From positions 992,001 through 1,056,000 of the forward strand of contig NZ_JACETV010000001.1 of the NCBI RefSeq assembly GCF_013912375.1: DNA of 64,000 bases, written 5' to 3'. Source of the DNA: Emticicia sp. BO119. GTDB taxonomy: Bacteria; Bacteroidota; Bacteroidia; Cytophagales; Spirosomataceae. Every line of letters begins with the position of its first letter. Position 1 is the stretch's first letter. Made by a program: the position numbers and the translations under genes. The notes beneath the pieces are model-generated. The model was not told where the DNA came from, did not search any database, and saw only the letters and a program-made list of their open reading frames with translations. Below, piece by piece: positions 1 through 64,000 of this stretch.

Positions 1-948
1 AAAGAAACTGCGGTATTCGTTATATTTTACTTCAAAGGGTGTGAGATTGAGTACCCGATTATCACTTTGAACCTGACCGAAATCCGGGATGAGGGTAGCA
101 TCTAAAGTAAAAGCCTGGCTTAAACCTAATTTTAAATCTAATCCGCCTGAAACCTGATTTGTCCAGTTTTTCTGGTCGGCCTGATTCAATGGAAAATGAT
201 TGGCATAAACAGAAAAATAAGGAGAGAGTTGTAAACGAATCGGAGGTTTTATATCTGAAATGCCTGTCCAGAGGCCTTCCTGGGTTAAGAAACCGTTTAC
301 ATTGGGGTCAATTGCACTCCAGGTATTCTGTTGTTCAGTTTTGCGTCTTCTTCTGGTAATATTTACGCCCCAATCCTGTATTTTGTCTTTGCTGAAACGA
401 ATAGCCGAATAAGGCAGGAATATCTCAAATGACCAGCCTTTATCATGTATCACTACGGCACTTTTCCAGACCGCATTCCAACTAAAATCTTCCCCGCCAT
501 TATCGCTATTAGTGTTTGAGGTCATCTTGGCATCCCATTGCTCACCTAAGGGGGTGATAAAATATTCAAAACCGTTGAGTTTATCGTTATATGTATCGAA
601 AATAATTCCGATATAATCGTTTGCCCCAAAGCCATCACGACCGACCAACTCTTTTGAAATACTGTCAAGGCTTCGTTCGTAACAGGTGCCACCAAAATAT
701 ATTCCTGCGTCATCATACATCAGGTAGGCTTCTGTACGATTAGCATATTCTTCTTTACGACCTATTACCGGACGAAATTCGGTATAGTCATCAAGAAGAG
801 AGGCATCCTGCCAGGCAGGTTCATTCAATCGACCATCAATTACAACAGATTTGTCAGTACGCCTGGCTTCTAATCGCTTAGGTACTATCTGGGCAAACAG
901 GGAAGTATAACCCGCAAAGGTTAAAGTGAGTAATAATAGCTTTTTCAT
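1..948 (-). CDS. DUF5916-type outer-membrane protein with N-terminal CBM9-like domain (partial, C-terminus missing)
   Basis: The gene starts at ATG 948 and runs leftward off the window with no stop, giving 316 codons. The protein opens with a signal peptide ending near residue 20 (FAQ). A family 9 carbohydrate-binding-like beta-sandwich follows, roughly residues 30-215, recognisable by VIDGRLNEPAWQDA, by DDAGIYFGGTCYE and by FSFEIFLPYSAIRF-like text. After that begins the DUF5916 region, which in full-length relatives (about 700-850 aa) forms an outer-membrane beta-barrel; LIPDFGQVQSD is typical of it. Substrate and role are not established for the family. The DUF5916 assignment is by recognition of motifs, not by a search. 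It reads in the same direction as the glutaminase-family gene upstream of it, 225 bp away, with a hairpin between, so it is probably transcribed separately. Confidence 0.8.
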   Translation of the reverse strand, partial: MKKLLLLTLTFAGYTSLFAQIVPKRLEARRTDKSVVIDGRLNEPAWQDASLLDDYTEFRPVIGRKEEYANRTEAYLMYDDAGIYFGGTCYERSLDSISKELVGRDGFGANDYIGIIFDTYNDKLNGFEYFITPLGEQWDAKMTSNTNSDNGGEDFSWNAVWKSAVVIHDKGWSFEIFLPYSAIRFSKDKIQDWGVNITRRRRKTEQQNTWSAIDPNVNGFLTQEGLWTGISDIKPPIRLQLSPYFSVYANHFPLNQADQKNWTNQVSGGLDLKLGLSQAFTLDATLIPDFGQVQSDNRVLNLTPFEVKYNEYRSFF

Positions 949-1095
949 AAAGATTAATCATACGTATAAATACCCGGCAAATTTAAAGCAATTTGTCTTA
1001 AGCCTCTATTAAATTATGTTAAAAGGCTGATTATTCAGGTTATCAAGAGAAGTATTGACTATAAAAAGACAGAAGAAAGGATAAAATGTTGCATA

Positions 1096-1130
1096 GAAGC
1101 AGATTTTATTTGATTTCTAAAATCTGCTTC
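1096..1130 (-). terminator. hairpin after the glutaminase-family gene
   Basis: Perfect 13-bp inverted repeat (1096-1108 with 1118-1130) around a 9-nt loop, about 45 bp past the stop of the minus-strand gene ending at 1174. There is no clean U-run on the minus strand, so termination is inferred from stem strength and position. Confidence 0.5.
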
Positions 1131-1173
1131 TTGTATGATGATAGATGGCTTCTGAAAAATCAGTAGTGAGTTT

Positions 1174-3624
1174 TTATTTTCCTTTCAGCTTATTTTCCAA
1201 TACTTTCATAAAGTACCCCCCAACCACACTTCTTGCCTGAAAACCTACCATTTTTCCAGTAGTAGTTTCGTGCCAGTCGCTAATAGGTACACGAGAAATA
1301 GTCTGAGTAGCGTATTTATACATAGGTTCTGCAATAGCTTTAAAATCTTCTGGTCTGCTTGCTAAAACGGAAGTCCAAATTATCCAGTCCGACTTAGTAT
1401 ATGTTTTACGGCTGTCTAATGGCAAACCAAAGGCATTTTGTTTGGTGAGATAATAAGCTACTTCTTTTTCGTAAACTTCTTTCGGGAAAAGATTCATTTT
1501 CAAGAGCTTATCCCAAACCAAATTGTATTTCTGACTCCAGGTCCCTTTGTCGTTAAATGTCAGAGAGTAATGGTCACCATCAGTAGCCATTTCCATCCAT
1601 TTAGATGCCATGTTTTTTGTAATATTACGATACTTCAATGCAGTTTGTTTTTCCCCTAACTGTTCTGCCATTTGAGCATACCCACCTAAAGCTACTATTG
1701 CCTTCATTGACAGGTTGGCATTTCGGGCTAAATGTCCGGCAAAATCATCTGTACATAACTGAAGTGCGGGGTCAAGCCCTTCTTTGCTAAGATAGTCAGC
1801 CCATATTGAGAGCGTTTTCCAGTGTTTTTTTGCATAAAGTGCATTGCCTTCAATTCGGGCAATTGCAGCTGTCAGAACAATCATATTTCCGCACTCTTCC
1901 ACAGGCATATCTTCGCCATAAGTCTGACCATTTGCTAAAGGATAAGTGCCTAAATCATGGGCAGCAAAAGGTTTTGTCCAATTCCCGCTTTCGCTATAAT
2001 AGAAAATACCATTAAGCATGCCTTTTAATAAATCTGGATTGTATGCCAGAAATAATGGTGCAGATGGATAGGTAACATCAACTGTATTGATTGAGCCGTT
2101 ACTGAAGTTTTCTTTAGACAGAAATAATAGTTCTCCTGTAGGACTTTTGACTAATTTATGAGCCGCAATGCTTTGACGATAAGCCAGTTCGCATAGTTTA
2201 GCATACTGCTCTCCTCCAGCCTTGAACGCATCATTATAAATCATGCGATTAATAGCCTCGCATTTCTTGATAATAACTGCATAGTCTTTATATGCCCTGG
2301 CCAATTGCCCCTCAATGGTAGCTCCTTTATCTAATCTCCACCATGGCGAAAGATTTGTGTGGAAATACTGTATTGACTGAATATCATCATAGCCAATCAA
2401 AAATAGTTGTTCTTTTGCGGTACTCCCGACTTTACCGATGTTTACCAAGGTATTAAGCATTAAATGTTTACCGCCTAAATTATTACCTGGAATATATTTG
2501 AATGCCTCAGAGATATCAGCACTTTTGGCAAATGATTGTAGTACATTGGTTTTAGGCACAGCTACGTACATATATCCCCAATCAATACGTACATCATCAC
2601 CCTTGAGCTTAAGTATATTCTGAGAGGTAGTGCCAGCTTTCAAAATTGCAAGACCGTTGGCTGAATATTTAGTAGCTTGTACTTCCTGAGAAGGAGTATT
2701 TGTGGCAATATCAGTTGATGCGCCTAAATAAATACGAACATCATGCAATAGATTGTCGGTGGCCTTCATTGTTGCATTAATGTAAGAAACCGGACGAGCT
2801 AAAACACTCAGGTCATTTATTAATAATGGAGAAGTGAATGTAAGCGTTAAATCAACTTTACCACAGGTAAAATTATAAATGGTCTGTGTAGCATTTACTT
2901 TTACTGAGTTCTGAATTGCAGTTTGTTGTTTGGGGTTTTCTTTTGGAATTATTTTTTCGACAATACCGGCATCCAAAATAGCACCTCCTACATTATTGAT
3001 TACATGAATGGCTAAAAGGTTTTCTCCGGTTTTAAGTTTACTTTTGGCTATATCAGAAATTGGTACATATATATATTTATTAGTCCAGCCTTTTACTTTA
3101 TACACCACTTCACCGTTCAGATAGACTTCTACATCATCATCATGATTCAATTTCAGGTACAGTGCTTGAGCATTCAGGTCGTTTAATATAAATTTTCTAC
3201 GCATCCAGATATCCCTGGTATTCCATTGGGTTTTTGACATCGTTGGGTTATTTCCGAATGGGGCGATTCCCTTTTTCCATTGGCTGTCATTAAGGTCAGG
3301 ACTCATCCAGTTATCTCCCGGATAAGTTTCAGTATAGGCTGCTTCGTAATTGAGTTCGTCTCCGGCAGGAATAATTGTTTCATAGTTATCACCGTTTTTA
3401 CCTAAAAAATGATAGACAGTACCGTCAACCTCAATCATCCCAATTAATGAATGCTCTGCGCCTGTCCAATGCTTTGTAGGAGATTCAGTAAGGTTGTCAG
3501 TAGTGGACCAGATGCTGAAATAAGGGTCATGTGTGATTAAAGGGTAAGCAGGTAACCTGCTGTTTTGTGCAAAAAGCAAATGGAAATTTAAAAAAACAAG
3601 TACTCCTATAAGTTTGGTTTTCAT
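1174..3624 (-). CDS. glutaminase-family secreted protein (DUF4964/DUF5127/DUF4965/DUF1793 type)
   Basis: 816 residues with a signal peptide ending near residue 20 (LLFAQ). The order of parts is: a short DUF4964-like start (PAYPLITHDPYFSIWS), then an insert of about 130 residues (95-225) resembling a galactose-binding jelly-roll (WNTRDIWMRRKF, YLNGEVVY, AIHVIN), then a beta-rich DUF5127-like domain, then a C-terminal alpha/alpha toroid of DUF4965/DUF1793 type (TYGEDMPVEECGNM, CTDDFAGHLARNANLSMKAI). Fungal relatives are called glutaminase A, but bacterial members have no settled activity and several look like glycan-active enzymes. The inserted jelly-roll suggests carbohydrate or surface binding. 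It is probably monocistronic: hairpin downstream, 850-bp gap upstream. Confidence 0.88.
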   Translation of the reverse strand: MKTKLIGVLVFLNFHLLFAQNSRLPAYPLITHDPYFSIWSTTDNLTESPTKHWTGAEHSLIGMIEVDGTVYHFLGKNGDNYETIIPAGDELNYEAAYTETYPGDNWMSPDLNDSQWKKGIAPFGNNPTMSKTQWNTRDIWMRRKFILNDLNAQALYLKLNHDDDVEVYLNGEVVYKVKGWTNKYIYVPISDIAKSKLKTGENLLAIHVINNVGGAILDAGIVEKIIPKENPKQQTAIQNSVKVNATQTIYNFTCGKVDLTLTFTSPLLINDLSVLARPVSYINATMKATDNLLHDVRIYLGASTDIATNTPSQEVQATKYSANGLAILKAGTTSQNILKLKGDDVRIDWGYMYVAVPKTNVLQSFAKSADISEAFKYIPGNNLGGKHLMLNTLVNIGKVGSTAKEQLFLIGYDDIQSIQYFHTNLSPWWRLDKGATIEGQLARAYKDYAVIIKKCEAINRMIYNDAFKAGGEQYAKLCELAYRQSIAAHKLVKSPTGELLFLSKENFSNGSINTVDVTYPSAPLFLAYNPDLLKGMLNGIFYYSESGNWTKPFAAHDLGTYPLANGQTYGEDMPVEECGNMIVLTAAIARIEGNALYAKKHWKTLSIWADYLSKEGLDPALQLCTDDFAGHLARNANLSMKAIVALGGYAQMAEQLGEKQTALKYRNITKNMASKWMEMATDGDHYSLTFNDKGTWSQKYNLVWDKLLKMNLFPKEVYEKEVAYYLTKQNAFGLPLDSRKTYTKSDWIIWTSVLASRPEDFKAIAEPMYKYATQTISRVPISDWHETTTGKMVGFQARSVVGGYFMKVLENKLKGK

Positions 3625-4137
3625 GATTGGGGGGTTAAATAAAAACGAATCAGATAAGTTCGCAATTTAAAGAAAATATGATTTTAGGACTAAAATTAAA
3701 TTCATAATTGTAAGAAAATAGTACCGTATAAACCGCTTTATCATAGAGGTGATTTTTGTTTAGTGGCAAAAACGATACTAGTATTTCATTCATATACTTT
3801 CTGTAATGACCTTGTCGGAAATAGTGTTTCAAAGTAACAGGTTTTATAGTAAACAAGGGCTCAGTTCATGCCTGGTACTAAAACAACATGATTGACTTAT
3901 CACTTTAAAAAAGAGTTTCATTACTATAATCAGCTCTAATTTATCAGACTTTATTGAATAAGAGTATAGCAAAGAACCGGTTTAAACTTAATTCTTATAA
4001 CCAGCAATCTTTAAGAAATGTATGGGATTGAGAAAAGCATTAATAATTGCATTGCACCAATAAAATAAACTATTAAAATGTTCAGGAAAGCTACAATTCT
4101 GAAATTTAATAATTCCTTATAATTTTCTTCAAAACCC

Positions 4138-4169
4138 TTGCTAAAGTATATGTTTTTTAGCTAATTTTG
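4138..4169 (+). promoter_or_regulatory. candidate promoter TTG-N21-TAATTTTG
   Basis: TTG at 4138-4140 and TAATTTTG at 4162-4169 match the Bacteroidota -33/-7 pattern with 21-nt spacing. It would give a leader of about 300 nt before the start at 4478, which is long. A second -7-like TACTTTTG at 4400-4407 is nearer but lacks a -33 box. Confidence 0.3.
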
Positions 4170-4319
4170 AGAATGCTTATAACTTAGCTTTGATGTAAAT
4201 AATTTACTATCTTTCTGCACTAAACTACCTATCTGTTGTGATGTCAAATTGCAGATATTTTTTGTTGTGAGGTGTGTCTTTTTTTTTGATTAAGTCAGGC
4301 AAAATTCCTTTTAAAAGTA

Positions 4320-4353
4320 ATGCCAGAGGCACAAGTTTAAGTGACTTTGGCAT
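4320..4353 (+). repeat. imperfect inverted repeat in leader of the 1152-aa protein
   Basis: A 13-bp stem (4320-4332 with 4341-4353, one mismatch, one wobble) around an 8-nt loop, about 125 bp before the start codon at 4478. Function unknown; possibly a leader hairpin. Confidence 0.35.
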
Positions 4354-4477
4354 GAGTGAAACTATCAAACTGCTCCTTATACAATTTTGCGTTCAAATTT
4401 ACTTTTGAAATTCTCAACCCTTGGGTTAGAGATGTTTGTAACACCATACAGTTTTACACCTAATATAGCCCTAATTT

Positions 4478-7400
4478 ATGGAAAACATCTACCTGTCAAA
4501 CTATCAGAAAATCTTTGTTTTTTGTGGTCTGCTTTTTAGCTTTCAATTAACTTTTGCTCAGACACCTGCGCCGACAGGAGTAACATCGGACCAGATTGTC
4601 TGTTATGATACACCAATGAGTTTAACAGCTACCTGTTCTAAAGGTATAGCTAAATGGTATAATGAATCTAATGTCTTTTTATCGAATGTTGCCCTTAATT
4701 TTAATGCTACACAAACAGCTACCTACACTGTAAAATGTCTGTATAATGCAGTTTTTAGTGTTGGGGTTCCGGTTACAATTACAGTTAACAGACCATTTAA
4801 TGTAACAAGAGAACAATCGCTCTGCCATTGTGATGAACTTGATTTAAAAGCAAGCTGCCCAAATGCAGATGTTGTCTGGTATGGATCAGACACCACATTC
4901 CCAATTAGTACAGGCCCTATATTTCATATTGCACCTGATAATTCTACAACCTATAATGTACGCTGTGAGAAAACAGACAGTGATGTACCATGCATCAGTC
5001 CGTTTGACACATTTACTATTTATGTCTACTCAACGTTGAATGATGATCCAACAGGGGTTACTGTAAGCCCGGCTATATGCCTTGGAGAAAGTCTGACTTT
5101 AGATGGTACCTGTTCGGGAACCGCTCAGCCTTTTTTTTATCTGAACGATGGCATTACTGAGATAAATCCGGTGATTACAAATCTGACGACAAGCACAACC
5201 TATAAAGTAAGATGTGAGAGCCTTGATTTATGTCCGAGTGCGTTTACTGACATTAATGTTACGGTAAATGCAGCAACTGCCCCAGCAATTATTTCGACCT
5301 CTACGAGTATTTGTAAAGGCGAATCAATATTGTTAGATGCTACCTGCGATGTAGGTGCCGATGTAGTATGGTATGAAAACGATGGAATTACACAAATTGA
5401 TAATACTCATCTACTTGTTACACCAAGTTCAGATGTAACGTATAAAGTCCGGTGTGAGGTTAGCGGCGACTGTTCAAGCGTTTTTGATAGTACAACCATT
5501 ACATTAACTTCTGATATCATAACTCAGCCCGTATCCACTCTCGTTTGTTTAGGAGACAATGCTACTTTTGTAGTAGATGTCAGCGGGACGCCAACTTTCC
5601 AGTGGCAAAAAAAACAAGATAACGGCACTTTTGTAGATATACCAGCCGGAATTACAAATACGCTTGTTATAAGTAATGTGACATTGGAAGACCGGGGCTA
5701 TTATCGCTGTCATATAGTGGGAAGCTGCGATTTTTATACCGATGAAGTATTCCTTTCTTTCCCTCAGACTATTATTACAAAAAATAAAGAGGTTCCTGCA
5801 AATGTTACGATCTTAGATGAGTTTGGCAACGCTTCAGCCGTTTCAGATAGTCTTGCAGTAGTTGGGGCGTGGTCTAAGGCTAACTATAAAGGTGCTGCCT
5901 ATGTTTATAAGATGAACCCTGGCGGTAAATGGTCGCAGATTGCACAATTATCTCCGGCAGATCTTTTACCTGATGATTCATTTGGAGCTGCGGTTGCTAT
6001 CTCGGGTGATACTGTTTTTGTAAGTGCACCTGGTCAGAACGCTGATATGGGAGCCGTGTATATATTCACAAAGGAAACAGACGGTACTTGGATTCAGTTA
6101 GATAAGATAGAATCACCCAATCATAGCTCTGATGATTATTTTGGTGGTTCAATTTCAGTTTCTAACGGGCTTTTGGCGGTTGGTGCTGATGGTTGGGAAT
6201 CAGTATTCATCTATAAAAGAGACGAAATGGGAATATGGAATTATGAAACTGAGCTATTTGAAAATTTCTCAACCTATTATGGTTATTCTGTAAGTATTTC
6301 AGGAAAAAATCTCGTGGTGGGTGCGCCTGATGATGGCGCTGGAGGAGCAGTTTTTGTTTACGAAAAAGACGAATTTGATATATGGCAATCCATAGGTAGA
6401 TACGTGCCTGACAATTTAGATAGTGGGGCGGGTTTTGGTTTTGCAACTGCTATAAGCGGAAATACAATTATTGCTTCTGGTTATGTTGACCCCACTGGTG
6501 AAAGCATAGTTCAGGTTTTTGAAAGAGATGCAGTTGGAAACTGGTTTCCGAAAACAAAACTTTCAAGTGCTGATATAAGCGATGAAGGTGGTTTAGGATA
6601 TTCAATTGCCATTCGTGATAATATCGCTGTTCTTGGCGCACCAGGAAACTTTGTTGGCAAAGGGGCGGCAGTTGTATTTGAAAGAAATACTGCTGGTAAC
6701 TGGGTGCAGAAGAAATTATTAATACCAAGCGGTTTAGTGATTGGTGATCTATTTGGAACCTCAGTAGCATTAAGCAAAACTTCTATACTGGCTTGTGCAT
6801 CTTTTCTCTCGTCGCCTTTCCCTCCTGAAGTAAGTAAAGGAGGAGCTTATTTTTATAGCCTGTCTACTTCAATTCCGGCAATAACTAATGTTCAACAGGT
6901 TGCGGCAATTTGTTCATCTCAAAAAGCTACCTTTATTCTTACAGGTTTTCCAAGTACTGAAACATATACGGTTACTTATAAAATTGATTTTACTGGCACA
7001 GAAAAAACAACAGTTGTTACACCTGACTCGACTGGTAAAGCTACATTTACAGAAACTTTATTATGGGCGAACAATACAAAGAATATCTATATTACTAAAG
7101 TGAAAAATAATGCTACGAATTGTGAAAAGACAATTGAAGTGATAGGAGAACTTTCTTTAAAAGCTCCAACCCAAATTACTGGTGGGCCGAATGCTCAAAT
7201 AGTTTGTGTTGGTGAAACAGCAGTATTTATGGTTGAAGCTACGGGAGAAGGTACTCTCAATTTTCAATGGCAGCGACAGACACCAAGTTCAAGTGGGTTC
7301 GGCACACCTCTGAATAATGATTTTTCAGATATTTCGGTTCTGACCCTTGCTAATAGAACACTTGCTGATAATGGAGCTTTGTATAGAGCGAAAGTAACGG

Positions 7401-7936
7401 GTGAGTGCGGGATAGCGACTTCTGGGGATGCTCCTTTAACAGTTTTGCCAAAGGCGATCGTTACAATTACTGCCGGCCCTCCGGTTTGTCCGGGAACTAA
7501 TGCAACAGTAGTTCTTTCAGGAACTCCCGGGGCTGAGGTTCACTACGAATCAAATGGTTTTTCAGCATTTACGATATTAGATGGCAGCGGTGTAGCAACC
7601 ATAAGCACTGGTCCAATAGTTGGTCCAACTACCTATAATTTAGTAAGTGTGAATATTTTTGGGAAATGTAATAGAACATTGTCAGGTAGTGTTGTAGTTG
7701 ATGTATTACCAACAGGCGCGAGTATTCCGTCTGCACTTGTTTTAACAAGCCCGACAAATGATGTTGCAAATACTGTTGTGTCGAATTATTTTGCACAAAA
7801 TATTCAGTCGACTAATAAAATTGAAGCAGGTGGTAAATCTGACCAGATAGGTAATAAATATGTATTGTTAGGGCCAGGCTTTGAAGCAGCTCCCGGGAGT
7901 ATATTCCTTGCTAAAATCAGCCCTTCCTGCCCTTAA
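4478..7936 (+). CDS. large secreted protein: tandem Ig-like repeats, FG-GAP-like beta-propeller, Ig-like domains, 3-coathanger-stack-like C-terminus
   Basis: 1152 residues, signal peptide ending near residue 28 (LTFAQ). Residues about 35-350 contain four related units of roughly 75-85 residues, each opening with a cysteine motif (ICLGESLTLDGTC, ICKGESILLDATC) and closing with TYxVRCE. An Ig-like domain follows (FQWQKKQ, DRGYYRCHI). Then come about seven FG-GAP-like repeats (SFGAAVAISGDTVFVSAPG, GGAVFVYEKD) that should form a beta-propeller. Two more Ig-like modules (FQWQRQ) precede a C-terminal segment with GPGFEAAPGSIFLAKI, which resembles the 3-coathanger-stack domain often found at the ends of Cytophagales surface proteins. 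Likely an exported adhesive or binding protein; no catalytic motif seen. Probably a single-gene unit ended by the hairpin at 7956. Confidence 0.8.
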   Translation: MENIYLSNYQKIFVFCGLLFSFQLTFAQTPAPTGVTSDQIVCYDTPMSLTATCSKGIAKWYNESNVFLSNVALNFNATQTATYTVKCLYNAVFSVGVPVTITVNRPFNVTREQSLCHCDELDLKASCPNADVVWYGSDTTFPISTGPIFHIAPDNSTTYNVRCEKTDSDVPCISPFDTFTIYVYSTLNDDPTGVTVSPAICLGESLTLDGTCSGTAQPFFYLNDGITEINPVITNLTTSTTYKVRCESLDLCPSAFTDINVTVNAATAPAIISTSTSICKGESILLDATCDVGADVVWYENDGITQIDNTHLLVTPSSDVTYKVRCEVSGDCSSVFDSTTITLTSDIITQPVSTLVCLGDNATFVVDVSGTPTFQWQKKQDNGTFVDIPAGITNTLVISNVTLEDRGYYRCHIVGSCDFYTDEVFLSFPQTIITKNKEVPANVTILDEFGNASAVSDSLAVVGAWSKANYKGAAYVYKMNPGGKWSQIAQLSPADLLPDDSFGAAVAISGDTVFVSAPGQNADMGAVYIFTKETDGTWIQLDKIESPNHSSDDYFGGSISVSNGLLAVGADGWESVFIYKRDEMGIWNYETELFENFSTYYGYSVSISGKNLVVGAPDDGAGGAVFVYEKDEFDIWQSIGRYVPDNLDSGAGFGFATAISGNTIIASGYVDPTGESIVQVFERDAVGNWFPKTKLSSADISDEGGLGYSIAIRDNIAVLGAPGNFVGKGAAVVFERNTAGNWVQKKLLIPSGLVIGDLFGTSVALSKTSILACASFLSSPFPPEVSKGGAYFYSLSTSIPAITNVQQVAAICSSQKATFILTGFPSTETYTVTYKIDFTGTEKTTVVTPDSTGKATFTETLLWANNTKNIYITKVKNNATNCEKTIEVIGELSLKAPTQITGGPNAQIVCVGETAVFMVEATGEGTLNFQWQRQTPSSSGFGTPLNNDFSDISVLTLANRTLADNGALYRAKVTGECGIATSGDAPLTVLPKAIVTITAGPPVCPGTNATVVLSGTPGAEVHYESNGFSAFTILDGSGVATISTGPIVGPTTYNLVSVNIFGKCNRTLSGSVVVDVLPTGASIPSALVLTSPTNDVANTVVSNYFAQNIQSTNKIEAGGKSDQIGNKYVLLGPGFEAAPGSIFLAKISPSCP

Positions 7937-7955
7937 TAATTTGATAATGATATGC

Positions 7956-7999
7956 CATTTCAACCACCTTTCTTTCAGAAAAGAGGGGTGGTTGAAATG
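7956..7999 (+). terminator. hairpin after the Ig/propeller gene
   Basis: 13-bp perfect stem (7956-7968 with 7987-7999) 20 bp past the stop at 7936. No strong U-run follows, but stem and position fit a terminator or 3'-end stabiliser. Confidence 0.55.
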
Positions 8000-8046
8000 T
8001 AATTAATCCAATTACATTTAATTAAACCTATTCCTTCTGTATTTTC

Positions 8047-8077
8047 TTGCTATTTTATCCGTTTTCGATAATCTTTG
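8047..8077 (+). promoter_or_regulatory. candidate promoter TTG-N19-TAATCTTTG
   Basis: TTG 8047-8049 and TAATCTTTG 8069-8077. The -7 element has three instead of two bases between TA and TTTG, so it is a near match. It would leave a leader of about 50 nt before ATG 8135. Confidence 0.35.
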
Positions 8078-8134
8078 TAAATAGCTTAATTCTGACCCAA
8101 TTCACTTCTCAAAACCTCAAACGATTTGTTTCTT

Positions 8135-9688
8135 ATGAAGAAGCCTCAACTACTCTTTTTGTGTTTTTTAGCTTTAATGGCATTTACAAGTAATATTCAG
8201 GCACAAGTTATTACCTCTACGGAAATTGATAACCTTGTGGAACGAACACTTAAAACCTTTGATGTGCCAGGTATTGCGGTGGCCGTTGTAAAAGATGGCA
8301 AAGTAATTCATTCAAAAGGCTATGGGGTACGTTCGCTAATTACTAATCAAAAGGTAGATGAAAATACATTGTTCGGCATTGCTTCAAATAGTAAGGCATT
8401 TACAACTGCTGCATTAGGGATATTGATTGATGAAAAGAAACTAAAATGGGATGATAAAGTCCGTGATTTTATTCCTGAATTTAAGATGTATGACCCTTTT
8501 GTAACAGAAGAGTTTACGATTAAAGATTTACTAACACATCGAAGCGGTTTGGGTTTAGGTGCCGGAGACCTTATGTTCTGGCCTGACTCTAATAATTTCA
8601 GCAAGCAGGATATTATCCACAATCTGCGTTATCTGAAACCGGTCTCGAGTTTTCGTACCAAATACGATTATGATAATTTATTATATATCGTGGCAGGAGA
8701 AGTAATAAAACGCGCTTCAGGAATGGAGTGGGAGGATTTTGTTGAGCAACGGATCATTCAGCCTTTAGGAATGACACAAACGGCTGCATCTTTTCGCAGA
8801 TTGAAAAATAAATCTAATGTGATTGACCCACATGCACCCGTAGACGGGACAGTAAAAGTAATACGTAGAGATTGGAGCGAGGTTGCCAATTCGGCAGGAG
8901 GTCTTTACAGTAATATAGTTGATATGAGCAAATGGATAATTATGCAGATGGATAATGGTAAGTATGGTAATGGCAAACAATTATTCAGTGAAGAAGTGCA
9001 TGATGAAATGTGGACACCACAGACTATACTTCCTGTAAGAGGTACAAATTCTTACAATACTCACTTTGCCAGCTATGGCTTAGGCTGGGGACTAAGCGAT
9101 GTAAAAGGTTATAAACAAGCAACGCATACAGGTGGGCTGGCAGGTATCGTAACACAAGTTACTCTGATACCAGAATTGAAATTAGGTATTATTGTATTTA
9201 CTAATCAGCAACAGGGAGCCGCTTTTACCTCTATTACTAATACAATCAAAGATAGTTATTTAGGGGTTAAAGGTATTGACAGGGTAAAAGAAAATAGCGA
9301 TAGAGTAGTTCAGGGACTTGCAAATGCCAAGAAAATAACTGACGGGATATGGAAAGATATTGAAACTCAACAAAAAAGTGCTGTAAAATCAGATAATAGT
9401 CTTTTTACAGGCACTTATCACGATAAATGGTTTGGCGATGTGGAAATTGCCACGAAGAATGGTAAATTGTGGTTTACTTCAAAGCGATCTCATTTGTTAA
9501 ACGGTGAGATGTTTCCGTATAAAGGTAATACCTATATTGTGAAATGGGTTGACCGAAGCATGGATGCAGATGCCTATGTAATGTTTAACCTCGATAATAA
9601 TGGTAAAGGTTCTGGTTTCAGAATGAAAGCTATTTCACCACTTACTGATTTCAGTTTTGATTTTCAGGATCTTGAATTCTTAAGATAA
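8135..9688 (+). CDS. secreted serine hydrolase, class C beta-lactamase/penicillin-binding-protein-like fold
   Basis: 517 residues from ATG 8135. An in-frame TTG at 8126 is possible but adds only three residues. Signal peptide ends near residue 23 (NIQAQ). The catalytic set of the family is visible: SxxK as S84-N-S-K87, YxN as Y179-D-N181, and a KTG-like HTGG (ATHTGGLAG) near residue 340. The last 120 residues look like the DUF3471-type beta domain common on such hydrolases (FTGTYHDKWFGDVEI). The family includes D-aminopeptidases, esterases and peptidoglycan-processing enzymes, so the substrate cannot be told. It lies alone, after a hairpin and 111 bp before the next gene. Confidence 0.88.
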   Translation: MKKPQLLFLCFLALMAFTSNIQAQVITSTEIDNLVERTLKTFDVPGIAVAVVKDGKVIHSKGYGVRSLITNQKVDENTLFGIASNSKAFTTAALGILIDEKKLKWDDKVRDFIPEFKMYDPFVTEEFTIKDLLTHRSGLGLGAGDLMFWPDSNNFSKQDIIHNLRYLKPVSSFRTKYDYDNLLYIVAGEVIKRASGMEWEDFVEQRIIQPLGMTQTAASFRRLKNKSNVIDPHAPVDGTVKVIRRDWSEVANSAGGLYSNIVDMSKWIIMQMDNGKYGNGKQLFSEEVHDEMWTPQTILPVRGTNSYNTHFASYGLGWGLSDVKGYKQATHTGGLAGIVTQVTLIPELKLGIIVFTNQQQGAAFTSITNTIKDSYLGVKGIDRVKENSDRVVQGLANAKKITDGIWKDIETQQKSAVKSDNSLFTGTYHDKWFGDVEIATKNGKLWFTSKRSHLLNGEMFPYKGNTYIVKWVDRSMDADAYVMFNLDNNGKGSGFRMKAISPLTDFSFDFQDLEFLR

Positions 9689-9799
9689 GATACATTATAG
9701 ATGTGCATTACCCTTAGCTAAAGAAACCCGGCAGGGGTTCTGCATTGCTGATTTATTAACCTTAAATGCACAACTTTATTTACTATAAGACTGACTTAT

Positions 9800-10639
9800 A
9801 TGACTCCCTTGTCGCCCATTTTTATCACAGATTTATTTTACAAAATAGATAAAAAACTGATAGAGGTTTTGCAATCTCTATCTGACGATGACTGGAATAA
9901 ACAATCTATAGCCCCTCTCTGGACAGTAAAAGACATAGCGGTTCACCTTTTAGATGGTAATATCCGCTCACTTTCTATGGCCAGAGATGGTTATTATGGT
10001 GTTCAACCAGATAATGTAAATACGTATCAGGATTTAGTTTTTTACCTGAATAAGCTCAATGCTGATTGGGTAATAGCATTTAAAAGAATGAGTCCGAAAA
10101 TATTAGTAGAACTTTTAGAGATTAGTGGAAGGCAGTATTGTGAATATATAACCCAATTGAACCCTTTTGATAAAGCAATATTTCCGGTGAATTGGGCAGG
10201 GGAAGAGGAGTCAAGAACATGGTTTCATGTGGCAAGAGAATATACCGAAAAGTGGCATCACCAACAACAAATCAGATTGGCTGTTGGGAAAGAAGGTGAA
10301 CTCTATGCTAAAGAGTTTTACTGGCCACATCTTGAAACTTCTATGAGAGCATTACCACATCATTACAGGACTTTAACAGGTGACGAAGGTGATACGATTC
10401 AGTTTGTTGTAACCGGAGAGGGTGGGGGAACATGGAATTTGTATCATGAAAATAGTCAATGGTTTTTAGTGCAGGAAAATGTCACAGAGCCGATCTGTAA
10501 GGTAATAATTGAAGGAGCTATTGCCTGGCGATTGCTTACCAAAGGTATCTCAAAACAGGAGGCCAGGAACTATATAAGTATTGAAGGAAAACAGGAGGCA
10601 GGAGAGATGATATTTGATATGCTGGCTGTAATGGCTTAA
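9800..10639 (+). CDS. DinB/maleylpyruvate isomerase N-terminal-type protein
   Basis: 279 residues, no signal peptide, so cytoplasmic. The first 160 residues look like the DinB-like four-helix fold of mycothiol-dependent maleylpyruvate isomerases (WTVKDIAVHLLDGN with H49 region; later REYTEKWHHQQQIR), whose histidines bind a metal. The C-terminal 100 residues form a small alpha/beta domain (GGTWNLY, KVIIEGAIAWRLLTKGI) like the SCP2-type tail seen in these proteins. Bacteroidota lack mycothiol, so another thiol or another reaction is likely. The next gene follows in the same direction after about 150 bp. Confidence 0.75.
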   Translation: MTPLSPIFITDLFYKIDKKLIEVLQSLSDDDWNKQSIAPLWTVKDIAVHLLDGNIRSLSMARDGYYGVQPDNVNTYQDLVFYLNKLNADWVIAFKRMSPKILVELLEISGRQYCEYITQLNPFDKAIFPVNWAGEEESRTWFHVAREYTEKWHHQQQIRLAVGKEGELYAKEFYWPHLETSMRALPHHYRTLTGDEGDTIQFVVTGEGGGTWNLYHENSQWFLVQENVTEPICKVIIEGAIAWRLLTKGISKQEARNYISIEGKQEAGEMIFDMLAVMA

Positions 10640-10788
10640 GTTTAATTATAGTGCTTATCAGCCTTCAGCCCCTGTTAATCGCATATTCTGATAGATTAAT
10701 CTCAATATTTTGGATGGAAGTCTATGAATCCCTAATTTTAGAAGTTTCAAAGCAAATTGTAATACATAAACAAACTAAACATCTCCTC

Positions 10789-12324
10789 ATGAAAAAATTA
10801 CTACCTGTAATTGTCTTTTTCTGTATTTCTCTCGGGCTTAGTGCTCAGGATGAAAAAGTTGATCTTGAAATGGTTAAGAAAATCCGTCAGGAAGGCTTAA
10901 ACAATTCTAAAGTAATGGATATCGCGTTTAACCTTACTGATGTAAGCGGTCCGAGATTACAAGGCTCGCCGGGTTTTATGCGTGCCGCCAATTATGCCAA
11001 AGGTAAATTAACAGAATGGGGATTGACAGATGCCAGATTAGAACCGTGGGGTGAATTTGGCAAAGGCTGGGAGTTAGAAAAAAGTTACCTTGCTATGACA
11101 GCACCGTACTATCGCCCTTTAATATCCTATCCAAAAACTTGGACAGCCGGAACTAAAGGAAAACTGAAAGAAGCTGAAATCTTTCTGATTGATGAAACAG
11201 ATACTACGGCCCTTGAAAACTATAAAGGTAAACTGAAAGACAAGATTATCTTACTATATAAAAGCGATAAAATTACGCCATCATTCAAGGCTGATGCAAA
11301 TAGATATACCGACGAAGAGTTGGAGAAAATGGCAAATGATGCACCTCAAACCCGTTCTCAGCCAGATACAGCTTTCAGATCAATGATGGCGGCTATGCGA
11401 AGAAGTACTATGCTTTCGACCAAAACCAAAGAAATGGCTAAGAAAGAAGGTGCATTGGCCTTGTTGAGTATGAGTAACAGAGGGAAAGATGGTACTTTGT
11501 TTGTTTCAGGTGGGGGTTCTTATAAGGGTTCAGACCCTGAAAACCTATTGGATATTATGTTGGCAGCCGAAGATTATCTATCATTATGCAGATTAGCCAA
11601 AGCAGGTATTCCGGTTAAAATGGAAATTGATGTAAAAACCAAATTCTATACACAGGATTTACAAGGCTATAACGTGCTGGCTGAAATCAAAGGAACTGAC
11701 CCTACTTTGAAAGATGAAGTGGTGATGCTCGGCGCTCACCTGGATTCATGGCAAAGTGCTACAGGCGCAACAGACAATGCAGCGGGCTCATCGGTAATGC
11801 TTGAAGCGGTAAGAATATTGAAAACGCTGAATATACAACCACGTAGAACCATCCGCATTGGTTTATGGAGTGCTGAAGAGCAAGGTTTGCATGGCTCAAG
11901 AAACTATGTAAAAAACCACTTTACCGATCCTAATACCAAAAAGAGTAATACTGAAGGTGATAAAGTTGCGGCCTATTTCAACGTTGATAATGGAACTGGT
12001 AAAATCAGAGGAATTTATTTACAAGGTAATGATGCATGCCGCCCGATATTTAATAAATGGTTTGAGCCGTTTCATGATTTAGGAGCTAAAACAGTTACAA
12101 TCCGTAACACCGGAGGTACTGACCATCTGGCTTTTGTTGGGGTTGGTATTCCTGGTTTCCAGTTTATTCAGGATGAAATTGAATATAATACGCGTACACA
12201 CCATACTAATATGGATTCATACGACCACCTTCAACCTGATGATTTAAAACAGGCGGCTACTATTGTTGCTTCATTCGTGTATAATGCGGCTATGCGTGAT
12301 GAAAAATTACCAAGAAAGAAATAA
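10789..12324 (+). CDS. secreted M28-family metallopeptidase with PA-type insert
   Basis: 511 residues from ATG 10789, which puts a clean signal peptide first (ending LGLSAQ). A longer in-frame start at 10651 (GTG) would prepend 46 residues and bury the signal peptide, so it was rejected. The zinc aminopeptidase motifs are present in order: GAHLDSW, TDNAAG, SAEEQGLHGSRNY, FNVDNG and RTHHTNMDSYD, giving the usual His/Asp/Glu/Asp/His set. Between the N-terminus and the catalytic domain lies a PA-like insert (YKGKLKDKIILLY). Likely a periplasmic or surface aminopeptidase or carboxypeptidase acting on peptides. It ends facing the cation ATPase, with a strong shared terminator between them. Confidence 0.9.
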   Translation: MKKLLPVIVFFCISLGLSAQDEKVDLEMVKKIRQEGLNNSKVMDIAFNLTDVSGPRLQGSPGFMRAANYAKGKLTEWGLTDARLEPWGEFGKGWELEKSYLAMTAPYYRPLISYPKTWTAGTKGKLKEAEIFLIDETDTTALENYKGKLKDKIILLYKSDKITPSFKADANRYTDEELEKMANDAPQTRSQPDTAFRSMMAAMRRSTMLSTKTKEMAKKEGALALLSMSNRGKDGTLFVSGGGSYKGSDPENLLDIMLAAEDYLSLCRLAKAGIPVKMEIDVKTKFYTQDLQGYNVLAEIKGTDPTLKDEVVMLGAHLDSWQSATGATDNAAGSSVMLEAVRILKTLNIQPRRTIRIGLWSAEEQGLHGSRNYVKNHFTDPNTKKSNTEGDKVAAYFNVDNGTGKIRGIYLQGNDACRPIFNKWFEPFHDLGAKTVTIRNTGGTDHLAFVGVGIPGFQFIQDEIEYNTRTHHTNMDSYDHLQPDDLKQAATIVASFVYNAAMRDEKLPRKK

Positions 12325-12339
12325 TATAGGTACTAAATA

Positions 12340-12382
12340 AAACGAAGATACTCATTGATAGCATCAATGAGTATCTTCGTTT
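12340..12382. terminator. bidirectional terminator between convergent genes
   Basis: Perfect 20-bp inverted repeat (12340-12359 with 12363-12382) with a 3-nt loop, exactly between the ends of the peptidase gene (12324, plus) and the ATPase gene (12431, minus). U-rich sequence follows on the minus side. Confidence 0.85.
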
Positions 12383-12430
12383 AGTAGCGTATTGTAATTC
12401 TACTAATTCTATTTTGAGATTGGCAGCGGT

Positions 12431-15019
12431 TTAATGATTCTTTTTAATCAACAATTTAATTAATTTCTCAGCTTCTACTGCTATAAAAACCATGAAGGCC
12501 ATTAATACACAAATTCCGACTTCCTGAAGTGATAAAGGTTGAGTTTTAAAAGCAGTATTCATAAAAGGGATATAAACTACTGTAAGTTGTAATAGCAGTG
12601 TAATCAGTACTGATCCAATTAAGGATAGGTTAGAGAATAAACCTTTTTGCTGAAAAACTGACCTATTGCTTCTGATACCTATTACATGCCCTAACTGACA
12701 AAGACTTAGTACTGTGAATACCATTGTTTGCCAATGTTCAAGGTTGTTTTTTAAAGCCCAGGTTTCGACCCCTAATGTGATAGCAGCCATCAATATGCCC
12801 ATCCATATAATATGATAACCTACTCCCTCTGCAAAAAGGCTTTGATCAGGGTCTCTTGGTTTTTTTTTCATGATATTTGTTTCAGCCTTTTCATTGGCCA
12901 ATGCCAAGGCTGGCAGACCATCGGTTACTAAGTTTATCCATAAAATATGAATCGGCAAAAGAGGATTTTCTAATCCTAAAAATGGGGCTACTGCAATAAC
13001 CCATATCTCTGCACTGTTGCAGGTCATAATGTACTTTACAAACTTCCGGATATTATCAAAAATTCTACGGCCTTCTTTTATAGCTTTTATAATTGTTGCG
13101 AAGTTGTCATCTAACAAAATCATGTGTGCGGCTTCTTTACTTACATCAGTGCCATTAATACCCATTGCTATACCGATGTTGGCGGCTCTAAGTGAGGGAG
13201 CATCATTCACCCCGTCTCCGGTCATTGCAGCAAAATGATTCTTTGATTGTAAGCCCCTGACAATGCGCAATTTCTGATCAGGAGAAACACGCGAATAGAC
13301 GGTTGTATTTTCGATCTGCGCAAGAAATTTTTTCTCAGTCATTTTTTCTAACTCCAGACCTGTAATCGTAAAATCGCCTTCGTTTAATATACCTAATTCA
13401 CTGGCAATAGCCTGTGCGGTAGCGGGATGGTCTCCTGTAATCATGACTGGTCTTATTCCCGCAGCTTTACATTCGCTAATTGCCATTTTTGCCTCTTCGC
13501 GTGGTGGATCAATGAGTCCGGCTAATCCAGCAAAAACCAGGTTTTTCTCTGTATTTTGAGGTGTGATTTTTTCAGGCAATTTGTCTAATAACTGATAGGC
13601 ATAGGCCAAGACTCTAATCCCTTTTTTTGCCCATTTTTCTGAAATATCCTTAAGCGTTTTTTCATCGTTTTTATCATTAATAATTTCAGCAATTGCTTCA
13701 CTTGCTCCCTTACTAATAACCAGATATTTTTTATCATATTGATGCACTGTAGTCATGAGCTTGCGCTCTGAATCAAACGGGACGACACTAATTCGTTTGT
13801 ATTTCTTAAAAAGAGTATCATACTTCTTATAGGATAATTGTTCTGTGATATGCTTAATTAAAGCTAATTCGGTTGCTTCTCCAATGGGTTTATCTTTCTT
13901 TTCAAACTTTACCTCGTGGTTCAATAGCATTCCTAATTTTAACATTGATAACCCTTCTTCTAAAGTTTCTATTTCTTGTTCATGGATTTCTACGAGATGC
14001 ATTTGGTTCTGCGTCAATGTGCCTGTTTTATCACTACATATATAGGTTACGGAGCCTAAAGTTTCAACTACAGGTAATTTTCTTACCAAAACATTTTGTT
14101 TTGCTAATCTTGACGCTCCTCTTGAAAGTGCTATGGTGATCAGCGCTGGTAATGCTTCCGGGATAGCAGCTACTGCCAGACTTACAGATAAAAGGAGGAT
14201 TTTAAAAGTATCTTCGCCTCTTACCAGACCTGAAATAAAAAGTACCAGGCAGATGCCCAAAATAATATAGGAAAGATTTTTGCCAAATTTAGTCATTCGG
14301 GCTTGCAGAGGAGTAATTGCTTCTTTTTCCTGCAAAAGTCCGGCTATTTTACCTAATTCGGTATTCATACCTGTGCTTACTACCAAACCTTCAGCTTTAC
14401 CATTAGTTACCAATGTGCCTTTGAATGCCATATTCAGTTGGTCACCTAAGGGAATGTTATTTTCTTCTAAAGTATGAGGCGATTTATCGACAGGAACTGA
14501 TTCACCTGTCAGAGACGATTCATCAATTCGTAAGGCATTTACTTCATAAAGACGGAGGTCAGCAGGAACTACATTTCCTGCTTCAAGTATTACAATATCA
14601 CCAGGTACTAATTCTTTGGATTCAATTTCATGGGGTTTGTTATCTCTTATTACCTGTGTTTTGGTGATACTCATTTTCTTTAAGGCTTCCATAGCTTTTT
14701 CGGCCCTGAATTCCTGTATAAAACTCACAACTGCATTAAGAATTATAATGATAAAGATTATAATTGTATCTGCTAAATCACCAAAAATGCCCGATAGGAT
14801 TGCCGCACCAGCCAGCACTAATATCATAAAATCTTTGAACTGATTCAGAAATAGTATAAGGAGAGGTTTCTTCTTTTTTTCTGCTAATTCATTATAACCG
14901 TCCACCTTTAATCGATTACCAGATTCAGCGGTTGATAATCCAGCGTTTGAGGTGTTAAATTGTTTGAACAGTGAATCAATGCTCTCCTGATAGAAGAGAA
15001 CTTTGTTGGTTTTTTTCAT
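12431..15019 (-). CDS. P-type cation-transporting ATPase, P2A (calcium-pump-like)
   Basis: 862 residues, inner-membrane ATP-driven cation exporter. Visible parts: N-terminal cation-ATPase domain, M1-M2 at about 55-105, actuator loop with TGES (171-174), M4 with PEALPALI (287-294), phosphorylation site DKTGTLT (D330), nucleotide-binding region with KGASE, hinge MITGDHPAT and TGDGVNDAP, then M5-M10. PEALPA in M4 and NLVTDGLPALAL in M6 resemble SERCA/PMR1-type pumps rather than Na/K pumps, so calcium (or manganese) export is the best guess. Length and motifs are complete. No neighbouring partner gene; 158 bp separate it from the rhamnosidase gene upstream of nothing shared. Confidence 0.9.
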   Translation of the reverse strand: MKKTNKVLFYQESIDSLFKQFNTSNAGLSTAESGNRLKVDGYNELAEKKKKPLLILFLNQFKDFMILVLAGAAILSGIFGDLADTIIIFIIIILNAVVSFIQEFRAEKAMEALKKMSITKTQVIRDNKPHEIESKELVPGDIVILEAGNVVPADLRLYEVNALRIDESSLTGESVPVDKSPHTLEENNIPLGDQLNMAFKGTLVTNGKAEGLVVSTGMNTELGKIAGLLQEKEAITPLQARMTKFGKNLSYIILGICLVLFISGLVRGEDTFKILLLSVSLAVAAIPEALPALITIALSRGASRLAKQNVLVRKLPVVETLGSVTYICSDKTGTLTQNQMHLVEIHEQEIETLEEGLSMLKLGMLLNHEVKFEKKDKPIGEATELALIKHITEQLSYKKYDTLFKKYKRISVVPFDSERKLMTTVHQYDKKYLVISKGASEAIAEIINDKNDEKTLKDISEKWAKKGIRVLAYAYQLLDKLPEKITPQNTEKNLVFAGLAGLIDPPREEAKMAISECKAAGIRPVMITGDHPATAQAIASELGILNEGDFTITGLELEKMTEKKFLAQIENTTVYSRVSPDQKLRIVRGLQSKNHFAAMTGDGVNDAPSLRAANIGIAMGINGTDVSKEAAHMILLDDNFATIIKAIKEGRRIFDNIRKFVKYIMTCNSAEIWVIAVAPFLGLENPLLPIHILWINLVTDGLPALALANEKAETNIMKKKPRDPDQSLFAEGVGYHIIWMGILMAAITLGVETWALKNNLEHWQTMVFTVLSLCQLGHVIGIRSNRSVFQQKGLFSNLSLIGSVLITLLLQLTVVYIPFMNTAFKTQPLSLQEVGICVLMAFMVFIAVEAEKLIKLLIKKNH

Positions 15020-15177
15020 GAAAGTTTATTGTGCTTTAATTGGATTTACGTCAACAGCAGTGTCGTGAGGTGTGTTTTCAACATAATAATATTGAATATA
15101 GTATATATACCATGAATGAGGCTGAAATGTTAGGGTAATTTGTCAATTATTCATTTAATTAATTCAAAAGAGAGATT

Positions 15178-17883
15178 TTATCTTACTTCAAACTGATAGC
15201 TACCGGCAGGTAAAATAAAAACTATTGTTTTCAAGTTCTCATCGTCACTCTTAATTACACTTCCTCTCAGTTCTTTTCCATTTTCATATACCAGCTGATT
15301 TGCCGCAATATTTAAACGTAAAGTAGCTGTTGTATTTGCAGGAATAGTAAAATTATAATTAATTGTATTTTCAAGTCTTTTCCATGCTGATACAACTGTA
15401 CCATAAGGACTCTCATGTTTCGCTTCAAAACCTGATAAGTCTCTCACAAAATGAGGTTCTAATAGTACATTTTTAAAGCCCGGTAATTTTTCGTCTGGCT
15501 TAATTCCTCCTAATGCTTTGTAAATCCATGCACCGATCTCACCAAACATGATATGATTCATTGAAATATCTGATTTTGCATCAATCGGCCAGTTTTCATA
15601 AAGGGTTGTTGCCCCATTTTTAATCCACCAGCCCCAGGAAGGAAAAGTTTCCTGCGAGGCCACGGTATAGGCTAAATCAGCATAGCCATTTTCACTTAGT
15701 GCATTCAGAATAGCTTTTGTTCCTAATAAGCCCACGTCAATATGATTATTATCATTCTTTACTTTTTCAGCAAGTGCTGCCGCTACTTTGGTTTTCATAT
15801 CATCGGGCACAATGCCCCATTGTAATGGCACACTCAGTTCAGTCTGGAAACCTTCTCCATAAATACCTTTTTCTTTGTCTAAATATTTCTCGTTGATAGC
15901 GTTTTTAATTTTTTGTGCTAAAGTTGCATACACTTTTGCATCAGCTGTTTTACCTAAAAGTCTGGCTGTTTTAGCAACAATAGTGGCATCTACAAAATAA
16001 TAGACAGACGAAGTAAATTCCACAGGAGTTTTTGATTTTACGGGAACCCAATCGCCCAAGCCCCAGGTTGTAAGGTATTCTGGCGCAATGGTCTGTATAT
16101 AATCTACATAACGTTTCATGTTGTCATAGTTATCAGCCAATATTTTGGTGTCTCCATAAAACATATATACATTCCATGGGATAATAGCAATTGTGCTTGT
16201 CCAGTCAGGGCCATTACCCCATTCATAGCCCCATCCACCAGTTGGAATAATTGATGGTAAAACCCCATTTGCTTGTTGTTCGTCCCGGTGGTCAGCGAGC
16301 CATTTCTCATATACGGTAATCGCATCAAAATTATATAAACCTGTTTCGCTGGCTATGTGAGCATCACCAGTCCAACCGTTCTTCTCACGTTGTGGGCAAT
16401 CGGTAGGGTAGCCGAACAGGTTGGATAAATATGAATTATTTGTTGCCCACCAGATTTGGTTCATCGTTGGATTTGATGTAGTAACCTGTCCGACAGGTGT
16501 TACATCGCTGTGCATGAAGTAACCTTTCAGACTTTCTTCAGATAGCTCAAGTGGTTGTTGACAAGTTAATTCTACATATTGAAAACCTTTATAATTAAAG
16601 TGAGGCATAAAGGTTTCTTCACCTTTGCCACTTAATGTATAAATATCTACCTGAAAAGGGTCTTGATTGTCGGTAGGACGATAGTGAATATCAATATTTG
16701 ACATATCAGCCAAACCGTTTGGGTATAAGTGTTCGGCGTGTTTTAATCTTACTACTGTTCCTGAAGCTCCTTTTACTTTTAGCTGGCTTACCCCTGAAAT
16801 GTTTCTCCCCAAATCAAAAATGTAGGTAGTATCATTGATTTGTTTCATACTTTTTGTTTGAATTTCTTCTACATTTCTGACTGGAGTCATTGCCTGAGCT
16901 ACAATATTCTGAGAAGGCGAGGCTCTGAAAATAACATCATTCCAGTCTTTATCGTCGTATTCTGGTGTATTCCAGCCCTCTTTTATCAGACGGGCATCCT
17001 GATGCTCTGCTGTATAAATACTATTAAAAATAATAGGACTAAGTTCTGTTTTCCAACCTTTGCCAGTTGAGATTACCTCCTGAGTATCATCTTCATAAGT
17101 AATTCGCAAATCGAGACAAAACGTAGGACGATTTCTCCAGGGAGCATCATGAAAGTACCACACAGCTGTGGACTGATGGTTATACCATCCATTACCCAAT
17201 AATACACCTATGGCATTTTTTCCATTTTGTAACGATGCTGTTACATCATAGGTAACATATAAAGTCCGGCGGTCAAAACGGGTGTACATGGGGTCTAAGC
17301 GGTGATTACCGATTTTCTGTCCATTGATATATAATTCGTATAAACCTGCCGCCGCTATATATGCTCTGGCAGATTTTATTTTTTTCTCAGCCGAAAAACC
17401 CTTTCTGAAATAAGGTGCAGGTTTTATGTTTATATCATGACTGTCACTTATCCATGCCCCCTTCCAATTGCGCATATTCATCATGCCCATTTCAAAACTG
17501 TTTATTGGTGCCAGAATAGATTTTATCCCATCTTTATCCCATATAATGACTTTCCAATAGTATTTGGTGAAAGGCTGTAATGCTTTGCCTTTATAGACTA
17601 TTAAATTATTGCCCGAAATTACTTTACCTGTATTCCAGCCGGTACCGGTTTCGTTGGCTATTTTCATAGAATCGGAATCGACCAAAACCTGATATGCTGT
17701 CTGTTTTGCTCCTTTGCGGCTATCAATCATTAGCCATGTCAGACGTGGTGCAGGGTTATCAATACCCAAAGGATTTGTTAGATATTCGCATCTAAGATTA
17801 TCAGATTGAACCAGAGGAAGAGCAAAACTATGTAAGATTGAGGTGGTAAAAATAAAGCAGAGAAAAGTCAGCGTATATTTCAT
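15178..17883 (-). CDS. secreted alpha-L-rhamnosidase, GH78
   Basis: 901 residues with a signal peptide ending near residue 22. Domain order fits bacterial GH78: an Fn3-like N-terminal part (RCEYLTNPLGIDNPAPRLTW), the rhamnosidase N-terminal beta-sandwich (AAGLYELYINGQKIG, LDPMYTRFDRRTLY), a concanavalin-like domain, then the (alpha/alpha)6 catalytic barrel with the acidic signature DCPQREKNGWTGDAH, the later base region MFGEIGAWIYKALGG, and a C-terminal beta-sandwich. It should release terminal alpha-L-rhamnose from plant or microbial glycans or glycosides in the periplasm. It is not beside a SusC/SusD pair here; the divergent response-regulator gene starts 126 bp upstream. Confidence 0.93.
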   Translation of the reverse strand: MKYTLTFLCFIFTTSILHSFALPLVQSDNLRCEYLTNPLGIDNPAPRLTWLMIDSRKGAKQTAYQVLVDSDSMKIANETGTGWNTGKVISGNNLIVYKGKALQPFTKYYWKVIIWDKDGIKSILAPINSFEMGMMNMRNWKGAWISDSHDINIKPAPYFRKGFSAEKKIKSARAYIAAAGLYELYINGQKIGNHRLDPMYTRFDRRTLYVTYDVTASLQNGKNAIGVLLGNGWYNHQSTAVWYFHDAPWRNRPTFCLDLRITYEDDTQEVISTGKGWKTELSPIIFNSIYTAEHQDARLIKEGWNTPEYDDKDWNDVIFRASPSQNIVAQAMTPVRNVEEIQTKSMKQINDTTYIFDLGRNISGVSQLKVKGASGTVVRLKHAEHLYPNGLADMSNIDIHYRPTDNQDPFQVDIYTLSGKGEETFMPHFNYKGFQYVELTCQQPLELSEESLKGYFMHSDVTPVGQVTTSNPTMNQIWWATNNSYLSNLFGYPTDCPQREKNGWTGDAHIASETGLYNFDAITVYEKWLADHRDEQQANGVLPSIIPTGGWGYEWGNGPDWTSTIAIIPWNVYMFYGDTKILADNYDNMKRYVDYIQTIAPEYLTTWGLGDWVPVKSKTPVEFTSSVYYFVDATIVAKTARLLGKTADAKVYATLAQKIKNAINEKYLDKEKGIYGEGFQTELSVPLQWGIVPDDMKTKVAAALAEKVKNDNNHIDVGLLGTKAILNALSENGYADLAYTVASQETFPSWGWWIKNGATTLYENWPIDAKSDISMNHIMFGEIGAWIYKALGGIKPDEKLPGFKNVLLEPHFVRDLSGFEAKHESPYGTVVSAWKRLENTINYNFTIPANTTATLRLNIAANQLVYENGKELRGSVIKSDDENLKTIVFILPAGSYQFEVR

Positions 17884-18009
17884 AAGTAGAAGGTTGAATG
17901 AGAAATTCTATCTATATTGGTGTAAAAATAAAGAATGTAAAAGAATGTTCGGGAGTTTTTTCCGGAAATGTCAGAAGGAATAATAAAATACTTATATCAG
18001 ATACTTTTC

Positions 18010-18648
18010 ATGCCGAAGACTATTAAAATTGTGATTGCTGATGACCACCCGGTTGTATTTGATGGGGTGAAATTGCTTTTTAGCCAACTGTCTGATTATG
18101 AAATTGTTGGAGTGGCCATTTCAGAGAAAGAAATTATTTCGGTTTGCACACAAATGCACCCTGATGTGCTGATTTTAGATTTGAATTTAGGTGGTAAGAA
18201 TAGTCTTGATAGTGTGCCCGAATTAAAAAGCAGGTTCGAGTATATGAAAATTCTTATTTTTTCTTCCTATCAAACTCCAATACTGGTAAAAAAAGCTATT
18301 GAAATGGGTATTGATGGTTATTTATTGAAAGATGCTACTTTAATTGATTGGTCGGATGCGTTGGGTGCTATTGCCGAAGGAAATATTTATTTAAGCAAAT
18401 CTATCAGAAAAAATCATAAAGATACAGCCTTTGAGACTGATAGTTTTTCACAGTTGGCTACGCTTTCGGAACAGGAAAAACGTGTAATGAATCTGATTGT
18501 AAATGGAATGATTGAAAAGCAGATTGCGGAGACACTTCATATTAGTAAGCATACGGTGCACTCTCACAAAAAGAACATACTAAAAAAATTAAATCTACAT
18601 ACAAATGCAGATTTAGTACGTTTTGTTTATGAAAACAATTTAGTATGA
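18010..18648 (+). CDS. NarL/LuxR-family response regulator
   Basis: 212 residues from ATG 18010, which begins directly with the receiver strand (KIVIADDHPVVFDG). An in-frame ATG at 17968 would add 14 residues of no known role. The receiver has the acidic pair D11/D12 and phosphoacceptor D57 (LILDLNL). The C-terminal LuxR-type helix-turn-helix (about 145-205) reads LSEQEKRVMNLIVNGM and ISKHTVHSHKKNILKKLNL. It is tail-to-tail with a HisKA_3-type kinase gene, their coding ends overlapping by 22 bp; kinases of that type normally phosphorylate NarL regulators, so the two are very likely partners. Confidence 0.92.
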   Translation: MPKTIKIVIADDHPVVFDGVKLLFSQLSDYEIVGVAISEKEIISVCTQMHPDVLILDLNLGGKNSLDSVPELKSRFEYMKILIFSSYQTPILVKKAIEMGIDGYLLKDATLIDWSDALGAIAEGNIYLSKSIRKNHKDTAFETDSFSQLATLSEQEKRVMNLIVNGMIEKQIAETLHISKHTVHSHKKNILKKLNLHTNADLVRFVYENNLV

Positions 18649-20534
18649 ACCGGAAGTTGAACTGTGTGGATCATGCCTTTTTTCTGATGGGAAATGCTAA
18701 ATTTACCATTTAATGACTGAGTTCGAGCTTTGATGTTCTGAATGCCAATGCCCCCTGACTTACCTGTTGATTCATAGCCTTGCCCGTCGTCAGCTACTTT
18801 CAAAACAATCAGGTTCTTATTTTCAATGATTGAAATCTGAGCATGAGTAGCATGGGCGTGTTTCAGTATATTATTCAATAATTCTAAGGTAATCTGATAA
18901 AGTGTCTGCGATATTAAAGCTGGTAAAAGATTTTCATTACTTATATGATGAGAAAATTCAACATTGACTTTTGACTGACTATTTTTTGTTGCCTGTATTA
19001 ATTCTTCGATGGCTTGTGTCAGCCCATATTTTTCTAAAATAACGGGAGATAATGCCTGAGAGAACTGTCTTATATCCTGACCTACTTCTCCTAATTTATC
19101 AACTAATTCGGACATTTCAGGCATCGGATTTTTTTGAGTTAATATAGAAAGTTTGAGACGGATATTGGCTAATATCAGACTGATTCCATCGTGTAGCTCT
19201 TGTGACAAACGTCTGCGTTCAATCATTTGTCCCTCCAATAGCTGAATTGCATTTTTTTGTCTTTGAGAGGCTAATTCGGAAGTAATACGGATATTTTCTT
19301 TGTGTACGTTACGATAGCGGTTGGCTAAAAGTACTGACATAATGATGATTTCGACAGGATTGGCTATAAAAACGAGATTGTGAGTAATGAAATTGTCGGG
19401 GAATATCCCTAAAAAAACAAAAATCCCTGTTGTGCCTCCGACGAGTATCATTGAAAAGGCAAAGACAAACCAAAGGTTTTCAGCCTTTCTGGTACGAATA
19501 TAGAAGTAAATCCCAATACCGATAATTGACCATAGAATAATCAATGCAAAAATGGTTAGCGATTGTATAACTACAATCAGATCATTACCTTCATAATAAA
19601 CCGGATTATACCATGGATTCTTAAATAAACCAAATGCAGGATTCTGAGAAAAAAAGAGAACCTGATAAATAAGTAGCAATACCATAAATATCTTGATGGT
19701 TATGTCCAGAAATCTGGCTTTACTTATATCAGGATAAAACTGCCGGGTAAACAATAATGAGAAAAGATAAAAGGATGTGAGTGATACAGGCCGGACAGAA
19801 CTTGCCCACCAACTGGATTCGGACCAGATATACTGAAACCCTATACCAGGTTGTGCCAGCATAAAAATCCAGATTGAAGTCGTATAAAGCCAGTAATAAA
19901 GGATGATCTTTTGACGGAAAAACAGGAACAGGAAACAACCTACTATCACAAACAGACCAGTAATACCAAGCATCACTCCATAAAAAATAAAGACTTTATT
20001 GGAGTAATCCTGAAATCCAGCCTCAGAATACAAGTGCATGGGTACCTGTATTTGTTCTCCGTGTTTATCGGCCCATAAATAATATTCAGCGGTTTCCTTT
20101 GCTTGTAAGATTATTGGAAAAACAAAATGAGGATGATTAATAGGTCTTTGCCTGAAAGGGTAATGATCGCCGGTGAGAGATGATTGCCATTTGCCGGATT
20201 GATCTTTACTGTAAAACCTAAGTTTGTTAATGTGGGCATTTGGTATTTCTACCAATAATTTAAGCGGAATGCTATCTGTGTTTTTTAATCGGAACCGGAT
20301 CCAGTAAAAGGCATTAGTAAATCCATAATTGATTGATTCGTTGGTATGAAGGGAATATTTCTGTCTTGTAGCCTCTTCAAAACTTATTTTTTTACTTTTA
20401 TCCTCGAACACTTCAGTATGTCTGGCCAGATTTGTTAAAATAAAATTCCTGTCAACTACAGTTTCCTGGGCTCGTAAATTGAATGGAATAGATATAAAAA
20501 CCCAAATACAGTAATATTTAAGAAATAGCTTCAT
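18627..20534 (-). CDS. 7TMR-DISM sensor histidine kinase (HisKA_3/HATPase)
   Basis: 635 residues from ATG 20534, chosen because it starts a signal peptide (ending NLRAQ); an in-frame start at 20612 would add 26 residues and run into the promoter region. After the signal comes a periplasmic 7TMR-DISM extracellular domain (about 25-175), then seven membrane segments (about 180-390), a coiled-coil stretch, the HisKA_3 dimerisation helix with the phosphoacceptor histidine in SQELHDGI, and a HATPase domain with N-box ELLNNILKHAHA and G-box DDGQGY and GGIGIQNI. It likely senses a periplasmic ligand, often carbohydrate-related in this family, and signals to the convergent NarL regulator. A -7-like TATATTTG lies 54 bp upstream. 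Confidence 0.92.
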   Translation of the reverse strand: MKLFLKYYCIWVFISIPFNLRAQETVVDRNFILTNLARHTEVFEDKSKKISFEEATRQKYSLHTNESINYGFTNAFYWIRFRLKNTDSIPLKLLVEIPNAHINKLRFYSKDQSGKWQSSLTGDHYPFRQRPINHPHFVFPIILQAKETAEYYLWADKHGEQIQVPMHLYSEAGFQDYSNKVFIFYGVMLGITGLFVIVGCFLFLFFRQKIILYYWLYTTSIWIFMLAQPGIGFQYIWSESSWWASSVRPVSLTSFYLFSLLFTRQFYPDISKARFLDITIKIFMVLLLIYQVLFFSQNPAFGLFKNPWYNPVYYEGNDLIVVIQSLTIFALIILWSIIGIGIYFYIRTRKAENLWFVFAFSMILVGGTTGIFVFLGIFPDNFITHNLVFIANPVEIIIMSVLLANRYRNVHKENIRITSELASQRQKNAIQLLEGQMIERRRLSQELHDGISLILANIRLKLSILTQKNPMPEMSELVDKLGEVGQDIRQFSQALSPVILEKYGLTQAIEELIQATKNSQSKVNVEFSHHISNENLLPALISQTLYQITLELLNNILKHAHATHAQISIIENKNLIVLKVADDGQGYESTGKSGGIGIQNIKARTQSLNGKFSISHQKKGMIHTVQLPVHTKLFS

Positions 20535-20587
20535 TTTAAGGAATAATAGGTGGGTTGGCTTAGAGTAATTAACGAGCATACTCTTCT

Positions 20588-20595
20588 CAAATATA
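20588..20595 (-). promoter_or_regulatory. candidate -7 element for the sensor kinase
   Basis: On the minus strand this reads TATATTTG, an exact TAnnTTTG, 54 bp before the kinase start at 20534. No TTG lies at proper distance, so it may need an activator. Confidence 0.45.
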
Positions 20596-20601
20596 TAAAA
20601 A

Positions 20602-20621
20602 AATCCCCTCATAAGGGGATT
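20602..20621. promoter_or_regulatory. palindrome between divergent promoters (candidate operator)
   Basis: A perfect 8-bp inverted repeat (20602-20609 with 20614-20621, 4-nt centre) sits upstream of the kinase -7 element and touches the -33 TTG of the beta-barrel gene. Position suggests an operator serving both directions. Confidence 0.45.
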
Positions 20622-20650
20622 GATTCTACTTTTTTTAGGGGATATTTTTG
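20620..20650 (+). promoter_or_regulatory. promoter of the beta-barrel/lipoprotein cluster
   Basis: TTG 20620-20622, 20-nt spacer, TATTTTTG 20643-20650: a full match to the Bacteroidota consensus. The start codon at 20667 is 16 bp past the -7 element, giving a very short leader. This also argues against the longer in-frame start at 20550. Confidence 0.7.
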
Positions 20651-20666
20651 TAAAAACACTCCTATT

Positions 20667-21563
20667 ATGAAATACCTGATCTTATTTTTATCCTTACTCA
20701 ATTATTCCGCTCGTTGCCAGAACGTAAACAATTTTTTTGACGCGTATATTGGTACAAATGCGCAAGGCTACTTACAGCCATTGGCAGATTTAACCATTGG
20801 TGGGTTAAACACAGGGATACAGCCCTCTATCAGGATAGGGGACAGATTCAATGTCCGGCTTACACTAAATACTGTAAGTATGTTCCCGGATAAATCACAA
20901 AAAACTTTTATGGGCGTAACTCCGGATGAATTTACTCCAAAAACCACCACTGAAGTACCGACTATTATTGGTGACCCTAAAAATGTACGAGTAGCAGGTG
21001 TAAATGGTACTTCCTACGCATTTTCAGGAGGATATGGAATAACCAGACTCAGTTGGGTAACTCCTCAGCTAAGTTTCGGCGGTTTTTTCGGTTCTGAAAT
21101 TTCACTTCGTTTTATGACATTCGGTAATGCCGATACCGATTTTGGTAAGTTCAGCCAGTTAGGAGTAGGGTTGCGTCATTCAATCAGCCAGTACTTCCTG
21201 AAAAAAGACAGTCCTTTCGATATTAATATCGGCTATCAGTTCAATAAAGCAGATATTGGTAAATACATTAAACTACAAAGTAATTATGCCTTTCTTCAGG
21301 CAGGAGTAGGCAATAAAAATATCGGGGCGTTTGTTTACGGGGGGTATCAGATGGGCAATTTTGATGTGTCTTATACAGGTGAGGATAATAAAACAGAGAC
21401 AGTTAACCTTAAAAACCAGTTCCCTGTTTTGGTAGGTGTAGGTACCCATATTCAATTAGGCTTTCTTTCTCTTACGCTGGGGGTAGGCGGTGTAAAGCCT
21501 ATCATAGCTTTCGGCAATATCGGATTCAGGTTTCAGTCAAAATCAAAACCAGTGAAACCATGA
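20667..21563 (+). CDS. outer-membrane beta-barrel-like protein (resembles DUF6588 family)
   Basis: 298 residues from ATG 20667, with a signal peptide ending near residue 18 (YSARCQ). The mature part is rich in alternating hydrophobic/glycine strands (FFDAYIGTNAQGYLQPLADL, LGVGLRHSISQYF, VGVGTHIQLGFLSLTLG) and ends in an aromatic residue before a short charged tail (IGFRFQ), as outer-membrane barrels do. The text resembles DUF6588 proteins of Bacteroidota, whose role is unknown; that assignment is from memory. Its TGA stop overlaps the ATG of the next lipoprotein gene (ATGA), so the two are translationally coupled and probably work together in the outer membrane. Confidence 0.72.
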   Translation: MKYLILFLSLLNYSARCQNVNNFFDAYIGTNAQGYLQPLADLTIGGLNTGIQPSIRIGDRFNVRLTLNTVSMFPDKSQKTFMGVTPDEFTPKTTTEVPTIIGDPKNVRVAGVNGTSYAFSGGYGITRLSWVTPQLSFGGFFGSEISLRFMTFGNADTDFGKFSQLGVGLRHSISQYFLKKDSPFDINIGYQFNKADIGKYIKLQSNYAFLQAGVGNKNIGAFVYGGYQMGNFDVSYTGEDNKTETVNLKNQFPVLVGVGTHIQLGFLSLTLGVGGVKPIIAFGNIGFRFQSKSKPVKP

Positions 21564-22186
21564 CAAAGTGGTTGATTTTAGCCATTATTATATCCATAGT
21601 GATGCTTTCCTGTGATGAAATACCTTTCATATATGTGGAGAAGAGTGTAAGCGGAAATAAGACCCTTGTCTATAATATCAATACAGCAGGTGGAATTAAT
21701 GAAACAGCATTTGTAGGTGTAATAAGTATAGTTAATGAACTATCCGCAAATAAGGACGGTCAATTGCAAAAGAAAGACTATACGATTAAGGAATTAAGTA
21801 TCCAGTCAGCCAACTTTGAAGTGATAGCTAACCAAGGTAACTTATCTAATACTTTATATATTTCATCGGTAGTAGTAAAGCCTGCCTATACTGCCGCACC
21901 AATTCCGTTTATGCAGGAAACGAGTATTCCTATTGGATTGACTTCAATTGTACCGCAAAGTGCAAATTTACTTTTCCCAGGCGTTGATGCTATTAATAAA
22001 TCATTGGCAGCTGCTGTTAAAAACCGAGATGATAATACTGTTTGGAGTGTCGATATCAGGGGAAGAGGGACACCACTTAATTCGAGAATAAATATTACCG
22101 TGAAATTAAAAATTGTTTTTAATCTGGTTTACAGTTACTGCGAAGAATCTTTGTTTGTCATTGATGGCCCTAAATGTGGTAAGTAA
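21560..22186 (+). CDS. lipoprotein, paralogous family member 1
   Basis: 208 residues with a signal peptide and lipobox (IVMLSC, lipidated Cys18). Not a family I recognise. It shares with the next two genes a core pattern: VEK-(x)2-SGxKTLxYxINTxGxIN after the lipid cysteine, DYTIxxLxI in the middle, a helix with G-V-(x)2-IN-(x)2-L-(x)3-V/I, a P-x-N-(x)2-I/V turn, and a C-terminal YxYCEE strand followed by a last cysteine (PKCGK). The two C-terminal cysteines could form a disulphide. Coupled to the beta-barrel gene by a 4-bp overlap. A terminator-like hairpin starts in its stop codon. Confidence 0.75.
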   Translation: MTKWLILAIIISIVMLSCDEIPFIYVEKSVSGNKTLVYNINTAGGINETAFVGVISIVNELSANKDGQLQKKDYTIKELSIQSANFEVIANQGNLSNTLYISSVVVKPAYTAAPIPFMQETSIPIGLTSIVPQSANLLFPGVDAINKSLAAAVKNRDDNTVWSVDIRGRGTPLNSRINITVKLKIVFNLVYSYCEESLFVIDGPKCGK

Positions 22187-22222
22187 AATTCGTTTGACAT
22201 GTTTAAAAGCGAATTTTTGTTT
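22185..22222 (+). terminator. intrinsic terminator after lipoprotein 1
   Basis: An 11-bp stem with one wobble (22185-22195 with 22206-22217, allowing a one-base offset) is followed by a T-rich run. It begins inside the stop codon of the first lipoprotein gene and may attenuate the downstream paralogues. Confidence 0.5.
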
Positions 22223-22262
22223 CACAAGTTTTGAACTCTTACTAATGTTAAACTAAAAAATC

Positions 22263-22895
22263 ATGAAAAGGATATTATTTCTATTATTCATTTGTTCGAT
22301 AGGTGTTTTCTCGTGTAAAGATCAATCACAGTACGCCGCAGTTGAGAAAGTAGCGAAAGGAACTAAAACCTTGACCTATGTTATTAATACAACTGGGTCT
22401 ATTAATTCAACGTCCAGTTTATCAACAAATGATCTTATAAATACATTAAGCAGTGAAGTAAAAAACGAGGGAGTAAAAGATTATACAATAAGATCTTTGA
22501 AAATCAGTTGGATAAGTGCAAATATTCACAAGGCCTCACCTAATACTGCTGCAAGCTTCAGTCTGGAATCATTTGTTACAAAAACTTCTGGTCCGGGTTC
22601 AGTCTCTTTAATAAATGCACATAATGAAACTATTGATGATGTATTTGCTCCAAAAGCATTAACTGGTTATCTGACTTTAGGAGGAGTACAAGAAATCAAT
22701 ACCGCATTGGATGAAGCAATCCGAAAAAGCGAGGGCAAGCCTGTAATAGATGTTACGATTAAAGGGAACCCATCTCCGGCTAATACGAGAGTTGCGGTTA
22801 CATTGACCTTGAATATTACTTTTGTAATGGAGTATTATTATTGTGAATTTGTTTTTCCTTTATTAATAAACCCGTTGGATGAATGCGTTATGTAA
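22263..22895 (+). CDS. lipoprotein, paralogous family member 2
   Basis: 210 residues, lipobox GVFSC with lipidated Cys18. Same family as the genes on both sides: VEKVAKGTKTLTYVINTTGSIN, DYTIRSLKI, GGVQEINTALDEAI, GNPSPANTRVAVTLTLNI and the YYYCEF strand with a later terminal cysteine (DECVM). The lipid anchor points to the periplasmic face of the inner or outer membrane, or to the cell surface. Function unknown. The start ATG 22263 is right after an A-rich stretch, and no consensus promoter is visible in the 76-bp gap, so read-through from the upstream promoter is likely. Confidence 0.73.
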   Translation: MKRILFLLFICSIGVFSCKDQSQYAAVEKVAKGTKTLTYVINTTGSINSTSSLSTNDLINTLSSEVKNEGVKDYTIRSLKISWISANIHKASPNTAASFSLESFVTKTSGPGSVSLINAHNETIDDVFAPKALTGYLTLGGVQEINTALDEAIRKSEGKPVIDVTIKGNPSPANTRVAVTLTLNITFVMEYYYCEFVFPLLINPLDECVM

Positions 22896-23023
22896 TAAGC
22901 TCATTTGATTCGGAGATGGCAAGAGGGCTTATCTAATAAGTTGATATAATTCAATTATTGTCGATTTACCTCTTGCAAATTCTAAAGTTTACCATTTTTA
23001 CATGAGTGAAAATAAATGAACCG

Positions 23024-23656
23024 ATGAAAAAAATACTTTTAGCCCTTATTCTACCGACTATTGCCATGTTCTCATGCGAGGAGGGCTCAACTTCAATTAA
23101 GGTTGAGAAAAATTTAAGCAAATCAAAGGAGTTAATCTATCATTTTAATACGGCCGGACATATTAACGAAGTAGCAAGTATAAGTGCTAAAGCATTGATT
23201 GATGAATTAACTGATGACAAGGAGTTTTTTACCGACGATTATACAATAACACGATTGACTGTTGAATCTCTTGAAGTAACTCTATTGCCCAAGGCAGGAA
23301 ATACCGCTTCGGGTTTAAATACTACTACGGCATTAGCAAGTTATGTGACATTGGATAGCGAAGCAATGCTTCTTAGTGACGAGCCTATAGGCATGGGGGA
23401 AGGTGCCAATGAACTTATCAATTCTCACCTTCTTATTGCCGGTGTAGAAAGACTAAACAACTTTTTAAAAGGTGCTATCGGTGATGAAGGGCTAAAAACA
23501 CTATTCGTACAAGTTACAGGTAATACAGTGCCAACAAATGCAAAGGCAGTTGCAGATTTAAAACTAAAGCTTAATTTTAATTTAGAGTACTGGTATTGCC
23601 AGGAGTCGATTATACCCTTGTTAGTAGATATTGAGGAGGATGGGTGTAAAAGATAA
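23024..23656 (+). CDS. lipoprotein, paralogous family member 3
   Basis: 210 residues from ATG 23024, which gives a standard signal peptide and lipobox (IAMFSC, Cys18). A GTG six codons upstream (23006) is possible but spoils the signal. Same family: KVEKNLSKSKELIYHFNTAGHIN, DDYTITRLTVESLEV, AGVERLNNFLKGAIG, GNTVPTNAKAVADLKL, LEYWYCQES and a final cysteine (DGCKR). It is by far the closest relative of the broken copy that follows, so those two arose by a recent tandem duplication. Function unknown. Confidence 0.74.
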   Translation: MKKILLALILPTIAMFSCEEGSTSIKVEKNLSKSKELIYHFNTAGHINEVASISAKALIDELTDDKEFFTDDYTITRLTVESLEVTLLPKAGNTASGLNTTTALASYVTLDSEAMLLSDEPIGMGEGANELINSHLLIAGVERLNNFLKGAIGDEGLKTLFVQVTGNTVPTNAKAVADLKLKLNFNLEYWYCQESIIPLLVDIEEDGCKR

Positions 23657-23774
23657 TATTTTATGGTTTGTGATTTCGGATTTCTGATAAAAAGTGCTTG
23701 TTGAACAAATATATTTCTATCATATCAAATTAAGGATGAAGGTTGCAGGTTTATAAATAAATCAATCTAAAGAA

Positions 23775-24384
23775 ATGAAGACTTTCTCTTACTATGTTTT
23801 CGTGCGATGAGGAACTTACATACATGAGGGTGGAGAAAAGCTTTAGCAAATCAACAGAATTAATTTATCATGTAGATAAAACCAGAATCATATTAGAAAT
23901 TGGAAAAATAAATTCAAGGCAATTAATTGAGACATTAACCAATAATAAAGAATTTCAGGGAGATCGTTTTGGCTATACAATAACTATTCAGAGTATTGAG
24001 CTTACTCTGATTCCTAAGGCTGGAAATGGTGCTTAGGGTTTAAGAACTTTAACATCAACCGTATCAAGAGAAAATGCCACCAGCCAGACGATGCTTCTCA
24101 GAGATCAGGTAATAGGTGTTGGGGAAGGAGACGGAAATATTCTTGTAAATACACATCTCGCAATAGAAGGAGTTAATGTGATGAACGGATTTCTGAAAGA
24201 AACTATTAACAATAAAGGATTTAACGGTTTATTAAGTGTGACAATAGCCGGCTTCACGTCTCCGGAATCTGCCAAGATAATAGCAGATTTAAAACTGAAT
24301 ATTAAATGTAATATTGAGTACTGGTATTGCGAACAATCGTATGTTCCTATATTTTTAGACTTTGTAGACGAAGAAAGTGAGTAA
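23775..24384 (+). pseudogene. broken lipoprotein, paralogous family member 4
   Basis: A fourth copy, closest to member 3, with at least two lesions. First, the signal peptide is cut: from ATG 23775 to the MFSCDE lipobox remnant (23794) there are 19 nt instead of the 45 nt in member 3, a 26-nt loss that also shifts the frame, so the original start no longer reads into the body. Second, an in-frame TAG at 24034-24036 stands where member 3 has TCG (AGNTASG). Frame is then kept to 24384, ending LEYWYC-like (IEYWYCEQS) but without the terminal cysteine of the intact members. No product with a lipoprotein signal can be made. Confidence 0.85.
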
Positions 24385-24393
24385 GCAAAATTC

Positions 24394-26130
24394 TTAGCTC
24401 ACTATACCCAATTTAAAGTAAAAGGTACTACCCATACCGATTTCGCTCTCAACGCCAATAGTACCATTTTGTGCTTCAATAAATTCCTTACTGATAGCAA
24501 GGCCTAATCCGGTGCCGGTTTTTACACTACCGGGCACCTGAAAATATTTGTCAAAGATTTTATCCTTGTATCTTTTCTCAATGCCTTTTCCCTGGTCGCT
24601 AACTGAAAAATTAACCAATTGGTCTTGCAGTGAGATTCTGATATTGATTTTGCTTTGTTCTGGAGAGTAATTGATAGCATTAGTCAGGAAATTGATTAGT
24701 ACCCATGCTGTTTTTTCGGTATCTGCTTTTACCAAGGGCAGGTTTTCATCTATCTCACTTAGAATTTTAATCTGTTTTTGCTCCGCCTGAACTTTTACTG
24801 CTTCCGTGGCAAATTTCAGAATCTGGTAGGGAGTACTTTTCTGAATATTCAGTTGAATATTACCTGTTTCAACCTGTGAAAGATTCAATAATTCGCTTGT
24901 TATCTTCAATAACCTTTGGCTATCCTCTTTTATGCTGTCAATCAATTGTTTTTGCTCTTCGTTGATAGTCCCTGTTTGTTGTTTTTCCAACAATTGTATG
25001 CTCATTTTGATTGAAGAGATGGGGGTCTTCAGTTCATGAGAAATTGTGGCAATGAAATTGGTTCTGGCAAAATCCAATTCTTTAAATGGGGTAATGTTTT
25101 TGAGTATTATTACATGACCAATGTGTTGTAGTTCTTTTTCACCAGTAGGGACAAAGGCAATATCAATTATGTCTTTTTCAAAATAACTTTCTTTATTATC
25201 AGCAAAAATCTTGACTGGTTTTTTTTTGTCTTCAATAACGATAGATTCGGGCATTATGAGGTCTTTCACCAAGGAACGAATCAAATCATTGATTAATGAT
25301 ACATTTTGTGCCTGTTGATTTATCAATTGTTCAGGTTTTAACCCTATTACTTTCAGTGCTTGGTTGTTAACAAATATTATTTTTTTATTTTCGTCTAATC
25401 CTATCACCGGATCGTGCATATTATTGATTAGCGTTTCGATTCGCCTTTTCTCAAAAAGTAGCTGAGATAAATTACTATTGTTGTACTCTTCTAATTTCTC
25501 GGCCATTCTATTAAAAGACCTTGCTAATTCACCGAACTCGCTATGATCCTGAAAATAAACTCTTTGTGAATAATCATTTGCAGCTATTCGTTTAATACTT
25601 TCTGTAAGTTTTCTGATCGGGCTGGCGATGTTGCCTGGCAAGTTAATCAGTAAAGTAAAAGCAATTACAAAACAGAGTGTTCCACTAAGAGCGATCCATA
25701 TAGTGGCCGATGCAGCTGTTTGTTTAGCTACATTGCTTTTGCGCTGGATGGATTCCATATTCAACCGCATAATTTCAGCAATATCCTTTCTTATTATAAA
25801 ATGAGTTGTTCTGTCGAAATTGTTGATTTTCAGGATTGTAAAATGCTGGCGGAGTTGTTGGGTCGCTTCTCGTTCACCAATCTCAGTAATATTACTTTCT
25901 TGTTTAAGCAGGTTCTCTTCAATTTTATTCATGGCACTTTTATCAGTAACTAATTCATCGAGGGCCATTAAGATATTACGAGAATACTCAAGTGTGTTGT
26001 AATTTGCCACCAATATATTATCGGTATCATTTTTCAAGGCATTGATAGACTTTGCACCTACATACGTAAGTAAAGTAATAAGCATAAAAAGCAGACCTAC
26101 TCCTAAGGTCAGTTTAGTCCGGATTTTCAT
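24394..26130 (-). CDS. membrane sensor histidine kinase of the kdp cluster (HAMP-PAS-HisKA-HATPase)
   Basis: 578 residues. Two membrane segments (about 9-28 and 144-166) flank a periplasmic domain of about 115 residues. Then follow HAMP (167-218), a PAS-like domain (IGLDENKKIIFVNNQALKVIG), HisKA with phosphoacceptor in ATISHELKTPISSIK, and HATPase with LINFLTNAINYSPE, VSDQGKGI and GTGLGLAIS. It is the last gene of the kdp run, 67 bp after the KdpD sensor gene. It most likely supplies the kinase half that KdpD of Escherichia coli carries in one chain. Its partner should be the NtrC-class regulator upstream of kdp, which is inference. It ends 9 bp from the lipoprotein pseudogene, convergently. 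Confidence 0.88.
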   Translation of the reverse strand: MKIRTKLTLGVGLLFMLITLLTYVGAKSINALKNDTDNILVANYNTLEYSRNILMALDELVTDKSAMNKIEENLLKQESNITEIGEREATQQLRQHFTILKINNFDRTTHFIIRKDIAEIMRLNMESIQRKSNVAKQTAASATIWIALSGTLCFVIAFTLLINLPGNIASPIRKLTESIKRIAANDYSQRVYFQDHSEFGELARSFNRMAEKLEEYNNSNLSQLLFEKRRIETLINNMHDPVIGLDENKKIIFVNNQALKVIGLKPEQLINQQAQNVSLINDLIRSLVKDLIMPESIVIEDKKKPVKIFADNKESYFEKDIIDIAFVPTGEKELQHIGHVIILKNITPFKELDFARTNFIATISHELKTPISSIKMSIQLLEKQQTGTINEEQKQLIDSIKEDSQRLLKITSELLNLSQVETGNIQLNIQKSTPYQILKFATEAVKVQAEQKQIKILSEIDENLPLVKADTEKTAWVLINFLTNAINYSPEQSKINIRISLQDQLVNFSVSDQGKGIEKRYKDKIFDKYFQVPGSVKTGTGLGLAISKEFIEAQNGTIGVESEIGMGSTFYFKLGIVS

Positions 26131-26197
26131 TTAAGTAGTTTATTTACTTGACTCCATCAAAGGTAGAGACTGGAGATGAGTTTTTGCGTAATTTCTT

Positions 26198-27343
26198 TCA
26201 GATAACGGGAGCCGACAAAATCACCACATCAATATCAGTAAAAGACAATTTCTTTAATAACTCATTAAATATATTGGTCGATAATATCACATTAAATAGA
26301 TTCAAATGGGGTTTGCCAATACACAGAGTGGTGATTTGTCTTTGCTCGGCCACATCTATAATGCTTTTTGATATATTTTTGTTCTCTACTCTTATGATTT
26401 CAGCTCCTAATTGCGTAGCTAATTTGAAATTATTAATCAGGTGTCGTTGCTTATCTAATGCAATTTTATCAGGTTTTTCATCAGGGGTCTGTACATATAG
26501 TACGAACCATTTGCTGTTGTAATAACTCGCCAGACGTGCAGTTTTCCTGATGACTGTTTTAGCAGTTTGTTCATTACTACTTATACAGGCCAAGAATCTT
26601 TCATGTCTGATGGTTGTATTTTTGGATATTTCAGTCTCAACCTTTCTTTCAACCTGGCTGGCAACCTCTTTTAAAGCTAATTCTCTTAACTGGAGAATCT
26701 GTTCTGATTTAAAGAAATTATTTAAAGCCATCTGAATCTTTTCGGGTGTATATATTTTACCCTCTTTCAAACGTGTTATTAATTCATCTGCTGTGAGGTC
26801 TATATTCACCACCTCATCGGCAATTCCTACAATGCGATCAGGTATTCGTTCTTTTACCTCAATGCCTGTAATTTCTTTTATATCTTCGTTGAGGCTTTCG
26901 ATGTGCTGAATATTTACCGCACTGATTACATTAATTCCCGCTTCCAGAATCTCTAATACATCTTGCCATCGTTTTTCATTCTTGCTGCCTTCAATATTTG
27001 TATGAGCTAACTCATCAATAATCACTACTTCTGGTCTTAGATTAATTACTGCCTGGACATCTAACTCTTCTAATTCTTTGCCTCTGTAAAAAATCTTACG
27101 ACGAGGAATAATTGGTAGCCCATCGAGTAAATCATGGGTTTCTTTACGGAAATGAGTTTCAATATACCCTATTTTTATATCAATGCCATTCCGTAGCAAA
27201 GAATGTGCTTCCTGTAACATACGAAAAGTTTTACCCACCCCGGCACTCATGCCAATATAGATTTTAAACTTCCCTTGTCTTGATTTCCTGATTAAATCCA
27301 GGAAATGCTGTACGTTTTCTTCTTTGTTATCGGTTGTTGACAT
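26198..27343 (-). CDS. kdpD: KdpD N-terminal sensor protein (KdpD domain plus USP domain, no kinase)
   Basis: 381 residues, cytoplasmic, no membrane segment. The KdpD domain (about 22-230) has a Walker A motif (G31-MSAGVGKT) and the Walker B-like VVIIDELAHTN. A universal-stress-protein-like domain (about 240-375) ends the chain (RHERFLACISS, TTLCIGKP). E. coli KdpD continues with four membrane helices and a kinase; here both are absent and the kinase is a separate gene downstream. This split form is common in Bacteroidota kdp clusters, so it is not a truncation. It probably senses potassium status or a nucleotide signal and acts on the neighbouring kinase. Confidence 0.9.
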   Translation of the reverse strand: MSTTDNKEENVQHFLDLIRKSRQGKFKIYIGMSAGVGKTFRMLQEAHSLLRNGIDIKIGYIETHFRKETHDLLDGLPIIPRRKIFYRGKELEELDVQAVINLRPEVVIIDELAHTNIEGSKNEKRWQDVLEILEAGINVISAVNIQHIESLNEDIKEITGIEVKERIPDRIVGIADEVVNIDLTADELITRLKEGKIYTPEKIQMALNNFFKSEQILQLRELALKEVASQVERKVETEISKNTTIRHERFLACISSNEQTAKTVIRKTARLASYYNSKWFVLYVQTPDEKPDKIALDKQRHLINNFKLATQLGAEIIRVENKNISKSIIDVAEQRQITTLCIGKPHLNLFNVILSTNIFNELLKKLSFTDIDVVILSAPVI

Positions 27344-27423
27344 AATAGCAATGAAACGATTTTGCAGGATTATTTCAATCGGCTAAAGTGATAAAGATTT
27401 TAAATGCTTCTTTAAGGTATATT

Positions 27424-27450
27424 ATTAGCAGACCTCAACAGACTGCTAAT
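27424..27450 (-). terminator. hairpin at the kdpC-kdpD junction
   Basis: 8-bp perfect stem (27424-27431 with 27443-27450) starting in the kdpC stop codon. No U-run on the minus strand; it may lower transcription or stabilise mRNA between the pump genes and the sensor genes. Confidence 0.35.
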
Positions 27451-28010
27451 TATTTTAATTCATCAAGCCTGATATTCAATTCAAGGACATTAATTGTTTC
27501 AGGGCCAAATAACCCCAAAACTGGTTTTTTTATCTGTGATTCAACAAGGGATAGGATTTTATCTTCTGGGATATTTCTTGCATCAGCAATTCGTTTTATC
27601 TGAATTTTAGCAGATTCAGGAGAAATATCAGGGTCTAAGCCACTACCAGAAGCAGTTACCATTTCGGCAGTAATTTGTGATTCTGGTATTGACGGATTAT
27701 GCACCATAAAAGTGTCAATTCTTGCTTGTAAGGTTGTCAGATATTCAGCATTGGCAGGGCCTTTGTTACTTCCGCCTGATGTGGTTGCATTATAGCCTAC
27801 TGCTGACGGACGACTCCAGAAATATTTATTATCAGTAAATGATTGCCCTATTGTTTTATAGCCAACTACTTTACCCCTTGTCAGAATAATTTCCCCTTTT
27901 CCGCGATTCGGAGAAAACTGTGCTACAACTGTGATAATTAGCGGATAAATAACTGCAAATAGTACCATACTTACGATAGTAAGTTTGATTGATGAAAATA
28001 TGTTTTTCAT
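27450..28010 (-). CDS. kdpC: potassium-transporting ATPase subunit C
   Basis: 186 residues from ATG 28010. An in-frame start at 28076 would overlap kdpB and bury the membrane anchor, so it was rejected. One N-terminal membrane helix (SIKLTIVSMVLFAVIYPLIITVV) is followed by the KdpC periplasmic part with the hallmark Q-SF-x(5)-FWSRPSA-x-GYNA-x-TSGGSN stretch. It stabilises the KdpFABC complex and raises ATP affinity. The start lies 7 bp after the kdpB stop. Confidence 0.95.
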   Translation of the reverse strand: MKNIFSSIKLTIVSMVLFAVIYPLIITVVAQFSPNRGKGEIILTRGKVVGYKTIGQSFTDNKYFWSRPSAVGYNATTSGGSNKGPANAEYLTTLQARIDTFMVHNPSIPESQITAEMVTASGSGLDPDISPESAKIQIKRIADARNIPEDKILSLVESQIKKPVLGLFGPETINVLELNIRLDELK

Positions 28011-28017
28011 GATTGTA

Positions 28018-30060
28018 TCAAATAAAAAGTGAAACGGCCATATCAATAATTTTAATGCCAATAAATGGTATAACAATGCCCCCTAAACCATAGATTAATA
28101 GGTTACGGCGAAGAATAGCACTTGCACCAATAGGTTTATAAGAAACGCCTTTTAATGCCAATGGAATTAATAGTGGAATTATGATTGCATTGAAAATAAC
28201 GGCTGATAAGATTGCACTTTCAGGGCTATGTAAATTCATGATATTCAAACCCTGCAAAGCCGGAATTGTTGCAATAAATAAAGCAGGCACAATGGCAAAA
28301 TACTTGGCTACGTCATTAGCGATTGAAAAAGTAGTGAGTGTACCACGTGTCATAAGCAACTGTTTACCAATTTCAACAATTTCAATCAACTTGGTGGGGT
28401 CATTATCTAAATCGACCATATTTCCGGCCTCTTTAGCTGCTTGTGTACCACTATTCATGGCAACACCTACGTCTGCTTGTGCAAGGGCAGGGGCATCGTT
28501 GGTGCCATCACCCATCATAGCTACCAATTTGCCCGAATGTTGTTCGTTCCTGATATACTGCATTTTGTCTTCGGGTCTGGCTTCTGCAATAAAATCATCC
28601 ACACCTGCTTTTTCGGCAATGTATCTGGCCGTTAATGGGTTGTCACCAGTTACCATTACGGTTTTTACGCCCATTTTGCGTAAACGTTCAAAACGTTCCT
28701 GAATGCCTGTTTTGATAATGTCCTGTAATTCGATTACTCCTAAGACCTTTTCATTTTCTGAAACAACCAGTGGTGTGCCGCCGTTGCTCGAAATGCCTTT
28801 TACCATCTCGGTTATGTCTGCCGGAAATACATTTCCGGCTTTTTCTACCATCTTCATAATGGCATCGTAAGCTCCTTTGCGTATGCGTAAGCCTTCAAAG
28901 TCAATTCCTGAACTACGGGTTTCTGCTGTAAACCTTATAAAAACAGGCTTATTGACGTTGTATATTAACGGGTTCACATTCGCCAGCTCAATAATTGATT
29001 TGCCTTCTGGTGTTTCATCTGCCATTGAGCTTAAAACCGCAGCCTTTATAAAATCTTTCTCATTGATACCTTTGACCGGATAAAAGCGGGTAGCCTTTCG
29101 GTTTCCGATAGTAATTGTTCCGGTTTTGTCTAATAGGAGCACATCAATGTCTCCGGCAGTTTCAACAGCTTTTCCTGATTTAGTAATGACATTTGCACGC
29201 AAAGCTCTATCCATACCGGCTATTCCTATGGCAGATAAAAGCCCCCCGATTGTTGTTGGTATAAGACATACGAAAAGTGAAATAAAGGCTGCAATTGTGA
29301 TTGGTGTTTGAGCATAATCAGCAAAAGGCTTGAGTGTTATGCAGACTATAATAAAGATAATGGTAAAAGCAGCTAATAAGATTGTTAAAGCAATTTCATT
29401 AGGTGTTTTCTGACGGCTTGCTCCTTCAACCAATGCAATCATTTTATCTAAAAAACTTTCGCCAGGCTGAGTAGTAACAATTACTTTTATTTTGTCTGAT
29501 AACACCTTAGTACCGCCGGTAACACTGCTCTTATCGCCCCCTGACTCCCGGATTACCGGTGCTGATTCTCCAGTAATAGCACTTTCATCGATAGTTGCTA
29601 AACCTTCAGTTATTTCACCATCTGCAGGGATAATGTCTCCTGGTTCACAAATAAATACGTCACCTTTTTTTAGTTCGGAAGAAGATATTACCTGAATCTC
29701 ATTCAGATACATTTCACCTACTGTTCGAATCACTTTAGCAGGTGTTTCTTCACGGGTTTTACGCAAACTGTTGGCCTGAGCTTTACCACGTGCCTCTGCG
29801 AGGGCTTCTGCAAAGTTGGCAAAGAGCAATGTACATAAAAGAATGAAAAATACAATGCTATTATAAGTCAGGCTGCCCTGATTAGCAGCACCTGAAAAAA
29901 TAGCAATACAGACAATTAACATAATAACCGTTCCGATTTCGACTGTAAACATGACAGGATTTCGAAACATTAGCCAAGGGTTAAGTTTGATGAAAGATTG
30001 GCCAATAGCCTCTTTTACCAATAGTCTGTCAAATAATGGGATATGATTATTTCGGGTCAT
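28018..30060 (-). CDS. kdpB: potassium-transporting ATPase subunit B
   Basis: 680 residues, the P-type ATPase chain of the Kdp pump. Motifs: TGES (163-166), membrane motif [15 protein letters not shown] (268-282), phosphorylation site DKTGTIT (D311), [10 protein letters not shown], and [24 protein letters not shown]. All catalytic residues are present and length is normal. The start lies 8 bp after the kdpA stop. Confidence 0.97.
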
Positions 30061-30068
30061 ATGAATAC

Positions 30069-31796
30069 TTATTTAGAGAGAGTAAAATATTCTGCTAATG
30101 GACCCAAGGCCAAAGCAGGAAAAAACGATAGGGCAGCAATAATGGCTATTACAGCGAAGGTCATGATAGCAAAAGTTGAAGTATCTGTTTTTAGTGTTCC
30201 GGCACTTTCAGGAATATACTTTTTACCCGCCAGCAAACCCGCGATGGCTACCGGACCAATAATTGGTAAATAACGGCTTAATAAAAGTATGATACCTGTG
30301 GTGATATTCCAGAATGGATTATTATCCACTAATCCTTCAAAACCGCTTCCATTATTTGCAGAGGCTGAGGTGTATTCATAAAGCATTTCAGAAAAACCAT
30401 GATAGCCAGAATTATTCAACCATCCGGTAGCGTTTCCATTAAACCACCAACCCATCTGCGCATCTTTAGCTGTTAAGTAAGATGATAAAGCAGCACCAAC
30501 TAAAATCAGGAATGGGTGAAAAATGGCAATAACTGCCGCAATTTTTACTTCTCTTGCTTCAATTTTTTTACCCAGGAATTCTGGTGTACGGCCTACCATC
30601 AACCCGGAGATGAATACAGCCAGAACTATGAAAATGAAATAGTTGAGAATGCCTACGCCACATCCGCCATAAAAAGCATTTATCATCATTGATAATAGTT
30701 GCATGGCACCTGAAAGAGGCATGCTGCTATCGTGCATACTATTGACCGAACCTGTTGAAATAACGGTTGTAGCGATACTCCAATATGCTGATGCAACCGT
30801 GCCAAATCTTGTTTCTTTACCTTCCATACTTCCGGTGGGCTGTGCAATGCCCAAGTGCTGGATGGTAGGGCTTCCATTAATTTCTGAAAAAATGGTTGGA
30901 ATAACAAGGCATAAAAAACCGGCTGTCATAACTCCAAAATTTGTCCAGGCTAATTTCCTGCGTTTCAGATAATACCCTAATGCGAAAATGAAAGCAAAAG
31001 GAATAATCATCTGAGAAATCATTTCTACCATGTTGGTAAAATAGCTGGGATTTTCAAATGGATGAGTAGAGTTTGCGCCAAAAAAACCTCCACCATTTGT
31101 GCCCAAATGCTTGATAGCCACGAAGGCCGCTGCCGGACCTCTTGAAATCTGAACGGAATTTCCTTCTAATGTAGTGACAGTATCTTTGCCATTAAATGTC
31201 ATAGGAATGCCATTAAATGATAGAATGACTGACACTAAAAAAGAAAGAGGAAGGAGGATACGAGTACAACTTTTAAGAAAATAATTGTAAAAATTACCTA
31301 ATTTTTGAGTTTGCCGTCTGCTTAGCGCATTGAAAACAATGGCACAAGCTGCCATACCAGTAGCCGCTGAAACAAAGTGGAGGTACATAAGACAGGTTAG
31401 TTGTGTCAGATAAGACACTCCGGTTTCGCCTGAATAATGTTGTAAGTTGCAATTAACTATAAATGAGATAGCTGTATTAAATGCCAGGTCAGGTGACATA
31501 GAAGGGTTATTGTCAGGATTCAGAGGTAGCCAACCCTGGTTCAATAGAATAAACATACTCAGTAAGAACCAGATAAAGTTAATTCCTAATAAGGTAGTTA
31601 AATGTTTTTTCCAGTTCATTTCCAAAGTGGCATCAATACTGCAGATTCGAAAAACAAACTTTTCTACAGGATTACATAAAGGGTCTAAAAAAGTCTTTTC
31701 CCCTGCATAAACCCTGGCAATATATTTTCCGAGTGGAACTGCCACTATTAGCGTAGCCACAAACATGGCCAAAATGCCTAAGATTTCAGTGTTCAT
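30069..31796 (-). CDS. kdpA: potassium-transporting ATPase subunit A
   Basis: 575 residues, the channel-like potassium-binding subunit with about ten membrane helices. Selectivity-filter regions are visible as [33 protein letters not shown] and YGGCGVG, and [14 protein letters not shown] matches the conserved loop. The complete Kdp pump imports potassium with high affinity when external potassium is scarce. The start lies 4 bp past the kdpF stop. Confidence 0.97.
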
Positions 31797-31800
31797 AAAT

Positions 31801-31878
31801 TTAGAATTTTTCAGGTTTCAGTAATACATATACCAGGTATCCGAAAACCAGAATTGATAAAATTAACAATGTTGTCAT
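31801..31878 (-). CDS. kdpF: potassium-transporting ATPase subunit F (25-residue peptide)
   Basis: A 25-codon frame (MTTLLILSILVFGYLVYVLL then KPEKF) made of one membrane helix ending in KPEKF, the typical KdpF ending. It lies 4 bp before kdpA. KdpF stabilises the pump complex. Confidence 0.9.
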   Translation of the reverse strand: MTTLLILSILVFGYLVYVLLKPEKF

Positions 31879-31882
31879 GGTT

Positions 31883-31966
31883 CTATATTTTTTCAAAAAA
31901 CTGAATTGATTTATAACAGACTCCAAATAAGACTGCACCAAGAATGATTAAAATGAGTGTTACCAT
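31883..31966 (-). CDS. putative 27-residue membrane micropeptide ahead of kdpF
   Basis: A 27-codon frame (MVTLILIILGAVLFGVCYKS then IQFFEKI): one predicted membrane helix and a short aromatic/charged tail. It ends 4 bp before the kdpF start, the same tight spacing seen between the known kdp genes, which supports translation. It could be an extra Kdp-associated subunit or a second KdpF-like peptide. Function is inference only. Confidence 0.6.
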   Translation of the reverse strand: MVTLILIILGAVLFGVCYKSIQFFEKI

Positions 31967-31985
31967 CGTTTTTAAAATTTAGTTC

Positions 31986-32002
31986 TGGCAGGTATATGCC
32001 AA
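31986..32002 (-). promoter_or_regulatory. sigma54-like element upstream of the kdp cluster (imperfect spacing)
   Basis: The minus strand reads TTGGCATATACCTGCC. The GG and GC dinucleotides resemble the -24/-12 elements, but the gap is one base short of the strict consensus. The same bases form an inverted repeat, TGGCA/TGCCA. It lies 20 bp before the micropeptide start, so it is either a degenerate sigma54 promoter or an operator. Confidence 0.25.
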
Positions 32003-32081
32003 TGTTTATGCCGATTTGATGTTGTTTTTGATAAGTAATTGATTGTCAGTCTGTTATTTGGGTTTGTAAAATTGCAGGTAT

Positions 32082-32112
32082 AAAAAAAAGCCTATCAAAA
32101 TGATAAGCTTTT
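32082..32112 (-). terminator. intrinsic terminator of the NtrC-class regulator gene
   Basis: On the minus strand a 12-bp stem with one G-U pair (32112-32101 with 32097-32086) and 3-nt loop runs into at least eight U residues. It lies between the regulator stop (32272) and the kdp genes, so the two are separate transcripts. Confidence 0.85.
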
Positions 32113-32271
32113 CTCAAAATAGCAGGGTAGGACAATCAATTAAACGATATAGAATTGAATGACGTGGAGGCTATGAGGCTGGTAAGGAATTTAACATAAA
32201 TGATAAAAATAACTTTGTAAAACTTGAGACTAATTTAATTGAGGCAAATGATTTTTAATTGTTGAAATGAT

Positions 32272-33615
32272 TTATAACAACCCATACTCTTCAATCTTTC
32301 TATACAAAGTAGCAATTCCAATCTCGAGTAATCTGGCTGTTTCAGCTTTATTGCCTTTTGTGTAGTTAAGTACTTTCTGAATGTGTAGCTTCTCTACGCT
32401 TGCCAAAGAAAATGCAGATAGAGTACTTTTGTTTGATCCACGCTCGGGATGTTGGATATCAAATGGTAACAAATCAGTAGTTAAAGTATTGGTATCAGCT
32501 AAAATTACTGCTCTTTCAATGATATTTTTCAATTCACGGATATTTCCAACCCATTTATAGCTCTCTAATTTTTCAAGACAATCTTCTTCAATTTTTTCAA
32601 TTCGTTTGTTAGTTTTTGCCGAAAACTGTTGCATGAAATAATAAGTTAGAGATTCAATGTCTTTTATGCGTTCTCTTAGAGGTGGTAAATGAATCTCAAA
32701 TACACTCAATCGAAAATAAAGATCAGGACGGAAATGATTAACTTCATATTCCTGTTTTAAATCTCTGTTAGTGGCTGCTATCAGCCTGAAATTTGATTTA
32801 GTGGGTTTAGTATCACCTAATTTAATGAACTCATTCGTTTCTAATACCCTTAATAGTTTAGCCTGAAGCTCTAAGGGCATTTCTCCGATTTCGTCTAAAA
32901 GTAAAGTTCCAGCATTGGCCTCTTCAATTAACCCTTTTTTATCTTTTATCGCTCCTGTAAATGCCCCCTGCCTGTGCCCGAACAATTCACTTTCTAAAAT
33001 ATCTTTACTGAAAGTACTACAATTGAGCGATACAAAATTTTTACCTGCTCTTGAACTTGCCTGATGAATGCCTTGAGCAAAAACTTCCTTTCCTGTGCCG
33101 GTTTCGCCAGTCAGCAGAACAGTCGTATCAATTGGAGCTACTTTTTTCGCTAAATCTATTGCTTGTTGAATAACTTTTGATTTGCCAATTATGGTATCAA
33201 ATGAGAACTTTTCACTTACTCGCCTTTCAAGGTCTTGTATTTTCTTCTGCAATTGTACTTTTTCAAGAGCCCGATGGAGTAAAGGAACTATTTTTTCATT
33301 ATCATCGCCTTTCACCAAATAGTCAAAAGCACCATTTTTCATGGCTTGAACCCCATCGTTGATGTTTCCATAGGCAGTCAATAAAATCACTTCTATTAAT
33401 GGATGTGCTGATTTGATTTTAGACAGTAAATCAACACCGTTTCCATCAGGCAATTTTACATCTGAAAGTACTACATCTATTGCAAAGTGTTCTAATTTTT
33501 TCAAACCAGATCGGCTATCTGCAGCTTCTAACACCTCAAAGCCTTCAGACTGTAAAATACGAGCCAATAAGGTTCTGAGTTTTTCTTCGTCATCAATAAT
33601 TAATATTGTTTTCAT
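32272..33615 (-). CDS. sigma54-dependent response regulator (NtrC class)
   Basis: 447 residues in three parts. The receiver has D8/D9 and phosphoacceptor D52 (VVLSDVKLPDGNG). The AAA+ domain has Walker A GETGTGKE (170-177), the sigma54-contact loop GAFTGA (217-222) and ELQAKLLRVLE. The C-terminal Fis-type helix-turn-helix reads KAETARLLEIGIATLYRKIEEYG. It should activate sigma54 promoters when phosphorylated. Lying just upstream of kdp, with the cluster's kinase having no OmpR-type KdpE partner here, it is the likely kdp regulator. It starts 18 bp after a ThuA gene, so it seems to belong to that transcript. Confidence 0.93.
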   Translation of the reverse strand: MKTILIIDDEEKLRTLLARILQSEGFEVLEAADSRSGLKKLEHFAIDVVLSDVKLPDGNGVDLLSKIKSAHPLIEVILLTAYGNINDGVQAMKNGAFDYLVKGDDNEKIVPLLHRALEKVQLQKKIQDLERRVSEKFSFDTIIGKSKVIQQAIDLAKKVAPIDTTVLLTGETGTGKEVFAQGIHQASSRAGKNFVSLNCSTFSKDILESELFGHRQGAFTGAIKDKKGLIEEANAGTLLLDEIGEMPLELQAKLLRVLETNEFIKLGDTKPTKSNFRLIAATNRDLKQEYEVNHFRPDLYFRLSVFEIHLPPLRERIKDIESLTYYFMQQFSAKTNKRIEKIEEDCLEKLESYKWVGNIRELKNIIERAVILADTNTLTTDLLPFDIQHPERGSNKSTLSAFSLASVEKLHIQKVLNYTKGNKAETARLLEIGIATLYRKIEEYGLL

Positions 33616-33634
33616 GCCTTAATCTGAATATCTT

Positions 33635-34384
33635 CTATTTACCTGCAGCCCAGAAAATAGCATTCTTAAACAAAGCTTTGTAAGCATCATTATCAAATAG
33701 TTCGGGCGAATGCCCCATGAATATATATACATTCCGTGCTTTCATTTTTTCGTTTGACCAAACTACAGGATGGTCTCCCATTTTTATTTTGGTGTCAGGT
33801 TTGTAGGTGCTTTCATCAACACTGGCTATCACACTTATACCGGATCGGGGACTTTTATTGTAGGTGTACCATTCTTCTTTATCAATCATAAATGATGTTG
33901 GTATCCCTTTCATAATCGGGTGTTGTTTGTTTTCGACTTTTACTGTTCCGGCTACAAAAGTGGCTATGTAATTGGTATATCGTATGCCTCCCATAAAATC
34001 AGAAAACCATTGCCACATCGGAAATCCATCGAACTCACCTAATAAAGTGGCATGATGAAAACCAATCCAACCACCCTTACCTCCTTCAATATATTTGACA
34101 AACGCCTGGGCCGCTTTTTCTTTCCAACCATATGGGGGATAATCTAACTGAATAAAAAGTTGATATTGATTCAGTAAGGTCTCATCTATTGTATCAGTAT
34201 TCTGTAGATAATCAATCGAAAAACTACTGTCTGCCGCGAGTTGATTCAACCACATTCTGGCACGTGTGGAATATTGAATATGATGCCCTCCGTTTTCAGC
34301 AATAGCCAAAACTTTAAATTTAGACTGAGCCTGAGTGATGAAACAGATAAAAACAAGAGAGTAAGATAAACCTATTTTTTTCAT
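33635..34384 (-). CDS. secreted ThuA-domain protein 2
   Basis: 249 residues, signal peptide ending near residue 19 (ITQAQ). The ThuA class I amidotransferase-like fold is recognised by GGWIGFHHATL, WQWFSDFMGG, HPIMKGIPTSF, EEWYTYNKSPR and VYIFMGHSPELF. ThuA proteins are linked to trehalose and other sugar use and to keto-sugar conversion; the reaction of secreted Bacteroidota members is unclear. It is 6 bp downstream of another ThuA gene and 18 bp upstream of the NtrC-class regulator gene. Confidence 0.88.
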   Translation of the reverse strand: MKKIGLSYSLVFICFITQAQSKFKVLAIAENGGHHIQYSTRARMWLNQLAADSSFSIDYLQNTDTIDETLLNQYQLFIQLDYPPYGWKEKAAQAFVKYIEGGKGGWIGFHHATLLGEFDGFPMWQWFSDFMGGIRYTNYIATFVAGTVKVENKQHPIMKGIPTSFMIDKEEWYTYNKSPRSGISVIASVDESTYKPDTKIKMGDHPVVWSNEKMKARNVYIFMGHSPELFDNDAYKALFKNAIFWAAGK

Positions 34385-34390
34385 TAATCT

Positions 34391-35155
34391 TTAGTGATTT
34401 GAACCTGCCCATAAAATTGCATTACGGACTAAGGTAGTATAATTTTTATTGTTGCAGAGCGAGGCATCATGTCCTATACCAATATAGATGGTGTGGGGAT
34501 ATTTTTCATTACACCAGATTAGCGGATGGTCTCCCATCGGTTTATTCTGTGTATAGGTAGATTCATTTGCTGAAGCTAATACTCTTACATTTGCTCTTGG
34601 ACTTTTGTTAAATTCATACCATTCATCGGCTACCTCAATTCGCTTTGGCAAATGATTGGTGGCTGGATGTTTTCTGTCTTCAACAATAAATGTTCCTTTC
34701 TGAAATTTGGGATGCGGAGAATATTCAATACCCCCCATAAAATCTTCGAACCATTGCCAATATTCTCTTTTTGGAGATTTAAACATGGCTCCTGTTAATC
34801 CAGCAGCGTGAATGCCTACCCAGCCACCACCATTTTCAATATATTGCTGAAGGGCTGCCTGTTGAGCCTGTGACATATCGAATGGAGCTAAATGCAATTG
34901 AATAAATACTTTATATTGCATCAGATTTACTTCATTTACAAGGCTTGTATCGTCAGTAAATTCAAGATTGAAATTATTTTCTGCAGCCATTTTTTCAAAA
35001 AAAGGTTTGGCAGCAGCTATCATTTTCAGGTGGTCTTTAGCCCTCGAAGCTACAACCAAAGCTTTAAATTTAGGTTTGTGATGCGCCGATAAAAGGGTTA
35101 TAAGAACAGCACCTGAAAGAGAGAATAAGCAATACAATTTTAACAGGCGATTCAT
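34391..35155 (-). CDS. secreted ThuA-domain protein 1
   Basis: 254 residues with an N-terminal signal or anchor segment (LFSLSGAVLITLLSA). Same fold as the next gene: GGGWVGIHAAGLTG, WQWFEDFMGGIEY, HPATNHLPKRIE, DEWYEFNKSPRANV, HPLIWCNE and GIGHDASL. The two are diverged paralogues (similar motifs, different substitutions), so the duplication is old. It is the first gene of the apparent ThuA-ThuA-regulator transcript. Confidence 0.88.
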   Translation of the reverse strand: MNRLLKLYCLFSLSGAVLITLLSAHHKPKFKALVVASRAKDHLKMIAAAKPFFEKMAAENNFNLEFTDDTSLVNEVNLMQYKVFIQLHLAPFDMSQAQQAALQQYIENGGGWVGIHAAGLTGAMFKSPKREYWQWFEDFMGGIEYSPHPKFQKGTFIVEDRKHPATNHLPKRIEVADEWYEFNKSPRANVRVLASANESTYTQNKPMGDHPLIWCNEKYPHTIYIGIGHDASLCNNKNYTTLVRNAILWAGSNH

Positions 35156-35297
35156 AGGCGATTTGATTGAAATTTGCTATTTTTTAAGGACAATCTTTAA
35201 TATCAGGTCTATTTTTTAAGAAATTATTAATTATAAGGCTCGAGGAAAAGTCCTTAAAAAGAATTATTTTCGCTTTTACCCACCAAAGATAAAACTT

Positions 35298-36299
35298 ATG
35301 CGAAAAGAAAAAGAAAATGTTTTCCTGAGATTACCTAAAATTATTTTAAATGCACTACTAAATCTACTTAAAGACGATAACGAAAAATATACAGATCGCT
35401 CTAAATACCAGCTTGCCAAAGAGGTAAGAGAAGTTAAGGTTACGGTTAAAAGACTCATTAAAGACTTTTTCTTAATTTCTGTTGGTGTACTTTCAGCTGG
35501 CTTTGGGCTGGATGGTTTTTTATTGCCTAATGAGTTTATAGATGGTGGTGCTACTGGTATCTCCCTCCTCATTACGGCCGTTACGGGGTATCCGCTTTCA
35601 TTGATGTTGATTATCGTTAATATTCCATTTATTATTATAGGTTTAAGGGTTGTAGGTAAAGAATTTGCTATTAAAACAGCTATTGGTATTGCCGCATTGG
35701 CTATTGCAGTGGCGACCATACCTTATCCCGAAATTACTCATGATAAATTACTTACTTCAGTTTTTGGAGGTTTCTTTTTAGGACTTGGCATAGGAATGGC
35801 CATGAGAGGTGGGGGAGTAATTGATGGAACGGAGGTGCTGGCAATTACCCTTAGCCGGAGAATGGGGCTGACAATTGGAGACGTAATTTTAGTAATTAAC
35901 GTAATTATATTTTCGGTAGCTGCCTATGTGCTTTCTATAGAAACAGCTTTATATTCTATGTTGACCTATCTGTCGGCGTCAAAAACTGTTGATTTCGTAA
36001 TTGAGGGTATTGAAGAATATACTGGTGTTACTATTATTTCACTTAAAGCTATGGAAGTAAAAAAGATGATAATTGAAGAAATGGGGAGAGGAGTAACTGT
36101 TTATAAGGGTGAAAGAGGATTTGGTAAAACTGGTTATTCGGAAGGAGAAGTGAAGATTGTTTATACCGTGATTACCCGCCTGGAGGTCAGCAAATTGAAT
36201 TTAGAGATTGAAAAAATTGATCCGAATGCTTTTGTGATTATGACCAGTATTAAAGATACCAAAGGTGGAATGATCAAGAAACGCTCTGTACCGCATTAA
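35298..36299 (+). CDS. YitT-family membrane protein (DUF161/DUF2179)
   Basis: 333 residues. After a basic N-terminal tail of about 50 residues come five or six membrane helices with the YitT signature GFGLDGFLLPNEFIDGGATG and the second-half repeat MRGGGVIDGTEVLAI. A soluble DUF2179 domain (about 240-325) follows (GVTIISLKAMEVKKMI, GRGVTVYKGERGFGKTGY). Transport function is presumed but the substrate is unknown. The N-terminal tail is longer than in typical YitT proteins. Divergent from the ThuA operon across 142 bp. Confidence 0.9.
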   Translation: MRKEKENVFLRLPKIILNALLNLLKDDNEKYTDRSKYQLAKEVREVKVTVKRLIKDFFLISVGVLSAGFGLDGFLLPNEFIDGGATGISLLITAVTGYPLSLMLIIVNIPFIIIGLRVVGKEFAIKTAIGIAALAIAVATIPYPEITHDKLLTSVFGGFFLGLGIGMAMRGGGVIDGTEVLAITLSRRMGLTIGDVILVINVIIFSVAAYVLSIETALYSMLTYLSASKTVDFVIEGIEEYTGVTIISLKAMEVKKMIIEEMGRGVTVYKGERGFGKTGYSEGEVKIVYTVITRLEVSKLNLEIEKIDPNAFVIMTSIKDTKGGMIKKRSVPH

Positions 36300-36472
36300 T
36301 TGGCTGAACTGTGAATTAGCTGATTGACCTGATTTCGCTAACACTAAATTGTCTTGAATCAGTCTTGATTATACATCGAGTGCTGTGTCTAAAATGTAAT
36401 TTCAGTGAAATCTATTAATCGGTTAAATCAAAGTTCAAGACGATTTACTCAATATAATCTCAGAACTCTTCT

Positions 36473-36510
36473 GTACTTTTGTACATAAATAAATTGATGC
36501 ACAAAAGTAC
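36473..36510. repeat. inverted repeat carrying TACTTTTG on both strands
   Basis: 10-bp arms (36473-36482 and 36501-36510) with an 18-nt spacer. Each arm holds TACTTTTG, an exact -7 element, one facing the carbonic anhydrase start at 36519 and one facing away. Only 9 bp separate the right arm from the start codon. Confidence 0.5.
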
Positions 36511-36518
36511 AAATCAAA

Positions 36519-37037
36519 ATGGCTCTTATTTTACCTGTTAAGGGAGTTAGCCCAGTTTGGGGCGAAAATTGTTGGTTTTCACCAAATGCGACTATTGTTG
36601 GCGACGTAACGATGGGAAAAGATTGCACGGTTTGGTTTAATGCCGTGATTCGTGGCGATGTAAATTCTATCATTATAGGTGATAGAGTTAATATTCAGGA
36701 TGGAGCAGTGATTCACTGTACTTATCAAAAGACCCGAACCATTATTGGGCACAATGTCAGTATTGCACATAATGCGATTGTTCATGGATGTACTATTGAA
36801 GATAAAGTTTTAGTGGGTATGGGGGCTGTTATTATGGATGGTGCAGTAATTGGTTCAGGCTCAATTATTGCTGCAGGAGCTATCATAACCCAGAATATGG
36901 TTGTACCACCTAACTCTATCTACGCTGGAAACCCGGCAAAATTTCTCAAAGTTGTTACCCCCGAATTAGAAGAGGTATTTATGCGTACTGCTAACAATTA
37001 TGTAATGTATGCAGAGTGGTTTAAAGTGTCAGATTGA
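36519..37037 (+). CDS. gamma-class carbonic anhydrase-family protein (left-handed beta-helix)
   Basis: 172 residues with hexapeptide repeats throughout (NATIVGDVTMGKDCTVWFNAVIRGD). The zinc ligands of the family are in place: H66 (GAVIHCT), H84 and H89 (SIAHNAIVHG). The C-terminal helix packs against the beta-helix (YAEWFKVSD). It may hydrate CO2 or act as an acyl-carrier-like relative; motif content favours the carbonic anhydrase group. Single gene, reading toward PUL-like locus 1. Confidence 0.9.
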   Translation: MALILPVKGVSPVWGENCWFSPNATIVGDVTMGKDCTVWFNAVIRGDVNSIIIGDRVNIQDGAVIHCTYQKTRTIIGHNVSIAHNAIVHGCTIEDKVLVGMGAVIMDGAVIGSGSIIAAGAIITQNMVVPPNSIYAGNPAKFLKVVTPELEEVFMRTANNYVMYAEWFKVSD

Positions 37038-37134
37038 CAGTATTAAATTTACTCTTTTGCTAAAACGCTTGACTATGCATATTTTGACTCAAACTGATAC
37101 AAAATAGCCAAAATTACATAAAAACACCCTTTTT

Positions 37135-37168
37135 TTTGTCCTGTTTTTCTTTAGAAACGCTATATTTG
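37135..37168 (+). promoter_or_regulatory. promoter of sigma factor 1
   Basis: TTTG 37135-37138, 22-nt spacer, TATATTTG 37161-37168: a full match to the housekeeping Bacteroidota consensus, 22 bp before the start at 37191. The sigma gene is therefore probably made constitutively and controlled by its anti-sigma partner. Confidence 0.7.
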
Positions 37169-37190
37169 CGCCTTAAAAAAGGCTCAATAG

Positions 37191-37766
37191 GTGGAGTACG
37201 CAGGTTTAGGAGATGACATATTAGTCAAACTGATGAGTTTGGGAGATAAAGAGGCTTTTGGAGAGATTTACAGTCGATATTGGCGTAAATTATTTCAGAA
37301 AGCCCAACGAAAAATCTATGCAAAAGAGGTTGTTGAAGAAATTGTTCAAGACCTCTTTGTGACTCTTTGGGAAAAGCGTGCTTCGCAAAAAATCCAGACT
37401 TTGGAGCCTTATCTTTTTACAGCACTCAAATTCCAGATCATTACTCATATTAAGAAACAGGTATTGAAGGAAAAATTCGTTGCAATTACTACCGCCGAAA
37501 GTGAAGAAGAAGAAAATAGCCTTGAAGAAAAAATTGCTTATGATGATTTAACCCGGTCAATAGAACAGGCAATTGAGCAATTACCTGAAAAAACTCAACA
37601 CATTTTTCGTCTCAACCGATTAGAAGGTAAAAGTACCAAAGAAATTGTAGAGATTCTTAATATTCCCGAGCGCACGGTAGAATATCATATTTCTCAATCT
37701 CTCAGATTTATGCGCGAGCACCTGAAGGAGTTTCTTACCTGGGGTATGCTGCTATTTATTCGTTAG
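37191..37766 (+). CDS. ECF sigma factor, FecI-like (locus 1)
   Basis: 191 residues from GTG 37191; the next ATG lies inside region 2 and would lose conserved residues. Region 2 reads GDKEAFGEIYSRYWRKL and EIVQDLFVTLWEKR; region 4 reads LPEKTQHIFRLNRLEGKSTKEI and IPERTVEYHISQSLRFMREHL. It should direct RNA polymerase to the susC promoter of locus 1 once released by FecR. A gap of 320 bp separates it from fecR, longer than usual. Confidence 0.9.
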   Translation: MEYAGLGDDILVKLMSLGDKEAFGEIYSRYWRKLFQKAQRKIYAKEVVEEIVQDLFVTLWEKRASQKIQTLEPYLFTALKFQIITHIKKQVLKEKFVAITTAESEEEENSLEEKIAYDDLTRSIEQAIEQLPEKTQHIFRLNRLEGKSTKEIVEILNIPERTVEYHISQSLRFMREHLKEFLTWGMLLFIR

Positions 37767-38086
37767 TAAAAGGCGATGAGATATTGCCTGAGTGGTGTAT
37801 CTACACTTCCTCTACTTGCTAATATTCAAATTATTTTTTGCCATTCAATCCTATTTAATCCTGCCAGATTTTGTTAACCGAAGGTTCTATTCATAGATAT
37901 CTTTTCCGGCTTTGAATTTGTCATTTTACTTTTTGTTTAATCTTTCTTTTTTATTGTATTTTTTAAAGAAAATTTTATAAAAAGCCATTTATTCTGGTAT
38001 TATTTAAAGAAATTTCAAAACTATTTGCGGTTTTTTATGACATTATCAGACATAGTAAATAAAGACAAGAAAAGAGACACTATCTG
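37767..38086 (+). other. 320-bp AT-rich gap between sigma factor 1 and FecR 1
   Basis: No gene seen. At its right end an imperfect inverted repeat pairs 38045-38056 with 38079-38088 (two-base bulge), so that the fecR start codon at 38087 would be partly inside a stem. Confidence 0.4.
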
Positions 38087-39121
38087 ATGAAAAGCCGTAA
38101 AGCCTTTGGGAGACTTCTCCAGAAATACTTAGAGGGAAAATGTAGTGAGTCTGAAAGGCAATTGGTTGAGCAGTGGTATGAACTAATTGATGAAGAGCCA
38201 AGACAAGATTACTCTGACAGAGAATGGGAAGAGATAAAGTATAAATTATGGCGGAGAATTGAGGACAAGTCTTTTGAGCCAGCAGATATTTATACCGAAT
38301 CGTCACAGATGTTTAGTTTCTGGCGTTCTTATCGTGTTGGGATTGCTGCTTCTGTAACTATACTATTAAGTTTAGGTATGTGGTGGTATCTTAATGAAGA
38401 TGAAAAAAAATCAACTATTTTATCCACACAACAAGAAAAAAACGAATTAAAATTCATAGATAATACCTCTTCCAAGCCTATCAGAATAGGCCTTGAGGAT
38501 GGGAGCACCGTAACACTAAGTCCACACAGCCAACTTCAGTATCCCAATCACTTTGCTGCGAACAAAAGAGAAGTCCAACTCACAGGTGAGGCCCTGTTTG
38601 AGGTAAGTAAAAACCCGGAAAGACCATTTTATGTCCTAACTGATAAACTTGTTACCAAAGTTTTAGGTACCAGTTTTTATGTTCGTACGGTCGAAGCTAC
38701 AAAAAAAGTAGAAGTAGAAGTACTGACAGGTAAAGTGTCAGTGTACGAAAAAGAAAAAGTAAATAATGAAAACCCTGGTGTTGTATTGACTCCGAATCAT
38801 AAGGTTACTTTTTTTATAGCTGAAAAGCATTTTATCACGGGTCTGGTGCAAAAGCCATTACCTCAGATTCAGACAATAGAAAATAAACCTGAAACTTTTG
38901 AATTTGATGATGCACCCATCGGAGAGGTGTTGAATAAGTTAGAAAGGGTATATGGAATTGATATTGAGCTTGAAAATGAAAAATTAAGTACATGCCCACT
39001 TACGGCTGATATTACTCGACAACCTTTATATACCAAGTTAGATATAATTTGTGCAACAATTAATGGACGATATGAAGTGAAAGGAACGACAATTCTGATA
39101 AGTGGAAAAGGGTGTGAGTAA
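38087..39121 (+). CDS. FecR-type anti-sigma factor (locus 1)
   Basis: 344 residues: a cytoplasmic N-terminal part (LLQKYLEGKCSESERQLVEQW), one membrane helix near 85-105 (IAASVTILLSLGMWWYL), then a periplasmic FecR domain (ITLxDGSTVTLSPHSQLQYP-like text, LTGEALFEVSKNPERPFYV, VTKVLGTSFYVR) and a C-terminal DUF4974-like/STN-like domain (EFDDAPIGEVLNKLERVYGIDI). It holds sigma 1 inactive until the SusC STN domain touches its periplasmic part. Confidence 0.93.
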   Translation: MKSRKAFGRLLQKYLEGKCSESERQLVEQWYELIDEEPRQDYSDREWEEIKYKLWRRIEDKSFEPADIYTESSQMFSFWRSYRVGIAASVTILLSLGMWWYLNEDEKKSTILSTQQEKNELKFIDNTSSKPIRIGLEDGSTVTLSPHSQLQYPNHFAANKREVQLTGEALFEVSKNPERPFYVLTDKLVTKVLGTSFYVRTVEATKKVEVEVLTGKVSVYEKEKVNNENPGVVLTPNHKVTFFIAEKHFITGLVQKPLPQIQTIENKPETFEFDDAPIGEVLNKLERVYGIDIELENEKLSTCPLTADITRQPLYTKLDIICATINGRYEVKGTTILISGKGCE

Positions 39122-39187
39122 GGAGATAATTAATTACTGAATAAAGCATCTATTCAACCTTAATAAACTAACCATCTATTTAGCTCC

Positions 39188-39232
39188 GGGAGTATGTTTA
39201 AACGTTATATCAAGACAAGCAAACATGCTCCC
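39188..39232 (+). terminator. hairpin between fecR1 and susC1
   Basis: A 12-bp stem with one G-U pair (39188-39199 with 39221-39232) and a 21-nt loop, followed by TTATTAAC. Likely a terminator or processing site between the regulator and transporter genes. Confidence 0.45.
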
Positions 39233-39345
39233 TTATTAACTAAGCCATCTATTTAACCTTAGCAATATAAGTAAAAAGCTGAGGTCTATTTAACGCAAAC
39301 CCAATTGTATAAGTATGATTAAAAAATAAGTTCAATCTATGTAAA

Positions 39346-39457
39346 ATAAAAAAAGCTGACAATGGTACCAGCATTGTCAGCCCAATATGCCCTGAGATTA
39401 TTTTCGCTGCTCGTGAAAACAAGGGCTTCTTTTGTCAAATTCTTACCTCTAACAAAA
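39346..39457 (-). ncRNA. predicted cis-antisense RNA to the susC1 leader (DonS-like)
   Basis: On the minus strand, TTG (39491-39489), an 18-nt spacer and TACATTTG (39470-39463) form a near-perfect promoter overlapping the susC1 start. Transcription would begin near 39457 and stop at an intrinsic terminator: a perfect 10-bp stem (39381-39372 with 39364-39355, 7-nt loop) followed by seven U residues. A second hairpin (39389-39426, outer stem GCCCT/AGGGC, inner stem at 39401-39419) lies inside. The product, about 112 nt, is antisense to the untranslated leader of susC1. Position between anti-sigma and susC matches what is known for DonS-type RNAs in Bacteroides PULs. Existence is inference from sequence signals. 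Confidence 0.6.
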
Positions 39458-39462
39458 TTGTT

Positions 39463-39491
39463 CAAATGTATGAAAAAAAGATTACAAACAA
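39463..39491 (-). promoter_or_regulatory. promoter for the antisense RNA at susC1
   Basis: Minus strand TTG-N18-TACATTTG, an exact match to the Bacteroidota consensus. The -7 element ends at the first base of the susC1 start codon (39470). Confidence 0.6.
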
Positions 39492-42400
39492 GTAAAATCT
39501 TGCTACTTGCTATGAAAATTTCTGCTGTTCAGCTTGTATTGGCAATGATTTTCGCTACTGTTTCATATGCTTATGATTCAAAAGCTCAGGAGTTTTTGAA
39601 TAAGCCTGTTTCAGTAAATGCAGAAAACCAGAGCCTTCGCGCAGTGTTGAGTATGATTGAAGAGCAGACCGATGTGAAGTTTGTTTATAGCTCAAAAGCT
39701 ATTCATGCCGACCGTAAAGTGAGCTATACCGCAGCTGAACGAAAACTCTCTGATGTATTGGAATCGCTATTGAAGCCTATGAAGGTAAATTACAGGGTCA
39801 TTGGCGGACAGATTATTCTTAATTGGGAAGACAGACAGACCCTTTTGAACGGAATTGAGGCACCTTCAATGATTGATAAAGAAAATCTTATGCTGACAAT
39901 TGACCAACCGGTTAAAGGAAAGGTGACCGATAAGGATGGAGGGATGGGTTTACCTGGTGTCAGTGTTACGATTAAGGGGACAACTCGCGGAGTAACAACA
40001 GATGCTGAAGGCAACTATTCAATAGCAGTACCTAACGACAAATCGGTACTGGTATATAGTTTCCTGGGTTATGAGAAACAGGAAATCATTGTAGGGGCCC
40101 AAACAACAATTAATGTAACACTTGGCTCTGACATGAAAGCCTTAGAAGAGGTTGTGGTAGTTGGGTATGGTACTCAGAAAAAAGCAAATATGACCGGGGC
40201 TGTGTCAAGTATTGATGCGGCTGCAATAGAAAATCGTCCTGCCAGTAACTTAGCTACTGCTATGCAGGGAATGAGCCCAGGATTGATTATTACCCGCACA
40301 AGCGGACAGCCCGGAAGTGAAGATATAGGTATCCAGATTCGTGGAGCAACTACTGCCAATGGTTCAGTGAGCCCATTGGTTGTATTAGATGGGGTAGCGG
40401 TGCCAAGCAATACTCTACAGACAATGAACCCTAACGACGTTGAGAGTATCAGTGTTCTGAAAGATGCTGCAGCAGCAGCTATCTATGGTGCTCAAGCAGC
40501 AGGTGGGGTTATTCTTGTTACAACCAAGAAGGGAAAAGCCGGAAAAGTTACTTTTGATTATCTGGCGCAACAAGGCACAGACTGGTCAATTAATGTGCCT
40601 GAAAGAATGTCTTTACTGGAAGAAGCTGAATTTGCTAATCTGGCTCGTGCTAATTCCGGAAGTGGACCTGAGTATTCGGCAGATGACATTCAACGTATCA
40701 AAGATGGTATTCCTTATGTAGTCAATCCCGCTGATACAAGTACCTATCTTTTCTATAATCAGGTACCATTAGCAGACCAGATATTAAAAAAATACTCATC
40801 CATGCGTACGCACAATCTGACTGTAAGAGGCGGAACTGAAAAACTTAATTTCTTGCTTTCGGGTGGGTACTATGGTAAAAACGGAATATTTAAAGTTGGG
40901 CCTGATAGCTATAATCGTTATAATCTTCGTTTGAATCTTGGAGCTCAGTTAACTAAGATTTTCTCTCTTGATTCTCGACTTTCTTACACTAACGACAAGC
41001 AGGAGGCTTCGTCCGCAGGATTGAACGGACAAGGGTTAATTTATCAGATATACCGTTTGCGTACACGTACACCATTCTTTACACCAGAAGGGCGCTATAA
41101 TGGTGCCGGGTCAGCAGCTACTGCTTATGCCTCATTGGAGTCGGGTGGATATAATGAATACAAACGTAATTATTTTGATGGAGTATTTACTTTAAAAGCC
41201 TCTGAGATTATTAAAGGACTAAACCTACGAGCAGTTTTAGGTACACAATATCGCCGAGGCGACAGAGAAGTTTTTTATCGTACTGTGCCACTTTGGGGTA
41301 AATCAAGAGTTCTTAGCTATCTGAATCAGGTTAATTCTTTTCAGTTAACAAATGAGTTAACTACCAATACAAACTTACAGTTTCTGGCTAATTATGATAG
41401 AAAGTTTGGTAAGCATACACTTGGTTTATTTGCAGGGTATCAATGGGAAGACTTTCGCTTTTCTTCGTTCTTTACTTCTGCTTCAAACTTAGTAAGTAAC
41501 GATTTGCCAACTCTAAACTTAGGGGATGACAAAACCAAGAGCAATAGCCAGAGTATCTATGCCTATGCTTACCAATCAGTATTCGGTAGAGTAAATTACA
41601 GCTTTGCCGATAAATATTTGATTGAGGGTACGTTGCGTTCTGATGAAAGTTCAAGACTGGCACCAGGCTACCGTGTAAAGGTATTTCCTTCTGCATCAGC
41701 GGGCTGGAATATCCACCGTGAAGAATGGTTTTCAAATTCCTTAAAATTCATATCTGAATTAAAATTAAGAGCGTCGTGGGGTCGTTTAGGGGGTGCTTTG
41801 GGGAATACGTTGGGTTACTATGACTACCTGAACCAATTAAGCCGAAATAATAATTTAGTATTAGGTGATTCTCGTACTTCTTATATTTACCAAAGCTCAA
41901 TTCCTTCAGCACAACTATCGTGGGAGACCATTGAGACTTCAAATATTGGTGCTGATCTCGGTTTCTTCCAGAATAAACTACAGGTCACTGCCGATTACTA
42001 CGTGAAATATAACCGTAATATGCTTACTCCACAGCAATTACCAGCTGTGATCGGAATAGGAACACCGCGTAAAAACAATGGCGAGCTGAAATCGTGGGGA
42101 TGGGAGTTAGAAGCGCGTTACAGAGGAGCAATTGGTAGTAATTTCTCGTATAATGTTGCAGCGAACCTGTCTGACAACCAGAACAAATTAATCAATTTCT
42201 CAGGCCGCAGAGTAATTGCTGCCGGTACTAACGGATTGATTGAGGGTTATCCACTCAATACTATATGGGGGTATGAAACGGCGGGTTATTTCACAAGTGC
42301 TGATGAAGTTAAAGCCTGGGCTTTCCAGGATAACCGCACAGGTGCAGGAGATATAAAGTATATTGACAAAAATGGCGATGGAAGACTGACTATCGGTAAT

Positions 42401-42931
42401 GGTAATATTGACAATCATGGCGATCTTGTATTGTTGGGTACCACCCAACCCCGTTACTTGTTTGGAGTTACGCTTGGTTTCCAGTGGAAAAATATTGACT
42501 TCTCGGCGTTTGTGCAAGGGGTAGGGAAACGTAATTACCGTCCGACTACGGAAAATATAGCTCCATTACTTGTTACCTGGAAACAAGCATTGGGTGTGCA
42601 TAAAGATTACTGGACTCCTGAAAATCCGAATGCGCTGTATCCAAGACCTTATGTAGGGGCTACGCATAACTATGTATCATCTGACAAATGGGTTTTAAAT
42701 GCGAGTTATGCACGCTTGAAAAACATTCAGGTAGGTTATACATTACCAGTAACCTGGACCTCTAAAATTAATATTTCAAGGGCGAGATTTTTCTTCTCTG
42801 GTCAAGACCTTCTTACTATCTCATCATTGGGTAAATTCAAAGGCTTATTTGACCCGGAAAACCGCGATAATGTAGATAACGACTATCCATTCTTTGCTAC
42901 GGCATCAATTGGTTTAAACCTTTCATTTTAA
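39470..42931 (+). CDS. SusC-family TonB-dependent outer-membrane transporter with STN domain (locus 1)
   Basis: 1153 residues from ATG 39470. An in-frame ATG at 39362 lies inside the leader hairpin and would put 36 unrelated residues before the signal peptide. Order: signal peptide ending near residue 38 (YAYDSKAQ), STN domain (about 45-120, VKFVYSSKAI), carboxypeptidase-regulatory-like domain (KGKVTDKDGGMGLPGVSV), plug (VVVGYGTQKKANMTGAV, VESISVLKDAAAAAIYG) and a 22-strand-type barrel ending in a C-terminal phenylalanine (ASIGLNLSF). The STN domain is the part that signals to FecR. Imports an oligosaccharide or similar; the heparinase-like genes downstream suggest a uronic-acid-containing glycan. 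Confidence 0.96.
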   Translation: MKKRLQTSKILLLAMKISAVQLVLAMIFATVSYAYDSKAQEFLNKPVSVNAENQSLRAVLSMIEEQTDVKFVYSSKAIHADRKVSYTAAERKLSDVLESLLKPMKVNYRVIGGQIILNWEDRQTLLNGIEAPSMIDKENLMLTIDQPVKGKVTDKDGGMGLPGVSVTIKGTTRGVTTDAEGNYSIAVPNDKSVLVYSFLGYEKQEIIVGAQTTINVTLGSDMKALEEVVVVGYGTQKKANMTGAVSSIDAAAIENRPASNLATAMQGMSPGLIITRTSGQPGSEDIGIQIRGATTANGSVSPLVVLDGVAVPSNTLQTMNPNDVESISVLKDAAAAAIYGAQAAGGVILVTTKKGKAGKVTFDYLAQQGTDWSINVPERMSLLEEAEFANLARANSGSGPEYSADDIQRIKDGIPYVVNPADTSTYLFYNQVPLADQILKKYSSMRTHNLTVRGGTEKLNFLLSGGYYGKNGIFKVGPDSYNRYNLRLNLGAQLTKIFSLDSRLSYTNDKQEASSAGLNGQGLIYQIYRLRTRTPFFTPEGRYNGAGSAATAYASLESGGYNEYKRNYFDGVFTLKASEIIKGLNLRAVLGTQYRRGDREVFYRTVPLWGKSRVLSYLNQVNSFQLTNELTTNTNLQFLANYDRKFGKHTLGLFAGYQWEDFRFSSFFTSASNLVSNDLPTLNLGDDKTKSNSQSIYAYAYQSVFGRVNYSFADKYLIEGTLRSDESSRLAPGYRVKVFPSASAGWNIHREEWFSNSLKFISELKLRASWGRLGGALGNTLGYYDYLNQLSRNNNLVLGDSRTSYIYQSSIPSAQLSWETIETSNIGADLGFFQNKLQVTADYYVKYNRNMLTPQQLPAVIGIGTPRKNNGELKSWGWELEARYRGAIGSNFSYNVAANLSDNQNKLINFSGRRVIAAGTNGLIEGYPLNTIWGYETAGYFTSADEVKAWAFQDNRTGAGDIKYIDKNGDGRLTIGNGNIDNHGDLVLLGTTQPRYLFGVTLGFQWKNIDFSAFVQGVGKRNYRPTTENIAPLLVTWKQALGVHKDYWTPENPNALYPRPYVGATHNYVSSDKWVLNASYARLKNIQVGYTLPVTWTSKINISRARFFFSGQDLLTISSLGKFKGLFDPENRDNVDNDYPFFATASIGLNLSF

Positions 42932-42971
42932 TCAGGGGTATTAATTTTAATTATCCAACTCGTTTTTACAT

Positions 42972-44588
42972 ATGAAATCATTCATAAAATATATAACTTT
43001 AGGTGTAGCTGTTTTGGTAGGAGTAACCGCTTGTGATGTAAACAGACTTCCTGAAACAAACATTAGTGATGCCACTTTCTGGCGTTCGGAAGCTGACCTT
43101 AAATCGGCAGCAAACTATCTATATACTTTTTTGCCTGGCTTTAATACTGAAGATGTATGGTCTGACGATGCAGTAGGTCTTGCCTCTAATAATATCAGTG
43201 ATGGCTCTCGTTTAGCACCTGCTACTGATGGCAACTATAGTAGTCCATACGGGTTAATCAGAGCGGCCAATAATATTATCGAAAAAGCTCCCCGAGCAGA
43301 ATCAGCCGGACAGGCAGTTATTGATCGCTATATTGGCGAAGCCCGATTCTTCAGAGCATGGGCATATTTTTCGTTGGTTCAGAAATATGGGGATGTGCCA
43401 TTAATTCTAAAAACTCTGGAAGACAACTCTCCTGAATTAACAGCTACGGCTACCTCAAGAGCTGAAATTTATACTCAGATTTATCAGGATTTAGACTTTG
43501 CTGCAAGCAAATTGCCAACCCCAACTGCTTTGGGTTCAGCAGATTATGGCCGGATCTCAAATACTGCTGCTTTAGCACTCAAAGCAAGAGTGGGGCTTTT
43601 TGAGGGCACTCGTTCAAAATTTCATAAATATGGAGACCCGAACGCACATCTTACTGTGGCTGTGGCAGCCGCCAAAGCCGTAATGGATAGTAAACAACAT
43701 GATTTGTTTGCCAGTTACTTCAATTTATTTCAATATGAAGGTGAAGGACGGCAGAATCGTGAAAATATTATAGTAAGACAATACGGTGTTTCGGCAACAG
43801 AACGTGTAAGTACACATTCTTATTTCAGAGGAAGTTTAGAGAATGGTAATCTGAGTCCAACCAAGAGCTTGGCTGATGCCTATCTAATGAAAGACGGCCT
43901 ACCAATTACAAAATCACCATTGTATAAAACTCCTGAGGCTTCTTTGGATGTATTTGCTAATCGCGACGAACGGATGTCGGCTACTTTTATGAAAAGAGGA
44001 GACGCTTATATGGGTACGAAACCTGTATTTGATATCGCTCCTTTAGTATTTAATAAAACCGGATTTACTTTTCGTAAATACTCTAATATTGATGACTGGA
44101 CAACCCAAAATTCTTTAATGGACCGTGTTGTTTTACGTTATGCAGAAGTTTTATTGGTATATGCAGAAGCTAAATTTGAATTAGAAAATCAAATCAGTGA
44201 TGCAGATTTAGAAATTTCTATCAACTTATTGCGCAAAAGAGCCAACATTGCTAAACTATCTAATGCATTTGTTTCGGAAAATGGTTTAGATATGCGCGAT
44301 GAAATCCGACGAGAAAGACGTGTGGAGTTAGCACAAGAAAGTTTTCGTTATTGGGATCTTATCCGTTGGAAAATTGCTGAAGTAGAACTGCCAAAACCGG
44401 TTTTGGGTAATTATTTCTTCAAAACTGAGTTCGGGACTTCAGTTACTGTAAATCTGACACCTGAAAACTTCATTCTGGTGCAAGCAGCCAGCTTCCGTAA
44501 ATTCGACCCCGAGAAAGATTATTTATGGCCTTTACCAATCAATGAAATTTCTTTGAACTCCAATCTAAAGCAAAATCCTAAGTGGTAA
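42972..44588 (+). CDS. SusD/RagB-family surface lipoprotein (locus 1)
   Basis: 538 residues with lipobox (GVTAC, Cys21). The RagB/SusD fold is recognised by DATFWRSEADLKSAANYLY, GEARFFRAWAYFSLVQKYGDVPLI, RADILVYAEAKFELE-like text, INLLRKRANI, RRERRVELAQESFRYWDLIRW and LWPLPINEISLN. It caps the SusC barrel and binds the substrate outside the cell. It starts 40 bp after susC1 and is followed by a strong hairpin, so the downstream enzyme genes have their own promoter or depend on read-through. Confidence 0.95.
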   Translation: MKSFIKYITLGVAVLVGVTACDVNRLPETNISDATFWRSEADLKSAANYLYTFLPGFNTEDVWSDDAVGLASNNISDGSRLAPATDGNYSSPYGLIRAANNIIEKAPRAESAGQAVIDRYIGEARFFRAWAYFSLVQKYGDVPLILKTLEDNSPELTATATSRAEIYTQIYQDLDFAASKLPTPTALGSADYGRISNTAALALKARVGLFEGTRSKFHKYGDPNAHLTVAVAAAKAVMDSKQHDLFASYFNLFQYEGEGRQNRENIIVRQYGVSATERVSTHSYFRGSLENGNLSPTKSLADAYLMKDGLPITKSPLYKTPEASLDVFANRDERMSATFMKRGDAYMGTKPVFDIAPLVFNKTGFTFRKYSNIDDWTTQNSLMDRVVLRYAEVLLVYAEAKFELENQISDADLEISINLLRKRANIAKLSNAFVSENGLDMRDEIRRERRVELAQESFRYWDLIRWKIAEVELPKPVLGNYFFKTEFGTSVTVNLTPENFILVQAASFRKFDPEKDYLWPLPINEISLNSNLKQNPKW

Positions 44589-44600
44589 AATAGAATATTT

Positions 44601-44632
44601 AGAATAATCCCGACTCTCATCGGGATTATTCT
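44601..44632 (+). terminator. terminator after susD1
   Basis: Perfect 13-bp stem (44601-44613 with 44620-44632), 6-nt loop, 13 bp past the stop at 44588; only a short T-run follows. Confidence 0.75.
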
Positions 44633-44746
44633 TTAAAGCATAATTATATTTAATACTGTGGTTAGAAATAATTAATAAAGAAAGTAGATTTGTTTTCTAT
44701 AACAGGTATATTGATATTTAACTAATTAAATGCCGATCTGGTCTGT

Positions 44747-44754
44747 TAATTTTG
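44747..44754 (+). promoter_or_regulatory. candidate -7 element ahead of heparinase-like gene 1
   Basis: TAATTTTG, an exact TAnnTTTG, 53 bp before the start at 44808. No TTG at correct distance, so weak alone. Confidence 0.35.
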
Positions 44755-44807
44755 CTCTTCAAATTGCCACACAAAACTGATCGATTCAACCCTAATCAAC
44801 CAATCTA

Positions 44808-46670
44808 ATGAAGAAAAAGTATTTCATTTTTCTGGTTCTAATATTCATTGCATTTAATACCTCCTCACAGTTACTTCACCTAAAAGAGGATGTAAAAGTA
44901 TCTAATCATCCTCGCATTCTGCTTTTGCAAGGTGAGGAAACAACTATTCTGAAAAATATTGCTTCTGACAGTAATTGGAAGAAAATTCATCTGGTAATTC
45001 TTGCTGAAAGTGATCGTCTTCTCAATCAACCAGTATTAGAAAGAATACAGATAGGTCGCAGGCTCCTGGCTACTTCAAGAGAGTGTCTTCGCAGAATATT
45101 TTATCTTTCCTATTCCTACCGTATTACTAATGATAAAAAATATCTGACCAGAGCAGAGGAAGAATTAGTAAAAGTTTCACAGTTTAGCGATTGGAATCCA
45201 AGCCATTTTTTAGATGTTGCAGAGATGACTATGGGTGTAGCCATCGGTTATGACTGGTTATTTAAAGATTTACAACAATCATCAAAAGAAATTATTAAAG
45301 AGGCTATCCTAAAAAAAGGTATCGAACCTTCACTCAATAGTAAATATAATTACTGGTTGAAAAACTCGAATAACTGGAATCAGGTGTGTAACGCCGGAAT
45401 GAGTTACGGTGCATTAGCAATCTACGAAGAAAACCCGGCCTTAGCCAGACAAATTATTGATCGAGCTGTTGAGTCTATCAAAATTCCAATGGGTGATTAC
45501 AAGCCTGAAGGGGCGTATCCTGAAGGATATAGTTATTGGGGTTATGGTACAAGTTTTAATATAATGTTTATCAGTGCTATTCAGAAGGTATTTAAAACTG
45601 ATTTTGCTTTGTCAGAAACAGAAGGTTTCCTGAAAACAGCCGGATACTTTCAGCACATGGTTGGAACCTCTGGAAAAAACTTCAACTATTCGGATGCCGG
45701 AAATGGTACAGATTTAAGCCCGGCTATGTTCTGGTTTGCGGATAGAAATAAGGATAATAGCCTATTATATACTGAAAATAACTATGTGAATGACAGTAAA
45801 TCAATTGGTAGAGATCGTTTGCTTCCGGCTGCGATGATATGGGGTAAGGATTTATCGCTTAATAATGCCAAAGCTCCTGAGCAATTCATTTGGGTAGGGC
45901 AGGGGAGAAACCCTGTAGCTTTGATGCGTACTTCATGGACAGACCCTGATGCAATTTACGTGGGTTTCAAGACAGGGTCTCCTTCTGTGAGCCATGGTCA
46001 TATGGATGTTGGTTCATTTGTAATGGATGCAAATGGCGAACGTTGGTCGATGGATTTCGGAATGCAGGAGTATGAGTCTCTGGAGTCGAAAGGTGTTAAT
46101 TTATGGGATATGAAACAAAATTCTCAACGCTGGCAAATATTTCGATACAATAATCTGGCTCATAGTACTCTAACTTTTGATAATGAATTTCAAAAAGTAG
46201 AGGGTAAAGCAGGTATTCAAAAGTTTACTGCCAACCCCAAATTTATAAGTGCTATCAGCGATATTAGCGGCGTATATAAAACTAAAGAAGTAATAAGAGG
46301 AATAGCGATTGTAGATCAAAAGTTTGTAGCTGTGAAAGACGAAATTGTAGCAGACCAAAACTCAACTACAGTCCGATGGTCAATGTTAACTCCGGCAGAA
46401 GTACACATTGATACCCATGCGTCAGCTACACTCATACACAAAGGCAAGAAGTTGCACCTAAAAGTAGTGGAACCTGCAAATGCCACTCTGAAAACCTGGT
46501 CAACACAAGGTAAAAATGATTTTGATGCTCCAAACCCGGGTACAACACTGATAGGTTTTGAAGCAGCACTTTCTGCAAGCAGCAAAACCAACCTGACTAT
46601 TTTGTTAATACCCGAAGGCACAAAAACAAACATTAAACAAACTATTCCGGCTTTGAAAGACTGGAAATAA
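44808..46670 (+). CDS. heparinase II/III-family polysaccharide lyase-like protein 1
   Basis: 620 residues, signal peptide ending near residue 21. The N-terminal alpha/alpha toroid (about 40-370; GVAIGYDWLFKDL, NNWNQVCNAGMSYGALAI, PEGAYPEGYSYWGYG) precedes the heparinase II/III C-terminal beta-sheet domain (SVSHGHMDVGSFVMDANGER, NLAHSTLTF). Asn and His/Tyr in NNWNQ, the GYSYWGYG stretch and SHGHMD match positions used by PL12/PL15/PL17/PL21 enzymes to cleave uronic-acid-containing glycans by beta-elimination. The exact substrate cannot be read. It is the first of two lyase-like genes in locus 1. Confidence 0.85.
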   Translation: MKKKYFIFLVLIFIAFNTSSQLLHLKEDVKVSNHPRILLLQGEETTILKNIASDSNWKKIHLVILAESDRLLNQPVLERIQIGRRLLATSRECLRRIFYLSYSYRITNDKKYLTRAEEELVKVSQFSDWNPSHFLDVAEMTMGVAIGYDWLFKDLQQSSKEIIKEAILKKGIEPSLNSKYNYWLKNSNNWNQVCNAGMSYGALAIYEENPALARQIIDRAVESIKIPMGDYKPEGAYPEGYSYWGYGTSFNIMFISAIQKVFKTDFALSETEGFLKTAGYFQHMVGTSGKNFNYSDAGNGTDLSPAMFWFADRNKDNSLLYTENNYVNDSKSIGRDRLLPAAMIWGKDLSLNNAKAPEQFIWVGQGRNPVALMRTSWTDPDAIYVGFKTGSPSVSHGHMDVGSFVMDANGERWSMDFGMQEYESLESKGVNLWDMKQNSQRWQIFRYNNLAHSTLTFDNEFQKVEGKAGIQKFTANPKFISAISDISGVYKTKEVIRGIAIVDQKFVAVKDEIVADQNSTTVRWSMLTPAEVHIDTHASATLIHKGKKLHLKVVEPANATLKTWSTQGKNDFDAPNPGTTLIGFEAALSASSKTNLTILLIPEGTKTNIKQTIPALKDWK

Positions 46671-46678
46671 TATAATTG

Positions 46679-46736
46679 AGTGATTTTGTCTGAACTTTGA
46701 TTTAAATGATTTAATTAAAGTTCAGACAAAATCACT
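46679..46736 (+). terminator. long inverted repeat between the two heparinase-like genes
   Basis: Perfect 20-bp arms (46679-46698 and 46717-46736) with an 18-nt AT-rich loop fill most of the 88-bp gap. No U-run follows; it may stop transcription, slow it, or protect the upstream mRNA end. Confidence 0.55.
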
Positions 46737-46758
46737 TAATCACTAAATTCTTAAACTT

Positions 46759-48693
46759 ATGAAAACCTTCTTTACCTCTATATTCTTTAGCCTTGTGCTA
46801 ATTGCTCAGGCTCAGGTGAAACAACGAAATATATTAGGCAATACATACTCTATAGATGCTTATAAGTCGAGCATCGTACCTAAAAGCCAATGGAAGCCGT
46901 ATCCGAAAACACCGGAAGAATGGAAAGCAGCTTTGCCTGATTCGTTAATTCAATCAATTATAAAAGCAGGCGAAGCAACGGCTAAAAAAGAAATGCCTCA
47001 GATGTCGGCAACAATTCTGATGAATTATGTTCGCTCCGGTGACCGTGAAGAACATTCAAAAATATCTTTTGGCCGACGTATTAATCTGATGGATTTAGTG
47101 ATGGCTGAATCGGTTGAAGGGAAAGGTCGTTTTACAGAGGACATTATGAACTATGTATGGGCCATATGCGAAGAAACCTACTGGGGAGTTCCGGCGCATT
47201 TAGGGGTGCAAAAGGCAAAAAATGGTTTACCAGATGCAGAAGACCCTACGGTTGATTTATTCGCTGCCGAAACAGCATCAGTTTTAGGCTTGACTGACTA
47301 TTTTGTTGGTGAAAAATTGGATAAGATTTCACCACTTATCCGTAAAAGAATTTATTCAGAAACAAAACGCAAAATTTTTGAGCCTATCAAACAGGTTGAG
47401 AGATATGGTTGGTTAAGTAAAAAAAATCCAGTTAATAACTGGAACCCCTGGATTGTTTCTAACTTATTGATTGCTGATTTATTTATAGAATCTGACGAAA
47501 ACAAAAGAGCTATTAATGCTTATACTTATTCTACTTTGATGGATGCTTACCTGAATAGTTTAGGTGATGATGGGGGGTGTGATGAGGGTCCAAGTTATTG
47601 GTTTGCCGCTGGCGCTTGTGTTTTTGATGCACTTGAAACACTATCAAGTGCATCAAATGGAAAAATAAATATCTATGACCAGCCAATTATACAAAAACTG
47701 GCGGCATATATTTATAAAACACACATTGCTGATGATTATTTTGTGAATTTTGCAGATGCAGACCCTAAACTACGCCCGGATGGTTTGATGTTGTATCGTT
47801 TCGGGCAAGCACTGAAAGATAACACACTTATGCAATTTGGTTTGTGGGCATTTCAAAGATTCCCTTCTACGGCTACTTCAAATGGTAGTTTTCATCGGAT
47901 GAGAAGAATCGCTAATATTCTTACAGTGAATGAAATACCAGAAGTTACTACTACTTACAAACCTAATGCTGATGCCTGGTTTAAGGATATTCAGGTACTC
48001 ACTACCCGCGCATCAAATGGTTTTTATTTAGCTACTCATGCCGGACACAATGCCGAAAGTCATAACCATAATGATGTGGGGGATTTTCTGTTATATGCTA
48101 ATGGTGAGCCAGTAATTATTGATGCCGGGCGTGGTAATTATACTGCCCGTACCTTTTCTTCGAAACGATATGAATTATGGTTTACACAATCGCAATATCA
48201 TAACCTCCCGATTATTAATGGCAAAGGGCAGTTAGCTGGCCGCCACTATGAAGGAGCCAATGTGGAATGTACAGTAAATGAAAAAGAGGCTGCCTTGAAT
48301 ATGGATATTGCTCCGTCTTACGATAAGGAAGCAGGGGTTCAGAAATGGAACCGAACGGTAAAATTGAACAAGATAAAAAATCAGGTAGAGATTACAGATG
48401 ATTATATCTTAAATCAGAAACCGATCTCACTGGAGCAGGTTTTTATGACAGTTTGTGAAATAAACACCGATATACCTGGAAAGATTATCTTGACAACGCC
48501 CAAAAGACAAAATGTGATTTTGTTATATGATACTAAAAGCTGGACAGTTTCTACCGACTTCCCTTCAACTGAAGGTATGGAGTATAAAAGTTTTAAAACA
48601 AAATGGGATAATCACCCTGTAAGACGTATGATACTCACCAATAAAAATCTATTGCAAAAAAGCAAAAGTGTTTTTACTATTATGATGGAATAG
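46759..48693 (+). CDS. heparinase II/III-family polysaccharide lyase-like protein 2
   Basis: 644 residues, signal peptide ending near residue 19 (IAQAQ). Toroid domain (about 60-390; RINLMDLVMAESVEGKGRF, NNWNPWIVSNLLIAD, DDGGCDEGPSYWFAAG) and C-terminal heparinase II/III beta-domain (NAESHNHNDVGDFLLYANGEP, VIIDAGRGNYTARTF). Conserved Asn, Tyr and His residues are present (NNWNPW, SYWF, HNHND), so it is probably active. It differs in both size and toroid motifs from the neighbouring lyase-like protein, so the pair likely make different cuts, for example endo and exo, on one glycan (inference). Confidence 0.85.
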   Translation: MKTFFTSIFFSLVLIAQAQVKQRNILGNTYSIDAYKSSIVPKSQWKPYPKTPEEWKAALPDSLIQSIIKAGEATAKKEMPQMSATILMNYVRSGDREEHSKISFGRRINLMDLVMAESVEGKGRFTEDIMNYVWAICEETYWGVPAHLGVQKAKNGLPDAEDPTVDLFAAETASVLGLTDYFVGEKLDKISPLIRKRIYSETKRKIFEPIKQVERYGWLSKKNPVNNWNPWIVSNLLIADLFIESDENKRAINAYTYSTLMDAYLNSLGDDGGCDEGPSYWFAAGACVFDALETLSSASNGKINIYDQPIIQKLAAYIYKTHIADDYFVNFADADPKLRPDGLMLYRFGQALKDNTLMQFGLWAFQRFPSTATSNGSFHRMRRIANILTVNEIPEVTTTYKPNADAWFKDIQVLTTRASNGFYLATHAGHNAESHNHNDVGDFLLYANGEPVIIDAGRGNYTARTFSSKRYELWFTQSQYHNLPIINGKGQLAGRHYEGANVECTVNEKEAALNMDIAPSYDKEAGVQKWNRTVKLNKIKNQVEITDDYILNQKPISLEQVFMTVCEINTDIPGKIILTTPKRQNVILLYDTKSWTVSTDFPSTEGMEYKSFKTKWDNHPVRRMILTNKNLLQKSKSVFTIMME

Positions 48694-48739
48694 TGATTGC
48701 CGTCATATATTTAGTCAAATACCGCTCAATAACTTATCC

Positions 48740-49894
48740 TTATCTTCTAAAAGAAAATGCTACAATCACAAGCAAAACGCTTACAGAACCCAAAGCAACT
48801 GATAAAGAGGTAAGTTCTGCTACAAATCCTAAAAAGGCAGGGCCTGCTAATTGTCCGATATATCCAAGTGTGGTTACTCCAGCAATAGCTGCACTTGGAG
48901 ACATATCGGGCAGATTTCCGGCAGAGCTGAAAAATACAGGAACGATATTCGCACAACCTACTCCGACCAATACAAAACCTATAATTGTTGCTATTCCGTA
49001 AGGTATCAGAATGGCTAAGAGGATACCAGCTGCGGCAAGAAGCCCTCCGTATAGAACTACTTTCTGAGAACTAAACGAATTGATAATTTTATCGCCAGAT
49101 AAACGCATAACAGACATGGCAACTGAAAAAGCTGCAAAACCAATACCAGAGGTAGATTGAGTAAAGTTTCTATGAAATTGAAGAAACACAGCACTCCAGT
49201 CAAGAATTGCCCCTTCAGCCAGAAACGCTACAAAACACATCAAACCCAGAATTAGTACACGTCCTTTTGGAATAGTAAGGGTTGATGTGTTTACTTTCTT
49301 TTCTTCTGAATGAGGTAGCAGATTTCTGTATTGGCTTAAGGAAATAAATATTAATAATGCAGAAATAGAAAATACCGCTACTGTTGATGATAAACCCAAG
49401 CCAAAGAAAAAACCTAACCCTAACGAACCGATCAGTCCACCTACACTAAATAATCCATGAAATGAAGACATAATATATTTACCGACCCGCTCTTGTATAA
49501 TTACAGCTTGTGCATTCATCGAAACATCAATCGCACCAATGGCAATTCCAAACAGATACAATGAGACGGACAGAGTAATGCTTGTATCTGCAAATAAAAG
49601 GAGGGGTAATATTAAGGCAATCATTAATCCGGCTATTAGCATTACTTTTCTGCTACCAAATCGGTTAATAATCGAGCCTGTAAATGGCATAATTGTCATC
49701 GCTCCTGCGCCTAAACATAATAAAATAAGGCCAAGAGCGGCATCATTCAATTGAAGTCTGATTTTGGCCAGTGGCACCATTGGAACCCATGTTGCCAAGC
49801 CTATACCGCAAACTAAAAAAATGAATAGAGTAGAAATACGAGCTTTACGTAATTTTTTTTGTGTAGATAAATCACTGATTAGAGAAGAGGTCAT
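48740..49894 (-). CDS. major facilitator superfamily transporter
   Basis: 384 residues with about twelve membrane helices and the loop motif GSRKVMLIAG between helices 2 and 3. The sequence (SSFHGLFSVGGLIGSLG, VGCANIVPVFFSSAG) resembles the YbjJ/FucP-like group of sugar or small-molecule transporters. It converges on the second heparinase-like gene with 46 bp between the stops. It may import the unsaturated sugars released by the lyases, or be unrelated. Confidence 0.88.
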   Translation of the reverse strand: MTSSLISDLSTQKKLRKARISTLFIFLVCGIGLATWVPMVPLAKIRLQLNDAALGLILLCLGAGAMTIMPFTGSIINRFGSRKVMLIAGLMIALILPLLLFADTSITLSVSLYLFGIAIGAIDVSMNAQAVIIQERVGKYIMSSFHGLFSVGGLIGSLGLGFFFGLGLSSTVAVFSISALLIFISLSQYRNLLPHSEEKKVNTSTLTIPKGRVLILGLMCFVAFLAEGAILDWSAVFLQFHRNFTQSTSGIGFAAFSVAMSVMRLSGDKIINSFSSQKVVLYGGLLAAAGILLAILIPYGIATIIGFVLVGVGCANIVPVFFSSAGNLPDMSPSAAIAGVTTLGYIGQLAGPAFLGFVAELTSLSVALGSVSVLLVIVAFSFRR

Positions 49895-50109
49895 ATCTGG
49901 ATAAGGTTAAAGAATTATTCCCTCAAAGAAATGAACATTTTGAGAGACCATAGATATATTTTAAAAAAAAATATTAATTACTTTTTAATCTTTGAGAATA
50001 TTCCCAAATTTACACATAGTATTAGCTAACCCATGAAACCTAATTAACCTCGTCCAGTAAATTTTTTGAGTACAAACTTTCCCAAAAAGTCTTGATTAAG
50101 TCTGATCTC

Positions 50110-50146
50110 TCTGATATGAATTAACTCATATCAGAAGGTTGTTTTT
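50110..50146 (+). terminator. terminator-like hairpin with no gene upstream
   Basis: Perfect 10-bp stem (50110-50119 with 50126-50135), 6-nt loop, then AGGTTG and a run of T. There is no plus-strand coding gene to terminate for more than 1.4 kb upstream. Confidence 0.5.
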
Positions 50147-50393
50147 AATCTTTGCCCGATGGAATAGGATTTTAATCAGAATTTTTAAATTTTTTTAATA
50201 ATTCTTTTTTCCCCAGATTCCATATTCAAAAAAAAGCTAACTGTTTGATTTTTAGAGATTATCAGCTTGTAATTTTCACTTTCATTATTGAAATTTTTAA
50301 CTGAAAATACCTCAGGAATGGAATTTGCTAAACCGTTTTTGATTGTATTTTTTTAAGAATATTTAAAATGATTTAGGGATTTAGCCGGGTTGA

Positions 50394-50424
50394 TTGACTA
50401 TATATATTAGAATTCATACGTTTG
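50394..50424 (+). promoter_or_regulatory. promoter of sigma factor 2
   Basis: TTG 50394-50396, 20-nt spacer, TACGTTTG 50417-50424: full consensus match. It overlaps an in-frame TTG at 50422, which shows that codon is promoter and not start. Confidence 0.72.
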
Positions 50425-50442
50425 AAAACTGACCTATCTATA

Positions 50443-51000
50443 ATGAAGTACCAAAAACTAAGTGATGAAGAATTGGTTGATTTCTTAAGAAGCGACAATG
50501 AAACAGCTTTTGAAGAGATATATAATCGGTACTGGTACAAATTGTTTGGCGTGGCCTATCATGAAATTGGAACCAAAGAAGAGGCCGAAGAATTAGTACA
50601 TGATTTATTTGAAAGTCTTTGGAACCGACGACAGTTAAGTGTTATTAAACACCTGAGCTCTTACTTAGTAGTTTCTATAAAACATTTGTCAACTAATTAC
50701 ATAAAGTCGCAGATTACACAAAGAAAATACCAGGAGTATCTGATTTTAAGCCAGATACAACAATCATACTCAACAGACGAAACCGTTCATTTTACTGACT
50801 TGTCAAAAGCAGTAGAGGAAGCAATGAAAAAGCTCCCTGAAAAAAGTTGTGAAATTTTTAAATTAAGTCGTTTTGAAAATCAGTCGGTCAAAGATATTGC
50901 TAATAAAATGAATCTTTCTGAAAAAGCAGTAGAATACCACCTGACCAAAACCCTCAAGGTTTTAAAGGAGCAACTAAGGGCTTATCATACAAACAATTAA
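50443..51000 (+). CDS. ECF sigma factor, FecI-like (locus 2)
   Basis: 185 residues from ATG 50443 (MKYQKLSDEELVDFLRS). Region 2: NETAFEEIYNRYWYKLF and EELVHDLFESLWNRR; region 4: LPEKSCEIFKLSRFENQSVKDI and LSEKAVEYHLTKTLKVLKEQL. Same class as the locus 1 sigma but clearly diverged. It should drive the susC/susD transcript of locus 2. The fecR gene follows 46 bp later, so the two are co-transcribed. Confidence 0.93.
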   Translation: MKYQKLSDEELVDFLRSDNETAFEEIYNRYWYKLFGVAYHEIGTKEEAEELVHDLFESLWNRRQLSVIKHLSSYLVVSIKHLSTNYIKSQITQRKYQEYLILSQIQQSYSTDETVHFTDLSKAVEEAMKKLPEKSCEIFKLSRFENQSVKDIANKMNLSEKAVEYHLTKTLKVLKEQLRAYHTNN

Positions 51001-51046
51001 TTTTTGTTTAAAATTAAAGATACCGTTATCTACGGGCCTTAGGTCT

Positions 51047-52069
51047 ATGAACCAGCATGAATTCGACAAACTTTTAGAAAAATATTTAGCAGGCGAATGT
51101 AGTACTGAAGAAGAAAAACTGATTTGGGAATGGCAGGAAAATATGCTCAAAAACAGTCAGTTACTTCTTAATTCAGATGAAAAGGAGGCCATTAAAAAGC
51201 GTCTTTGGAGCCGGATTTACGATAATACAATAGGTGCTGGAGAGGAGGAGACAAGCATATCCAAGAAGAGAATTTTTATGATTCTTAAATGGGGGATTGC
51301 AGCTTTACTTCTGATTGGGTTAACCAATATTTTTCTGATAATGAAAGATAAAAAAGCAGAGGTAACAGCAGAAACTCTCCCGACTCAACACTCAAGCGAT
51401 ATTGAAGTTAAAAATACGTCGAGCAGTGATAGTGAAATAAAACTGGAAGATGGAACTGTTGTAAAGCTAAAAAAGAATAGTAGTATCAGTTATCCTAAGC
51501 ACTTCGGCAAAGAAACCCGGAATGTGTATCTGAAAGGAGAAGCTTTTTTTAAAGTCAAAAGAAATCCAAATGCCCCCTTTATTGTTCACACAGGAGATTT
51601 GGTAACAGAGGTTTTAGGTACGAGTTTTAATGTGAAGTCTTATGATAATTCAAAGGCCATAGAAGTTTCTGTAACATCGGGTAGGGTGTCAGTATATGAA
51701 ATGTCAGAGAAATTGTCTGATAAGAAAAATGGTGTTATTCTGACACCAAATCAGAAGGTAGTTTTTGATAAAAGCTCAAAGAAAATAACACCTGGAATTG
51801 TAGAAAATCCTATTGTTTTGACACCAGGAGTAAGCAAAATTGACTTCGTATTTGAAGAAGTGCCACTTCAACAGGTATTTCAGCGATTAAAAGATGTGTA
51901 TGGTATTGAAATAATAATAGAAAACCAGGATTTAAATCAATGTGTCCTGACAGCTGATTTAAATGACCTCCCGCTATTTACACAACTTGAATTAGTCTGT
52001 CGTACTGTGAATGCAAGATTTGAAGAGAGAGGAACCAGCTTTTTTGTAAGCGGAGAAGGATGTAAATAA
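51047..52069 (+). CDS. FecR-type anti-sigma factor (locus 2)
   Basis: 340 residues: N-terminal sigma-binding part (LLEKYLAGECSTEEEKLIWEW), one membrane helix near 83-101 (WGIAALLLIGLTNIFLIM), periplasmic FecR domain (IKLEDGTVVKLKKNSSISYP, LKGEAFFKVKRNPNAPFIV, VTEVLGTSFNVKS) and a C-terminal STN-like/DUF4974-like domain (DFVFEEVPLQQVFQRLKDVYG). Same build as the locus 1 protein. It keeps sigma 2 inactive until contacted by the STN domain of the locus 2 SusC. Confidence 0.93.
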   Translation: MNQHEFDKLLEKYLAGECSTEEEKLIWEWQENMLKNSQLLLNSDEKEAIKKRLWSRIYDNTIGAGEEETSISKKRIFMILKWGIAALLLIGLTNIFLIMKDKKAEVTAETLPTQHSSDIEVKNTSSSDSEIKLEDGTVVKLKKNSSISYPKHFGKETRNVYLKGEAFFKVKRNPNAPFIVHTGDLVTEVLGTSFNVKSYDNSKAIEVSVTSGRVSVYEMSEKLSDKKNGVILTPNQKVVFDKSSKKITPGIVENPIVLTPGVSKIDFVFEEVPLQQVFQRLKDVYGIEIIIENQDLNQCVLTADLNDLPLFTQLELVCRTVNARFEERGTSFFVSGEGCK

Positions 52070-52152
52070 TAAAGAGACCATTTATTCAACCTTAATAAAT
52101 TATAAATAATTACAAAACTTTTAAAAACAAAACCTAAATGAAAACATGAAAC

Positions 52153-52256
52153 AAAAAAAGCCGACAATGTATTAACATCATCGGCCTTGCGAGCTCTCAA
52201 CCGAACGGCAATTCGGAGCCTGAGAGATTAGTTTTTACCTATCACAAGTATAAAAA
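52153..52256 (-). ncRNA. predicted cis-antisense RNA to the susC2 leader (DonS-like)
   Basis: Minus-strand terminator: stem 52185-52176 with 52169-52160 (10 positions, two mismatches), 6-nt loop, then seven U residues. A second hairpin lies inside (outer CTCTCA/TGAGAG at 52194-52226, inner CCGAA/TTCGG). The likely -7 element is TACATTTA at 52269-52262, at the same place relative to the start codon as in locus 1, but with one mismatch and no TTG, so the promoter is weaker. Both predicted RNAs share the order: AGGTAA-type 5' part, TAATCTC, internal hairpin, terminator with GACAATG in the stem. About 104 nt. Confidence 0.5.
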
Positions 52257-52268
52257 CAACCTAAATGT

Positions 52269-55200
52269 ATGAAAAAAGACGTACGTAGAAAAAATTTTTT
52301 GCTCAAAGCAATGAAAATTACGTTTACTCAACTCTTGATGGTCGCCCTCTTTAGCGGACTTTCTTACGCTTACGATGTGAATGGACAAGAAGTTCTTAAG
52401 ACAAACGTTTCGTTAAAGATAGAATCACTTGAAGTTAAAAAAATTCTGAGCCAGATAGAAAAACAGGCTGATGTAAAGTTTGTGTATAGTTCAAATACTA
52501 TACGATTGAATCAAAAGGTATCAATTGTTATCAGCAATAATTTAGCTGAGGTACTTAACGATTTATTTACACCACTACAGATTTCTTATGAAGTTATAGG
52601 AGACAGAATTTTGCTGCGTAAAAAATCTCAATTGAAAAAAATGTCTCACATTGATGAATTAAGGATGCAAAATGGGGAGATTATTGAGCAAACAGTAAAA
52701 GGAAAAGTAACTGAAGCCGATAAGAGTGAAGGTTTGCCAGGTGTAAGTGTTTTGATAAAAGGTACAACAAGAGGAACAACTACCGATGCCGACGGTAACT
52801 ATACCCTGGTTGTGCCTGATAATCAGGCTGTTCTGGTTTTCAGTATTGTAGGTTTTGAGCCAACGGAAGTTATTGTGGGCAACCGTACAACTATTGATGT
52901 AGCCATGAAACCAGATGTAAAATCATTGGGTGAGGTCGTGGTAGTGGGTTATGGTGTTCAGAAAAAAGAAACTGTAACTGGTTCGGTTGTAAGTGTAAAG
53001 GGTAATGAATTAGTAAAATCGCCCGCAGTAAACTTAAGTAACTCTCTTGCAGGTCGTCTCCCTGGTGTTGTTGCCGTCAACAGAAGTGGAGAGCCTGGTT
53101 ATGATGGTTCAGCTATCCGCATTAGAGGAGCAAATACTTTAAATAATAGCGATGCCTTGATCGTAATTGATGGTATTCCTAACCGTGCCGGTGGTTTTGA
53201 CAGATTGAATCCTGCGGACATTGAAAGCATCTCGGTTTTGAAAGATGCCTCTGCGGCAATATATGGTTCTCGTGCTGCAAACGGTGTTATTCTGATTACT
53301 ACCAAAAGGGGTAAAACCGGTAAACCTGAATTGTCATATTCATTCAATCAGGGTTTTGCACAGCCAACAGTTGTGCCTAAATTAGCCAATGCGGCACAAT
53401 ATGTTCAGATGTTGAACGACCTTGATATTTATCAATTGCCAGTAGGTGAATGGGCTGCTGCTAATCAGGCGTACAAAACAAATGGTGTATATAACAGACC
53501 TAATGGTGAGGTAAGAAAAGCTCCTTTCTCACCGACGGATATTCAGAAATATGCAGATGGCTCAGACCCATGGTTATATCCGAATACTGACTGGTATGCA
53601 GCCACATTAAAAGACTGGTCGCCTCAGGTACGTCACAATGTACAATTGAATGGTGGTACTGAAAATGTAAAGTATCTGACGTCTTTAGGCTATCAGAAAC
53701 AAGATGCCTACTACAAGAAATCTGCTACAGCGTATGAACAATATGACATCAGAATTAACCTTGATGCCAAAATTAACAAATACGTTAATTTACAAGTAGG
53801 TTTGGTTGGCCGTGAAGAGTTCAGACGCTTCCCTACCAAGCCAGCGAGTGCTATTTTCCGTATGCAAATGCGTGGAAAACCTCATCAACCAGCTTACTGG
53901 CCTAATGGGTTACCTGGCCCGGATATTGAAAATGGTGAAAATCCTGTTGTTATTACAACTAATCAGACTGGTTATGAACACGATAAACAGGACTATTTCC
54001 AGACCAATGGACAATTAGATATAAAAATACCAGGAATTGAGGGACTTAAATTTACAGGTACAGCTGCGATTGATAAGCGTATCCGTTCGCAAAGACGCTG
54101 GGAAACACCATGGACCTTATATGAAAAAGGTTCAGGAACTAACCCTGATGGTACCCCTGTGTTGGTTGCCAGTAAGCGTGGCCCTGCCGAACCACGTCTG
54201 ACATTAGGTAACGAAACACAATTAAATATTTTATTGGGTGGTATTGCTACTTATGAGCGTACATTTGGTGCACATGGTATTACTGTTTTAGCTGGTACAA
54301 ACCAGGAAAGAATACAGGGAACAAACTTCAATGCCTTCCGCCGCTACTTTATTTCAACAGCTATTGACCAGTTATTTGCCGGTGGTGATTTAGAGAAAAA
54401 CAATGGTGGGGGTGCTTATAACAGTGCCCGTATCAACTATTTTGGTCGTGCTGCTTATAATTACAAAGAAAAATATCTGGCTGAATTCTTATGGCGCTAC
54501 GATGGTTCTGACATATTCCCTCCTGAAACACGTTATGGTTTCTTTCCGGGCTTTATGTTAGGCTGGGTATTGTCTGAAGAGAACTTTATCAGGAAAGGGC
54601 TACCAATGGTCAGCTACCTGAAACTACGCGGTTCATGGGGTCAGATGGGTAACGATCAGGTGTATCTGCCTAACACTTCAACACCTGCTACTTATCAGTA
54701 CTTATCAACGTACGGATTCCGCAGTTATATCATTGGTAATGTAGAAACGAAAACTTTGTATGAAACACGTATCCCTAATAACAATATTACATGGGAGGTG
54801 GCCAATAACTCAAATGTTGGTTTAGAAGGTTCATTATTCAATGGTAAATTATCATTCGAATTAGATTTCTTTGCTAACAAACGTACTAATATCCTATGGT
54901 TCAGAAATGCTTCAGTACCTCAATCAACAGGTTTGACATTACCTGCTGAAAACATTGGAGAAGTCTCTAATAAAGGATGGGAGTTTAACGTGGGTTATCG
55001 TAGCCAGGCTGGCGATTTCAAATATAGTGTGAGTGTGAATGGAGGTTATGCCAAAAACAAAGTACTATTCTGGGACGAAGCTCCTGGAGCACCTGAATGG
55101 CAACGTACTACAGGTAAGCCAATGTACACGTTCCAGGCCTATATCTATGATGGTGTATTCAAAGATCAGGCAGAAATTGATGCTAATCCAATAGACTACA

Positions 55201-55772
55201 AAGCTATTGTAAATCAATTGCGTCCTGGTGATATGAAATACAAAGATTACAATGGTGATGGTAAAATTACACCTGATGATCAGGTTCGTACAGATAATAC
55301 CCAGTTACCTTTGTTTCAGGGAGGAGCTAATATTACGGCACAGTACAAAAACTTTGATCTGACTATCTTATTCCAGGGCGCAGCAGGTGCAAAGCAATAT
55401 GTTAGCGCAGGCGAGTCTGGTAATATTGGTAATTTCTTGTTAGATATTTACGAAAACCGCTGGACAATTGATAATCCAAGTAGCGTTCACCCTCGCATTG
55501 CCAACCGTAGCGACCAGTATTTCTCTGGTGGTAATACTTACTGGCTAAGAAGTTCAGACTATATCCGTTTGAAAAACTTCGAGTTAGGCTATACTATTCC
55601 AAATGCCTGGGGTTCAAAAGTTGGTTTGAATAATTTTAGAGTTTATGTAAATGGACTAAATTTATTGACATGGGATAAATTGAAGGTGTATGACCCTGAA
55701 ACTACGAATTCAACAGGGCAATATTACCCTCAATCGAGAATTATTAATGCAGGTCTAACAGCAACATTCTAA
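52269..55772 (+). CDS. SusC-family TonB-dependent outer-membrane transporter with STN domain (locus 2)
   Basis: 1167 residues. Signal peptide ends near residue 36 (YAYDVNGQE). STN domain about 45-120 (ADVKFVYSSNTIRL), carboxypeptidase-regulatory-like domain (KGKVTEADKSEGLPGVSV), plug (VVVGYGVQKKETVTGSVV, IESISVLKDASAAIYGSRAANG) and barrel ending in phenylalanine (INAGLTATF). The first 125 residues closely resemble the locus 1 SusC, while the barrel regions are far less alike, as expected for different substrates. Clustered with haloperoxidase- and oxidoreductase-type genes rather than glycoside hydrolases. Confidence 0.96.
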   Translation: MKKDVRRKNFLLKAMKITFTQLLMVALFSGLSYAYDVNGQEVLKTNVSLKIESLEVKKILSQIEKQADVKFVYSSNTIRLNQKVSIVISNNLAEVLNDLFTPLQISYEVIGDRILLRKKSQLKKMSHIDELRMQNGEIIEQTVKGKVTEADKSEGLPGVSVLIKGTTRGTTTDADGNYTLVVPDNQAVLVFSIVGFEPTEVIVGNRTTIDVAMKPDVKSLGEVVVVGYGVQKKETVTGSVVSVKGNELVKSPAVNLSNSLAGRLPGVVAVNRSGEPGYDGSAIRIRGANTLNNSDALIVIDGIPNRAGGFDRLNPADIESISVLKDASAAIYGSRAANGVILITTKRGKTGKPELSYSFNQGFAQPTVVPKLANAAQYVQMLNDLDIYQLPVGEWAAANQAYKTNGVYNRPNGEVRKAPFSPTDIQKYADGSDPWLYPNTDWYAATLKDWSPQVRHNVQLNGGTENVKYLTSLGYQKQDAYYKKSATAYEQYDIRINLDAKINKYVNLQVGLVGREEFRRFPTKPASAIFRMQMRGKPHQPAYWPNGLPGPDIENGENPVVITTNQTGYEHDKQDYFQTNGQLDIKIPGIEGLKFTGTAAIDKRIRSQRRWETPWTLYEKGSGTNPDGTPVLVASKRGPAEPRLTLGNETQLNILLGGIATYERTFGAHGITVLAGTNQERIQGTNFNAFRRYFISTAIDQLFAGGDLEKNNGGGAYNSARINYFGRAAYNYKEKYLAEFLWRYDGSDIFPPETRYGFFPGFMLGWVLSEENFIRKGLPMVSYLKLRGSWGQMGNDQVYLPNTSTPATYQYLSTYGFRSYIIGNVETKTLYETRIPNNNITWEVANNSNVGLEGSLFNGKLSFELDFFANKRTNILWFRNASVPQSTGLTLPAENIGEVSNKGWEFNVGYRSQAGDFKYSVSVNGGYAKNKVLFWDEAPGAPEWQRTTGKPMYTFQAYIYDGVFKDQAEIDANPIDYKAIVNQLRPGDMKYKDYNGDGKITPDDQVRTDNTQLPLFQGGANITAQYKNFDLTILFQGAAGAKQYVSAGESGNIGNFLLDIYENRWTIDNPSSVHPRIANRSDQYFSGGNTYWLRSSDYIRLKNFELGYTIPNAWGSKVGLNNFRVYVNGLNLLTWDKLKVYDPETTNSTGQYYPQSRIINAGLTATF

Positions 55773-55791
55773 AAAATTAAATTGAACAGCA

Positions 55792-57651
55792 ATGAATAAA
55801 TTTAAGAAAATATTGGTAGCAACTGTTGTAGCCGGACTTGCTGTAACAAGTTGTAATGATGATTTTGTAAACACCAGCCCTCTTGATCAGGTGTCGGAGG
55901 CTGCTGTATGGACAGATGCTGCATTAGCTGAAGCATTTGTTACTGAATTGTATGGCGGACTTGGAAATGGAGGTTTTGATGAACAAATGTTGGCTTCGTT
56001 GACCGATGAAACTGCATTTACTCACCCTGGTCGTAATATAACAACTATTACGGAGTCACGCTCAAATCCAGCCGATCCGGGTTGGATAAATGGTACTTTA
56101 AGCTGGGTGAATATGTATAGCCGTATTAGAGCATGTAATCTTGCCCTTAAGAATCTTGAGGCTCCCAAGTTTAATAATAGTAATAAAATAGCTGAGCGAT
56201 TAAGAGGTGAGGCTACTTTTATGCGTGCCTATTTCTATCATCAGTTAGTTCGGTACTTTGGTGGCGTGCCTTTAGTTGATCGCCCTTATACATTAGGTGA
56301 GGAAGATTACATGGCTCCTCGTAATTCAATGGAAGAATGTATTAACTTCATTGTAAAGGATTGTGATCAGGCAGCAACTTTGCTTGAGGGTACTACATTA
56401 GCAGCAGGGCGTGCATCAAAAGCAGCGGCTTTGGCGCTTAAATCCCGGATTTTGATTTATGCGGCAAGTGATTTGTACGATATGAATACTGCAAAGGCCA
56501 AATCAAGTGCAATGGCTGCATTTAGCAAACCGGAGGTTCTGGCAATTTCTACAGGATCACGTACTGAACGCTGGACTAAAGCAAAAGCAGCTGCAAAGGC
56601 GGTGTTAGATCTGACAGGCTATGGAGTAGCATTGAACCTGTCTGCCCCAGTCAGTAAAGAAGAAGGAAGCACTAATTACATGAATATTGCGCTGTCGAGA
56701 AATGGAGGTGAAAAGGATTTGATTTTTGCCCGTTACTTTATTAACGCAAAACAAGAGAATGGTGGCCGTCAGGGATTATTTAATGGTCCGAATGGTTATC
56801 ATAACTGGGCTGGTAATACACCTATTCAAAATTTTGTAGATGACTATGAGATGATGGATGGAACGAAATTCAGCTGGCAAAATCCTCAACAAGCAAGCCA
56901 ACCTTATGTTGGTCGTGACCCTCGTTTCTATGCTTCTCTGTTATATGATGGAGCTCCATGGAAGCCTCGTACTGCTGACGTAGCGGCTAAAGATCCTGTA
57001 AATCAGATACAAACAGGTCAGTACGAGTTAGGTGACGGTTCAGGTACAAAAACACCTTATTTTGGTTTGGATACTCGAAAAAGCACTGTTGAGGATTGGA
57101 ATGGAAGTTATACGGGTTATTATATGCGTAAATTCATTGATCCGAATCCAGGTATAGTCGATCAGAATACATGGCAACAGGTTCCGTGGCCACATTTAAG
57201 ATATACTGAGGCTATCTTTAACTATGCTGAAGCTTGTATTGAATTAGGAGAAGATGCTGAGGCTCGTACCTGGCTAAATAAAATACGCTTCCGTTCAGGA
57301 ATGCCTGCTTTAACAGAGTCGGGAGATGCACTTCGACAACGTTATCGAAACGAACGCCGTATTGAGATGGCATTTGAAGAGCAACGTTATCATGATGCAC
57401 GCCGGTGGATGATTGCCCCGACAACCTTAGGTAGAAAAGCCAATATCATAACCGTATTAGGTACTTTGAAACCAGGTAAAACAGTTTCTTTATACAAATA
57501 TGATCCAAACAGTTATAACTATGAGTATAAAGTAACTGATATGGATCCTGGTAAAGAAAATCGTACGTGGTTAGATAAAATGTATTTTTTACCAATCCAT
57601 CGTGACGAAATGAACCGTAATAATAAGTTAGTACAGAATCCTGGGTACTAA
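55792..57651 (+). CDS. SusD/RagB-family surface lipoprotein (locus 2)
   Basis: 619 residues, lipobox AVTSC (Cys21). RagB/SusD motifs: AAVWTDAALAEAFVTELYGG, GEATFMRAYFYHQLVRYFGGVPLV, RASKAAALALKSRILIYAAS, LRYTEAIFNYAEACIELGED, WLNKIRFRSGMPAL, RNERRIEMAFEEQRYHDARRW and FLPIHRDEMNRN. It pairs with the SusC encoded 19 bp upstream. A strong terminator follows. Confidence 0.95.
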   Translation: MNKFKKILVATVVAGLAVTSCNDDFVNTSPLDQVSEAAVWTDAALAEAFVTELYGGLGNGGFDEQMLASLTDETAFTHPGRNITTITESRSNPADPGWINGTLSWVNMYSRIRACNLALKNLEAPKFNNSNKIAERLRGEATFMRAYFYHQLVRYFGGVPLVDRPYTLGEEDYMAPRNSMEECINFIVKDCDQAATLLEGTTLAAGRASKAAALALKSRILIYAASDLYDMNTAKAKSSAMAAFSKPEVLAISTGSRTERWTKAKAAAKAVLDLTGYGVALNLSAPVSKEEGSTNYMNIALSRNGGEKDLIFARYFINAKQENGGRQGLFNGPNGYHNWAGNTPIQNFVDDYEMMDGTKFSWQNPQQASQPYVGRDPRFYASLLYDGAPWKPRTADVAAKDPVNQIQTGQYELGDGSGTKTPYFGLDTRKSTVEDWNGSYTGYYMRKFIDPNPGIVDQNTWQQVPWPHLRYTEAIFNYAEACIELGEDAEARTWLNKIRFRSGMPALTESGDALRQRYRNERRIEMAFEEQRYHDARRWMIAPTTLGRKANIITVLGTLKPGKTVSLYKYDPNSYNYEYKVTDMDPGKENRTWLDKMYFLPIHRDEMNRNNKLVQNPGY

Positions 57652-57667
57652 TAGATATTTTAATAAA

Positions 57668-57714
57668 TTGGGTAGTTGAGTGCCTTATGGGTGCTCAACT
57701 ACCCAAAATTTTTG
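57668..57714 (+). terminator. intrinsic terminator after susD2
   Basis: Perfect 13-bp stem (57668-57680 with 57694-57706) followed by AATTTTTG, 16 bp past the susD2 stop. Confidence 0.8.
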
Positions 57715-57738
57715 TTATTGAAGCACTAAACCTATCCA

Positions 57739-60700
57739 ATGAAAGTATTTAGCCTCGTTTCACTAAGCCTATTATTATCTTTAATTGCTTGCCAAAGTGA
57801 TAAGAAATCTGTTGATAATCCCACAACCGAATCTTCAAACGAACCTCAGCTCTTTACCTTATTAACAACGGAGAAAACACATGTTGATTTTCAGAATATT
57901 ATCAATGAAGGTCTCAATACTAATGTGCTTATGTATGAGTACTTTTATAATGGTGGAGGAGTAGCTGTTGGAGATGTAAACAATGATGGTTTAGATGATA
58001 TTTACTTTACAAGCAATATGCAATCAAACCGTCTTTATCTTAATAAAGGCTCAATGGTCTTTGAAGATATTACTATTGCTGCTGGTGTGGCAGGTCGGGA
58101 AGGACCATGGAAAACCGGAACAACAATGGCTGATGTAAATGGTGATGGCTTATTAGATATATATGTTTGCTATTCGGGTAATTTATTGCCTGAGAAACGT
58201 ACTAACCAATTATTTATTAATCAGGGTAAAAATACCAATGGAATACCCACATTTATTGAAAAAGCACACGACTATGGCCTGGATAGTCCCGCCACAAGCA
58301 CACAGGCAGGATTTTTTGATTATGATAAAGACGGTGATTTAGATATGTTTCTGCTGAATCATAATCCTAAATCTTTGCCAGTATTAGATGAAGCCACAAC
58401 CGCCGCCATATTAAAAAAAGAAGACTTTGAAAACGGCATGCGTTTTTTCAGACATGATAAAGGGAAAAACGGTGAGCCTATCTTCAAAGATATTACCAGG
58501 CAAGCCGGTTTGTTAAGTTCTGCGCTATCGTACGGACTTGGCATAGCCATTGCTGACTATAATAACGATGGCTGGCAGGATATGTACATTTCAAATGATT
58601 ATACCATTCCGGATTTTTTGTATATCAGCGATAAAAAAGGTGGTTTCACTAATCAGATAAGCGAGGGCATGGGCCATTTCTCTCACTTCTCAATGGGGAG
58701 CGATGCAGCTGATATTAATAATGATGCGATGACAGATATTTTTACACTGGATATGTTACCTGAGGATAACCGCAGACAAAAACTATTGATGGCTCCGGAT
58801 AATTTCGAAAAATTTGATTTCAACGTAAAAGTAGGTTTCGGGCATCAGTATATGCGTAATATGCTGCAATTGAATCAGGGAGTTTTAAATACCAATTCAG
58901 TATCGAAATATCCACAGTTTTCGGAAATTGGTCAATTATCAGGAATATCAAATACCGATTGGAGTTGGAGTGCGTTATTTGCTGATTATGATAATGATGG
59001 GTGGAAAGACCTATATATCACGAATGGCTATCTACGTGATTATACCAATATGGATTTTCTGAAGTATATGAGTGATTATGTACAGAATAATCAGGCAAAT
59101 ATTCAGCGTCAGAATGTATTGGATTTAGTCCTGAAAATTCCCTCATCTAATCTGACTAACTATATGTATAAAAATGGTCAGAACCTGCAATTCAAAAATG
59201 TTGTCAGCAGTTGGGGTATGAGCCACAATGCCAACAGCAACGGCGCGGCCTATTCAGATCTTGATAATGATGGTGACCTTGATTTAGTAGTAAACAATAT
59301 TAATCAACCTGCTTTTATTTATCAGAATGATGCCGATAAACTGGTCAAAAACCACTATTTAAAAATCAAACTTAATGGTGAAAGATTAAATAAATTAGGA
59401 TTGGGTGCAAAAGTTTCTTTATATAAAGACGGAAAAGTACAATATCTTGAACAGATGCCAACAAGAGGCTATCAGTCAAGTGTATCTCCAGTTTTGCATT
59501 TCGGATCAGGAAATCAGACTACTATTGATTCGGTTAAAATTGTCTGGCTAAGTGGCAAACAACAAATACTGACAAATGTGGCTACAGATAAGCTGTTGGT
59601 ATTAGAAGAAAAAGATGCAAAATCTACCAACCGGTCCATCCAATCATCTGCTCCGATATTCAAGGAAACTAATACAGGGATTAAATATATAGCCGCAGGT
59701 AATAACATTAATGATTTTAAGAGGCAAACACTATTGATTAATCCACTTTCGTTTAGTAGTCCTTGTATGGCTAAAGCAGATGTGAATGGAGATGGACTGG
59801 AAGATATTTTTATAGGGGGAGGTAGTGGACAACCCGGGGCTTTGCATATTCAGGGCAAGAGTGGGAGTTTCACAACTAAAACACAGTCTGCATTTGAAAC
59901 AGATAAGCAAAGCGAAGATGCAGATGCTATTTTCTTTGATGCCAATGGTGATACTTTCGCTGATTTATATGTGGCAAGTGGTGGATATGGGAATATGATG
60001 CCAAATGACCCTCTGTTACAAGACCGTCTTTATCTCAATGATGGCAATGGCAACTTTACAAAAGCAAATAATGCGTTACCACGAATGTTAGTTAGTAAAG
60101 GCTGTGTACGTGTAACTGATATTAACCTGGATGGTAAACCTGATTTATTTGTAGGAGGTAGAGTGATTCCGGGTAGTTATCCTGAAACACCGCAGAGTTA
60201 TATTCTGATTAATCAAAGTAGTGGGGCAATAGCCCGATTTATTGATCAGACAGATAATATTGGCTCTGCTGTAAAAAATATTGGTATGGTAACTGATGCT
60301 ATGTGGTATGATTTGAATAATGATAAAAAAGCTGAACTGATTGTTGTGGGAGACTGGATGCCTATTCAGGTATTCAGTTTAGATAATAAAAAATTAATTA
60401 ATGTAACCACTACTTATTTTGAAAAACAATACGCCGGATTGTGGAATAAACTATTGTTGGAAGATTTTAATAATGATGGGAAGATGGATTTACTGGTAGG
60501 TAACTTAGGGGTGAACTCTCAACTGAAAGCCACTGAAAAAGAACCTGCTGAATTGTTTTTTAAAGATTTTGATGATAACGGCTCGATTGACCCCATTCTA
60601 TGCTTTTATATTCAAGGCAAAAGTTTTCCTTATGTAACCCGTGACGAATTACTCGACCAGTTAAGTATTATGCGTACCCGCTTCCCTGATTATAAAAGCT

Positions 60701-61131
60701 ATGCAGATGCAAGTATGACTGAAATTTTTACCACTGAAGAACTGGTTGAGGTGAAAAAATTAACCATTAATACGCTCAAAACAACTCTATTTATATGTGA
60801 CTCCAAAGGCAAGTTTCAGGAAAAGCGCTTGCCTTTAGAAGCTCAGTTTTCACCTGTATTTGCTATGTCTTCAATTGATGTAAATACCGATGGAAAAAAA
60901 GATTTAGTACTTGCTGGAAACATTAATCGCGGACGTTTGAGATTTGGTAAATATGATGCTAATTTCGGGCTTGTTTTAAAGGGAGACGGAACGGGGAATT
61001 TTACATCTGTAAATCAACAACAATCAGGGTTAAACCTGAAGGGTGACATCAGAAGTATGTTATTTGTAAATAACATACTATTTTTTGGCATTAACCAGCA
61101 AGCATTAAAAGCCTATTCTTTTAGTAATTAA
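57739..61131 (+). CDS. VCBS/FG-GAP repeat lipoprotein with ASPIC/UnbV domain (CRTAC1-like)
   Basis: 1130 residues, lipobox LIACQ (Cys18). Many FG-GAP/VCBS blades with calcium-binding DxDxDG-type loops (DVNNDGLDDIYF, DYDKDGDLDMFL, DYDNDGWKDLYI, DLDNDGDLDLVV, DINLDGKPDLFVGG) should form one or two beta-propellers. In the middle is an ASPIC/UnbV domain (LGLGAKVSLYKDGK, MPTRGYQSSVSPVLHFG, VKIVWLSGKQQ). Such proteins are surface-bound and often found next to SusC/SusD pairs in Bacteroidota; their role is unclear, possibly substrate capture. Separated from susD2 by a terminator, so its expression may be partly independent. Confidence 0.9.
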   Translation: MKVFSLVSLSLLLSLIACQSDKKSVDNPTTESSNEPQLFTLLTTEKTHVDFQNIINEGLNTNVLMYEYFYNGGGVAVGDVNNDGLDDIYFTSNMQSNRLYLNKGSMVFEDITIAAGVAGREGPWKTGTTMADVNGDGLLDIYVCYSGNLLPEKRTNQLFINQGKNTNGIPTFIEKAHDYGLDSPATSTQAGFFDYDKDGDLDMFLLNHNPKSLPVLDEATTAAILKKEDFENGMRFFRHDKGKNGEPIFKDITRQAGLLSSALSYGLGIAIADYNNDGWQDMYISNDYTIPDFLYISDKKGGFTNQISEGMGHFSHFSMGSDAADINNDAMTDIFTLDMLPEDNRRQKLLMAPDNFEKFDFNVKVGFGHQYMRNMLQLNQGVLNTNSVSKYPQFSEIGQLSGISNTDWSWSALFADYDNDGWKDLYITNGYLRDYTNMDFLKYMSDYVQNNQANIQRQNVLDLVLKIPSSNLTNYMYKNGQNLQFKNVVSSWGMSHNANSNGAAYSDLDNDGDLDLVVNNINQPAFIYQNDADKLVKNHYLKIKLNGERLNKLGLGAKVSLYKDGKVQYLEQMPTRGYQSSVSPVLHFGSGNQTTIDSVKIVWLSGKQQILTNVATDKLLVLEEKDAKSTNRSIQSSAPIFKETNTGIKYIAAGNNINDFKRQTLLINPLSFSSPCMAKADVNGDGLEDIFIGGGSGQPGALHIQGKSGSFTTKTQSAFETDKQSEDADAIFFDANGDTFADLYVASGGYGNMMPNDPLLQDRLYLNDGNGNFTKANNALPRMLVSKGCVRVTDINLDGKPDLFVGGRVIPGSYPETPQSYILINQSSGAIARFIDQTDNIGSAVKNIGMVTDAMWYDLNNDKKAELIVVGDWMPIQVFSLDNKKLINVTTTYFEKQYAGLWNKLLLEDFNNDGKMDLLVGNLGVNSQLKATEKEPAELFFKDFDDNGSIDPILCFYIQGKSFPYVTRDELLDQLSIMRTRFPDYKSYADASMTEIFTTEELVEVKKLTINTLKTTLFICDSKGKFQEKRLPLEAQFSPVFAMSSIDVNTDGKKDLVLAGNINRGRLRFGKYDANFGLVLKGDGTGNFTSVNQQQSGLNLKGDIRSMLFVNNILFFGINQQALKAYSFSN

Positions 61132-61217
61132 TTGTCGGGTTCTGTATAGATAGATTTCTGGCAAATTTAAAGTTTTCTGGTAGATTCTTCTTGGGGAAAC
61201 GGCACCTTATAAAGAGG

Positions 61218-61380
61218 CTGTTTAAACTTATATAAAAACTATACAATTGATGCTTGTTCTTAGCCTTACTTTTTGTCTTGATACAAAAAGTAACAAAAAA
61301 ATCAAGAAAATTTAAACTCGCTGACGCTCAAACAGTAAATTTTCGAGATAGGCTTCAAAAAAAAAGAAAAGTTTAAACAG
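61218..61380. mobile_element. MITE-like repeat element with 12-bp terminal inverted repeats
   Basis: The ends are perfect 12-bp inverted repeats (61218-61229 CTGTTTAAACTT and 61369-61380). Inside are two more palindromes: an 11-bp stem at 61266-61293 (ACTTTTTGT/ACAAAAAGT) and a 9-bp stem at 61306-61344 (GAAAATTTA/TAAATTTTC). No coding capacity. Text of this kind recurs between genes in Bacteroidota genomes as I remember them. No target-site duplication is evident. Confidence 0.5.
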
Positions 61381-61416
61381 GTTCAAATTAATATCCTTAA
61401 CGCTATTTATTTACGA

Positions 61417-62718
61417 ATGAAATTTGTAGTACTAATATTAGCTTCTGCTTATATAACGATTGGTTGTACCAACAACACCGAACAATTGCCAAGCCTTGAC
61501 AGCAAGGAGGTAAGCAATGTCATAAATAGAATGACTGACATTATGATTCATGATGTTACAAACCCGCCTCTGGCTTCCCGATTCTTTTCTTATGCCTGTC
61601 TGGCAGCATATGAAGTAACTTCTCAGAATAATGATTCTATCCCTTCGATGAAAGGTAAACTAAATGATTATCCTGACATCAATAAAGAAAATATTTCCGG
61701 AATTTTTTCTACAGATGTAGCAGCTATTTTAGCTATGATGGAAACCGCCAGGAAAATGCAGCCATCTGGCAAATTAATGGGAGACTATGAAAAAAAATGG
61801 ATAGACTCATGCAAAACGCTTGGTTTTTCTTCTGAAGTTATGGAAAATTCGTTGGCCTATGCTCAAAGTATAAGTAAACAAATATTAGCATATGCCAAAG
61901 CGGATAAATACAACCAGATAAGTAATTATCCTCGTTATACACCAGGTGGGAAAGACGGAGACTGGTTTCCGACTCCCCCAGCATATTTCCCTCCTGTAGA
62001 GCCTTATTTTCATACTGTTCGTTCTTTTACGCTTGATTCAGCCAATCAGTTTAATCCAATTAAACCAGTACCTTTTTCGACAGATAAGAAGTCGGAGTTC
62101 TATCAGTTAATGCTTGACCTTTACAATGAAAAATTACCTCAGGAAAATAAAGAGATAGCCGCTTTCTGGGATTGTAACCCTTTTGCTTTGCAAGATAACG
62201 GACACCTGATGATTGGCGTTAAAAAGATTTCTCCTGGCGCACATTGGATGGGAATTGTTGGAATTGTATGTAAGCAGAAGGAATTAAGTCTTGCTAAAAC
62301 TATCCAGATACATACGGCAGTAGCCATCGGACTTATGGATGGCTTTATCGGTTGCTGGGGGGAAAAGTATCGGAGTAACCGTGTCCGGCCTGAAACAGCT
62401 ATCAGGAAATATATTGATCCAAACTGGCGACCATTATTGCAAACCCCTCCTTTTCCTGAATATCTGAGTGGACATTCTACAATTTCAACTACATCAGCCG
62501 TAATTCTCACACATTTTTTAGGGGAGAATTTTGCTTATACAGACAGTGTTGAAAAACGCTATGGTCTGGCACCCCGTACGTTTCAATCGTTTCATGCTGC
62601 TGCCGAAGAAGCAGCAATTTCGCGTTTCTATGGTGGGATTCATTTTATTGATGCAATTGAGCGTGGACAAACGCAAGGTACTAAAGTAGGGCAGCAGGTA
62701 TTAAAGAGGTTAAATTAA
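61417..62718 (+). CDS. vanadium-dependent haloperoxidase-type PAP2 lipoprotein
   Basis: 433 residues, lipobox TIGCT (Cys17). The C-terminal third holds the vanadate/phosphate-binding set of this family: K317 and R324-P325 (KYRSNRVRP), S351-G-H353 (EYLSGHS) and S402-R403...H409 (SRFYGGIHF). H353 and H409 would be the acid-base and vanadate-linking histidines. Bacterial members include both true haloperoxidases and phosphatases, so halide oxidation is unproven. It lies between the VCBS lipoprotein and the GMC oxidoreductase in locus 2. Confidence 0.9.
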   Translation: MKFVVLILASAYITIGCTNNTEQLPSLDSKEVSNVINRMTDIMIHDVTNPPLASRFFSYACLAAYEVTSQNNDSIPSMKGKLNDYPDINKENISGIFSTDVAAILAMMETARKMQPSGKLMGDYEKKWIDSCKTLGFSSEVMENSLAYAQSISKQILAYAKADKYNQISNYPRYTPGGKDGDWFPTPPAYFPPVEPYFHTVRSFTLDSANQFNPIKPVPFSTDKKSEFYQLMLDLYNEKLPQENKEIAAFWDCNPFALQDNGHLMIGVKKISPGAHWMGIVGIVCKQKELSLAKTIQIHTAVAIGLMDGFIGCWGEKYRSNRVRPETAIRKYIDPNWRPLLQTPPFPEYLSGHSTISTTSAVILTHFLGENFAYTDSVEKRYGLAPRTFQSFHAAAEEAAISRFYGGIHFIDAIERGQTQGTKVGQQVLKRLN

Positions 62719-62847
62719 AAATTGAATCTTTTCAAGAAAGAATATTGCCTTTTTGGTTGATTTTTAGAATATTTACAGGATAAAAGCGTTTTTAAACGTG
62801 ATTGATTATCAACCTGTTTTTTTTAAAGAACCCTAACAAATTCCCTG

Positions 62848-64000
62848 ATGTCATATTTGAATATAGACAGTATAAAAGACCGCACTTTTGATGCTATTGT
62901 GATTGGCTCCGGTATGAGTGGAGGTTGGGCAGCCAAAGATCTCACCGAAAAAGGATTGAAAACACTGGTCTTAGAACGTGGCAGAAATATTGAACACGTA
63001 AAAGACTATCCTACTACCTTAAAGAACCCCTGGGAGTTTGAACACTTAGGTCAAGTGCCAAAGGCTGTTATAGAAGAGTATAAAATTCCGAGCAGACATT
63101 ATATTTTCAGCGAAAGTACTTTGCACTTTTTAGTGAAAGACGCAGAGCAGGAATATATACAGGAAAGACCATTCGATTGGATGCGTGCGTATCAGGTGGG
63201 AGGTCGCTCATTGCTTTGGGCACGTCAGACTCAACGCTGGAGTGACTTTGACTTTGAGGGTCCTGCCCGTGATGGCTATGCCACAGACTGGCCTATCAGG
63301 TATGCTGATATAGCTCCCTGGTACAGCTACGTTGAAAAATTTGCAGGTATTACAGGAAACCGCGACGGGGTGCCGACGTTGCCAGATGGAGAGTTTTTAC
63401 CTCCTCATGAAATGAGTTGTGTTGAAAAACACTTTAAACAACAAATGGCCACCCATTATAAAGACCGATATGTTGTAATTGGTAGGGCAGCTCATCTGAC
63501 ACAACCCAAAGAAATTCATTATAAACAAGGGCGGGCGCAATGCCAGAATCGGGTTATTTGTGAGCGTGGCTGCCCCTATGGAGGATATTTTAGTAGTGCC
63601 TCGGCTACTATTCCCTGGGCTATGCGTACAGGCAAACTTACTCTCAGGCCACATTCAGTTGTACATTCGGTTATTTATGACGATAAAACACAAAAGGCCA
63701 CTGGCGTTCGTATAATAGATGCAAATACACGAGAAATGATCGATTATTATGCAAAAATCATTTTTGTTAATGCTTCTACTGTCAATTCTAACCTTATTTT
63801 ATTGAATTCTATTTCAAACCGTTTCCCGAACGGATTAGGCAATGATAATGGCATATTAGGGAAATATATGGCTTTCCATACTTTCAGAGGCCGTATTACC
63901 GCAGAATATGACGGGCTTCTGGACTCAACCACCGAAGGCAAACGGCCCAATAGTAGTTATGTTCCTCGATTCCGTAATGTCTATAAGCAGGAAACCGATT
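62848..64000 (+). CDS. GMC-family FAD-dependent oxidoreductase (partial, C-terminus beyond window)
   Basis: 384 complete codons from ATG 62848 to the window end, still open. The FAD-binding Rossmann motif is at residues 15-30 (AIVIGSGMSGGWAAKDL, then LVLERG). Further family features: GGRSLLWARQTQRWSD, DWPIRYADIAPWYSYVE and CERGCPYGGYFSSASATIPWAM, as in gluconate-2-dehydrogenase/choline-dehydrogenase-like large subunits. It probably oxidises a sugar or alcohol. In related genomes a small gluconate 2-dehydrogenase subunit 3-type gene often sits beside it; that would lie outside this window. No Tat motif at the start, so a partner may carry it for export. Confidence 0.9.
   Translation, partial: MSYLNIDSIKDRTFDAIVIGSGMSGGWAAKDLTEKGLKTLVLERGRNIEHVKDYPTTLKNPWEFEHLGQVPKAVIEEYKIPSRHYIFSESTLHFLVKDAEQEYIQERPFDWMRAYQVGGRSLLWARQTQRWSDFDFEGPARDGYATDWPIRYADIAPWYSYVEKFAGITGNRDGVPTLPDGEFLPPHEMSCVEKHFKQQMATHYKDRYVVIGRAAHLTQPKEIHYKQGRAQCQNRVICERGCPYGGYFSSASATIPWAMRTGKLTLRPHSVVHSVIYDDKTQKATGVRIIDANTREMIDYYAKIIFVNASTVNSNLILLNSISNRFPNGLGNDNGILGKYMAFHTFRGRITAEYDGLLDSTTEGKRPNSSYVPRFRNVYKQETD

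Follow-up and report, generated by a model that had tools for sequence, protein, structure and literature searches.

Predicted DonS-like antisense RNA genes at susC start codons of ECF/FecR-type PULs in Emticicia sp. BO119 and related bacteria

The cis-antisense RNAs associated with PULs of Bacteroides, DonS among them, were reportedly described in 2016 by Cao et al. According to the original prediction, DonS-type RNAs are carried at susC by many PULs of this genus that are run by an ECF sigma factor and its anti-sigma factor. RNAs of this type possess their own promoter and an intrinsic terminator. DonS-family RNAs are 78–128 nt in length, and a housekeeping-type promoter has been assigned to 52% of the cis-antisense RNAs of B. 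thetaiotaomicron (PMC7366714). The same source lists TAnnTTTG at −7 and TTTG near −33 as the consensus for the B. fragilis primary sigma factor, the −7 half having been confirmed in Flavobacterium (PMC7366714). In B. fragilis DonS represses its PUL, by a mechanism stated to be unknown (PMC11697453). The annotation of B. thetaiotaomicron contains 32 PUL antisense RNAs, which show a mixed correlation with their PULs, some pairs being positive (PMC10994844). An RRM protein acts on small RNAs in the latter species, whose small RNAs include FopS and GibS; FopS targets the translation start of susC mRNAs with involvement of an RRM protein and is said to be deposited in Rfam (PMC11697453). Antisense RNAs have been reported from F. 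psychrophilum, in the available text without a link to susC (PMC9723704). Among the matches listed from the open-licence literature, no report of PUL antisense RNAs outside Bacteroides was found. The kind of RNA is already known, and the 2016 work together with a study of Segatella copri may narrow the novelty of the present case. Here, we describe a locus in Emticicia that, with a probability of roughly 0.73, encodes a cis-antisense RNA that resembles DonS and represses an ECF/anti-sigma PUL, in a host other than Bacteroides; its transcription is predicted from sequence and its repressor role is taken from the analogy.

The window, i.e. the whole stretch of 64,000 nt of DNA that was analysed, derives from Emticicia sp. 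BO119, which NCBI taxonomy places in the Cytophagia, Cytophagales, Leadbetterellaceae. By profile matches its first locus is an ECF/FecR/SusC PUL on the plus strand, comprising an ECF sigma factor gene (37191–37766), fecR1 for an anti-sigma factor with FecR and FecR_C domains (38087–39121), susC1 with carboxypeptidase-regulatory and plug domains and an STN match below the cut-off (39470–42931), and susD1 (42972–44588). The original prediction had used a PUL run by an ECF/anti-sigma pair as its criterion for a DonS-type setting, and locus 1 is of this type. In a search reaching close relatives only, FecR1 relatives in named genomes were found in Emticicia sp. C21 (83%) and E. agri (81%), with a third in Pedobacter sp. 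PLR (30%) far behind. The mechanical longest-ORF start of susC1, at 39362, falls inside the terminator hairpin described below; the likely true start is the ATG at 39470 (MKKRLQT...), and an annotation using 39362 would bury the putative antisense gene beneath coding sequence. The N-terminal part of SusC1 (39623–39817) gives a weak FecR_C match over the STN region (E = 6e-5, below the cut-off). Two heparinase II/III-like proteins are encoded downstream of susCD1 (44808–48693), neighbours that presumably may indicate a uronic-acid polysaccharide as substrate.

The susC1 leader was read on both strands. Direct reading confirmed the minus-strand TTG-N18-TACATTTG that had been noticed over the susC1 start codon: the −7 box TACATTTG, of the form TAnnTTTG, occupies 39463–39470 (minus strand, 39470→39463) at a conserved position overlapping the codon, and the TTG of the −33 region lies at 39489–39491 (minus strand, 39491→39489), 18 nt from the box and at offset +19 from the A of the ATG. 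The perfect 10-bp hairpin followed by seven U, also part of the original prediction, is present as the minus-strand terminator hairpin H3 (39353–39383), in which 39355–39364 pairs with 39372–39381 around a 7 nt loop (39365–39371) and seven T run from 39354 to 39348. H3 has the most pairs among nine terminator-like sites at 37–45 kb, where shuffles expect 4.8 sites. The second hairpin that had been claimed within the block corresponds to the middle hairpin H2 (39389–39426), listed on the minus strand from folding with its strand undecided; folding adds a 5′ hairpin of the antisense RNA, H1 (39430–39457, minus strand), with a UUUUGU/ACAAAA core. Predicted antisense RNA 1 would thus span 39348–39459 on the minus strand, its 3′ end being taken from the T-run and its 5′ end from the −7 box. 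The start near 39459, and with it the length of ∼112 nt, follows from applying the usual distance from −7 box to transcription start. On this placement the RNA would begin ∼11 nt upstream of the susC1 start codon, only the box overlapping the codon, and its full length is complementary to the part of the susC1 leader between roughly −11 and −122. The minus strand of the element folds at −37.4 kcal/mol (z = −4.0). Like the PUL-associated antisense RNAs of Bacteroides, the predicted RNA is short, is encoded antisense to the 5′ region of a PUL susC gene and has a putative housekeeping-type promoter. Upstream of the element, the leader at ∼39148–39268 contains near-repeats of the type CTATTTAACCTTA, which were also seen by eye near 52080–52100.

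The same leader design (T-run, hairpin, second hairpin and box over the start codon) recurs in the second ECF–FecR–SusC locus of the window (50422–55772), where profile matches identify, on the plus strand, an ECF sigma factor (50422–51000), fecR2 (51047–52069) and susC2 (52269–55772). Sequence and the covariance model R1 predict here a second antisense RNA of ∼106 nt with three hairpins (52153–52258, minus strand). Its −7 box, TACATTTA (52262–52269, minus strand), departs from the consensus in the last base and overlaps the susC2 start codon, and its terminator hairpin (52160–52185, minus strand) has ten pairs, two of which are G–U and appear as A·C mismatches on the plus strand. Predicted RNAs 1 and 2 both fold as three hairpins and do so better than their complements (−36.0 versus −28.3 and −36.7 versus −25.1 kcal/mol, respectively). 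Counting against the antisense reading, copy 2 has no −33 TTG, and two of the four copies in the genome have a box that departs from the consensus.

This genome was sampled through its 30 best SusC loci, all above the cut-off. FecR lies directly upstream in five of these, together with a long N-terminal extension of SusC, and four of the five leaders carry the antisense terminator, the remaining one (L010) being without the element. Before the 25 SusC genes without FecR, any terminator-like site occurs on the minus strand twice and on the plus strand once. These figures bear on the idea that antisense transcription is noise from inside susC against which the terminator shields fecR. Terminators pointing away from the gene would act so, by inference alone; such sites are, however, rare before the other susC genes (2/25) and before other genes (3/83), and in the present leaders they are accompanied by a fixed TAnnTTTG box, so that we consider a shield very improbable. 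In this genome, model R1 recovers its four training copies at E values between 5e-17 and 5e-11; a fifth site, an orphan, has an E value of 2e-4, and seven further matches are weaker (0.02–0.7). The orphan element (L174/L261, contig C1 of this genome, 1450115–1450285) and its counterparts L263 and L262 have no susC or fecR within 1.5 kb. Across the three genomes of the genus these orphan copies share 80–83% identity, with an identical terminator loop and inner stem; two of them have a perfect −7 box and the third deviates from it at a single base, and the copy in the present genome has lost the start codon. An orphan copy may be a stand-alone RNA, perhaps acting in trans, or a remnant.

Conservation of promoter and terminator at related loci had been set beforehand as a test of the original prediction, and both were found in FecR leaders of the family and of the class, the latter meaning Bacteroidia in the GTDB sense. 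The test was anchored on FecR_C matches, not on the element itself, and the loci were the best-scoring of longer lists. The family sample covered 31 genomes, 29 of them with FecR_C, and 90 loci (30 given, 60 picked), of which 88 had a next ORF and two were dropped; in the class sample FecR_C occurred in 44 of 119 genomes, and 49 loci were read (29 given, 20 picked), 48 with a next ORF and one dropped. With the caveat that all genes counted are related and the counts not independent, a hairpin plus T-run was present on the minus strand in 44/88 family leaders versus 4/88 on the plus strand, and in 18/48 versus 1/48 leaders from other families of the class. These 18 terminators come from ten genomes and six families besides that of the window (f2, f33, f36, f40, f53 and f56), the four from f56 belonging to one genome; among the 15 class-sample leaders shorter than 20 nt none had a terminator. 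Under the strict rule the element is missing from at least half of the FecR leaders, which weighs against the antisense reading, and some of the 42 terminator-negative leaders do have a hairpin that this rule missed (e.g. L039, L054 and L167).

Chance, or a translation-initiation motif combined with an unrelated hairpin, would be the simplest account of such signals. A-rich starts are usual in this phylum, and a scan for sigma-70-type promoters gave no excess (23 found versus 23.5 expected), although it does not cover the TAnnTTTG promoter type and was discarded as uninformative for this phylum. Both signals are, however, conserved at related loci, and the susC1-leader element, judged by its sequence, exceeds chance because it is repeated at the second locus of the window, is conserved in leaders elsewhere and folds with a z of −4.0; chance is scarcely credible.

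The covariance search that had been proposed for the element was carried out with R1, a model trained on 23 elements including the four of this genome. R1 matches element 1 at 39346–39492 of the window (minus strand). At E ≤ 0.001 it was found in 49 of 61 family genomes, with 299 matches summed over the 61, and at E ≤ 0.01 in all 11 genomes of the genus. The class sample yielded matches in 15 of 296 genomes, 12 of the 15 lying outside the family, a low figure that probably reflects training on one family and strict filters. All 29 family hits that were fetched lie beside susC and 28 of them have FecR, the remaining locus ending early; outside the family 13 of 15 fetched hits have susC and 12 have FecR, and one (L223) looks false. 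Rfam 15 gave no match in the window at gathering scores, and up to E = 1 the sole match was 6A RNA on the plus strand, with 18.3 bits where the gathering score is 41.2. Compared with FopS, whose RNAs share a conserved 5′ seed, act on distant genes and are intergenic in nine of 14 cases (PMC11697453), the present element is cis-encoded, fully complementary and without an Rfam match. The Emticicia genome encodes two RRM_1 proteins, and a profile search gave no match to Hfq. On the sense strand, ∼20–50 nt upstream of the antisense terminator, 14 of 67 fecR–susC leaders from several families (e.g. L034, L054, L125, L152 and L168) contain GCCTATG, often as a mini-ORF such as ATGCCTATGAAATAA, where shuffling expects 0.05; this may be a leader mini-ORF, a sense promoter or a remnant of fecR.

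The predicted antisense promoter is fused to the susC start codon. The start context AAAnnTATG occurs in 41/62 FecR leaders with a terminator and in 10/42 leaders of at least 60 nt without a detected one (Fisher P = 3e-5), compared with 1/25 non-FecR susC genes of the genome and 2/83 random co-directional genes; these starts are the mechanical first ATG of the ORF, with rules differing slightly among the three kinds of set. In the start region the conserved bases are AAA (−6 to −4) and T (−1), and the two nn positions vary more; starts for the position and box-offset counts were picked by A-richness, which leaves T at −1 and nn unaffected. A set of 49 elements was assembled from 51 by dropping four judged false and adding two copies from the present genome. 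It contains 33 exact TAnnTTTG on the minus strand where 10.7 are expected, and 28 of these lie at offset −7 or −8; on the sense strand there are two where 4.4 are expected. Among the 41 box-bearing elements the TTG lies at +20 or +21 in 16, and three have the +19 spacing of the window. Part of the conservation of the −7 box could serve translation, because the box overlaps the translation start. For ECF-driven promoters, TGTT at about −10 has been proposed (PMC12596196). A sense promoter of susC was not found in the leaders, and the overlap of the antisense RNA with susC mRNA is for this reason assumed. The sense motif GTTTTTGYC was considered as such a promoter and rejected, since the H1 stem explains it at least as well and visual inspection of the class-wide leaders did not bear it out. 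An H1 stem of at least six pairs is formed in 25/49 elements versus 15% of shuffles.

Predicted lengths of 112 and 106 nt fall within the range of DonS, and some of the 49 elements (84–139 nt) exceed it. Together with the ECF/FecR/SusC setting and the conserved signals, including a promoter and intrinsic terminator of its own, the two lengths lend support at the sequence level to the DonS-type reading. The antisense RNAs contain no sign of a hidden peptide: no coding signal was detected in the 49 elements, and their ORFs are no longer than in shuffles. Differences from DonS, which was compared by its description, are the host (Emticicia, Cytophagales, plus further families by layout), the −7 box fused to the start codon, the covarying terminator and the purely computational nature of the RNA.

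The terminator stem carries a strong record of compensatory change. In an alignment of 23 of the 30 listed elements, all 12 pairs of the H3 stem show changes on both sides and 99.3% of cells are paired, a level reached by none of 500 shuffles and falling to 22–63% in slid versions. The wobble pairs indicate the strand. On the T-run strand, the ratio of G–U to A·C is 82:20 in the hairpins of 71/136 leaders versus 216:194 in 193 control hairpins from 400 kb, the hairpins having been chosen by a score that treats G–U and A·C alike; plus-strand hairpins of the same kind occur in 9/136 leaders. Base composition explains only part of this bias, because shuffles of the same stretches give 1.4:1 (P = 3e-6). 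Another symmetric choice of hairpin, possible in the 72 of 90 leaders that were long enough, gives 87:16 in 51 leaders, and some of the 71 hairpins being weak, the 49 with a score of at least 24 give 48:10 versus 52:40 in 61 equally strong controls. An earlier count, in which hairpins were picked with G–U allowed on the minus strand, was biased and was replaced by these symmetric counts with a composition control. H2 was rejected as a strand-specific structure, with 79 G–U versus 67 A·C on the sense strand and no strand preference, and the strand bias of H1 may be due to base composition. The folding z is better on the antisense strand in 36/49 elements (mean −3.8 versus −2.8 on the sense strand), and in 31/49 when H3 is removed.

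These data also weigh the view that the hairpins belong to the sense mRNA, as leader structure, attenuator or translation control, and that the minus-strand signals are their reflections. The sense strand of leader 1 does fold (z = −3.7), the sense leaders as a whole beat shuffles (mean z = −2.8, a point against the antisense reading), and H1 on the mRNA side would, by the folding model, pair the A-rich initiation region. The wobble bias of H3 nevertheless favours the minus strand, the T-runs lie mostly on its side (44 versus 4 of 88 and 71 versus 9 of 136), copy 2 has two A·C mismatches in the sense but ten pairs on the minus strand, and the spacing with free nn positions fits TAnnTTTG. We regard a sense-mRNA origin as quite improbable.

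A sequence theme recurs in the apical loops of H3, in contrast to the variable stems. A core of TYGCA or TGCRA is found in 19/71 terminator loops versus 4/193 control hairpins and in 12/38 loops from model hits, and U-N-R occupies loop positions 2–4 in 24/71 versus 21/193, counts that treat related sequences as independent. The core occurs in both orientations, which loop–loop pairing between sense and antisense RNA could tolerate and a protein site would not; inversion of the hairpin could also be the cause. As regards loops specific to each paralogue, identical terminator loops were seen in 0/43 pairs within genomes versus 23/1085 between genomes, without statistical significance (permutation P = 0.28). 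CopA, Sok and RNA-OUT are kissing-loop antisense RNAs, and the predicted RNAs resemble this group in that their stem-loops have U-turn-like apical loops, each opposite a complementary loop of the target; they differ in that the contact is suggested here by loop conservation and in that there is no plasmid or toxin context.

The loops also bear on transcription interference, in which polymerase moving from the start codon towards fecR would collide with, or occlude, the susC promoter and the RNA would be a by-product. In favour of this view, the antisense promoter is oriented head-on to the sense transcript, and the terminator keeps antisense transcription within the leader; how DonS itself works is also stated to be unknown (PMC11697453). 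The product is, however, structured, and a conserved apical loop is needless for interference; the covarying H3 stem does not decide the matter, since any terminator needs a stem. On balance interference alone is unlikely.

Promoter and terminator signals, their co-conservation, covariation, the strand bias and the link to FecR-type susC genes are all shown by the sequences, and an antisense RNA gene is in this respect well supported; repression of the susC operon is inferred from the analogy with DonS. On the preferred DonS-like reading, a small antisense RNA gene would sit between fecR1 and susC1. A housekeeping-type (sigma-ABfr, TAnnTTTG) promoter, with its −7 box in the susC start codon and the preceding bases, would drive a noncoding RNA of ∼110 nt with three hairpins, whose transcription would stop at an intrinsic terminator short of fecR. 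This RNA would most likely be made while FecR holds the ECF sigma factor. It would pair with the susC leader, the first contact perhaps being loop-to-loop at the terminator hairpin, and pairing would hide or destroy the translation start and keep the susCD operon silent. Once the receptor–FecR–ECF pathway fires, sense transcripts would outnumber the antisense RNA, and sense RNA polymerase passing over the antisense promoter would switch it off; strong sense transcription should occlude this promoter because it sits within the susC transcription unit.

The original prediction also placed the RNA outside the class in which DonS was described. This stands by NCBI taxonomy, which puts Emticicia in the Cytophagia, the PUL antisense papers considered being on Bacteroides; the grouping used in the genome search is wider, and in it several families of the same class carry the layout. 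A broader and more tentative proposal, which we hold to be possible but rather doubtful, is that of an old class-wide RNA family in which the start codons of FecR-regulated susC genes are welded to the promoter of their own antisense repressor and form a two-way switch, with recognition loops drawn from a small set of sequences that can be read either way, as would be permitted by loop–loop pairing; in one or more copies susC is gone, and such a copy may act in trans. If the DonS-like reading is true, the device would be no speciality of the gut, but would accompany susC genes of the ECF/FecR type in several families of the class, and its age and spread may be greater than has been assumed. 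It would be findable by one covariance model, and its mechanism would be testable by comparison of the kept pairs and loops and in species from outside the gut. Changes to susC start codons may then also alter the antisense promoter.
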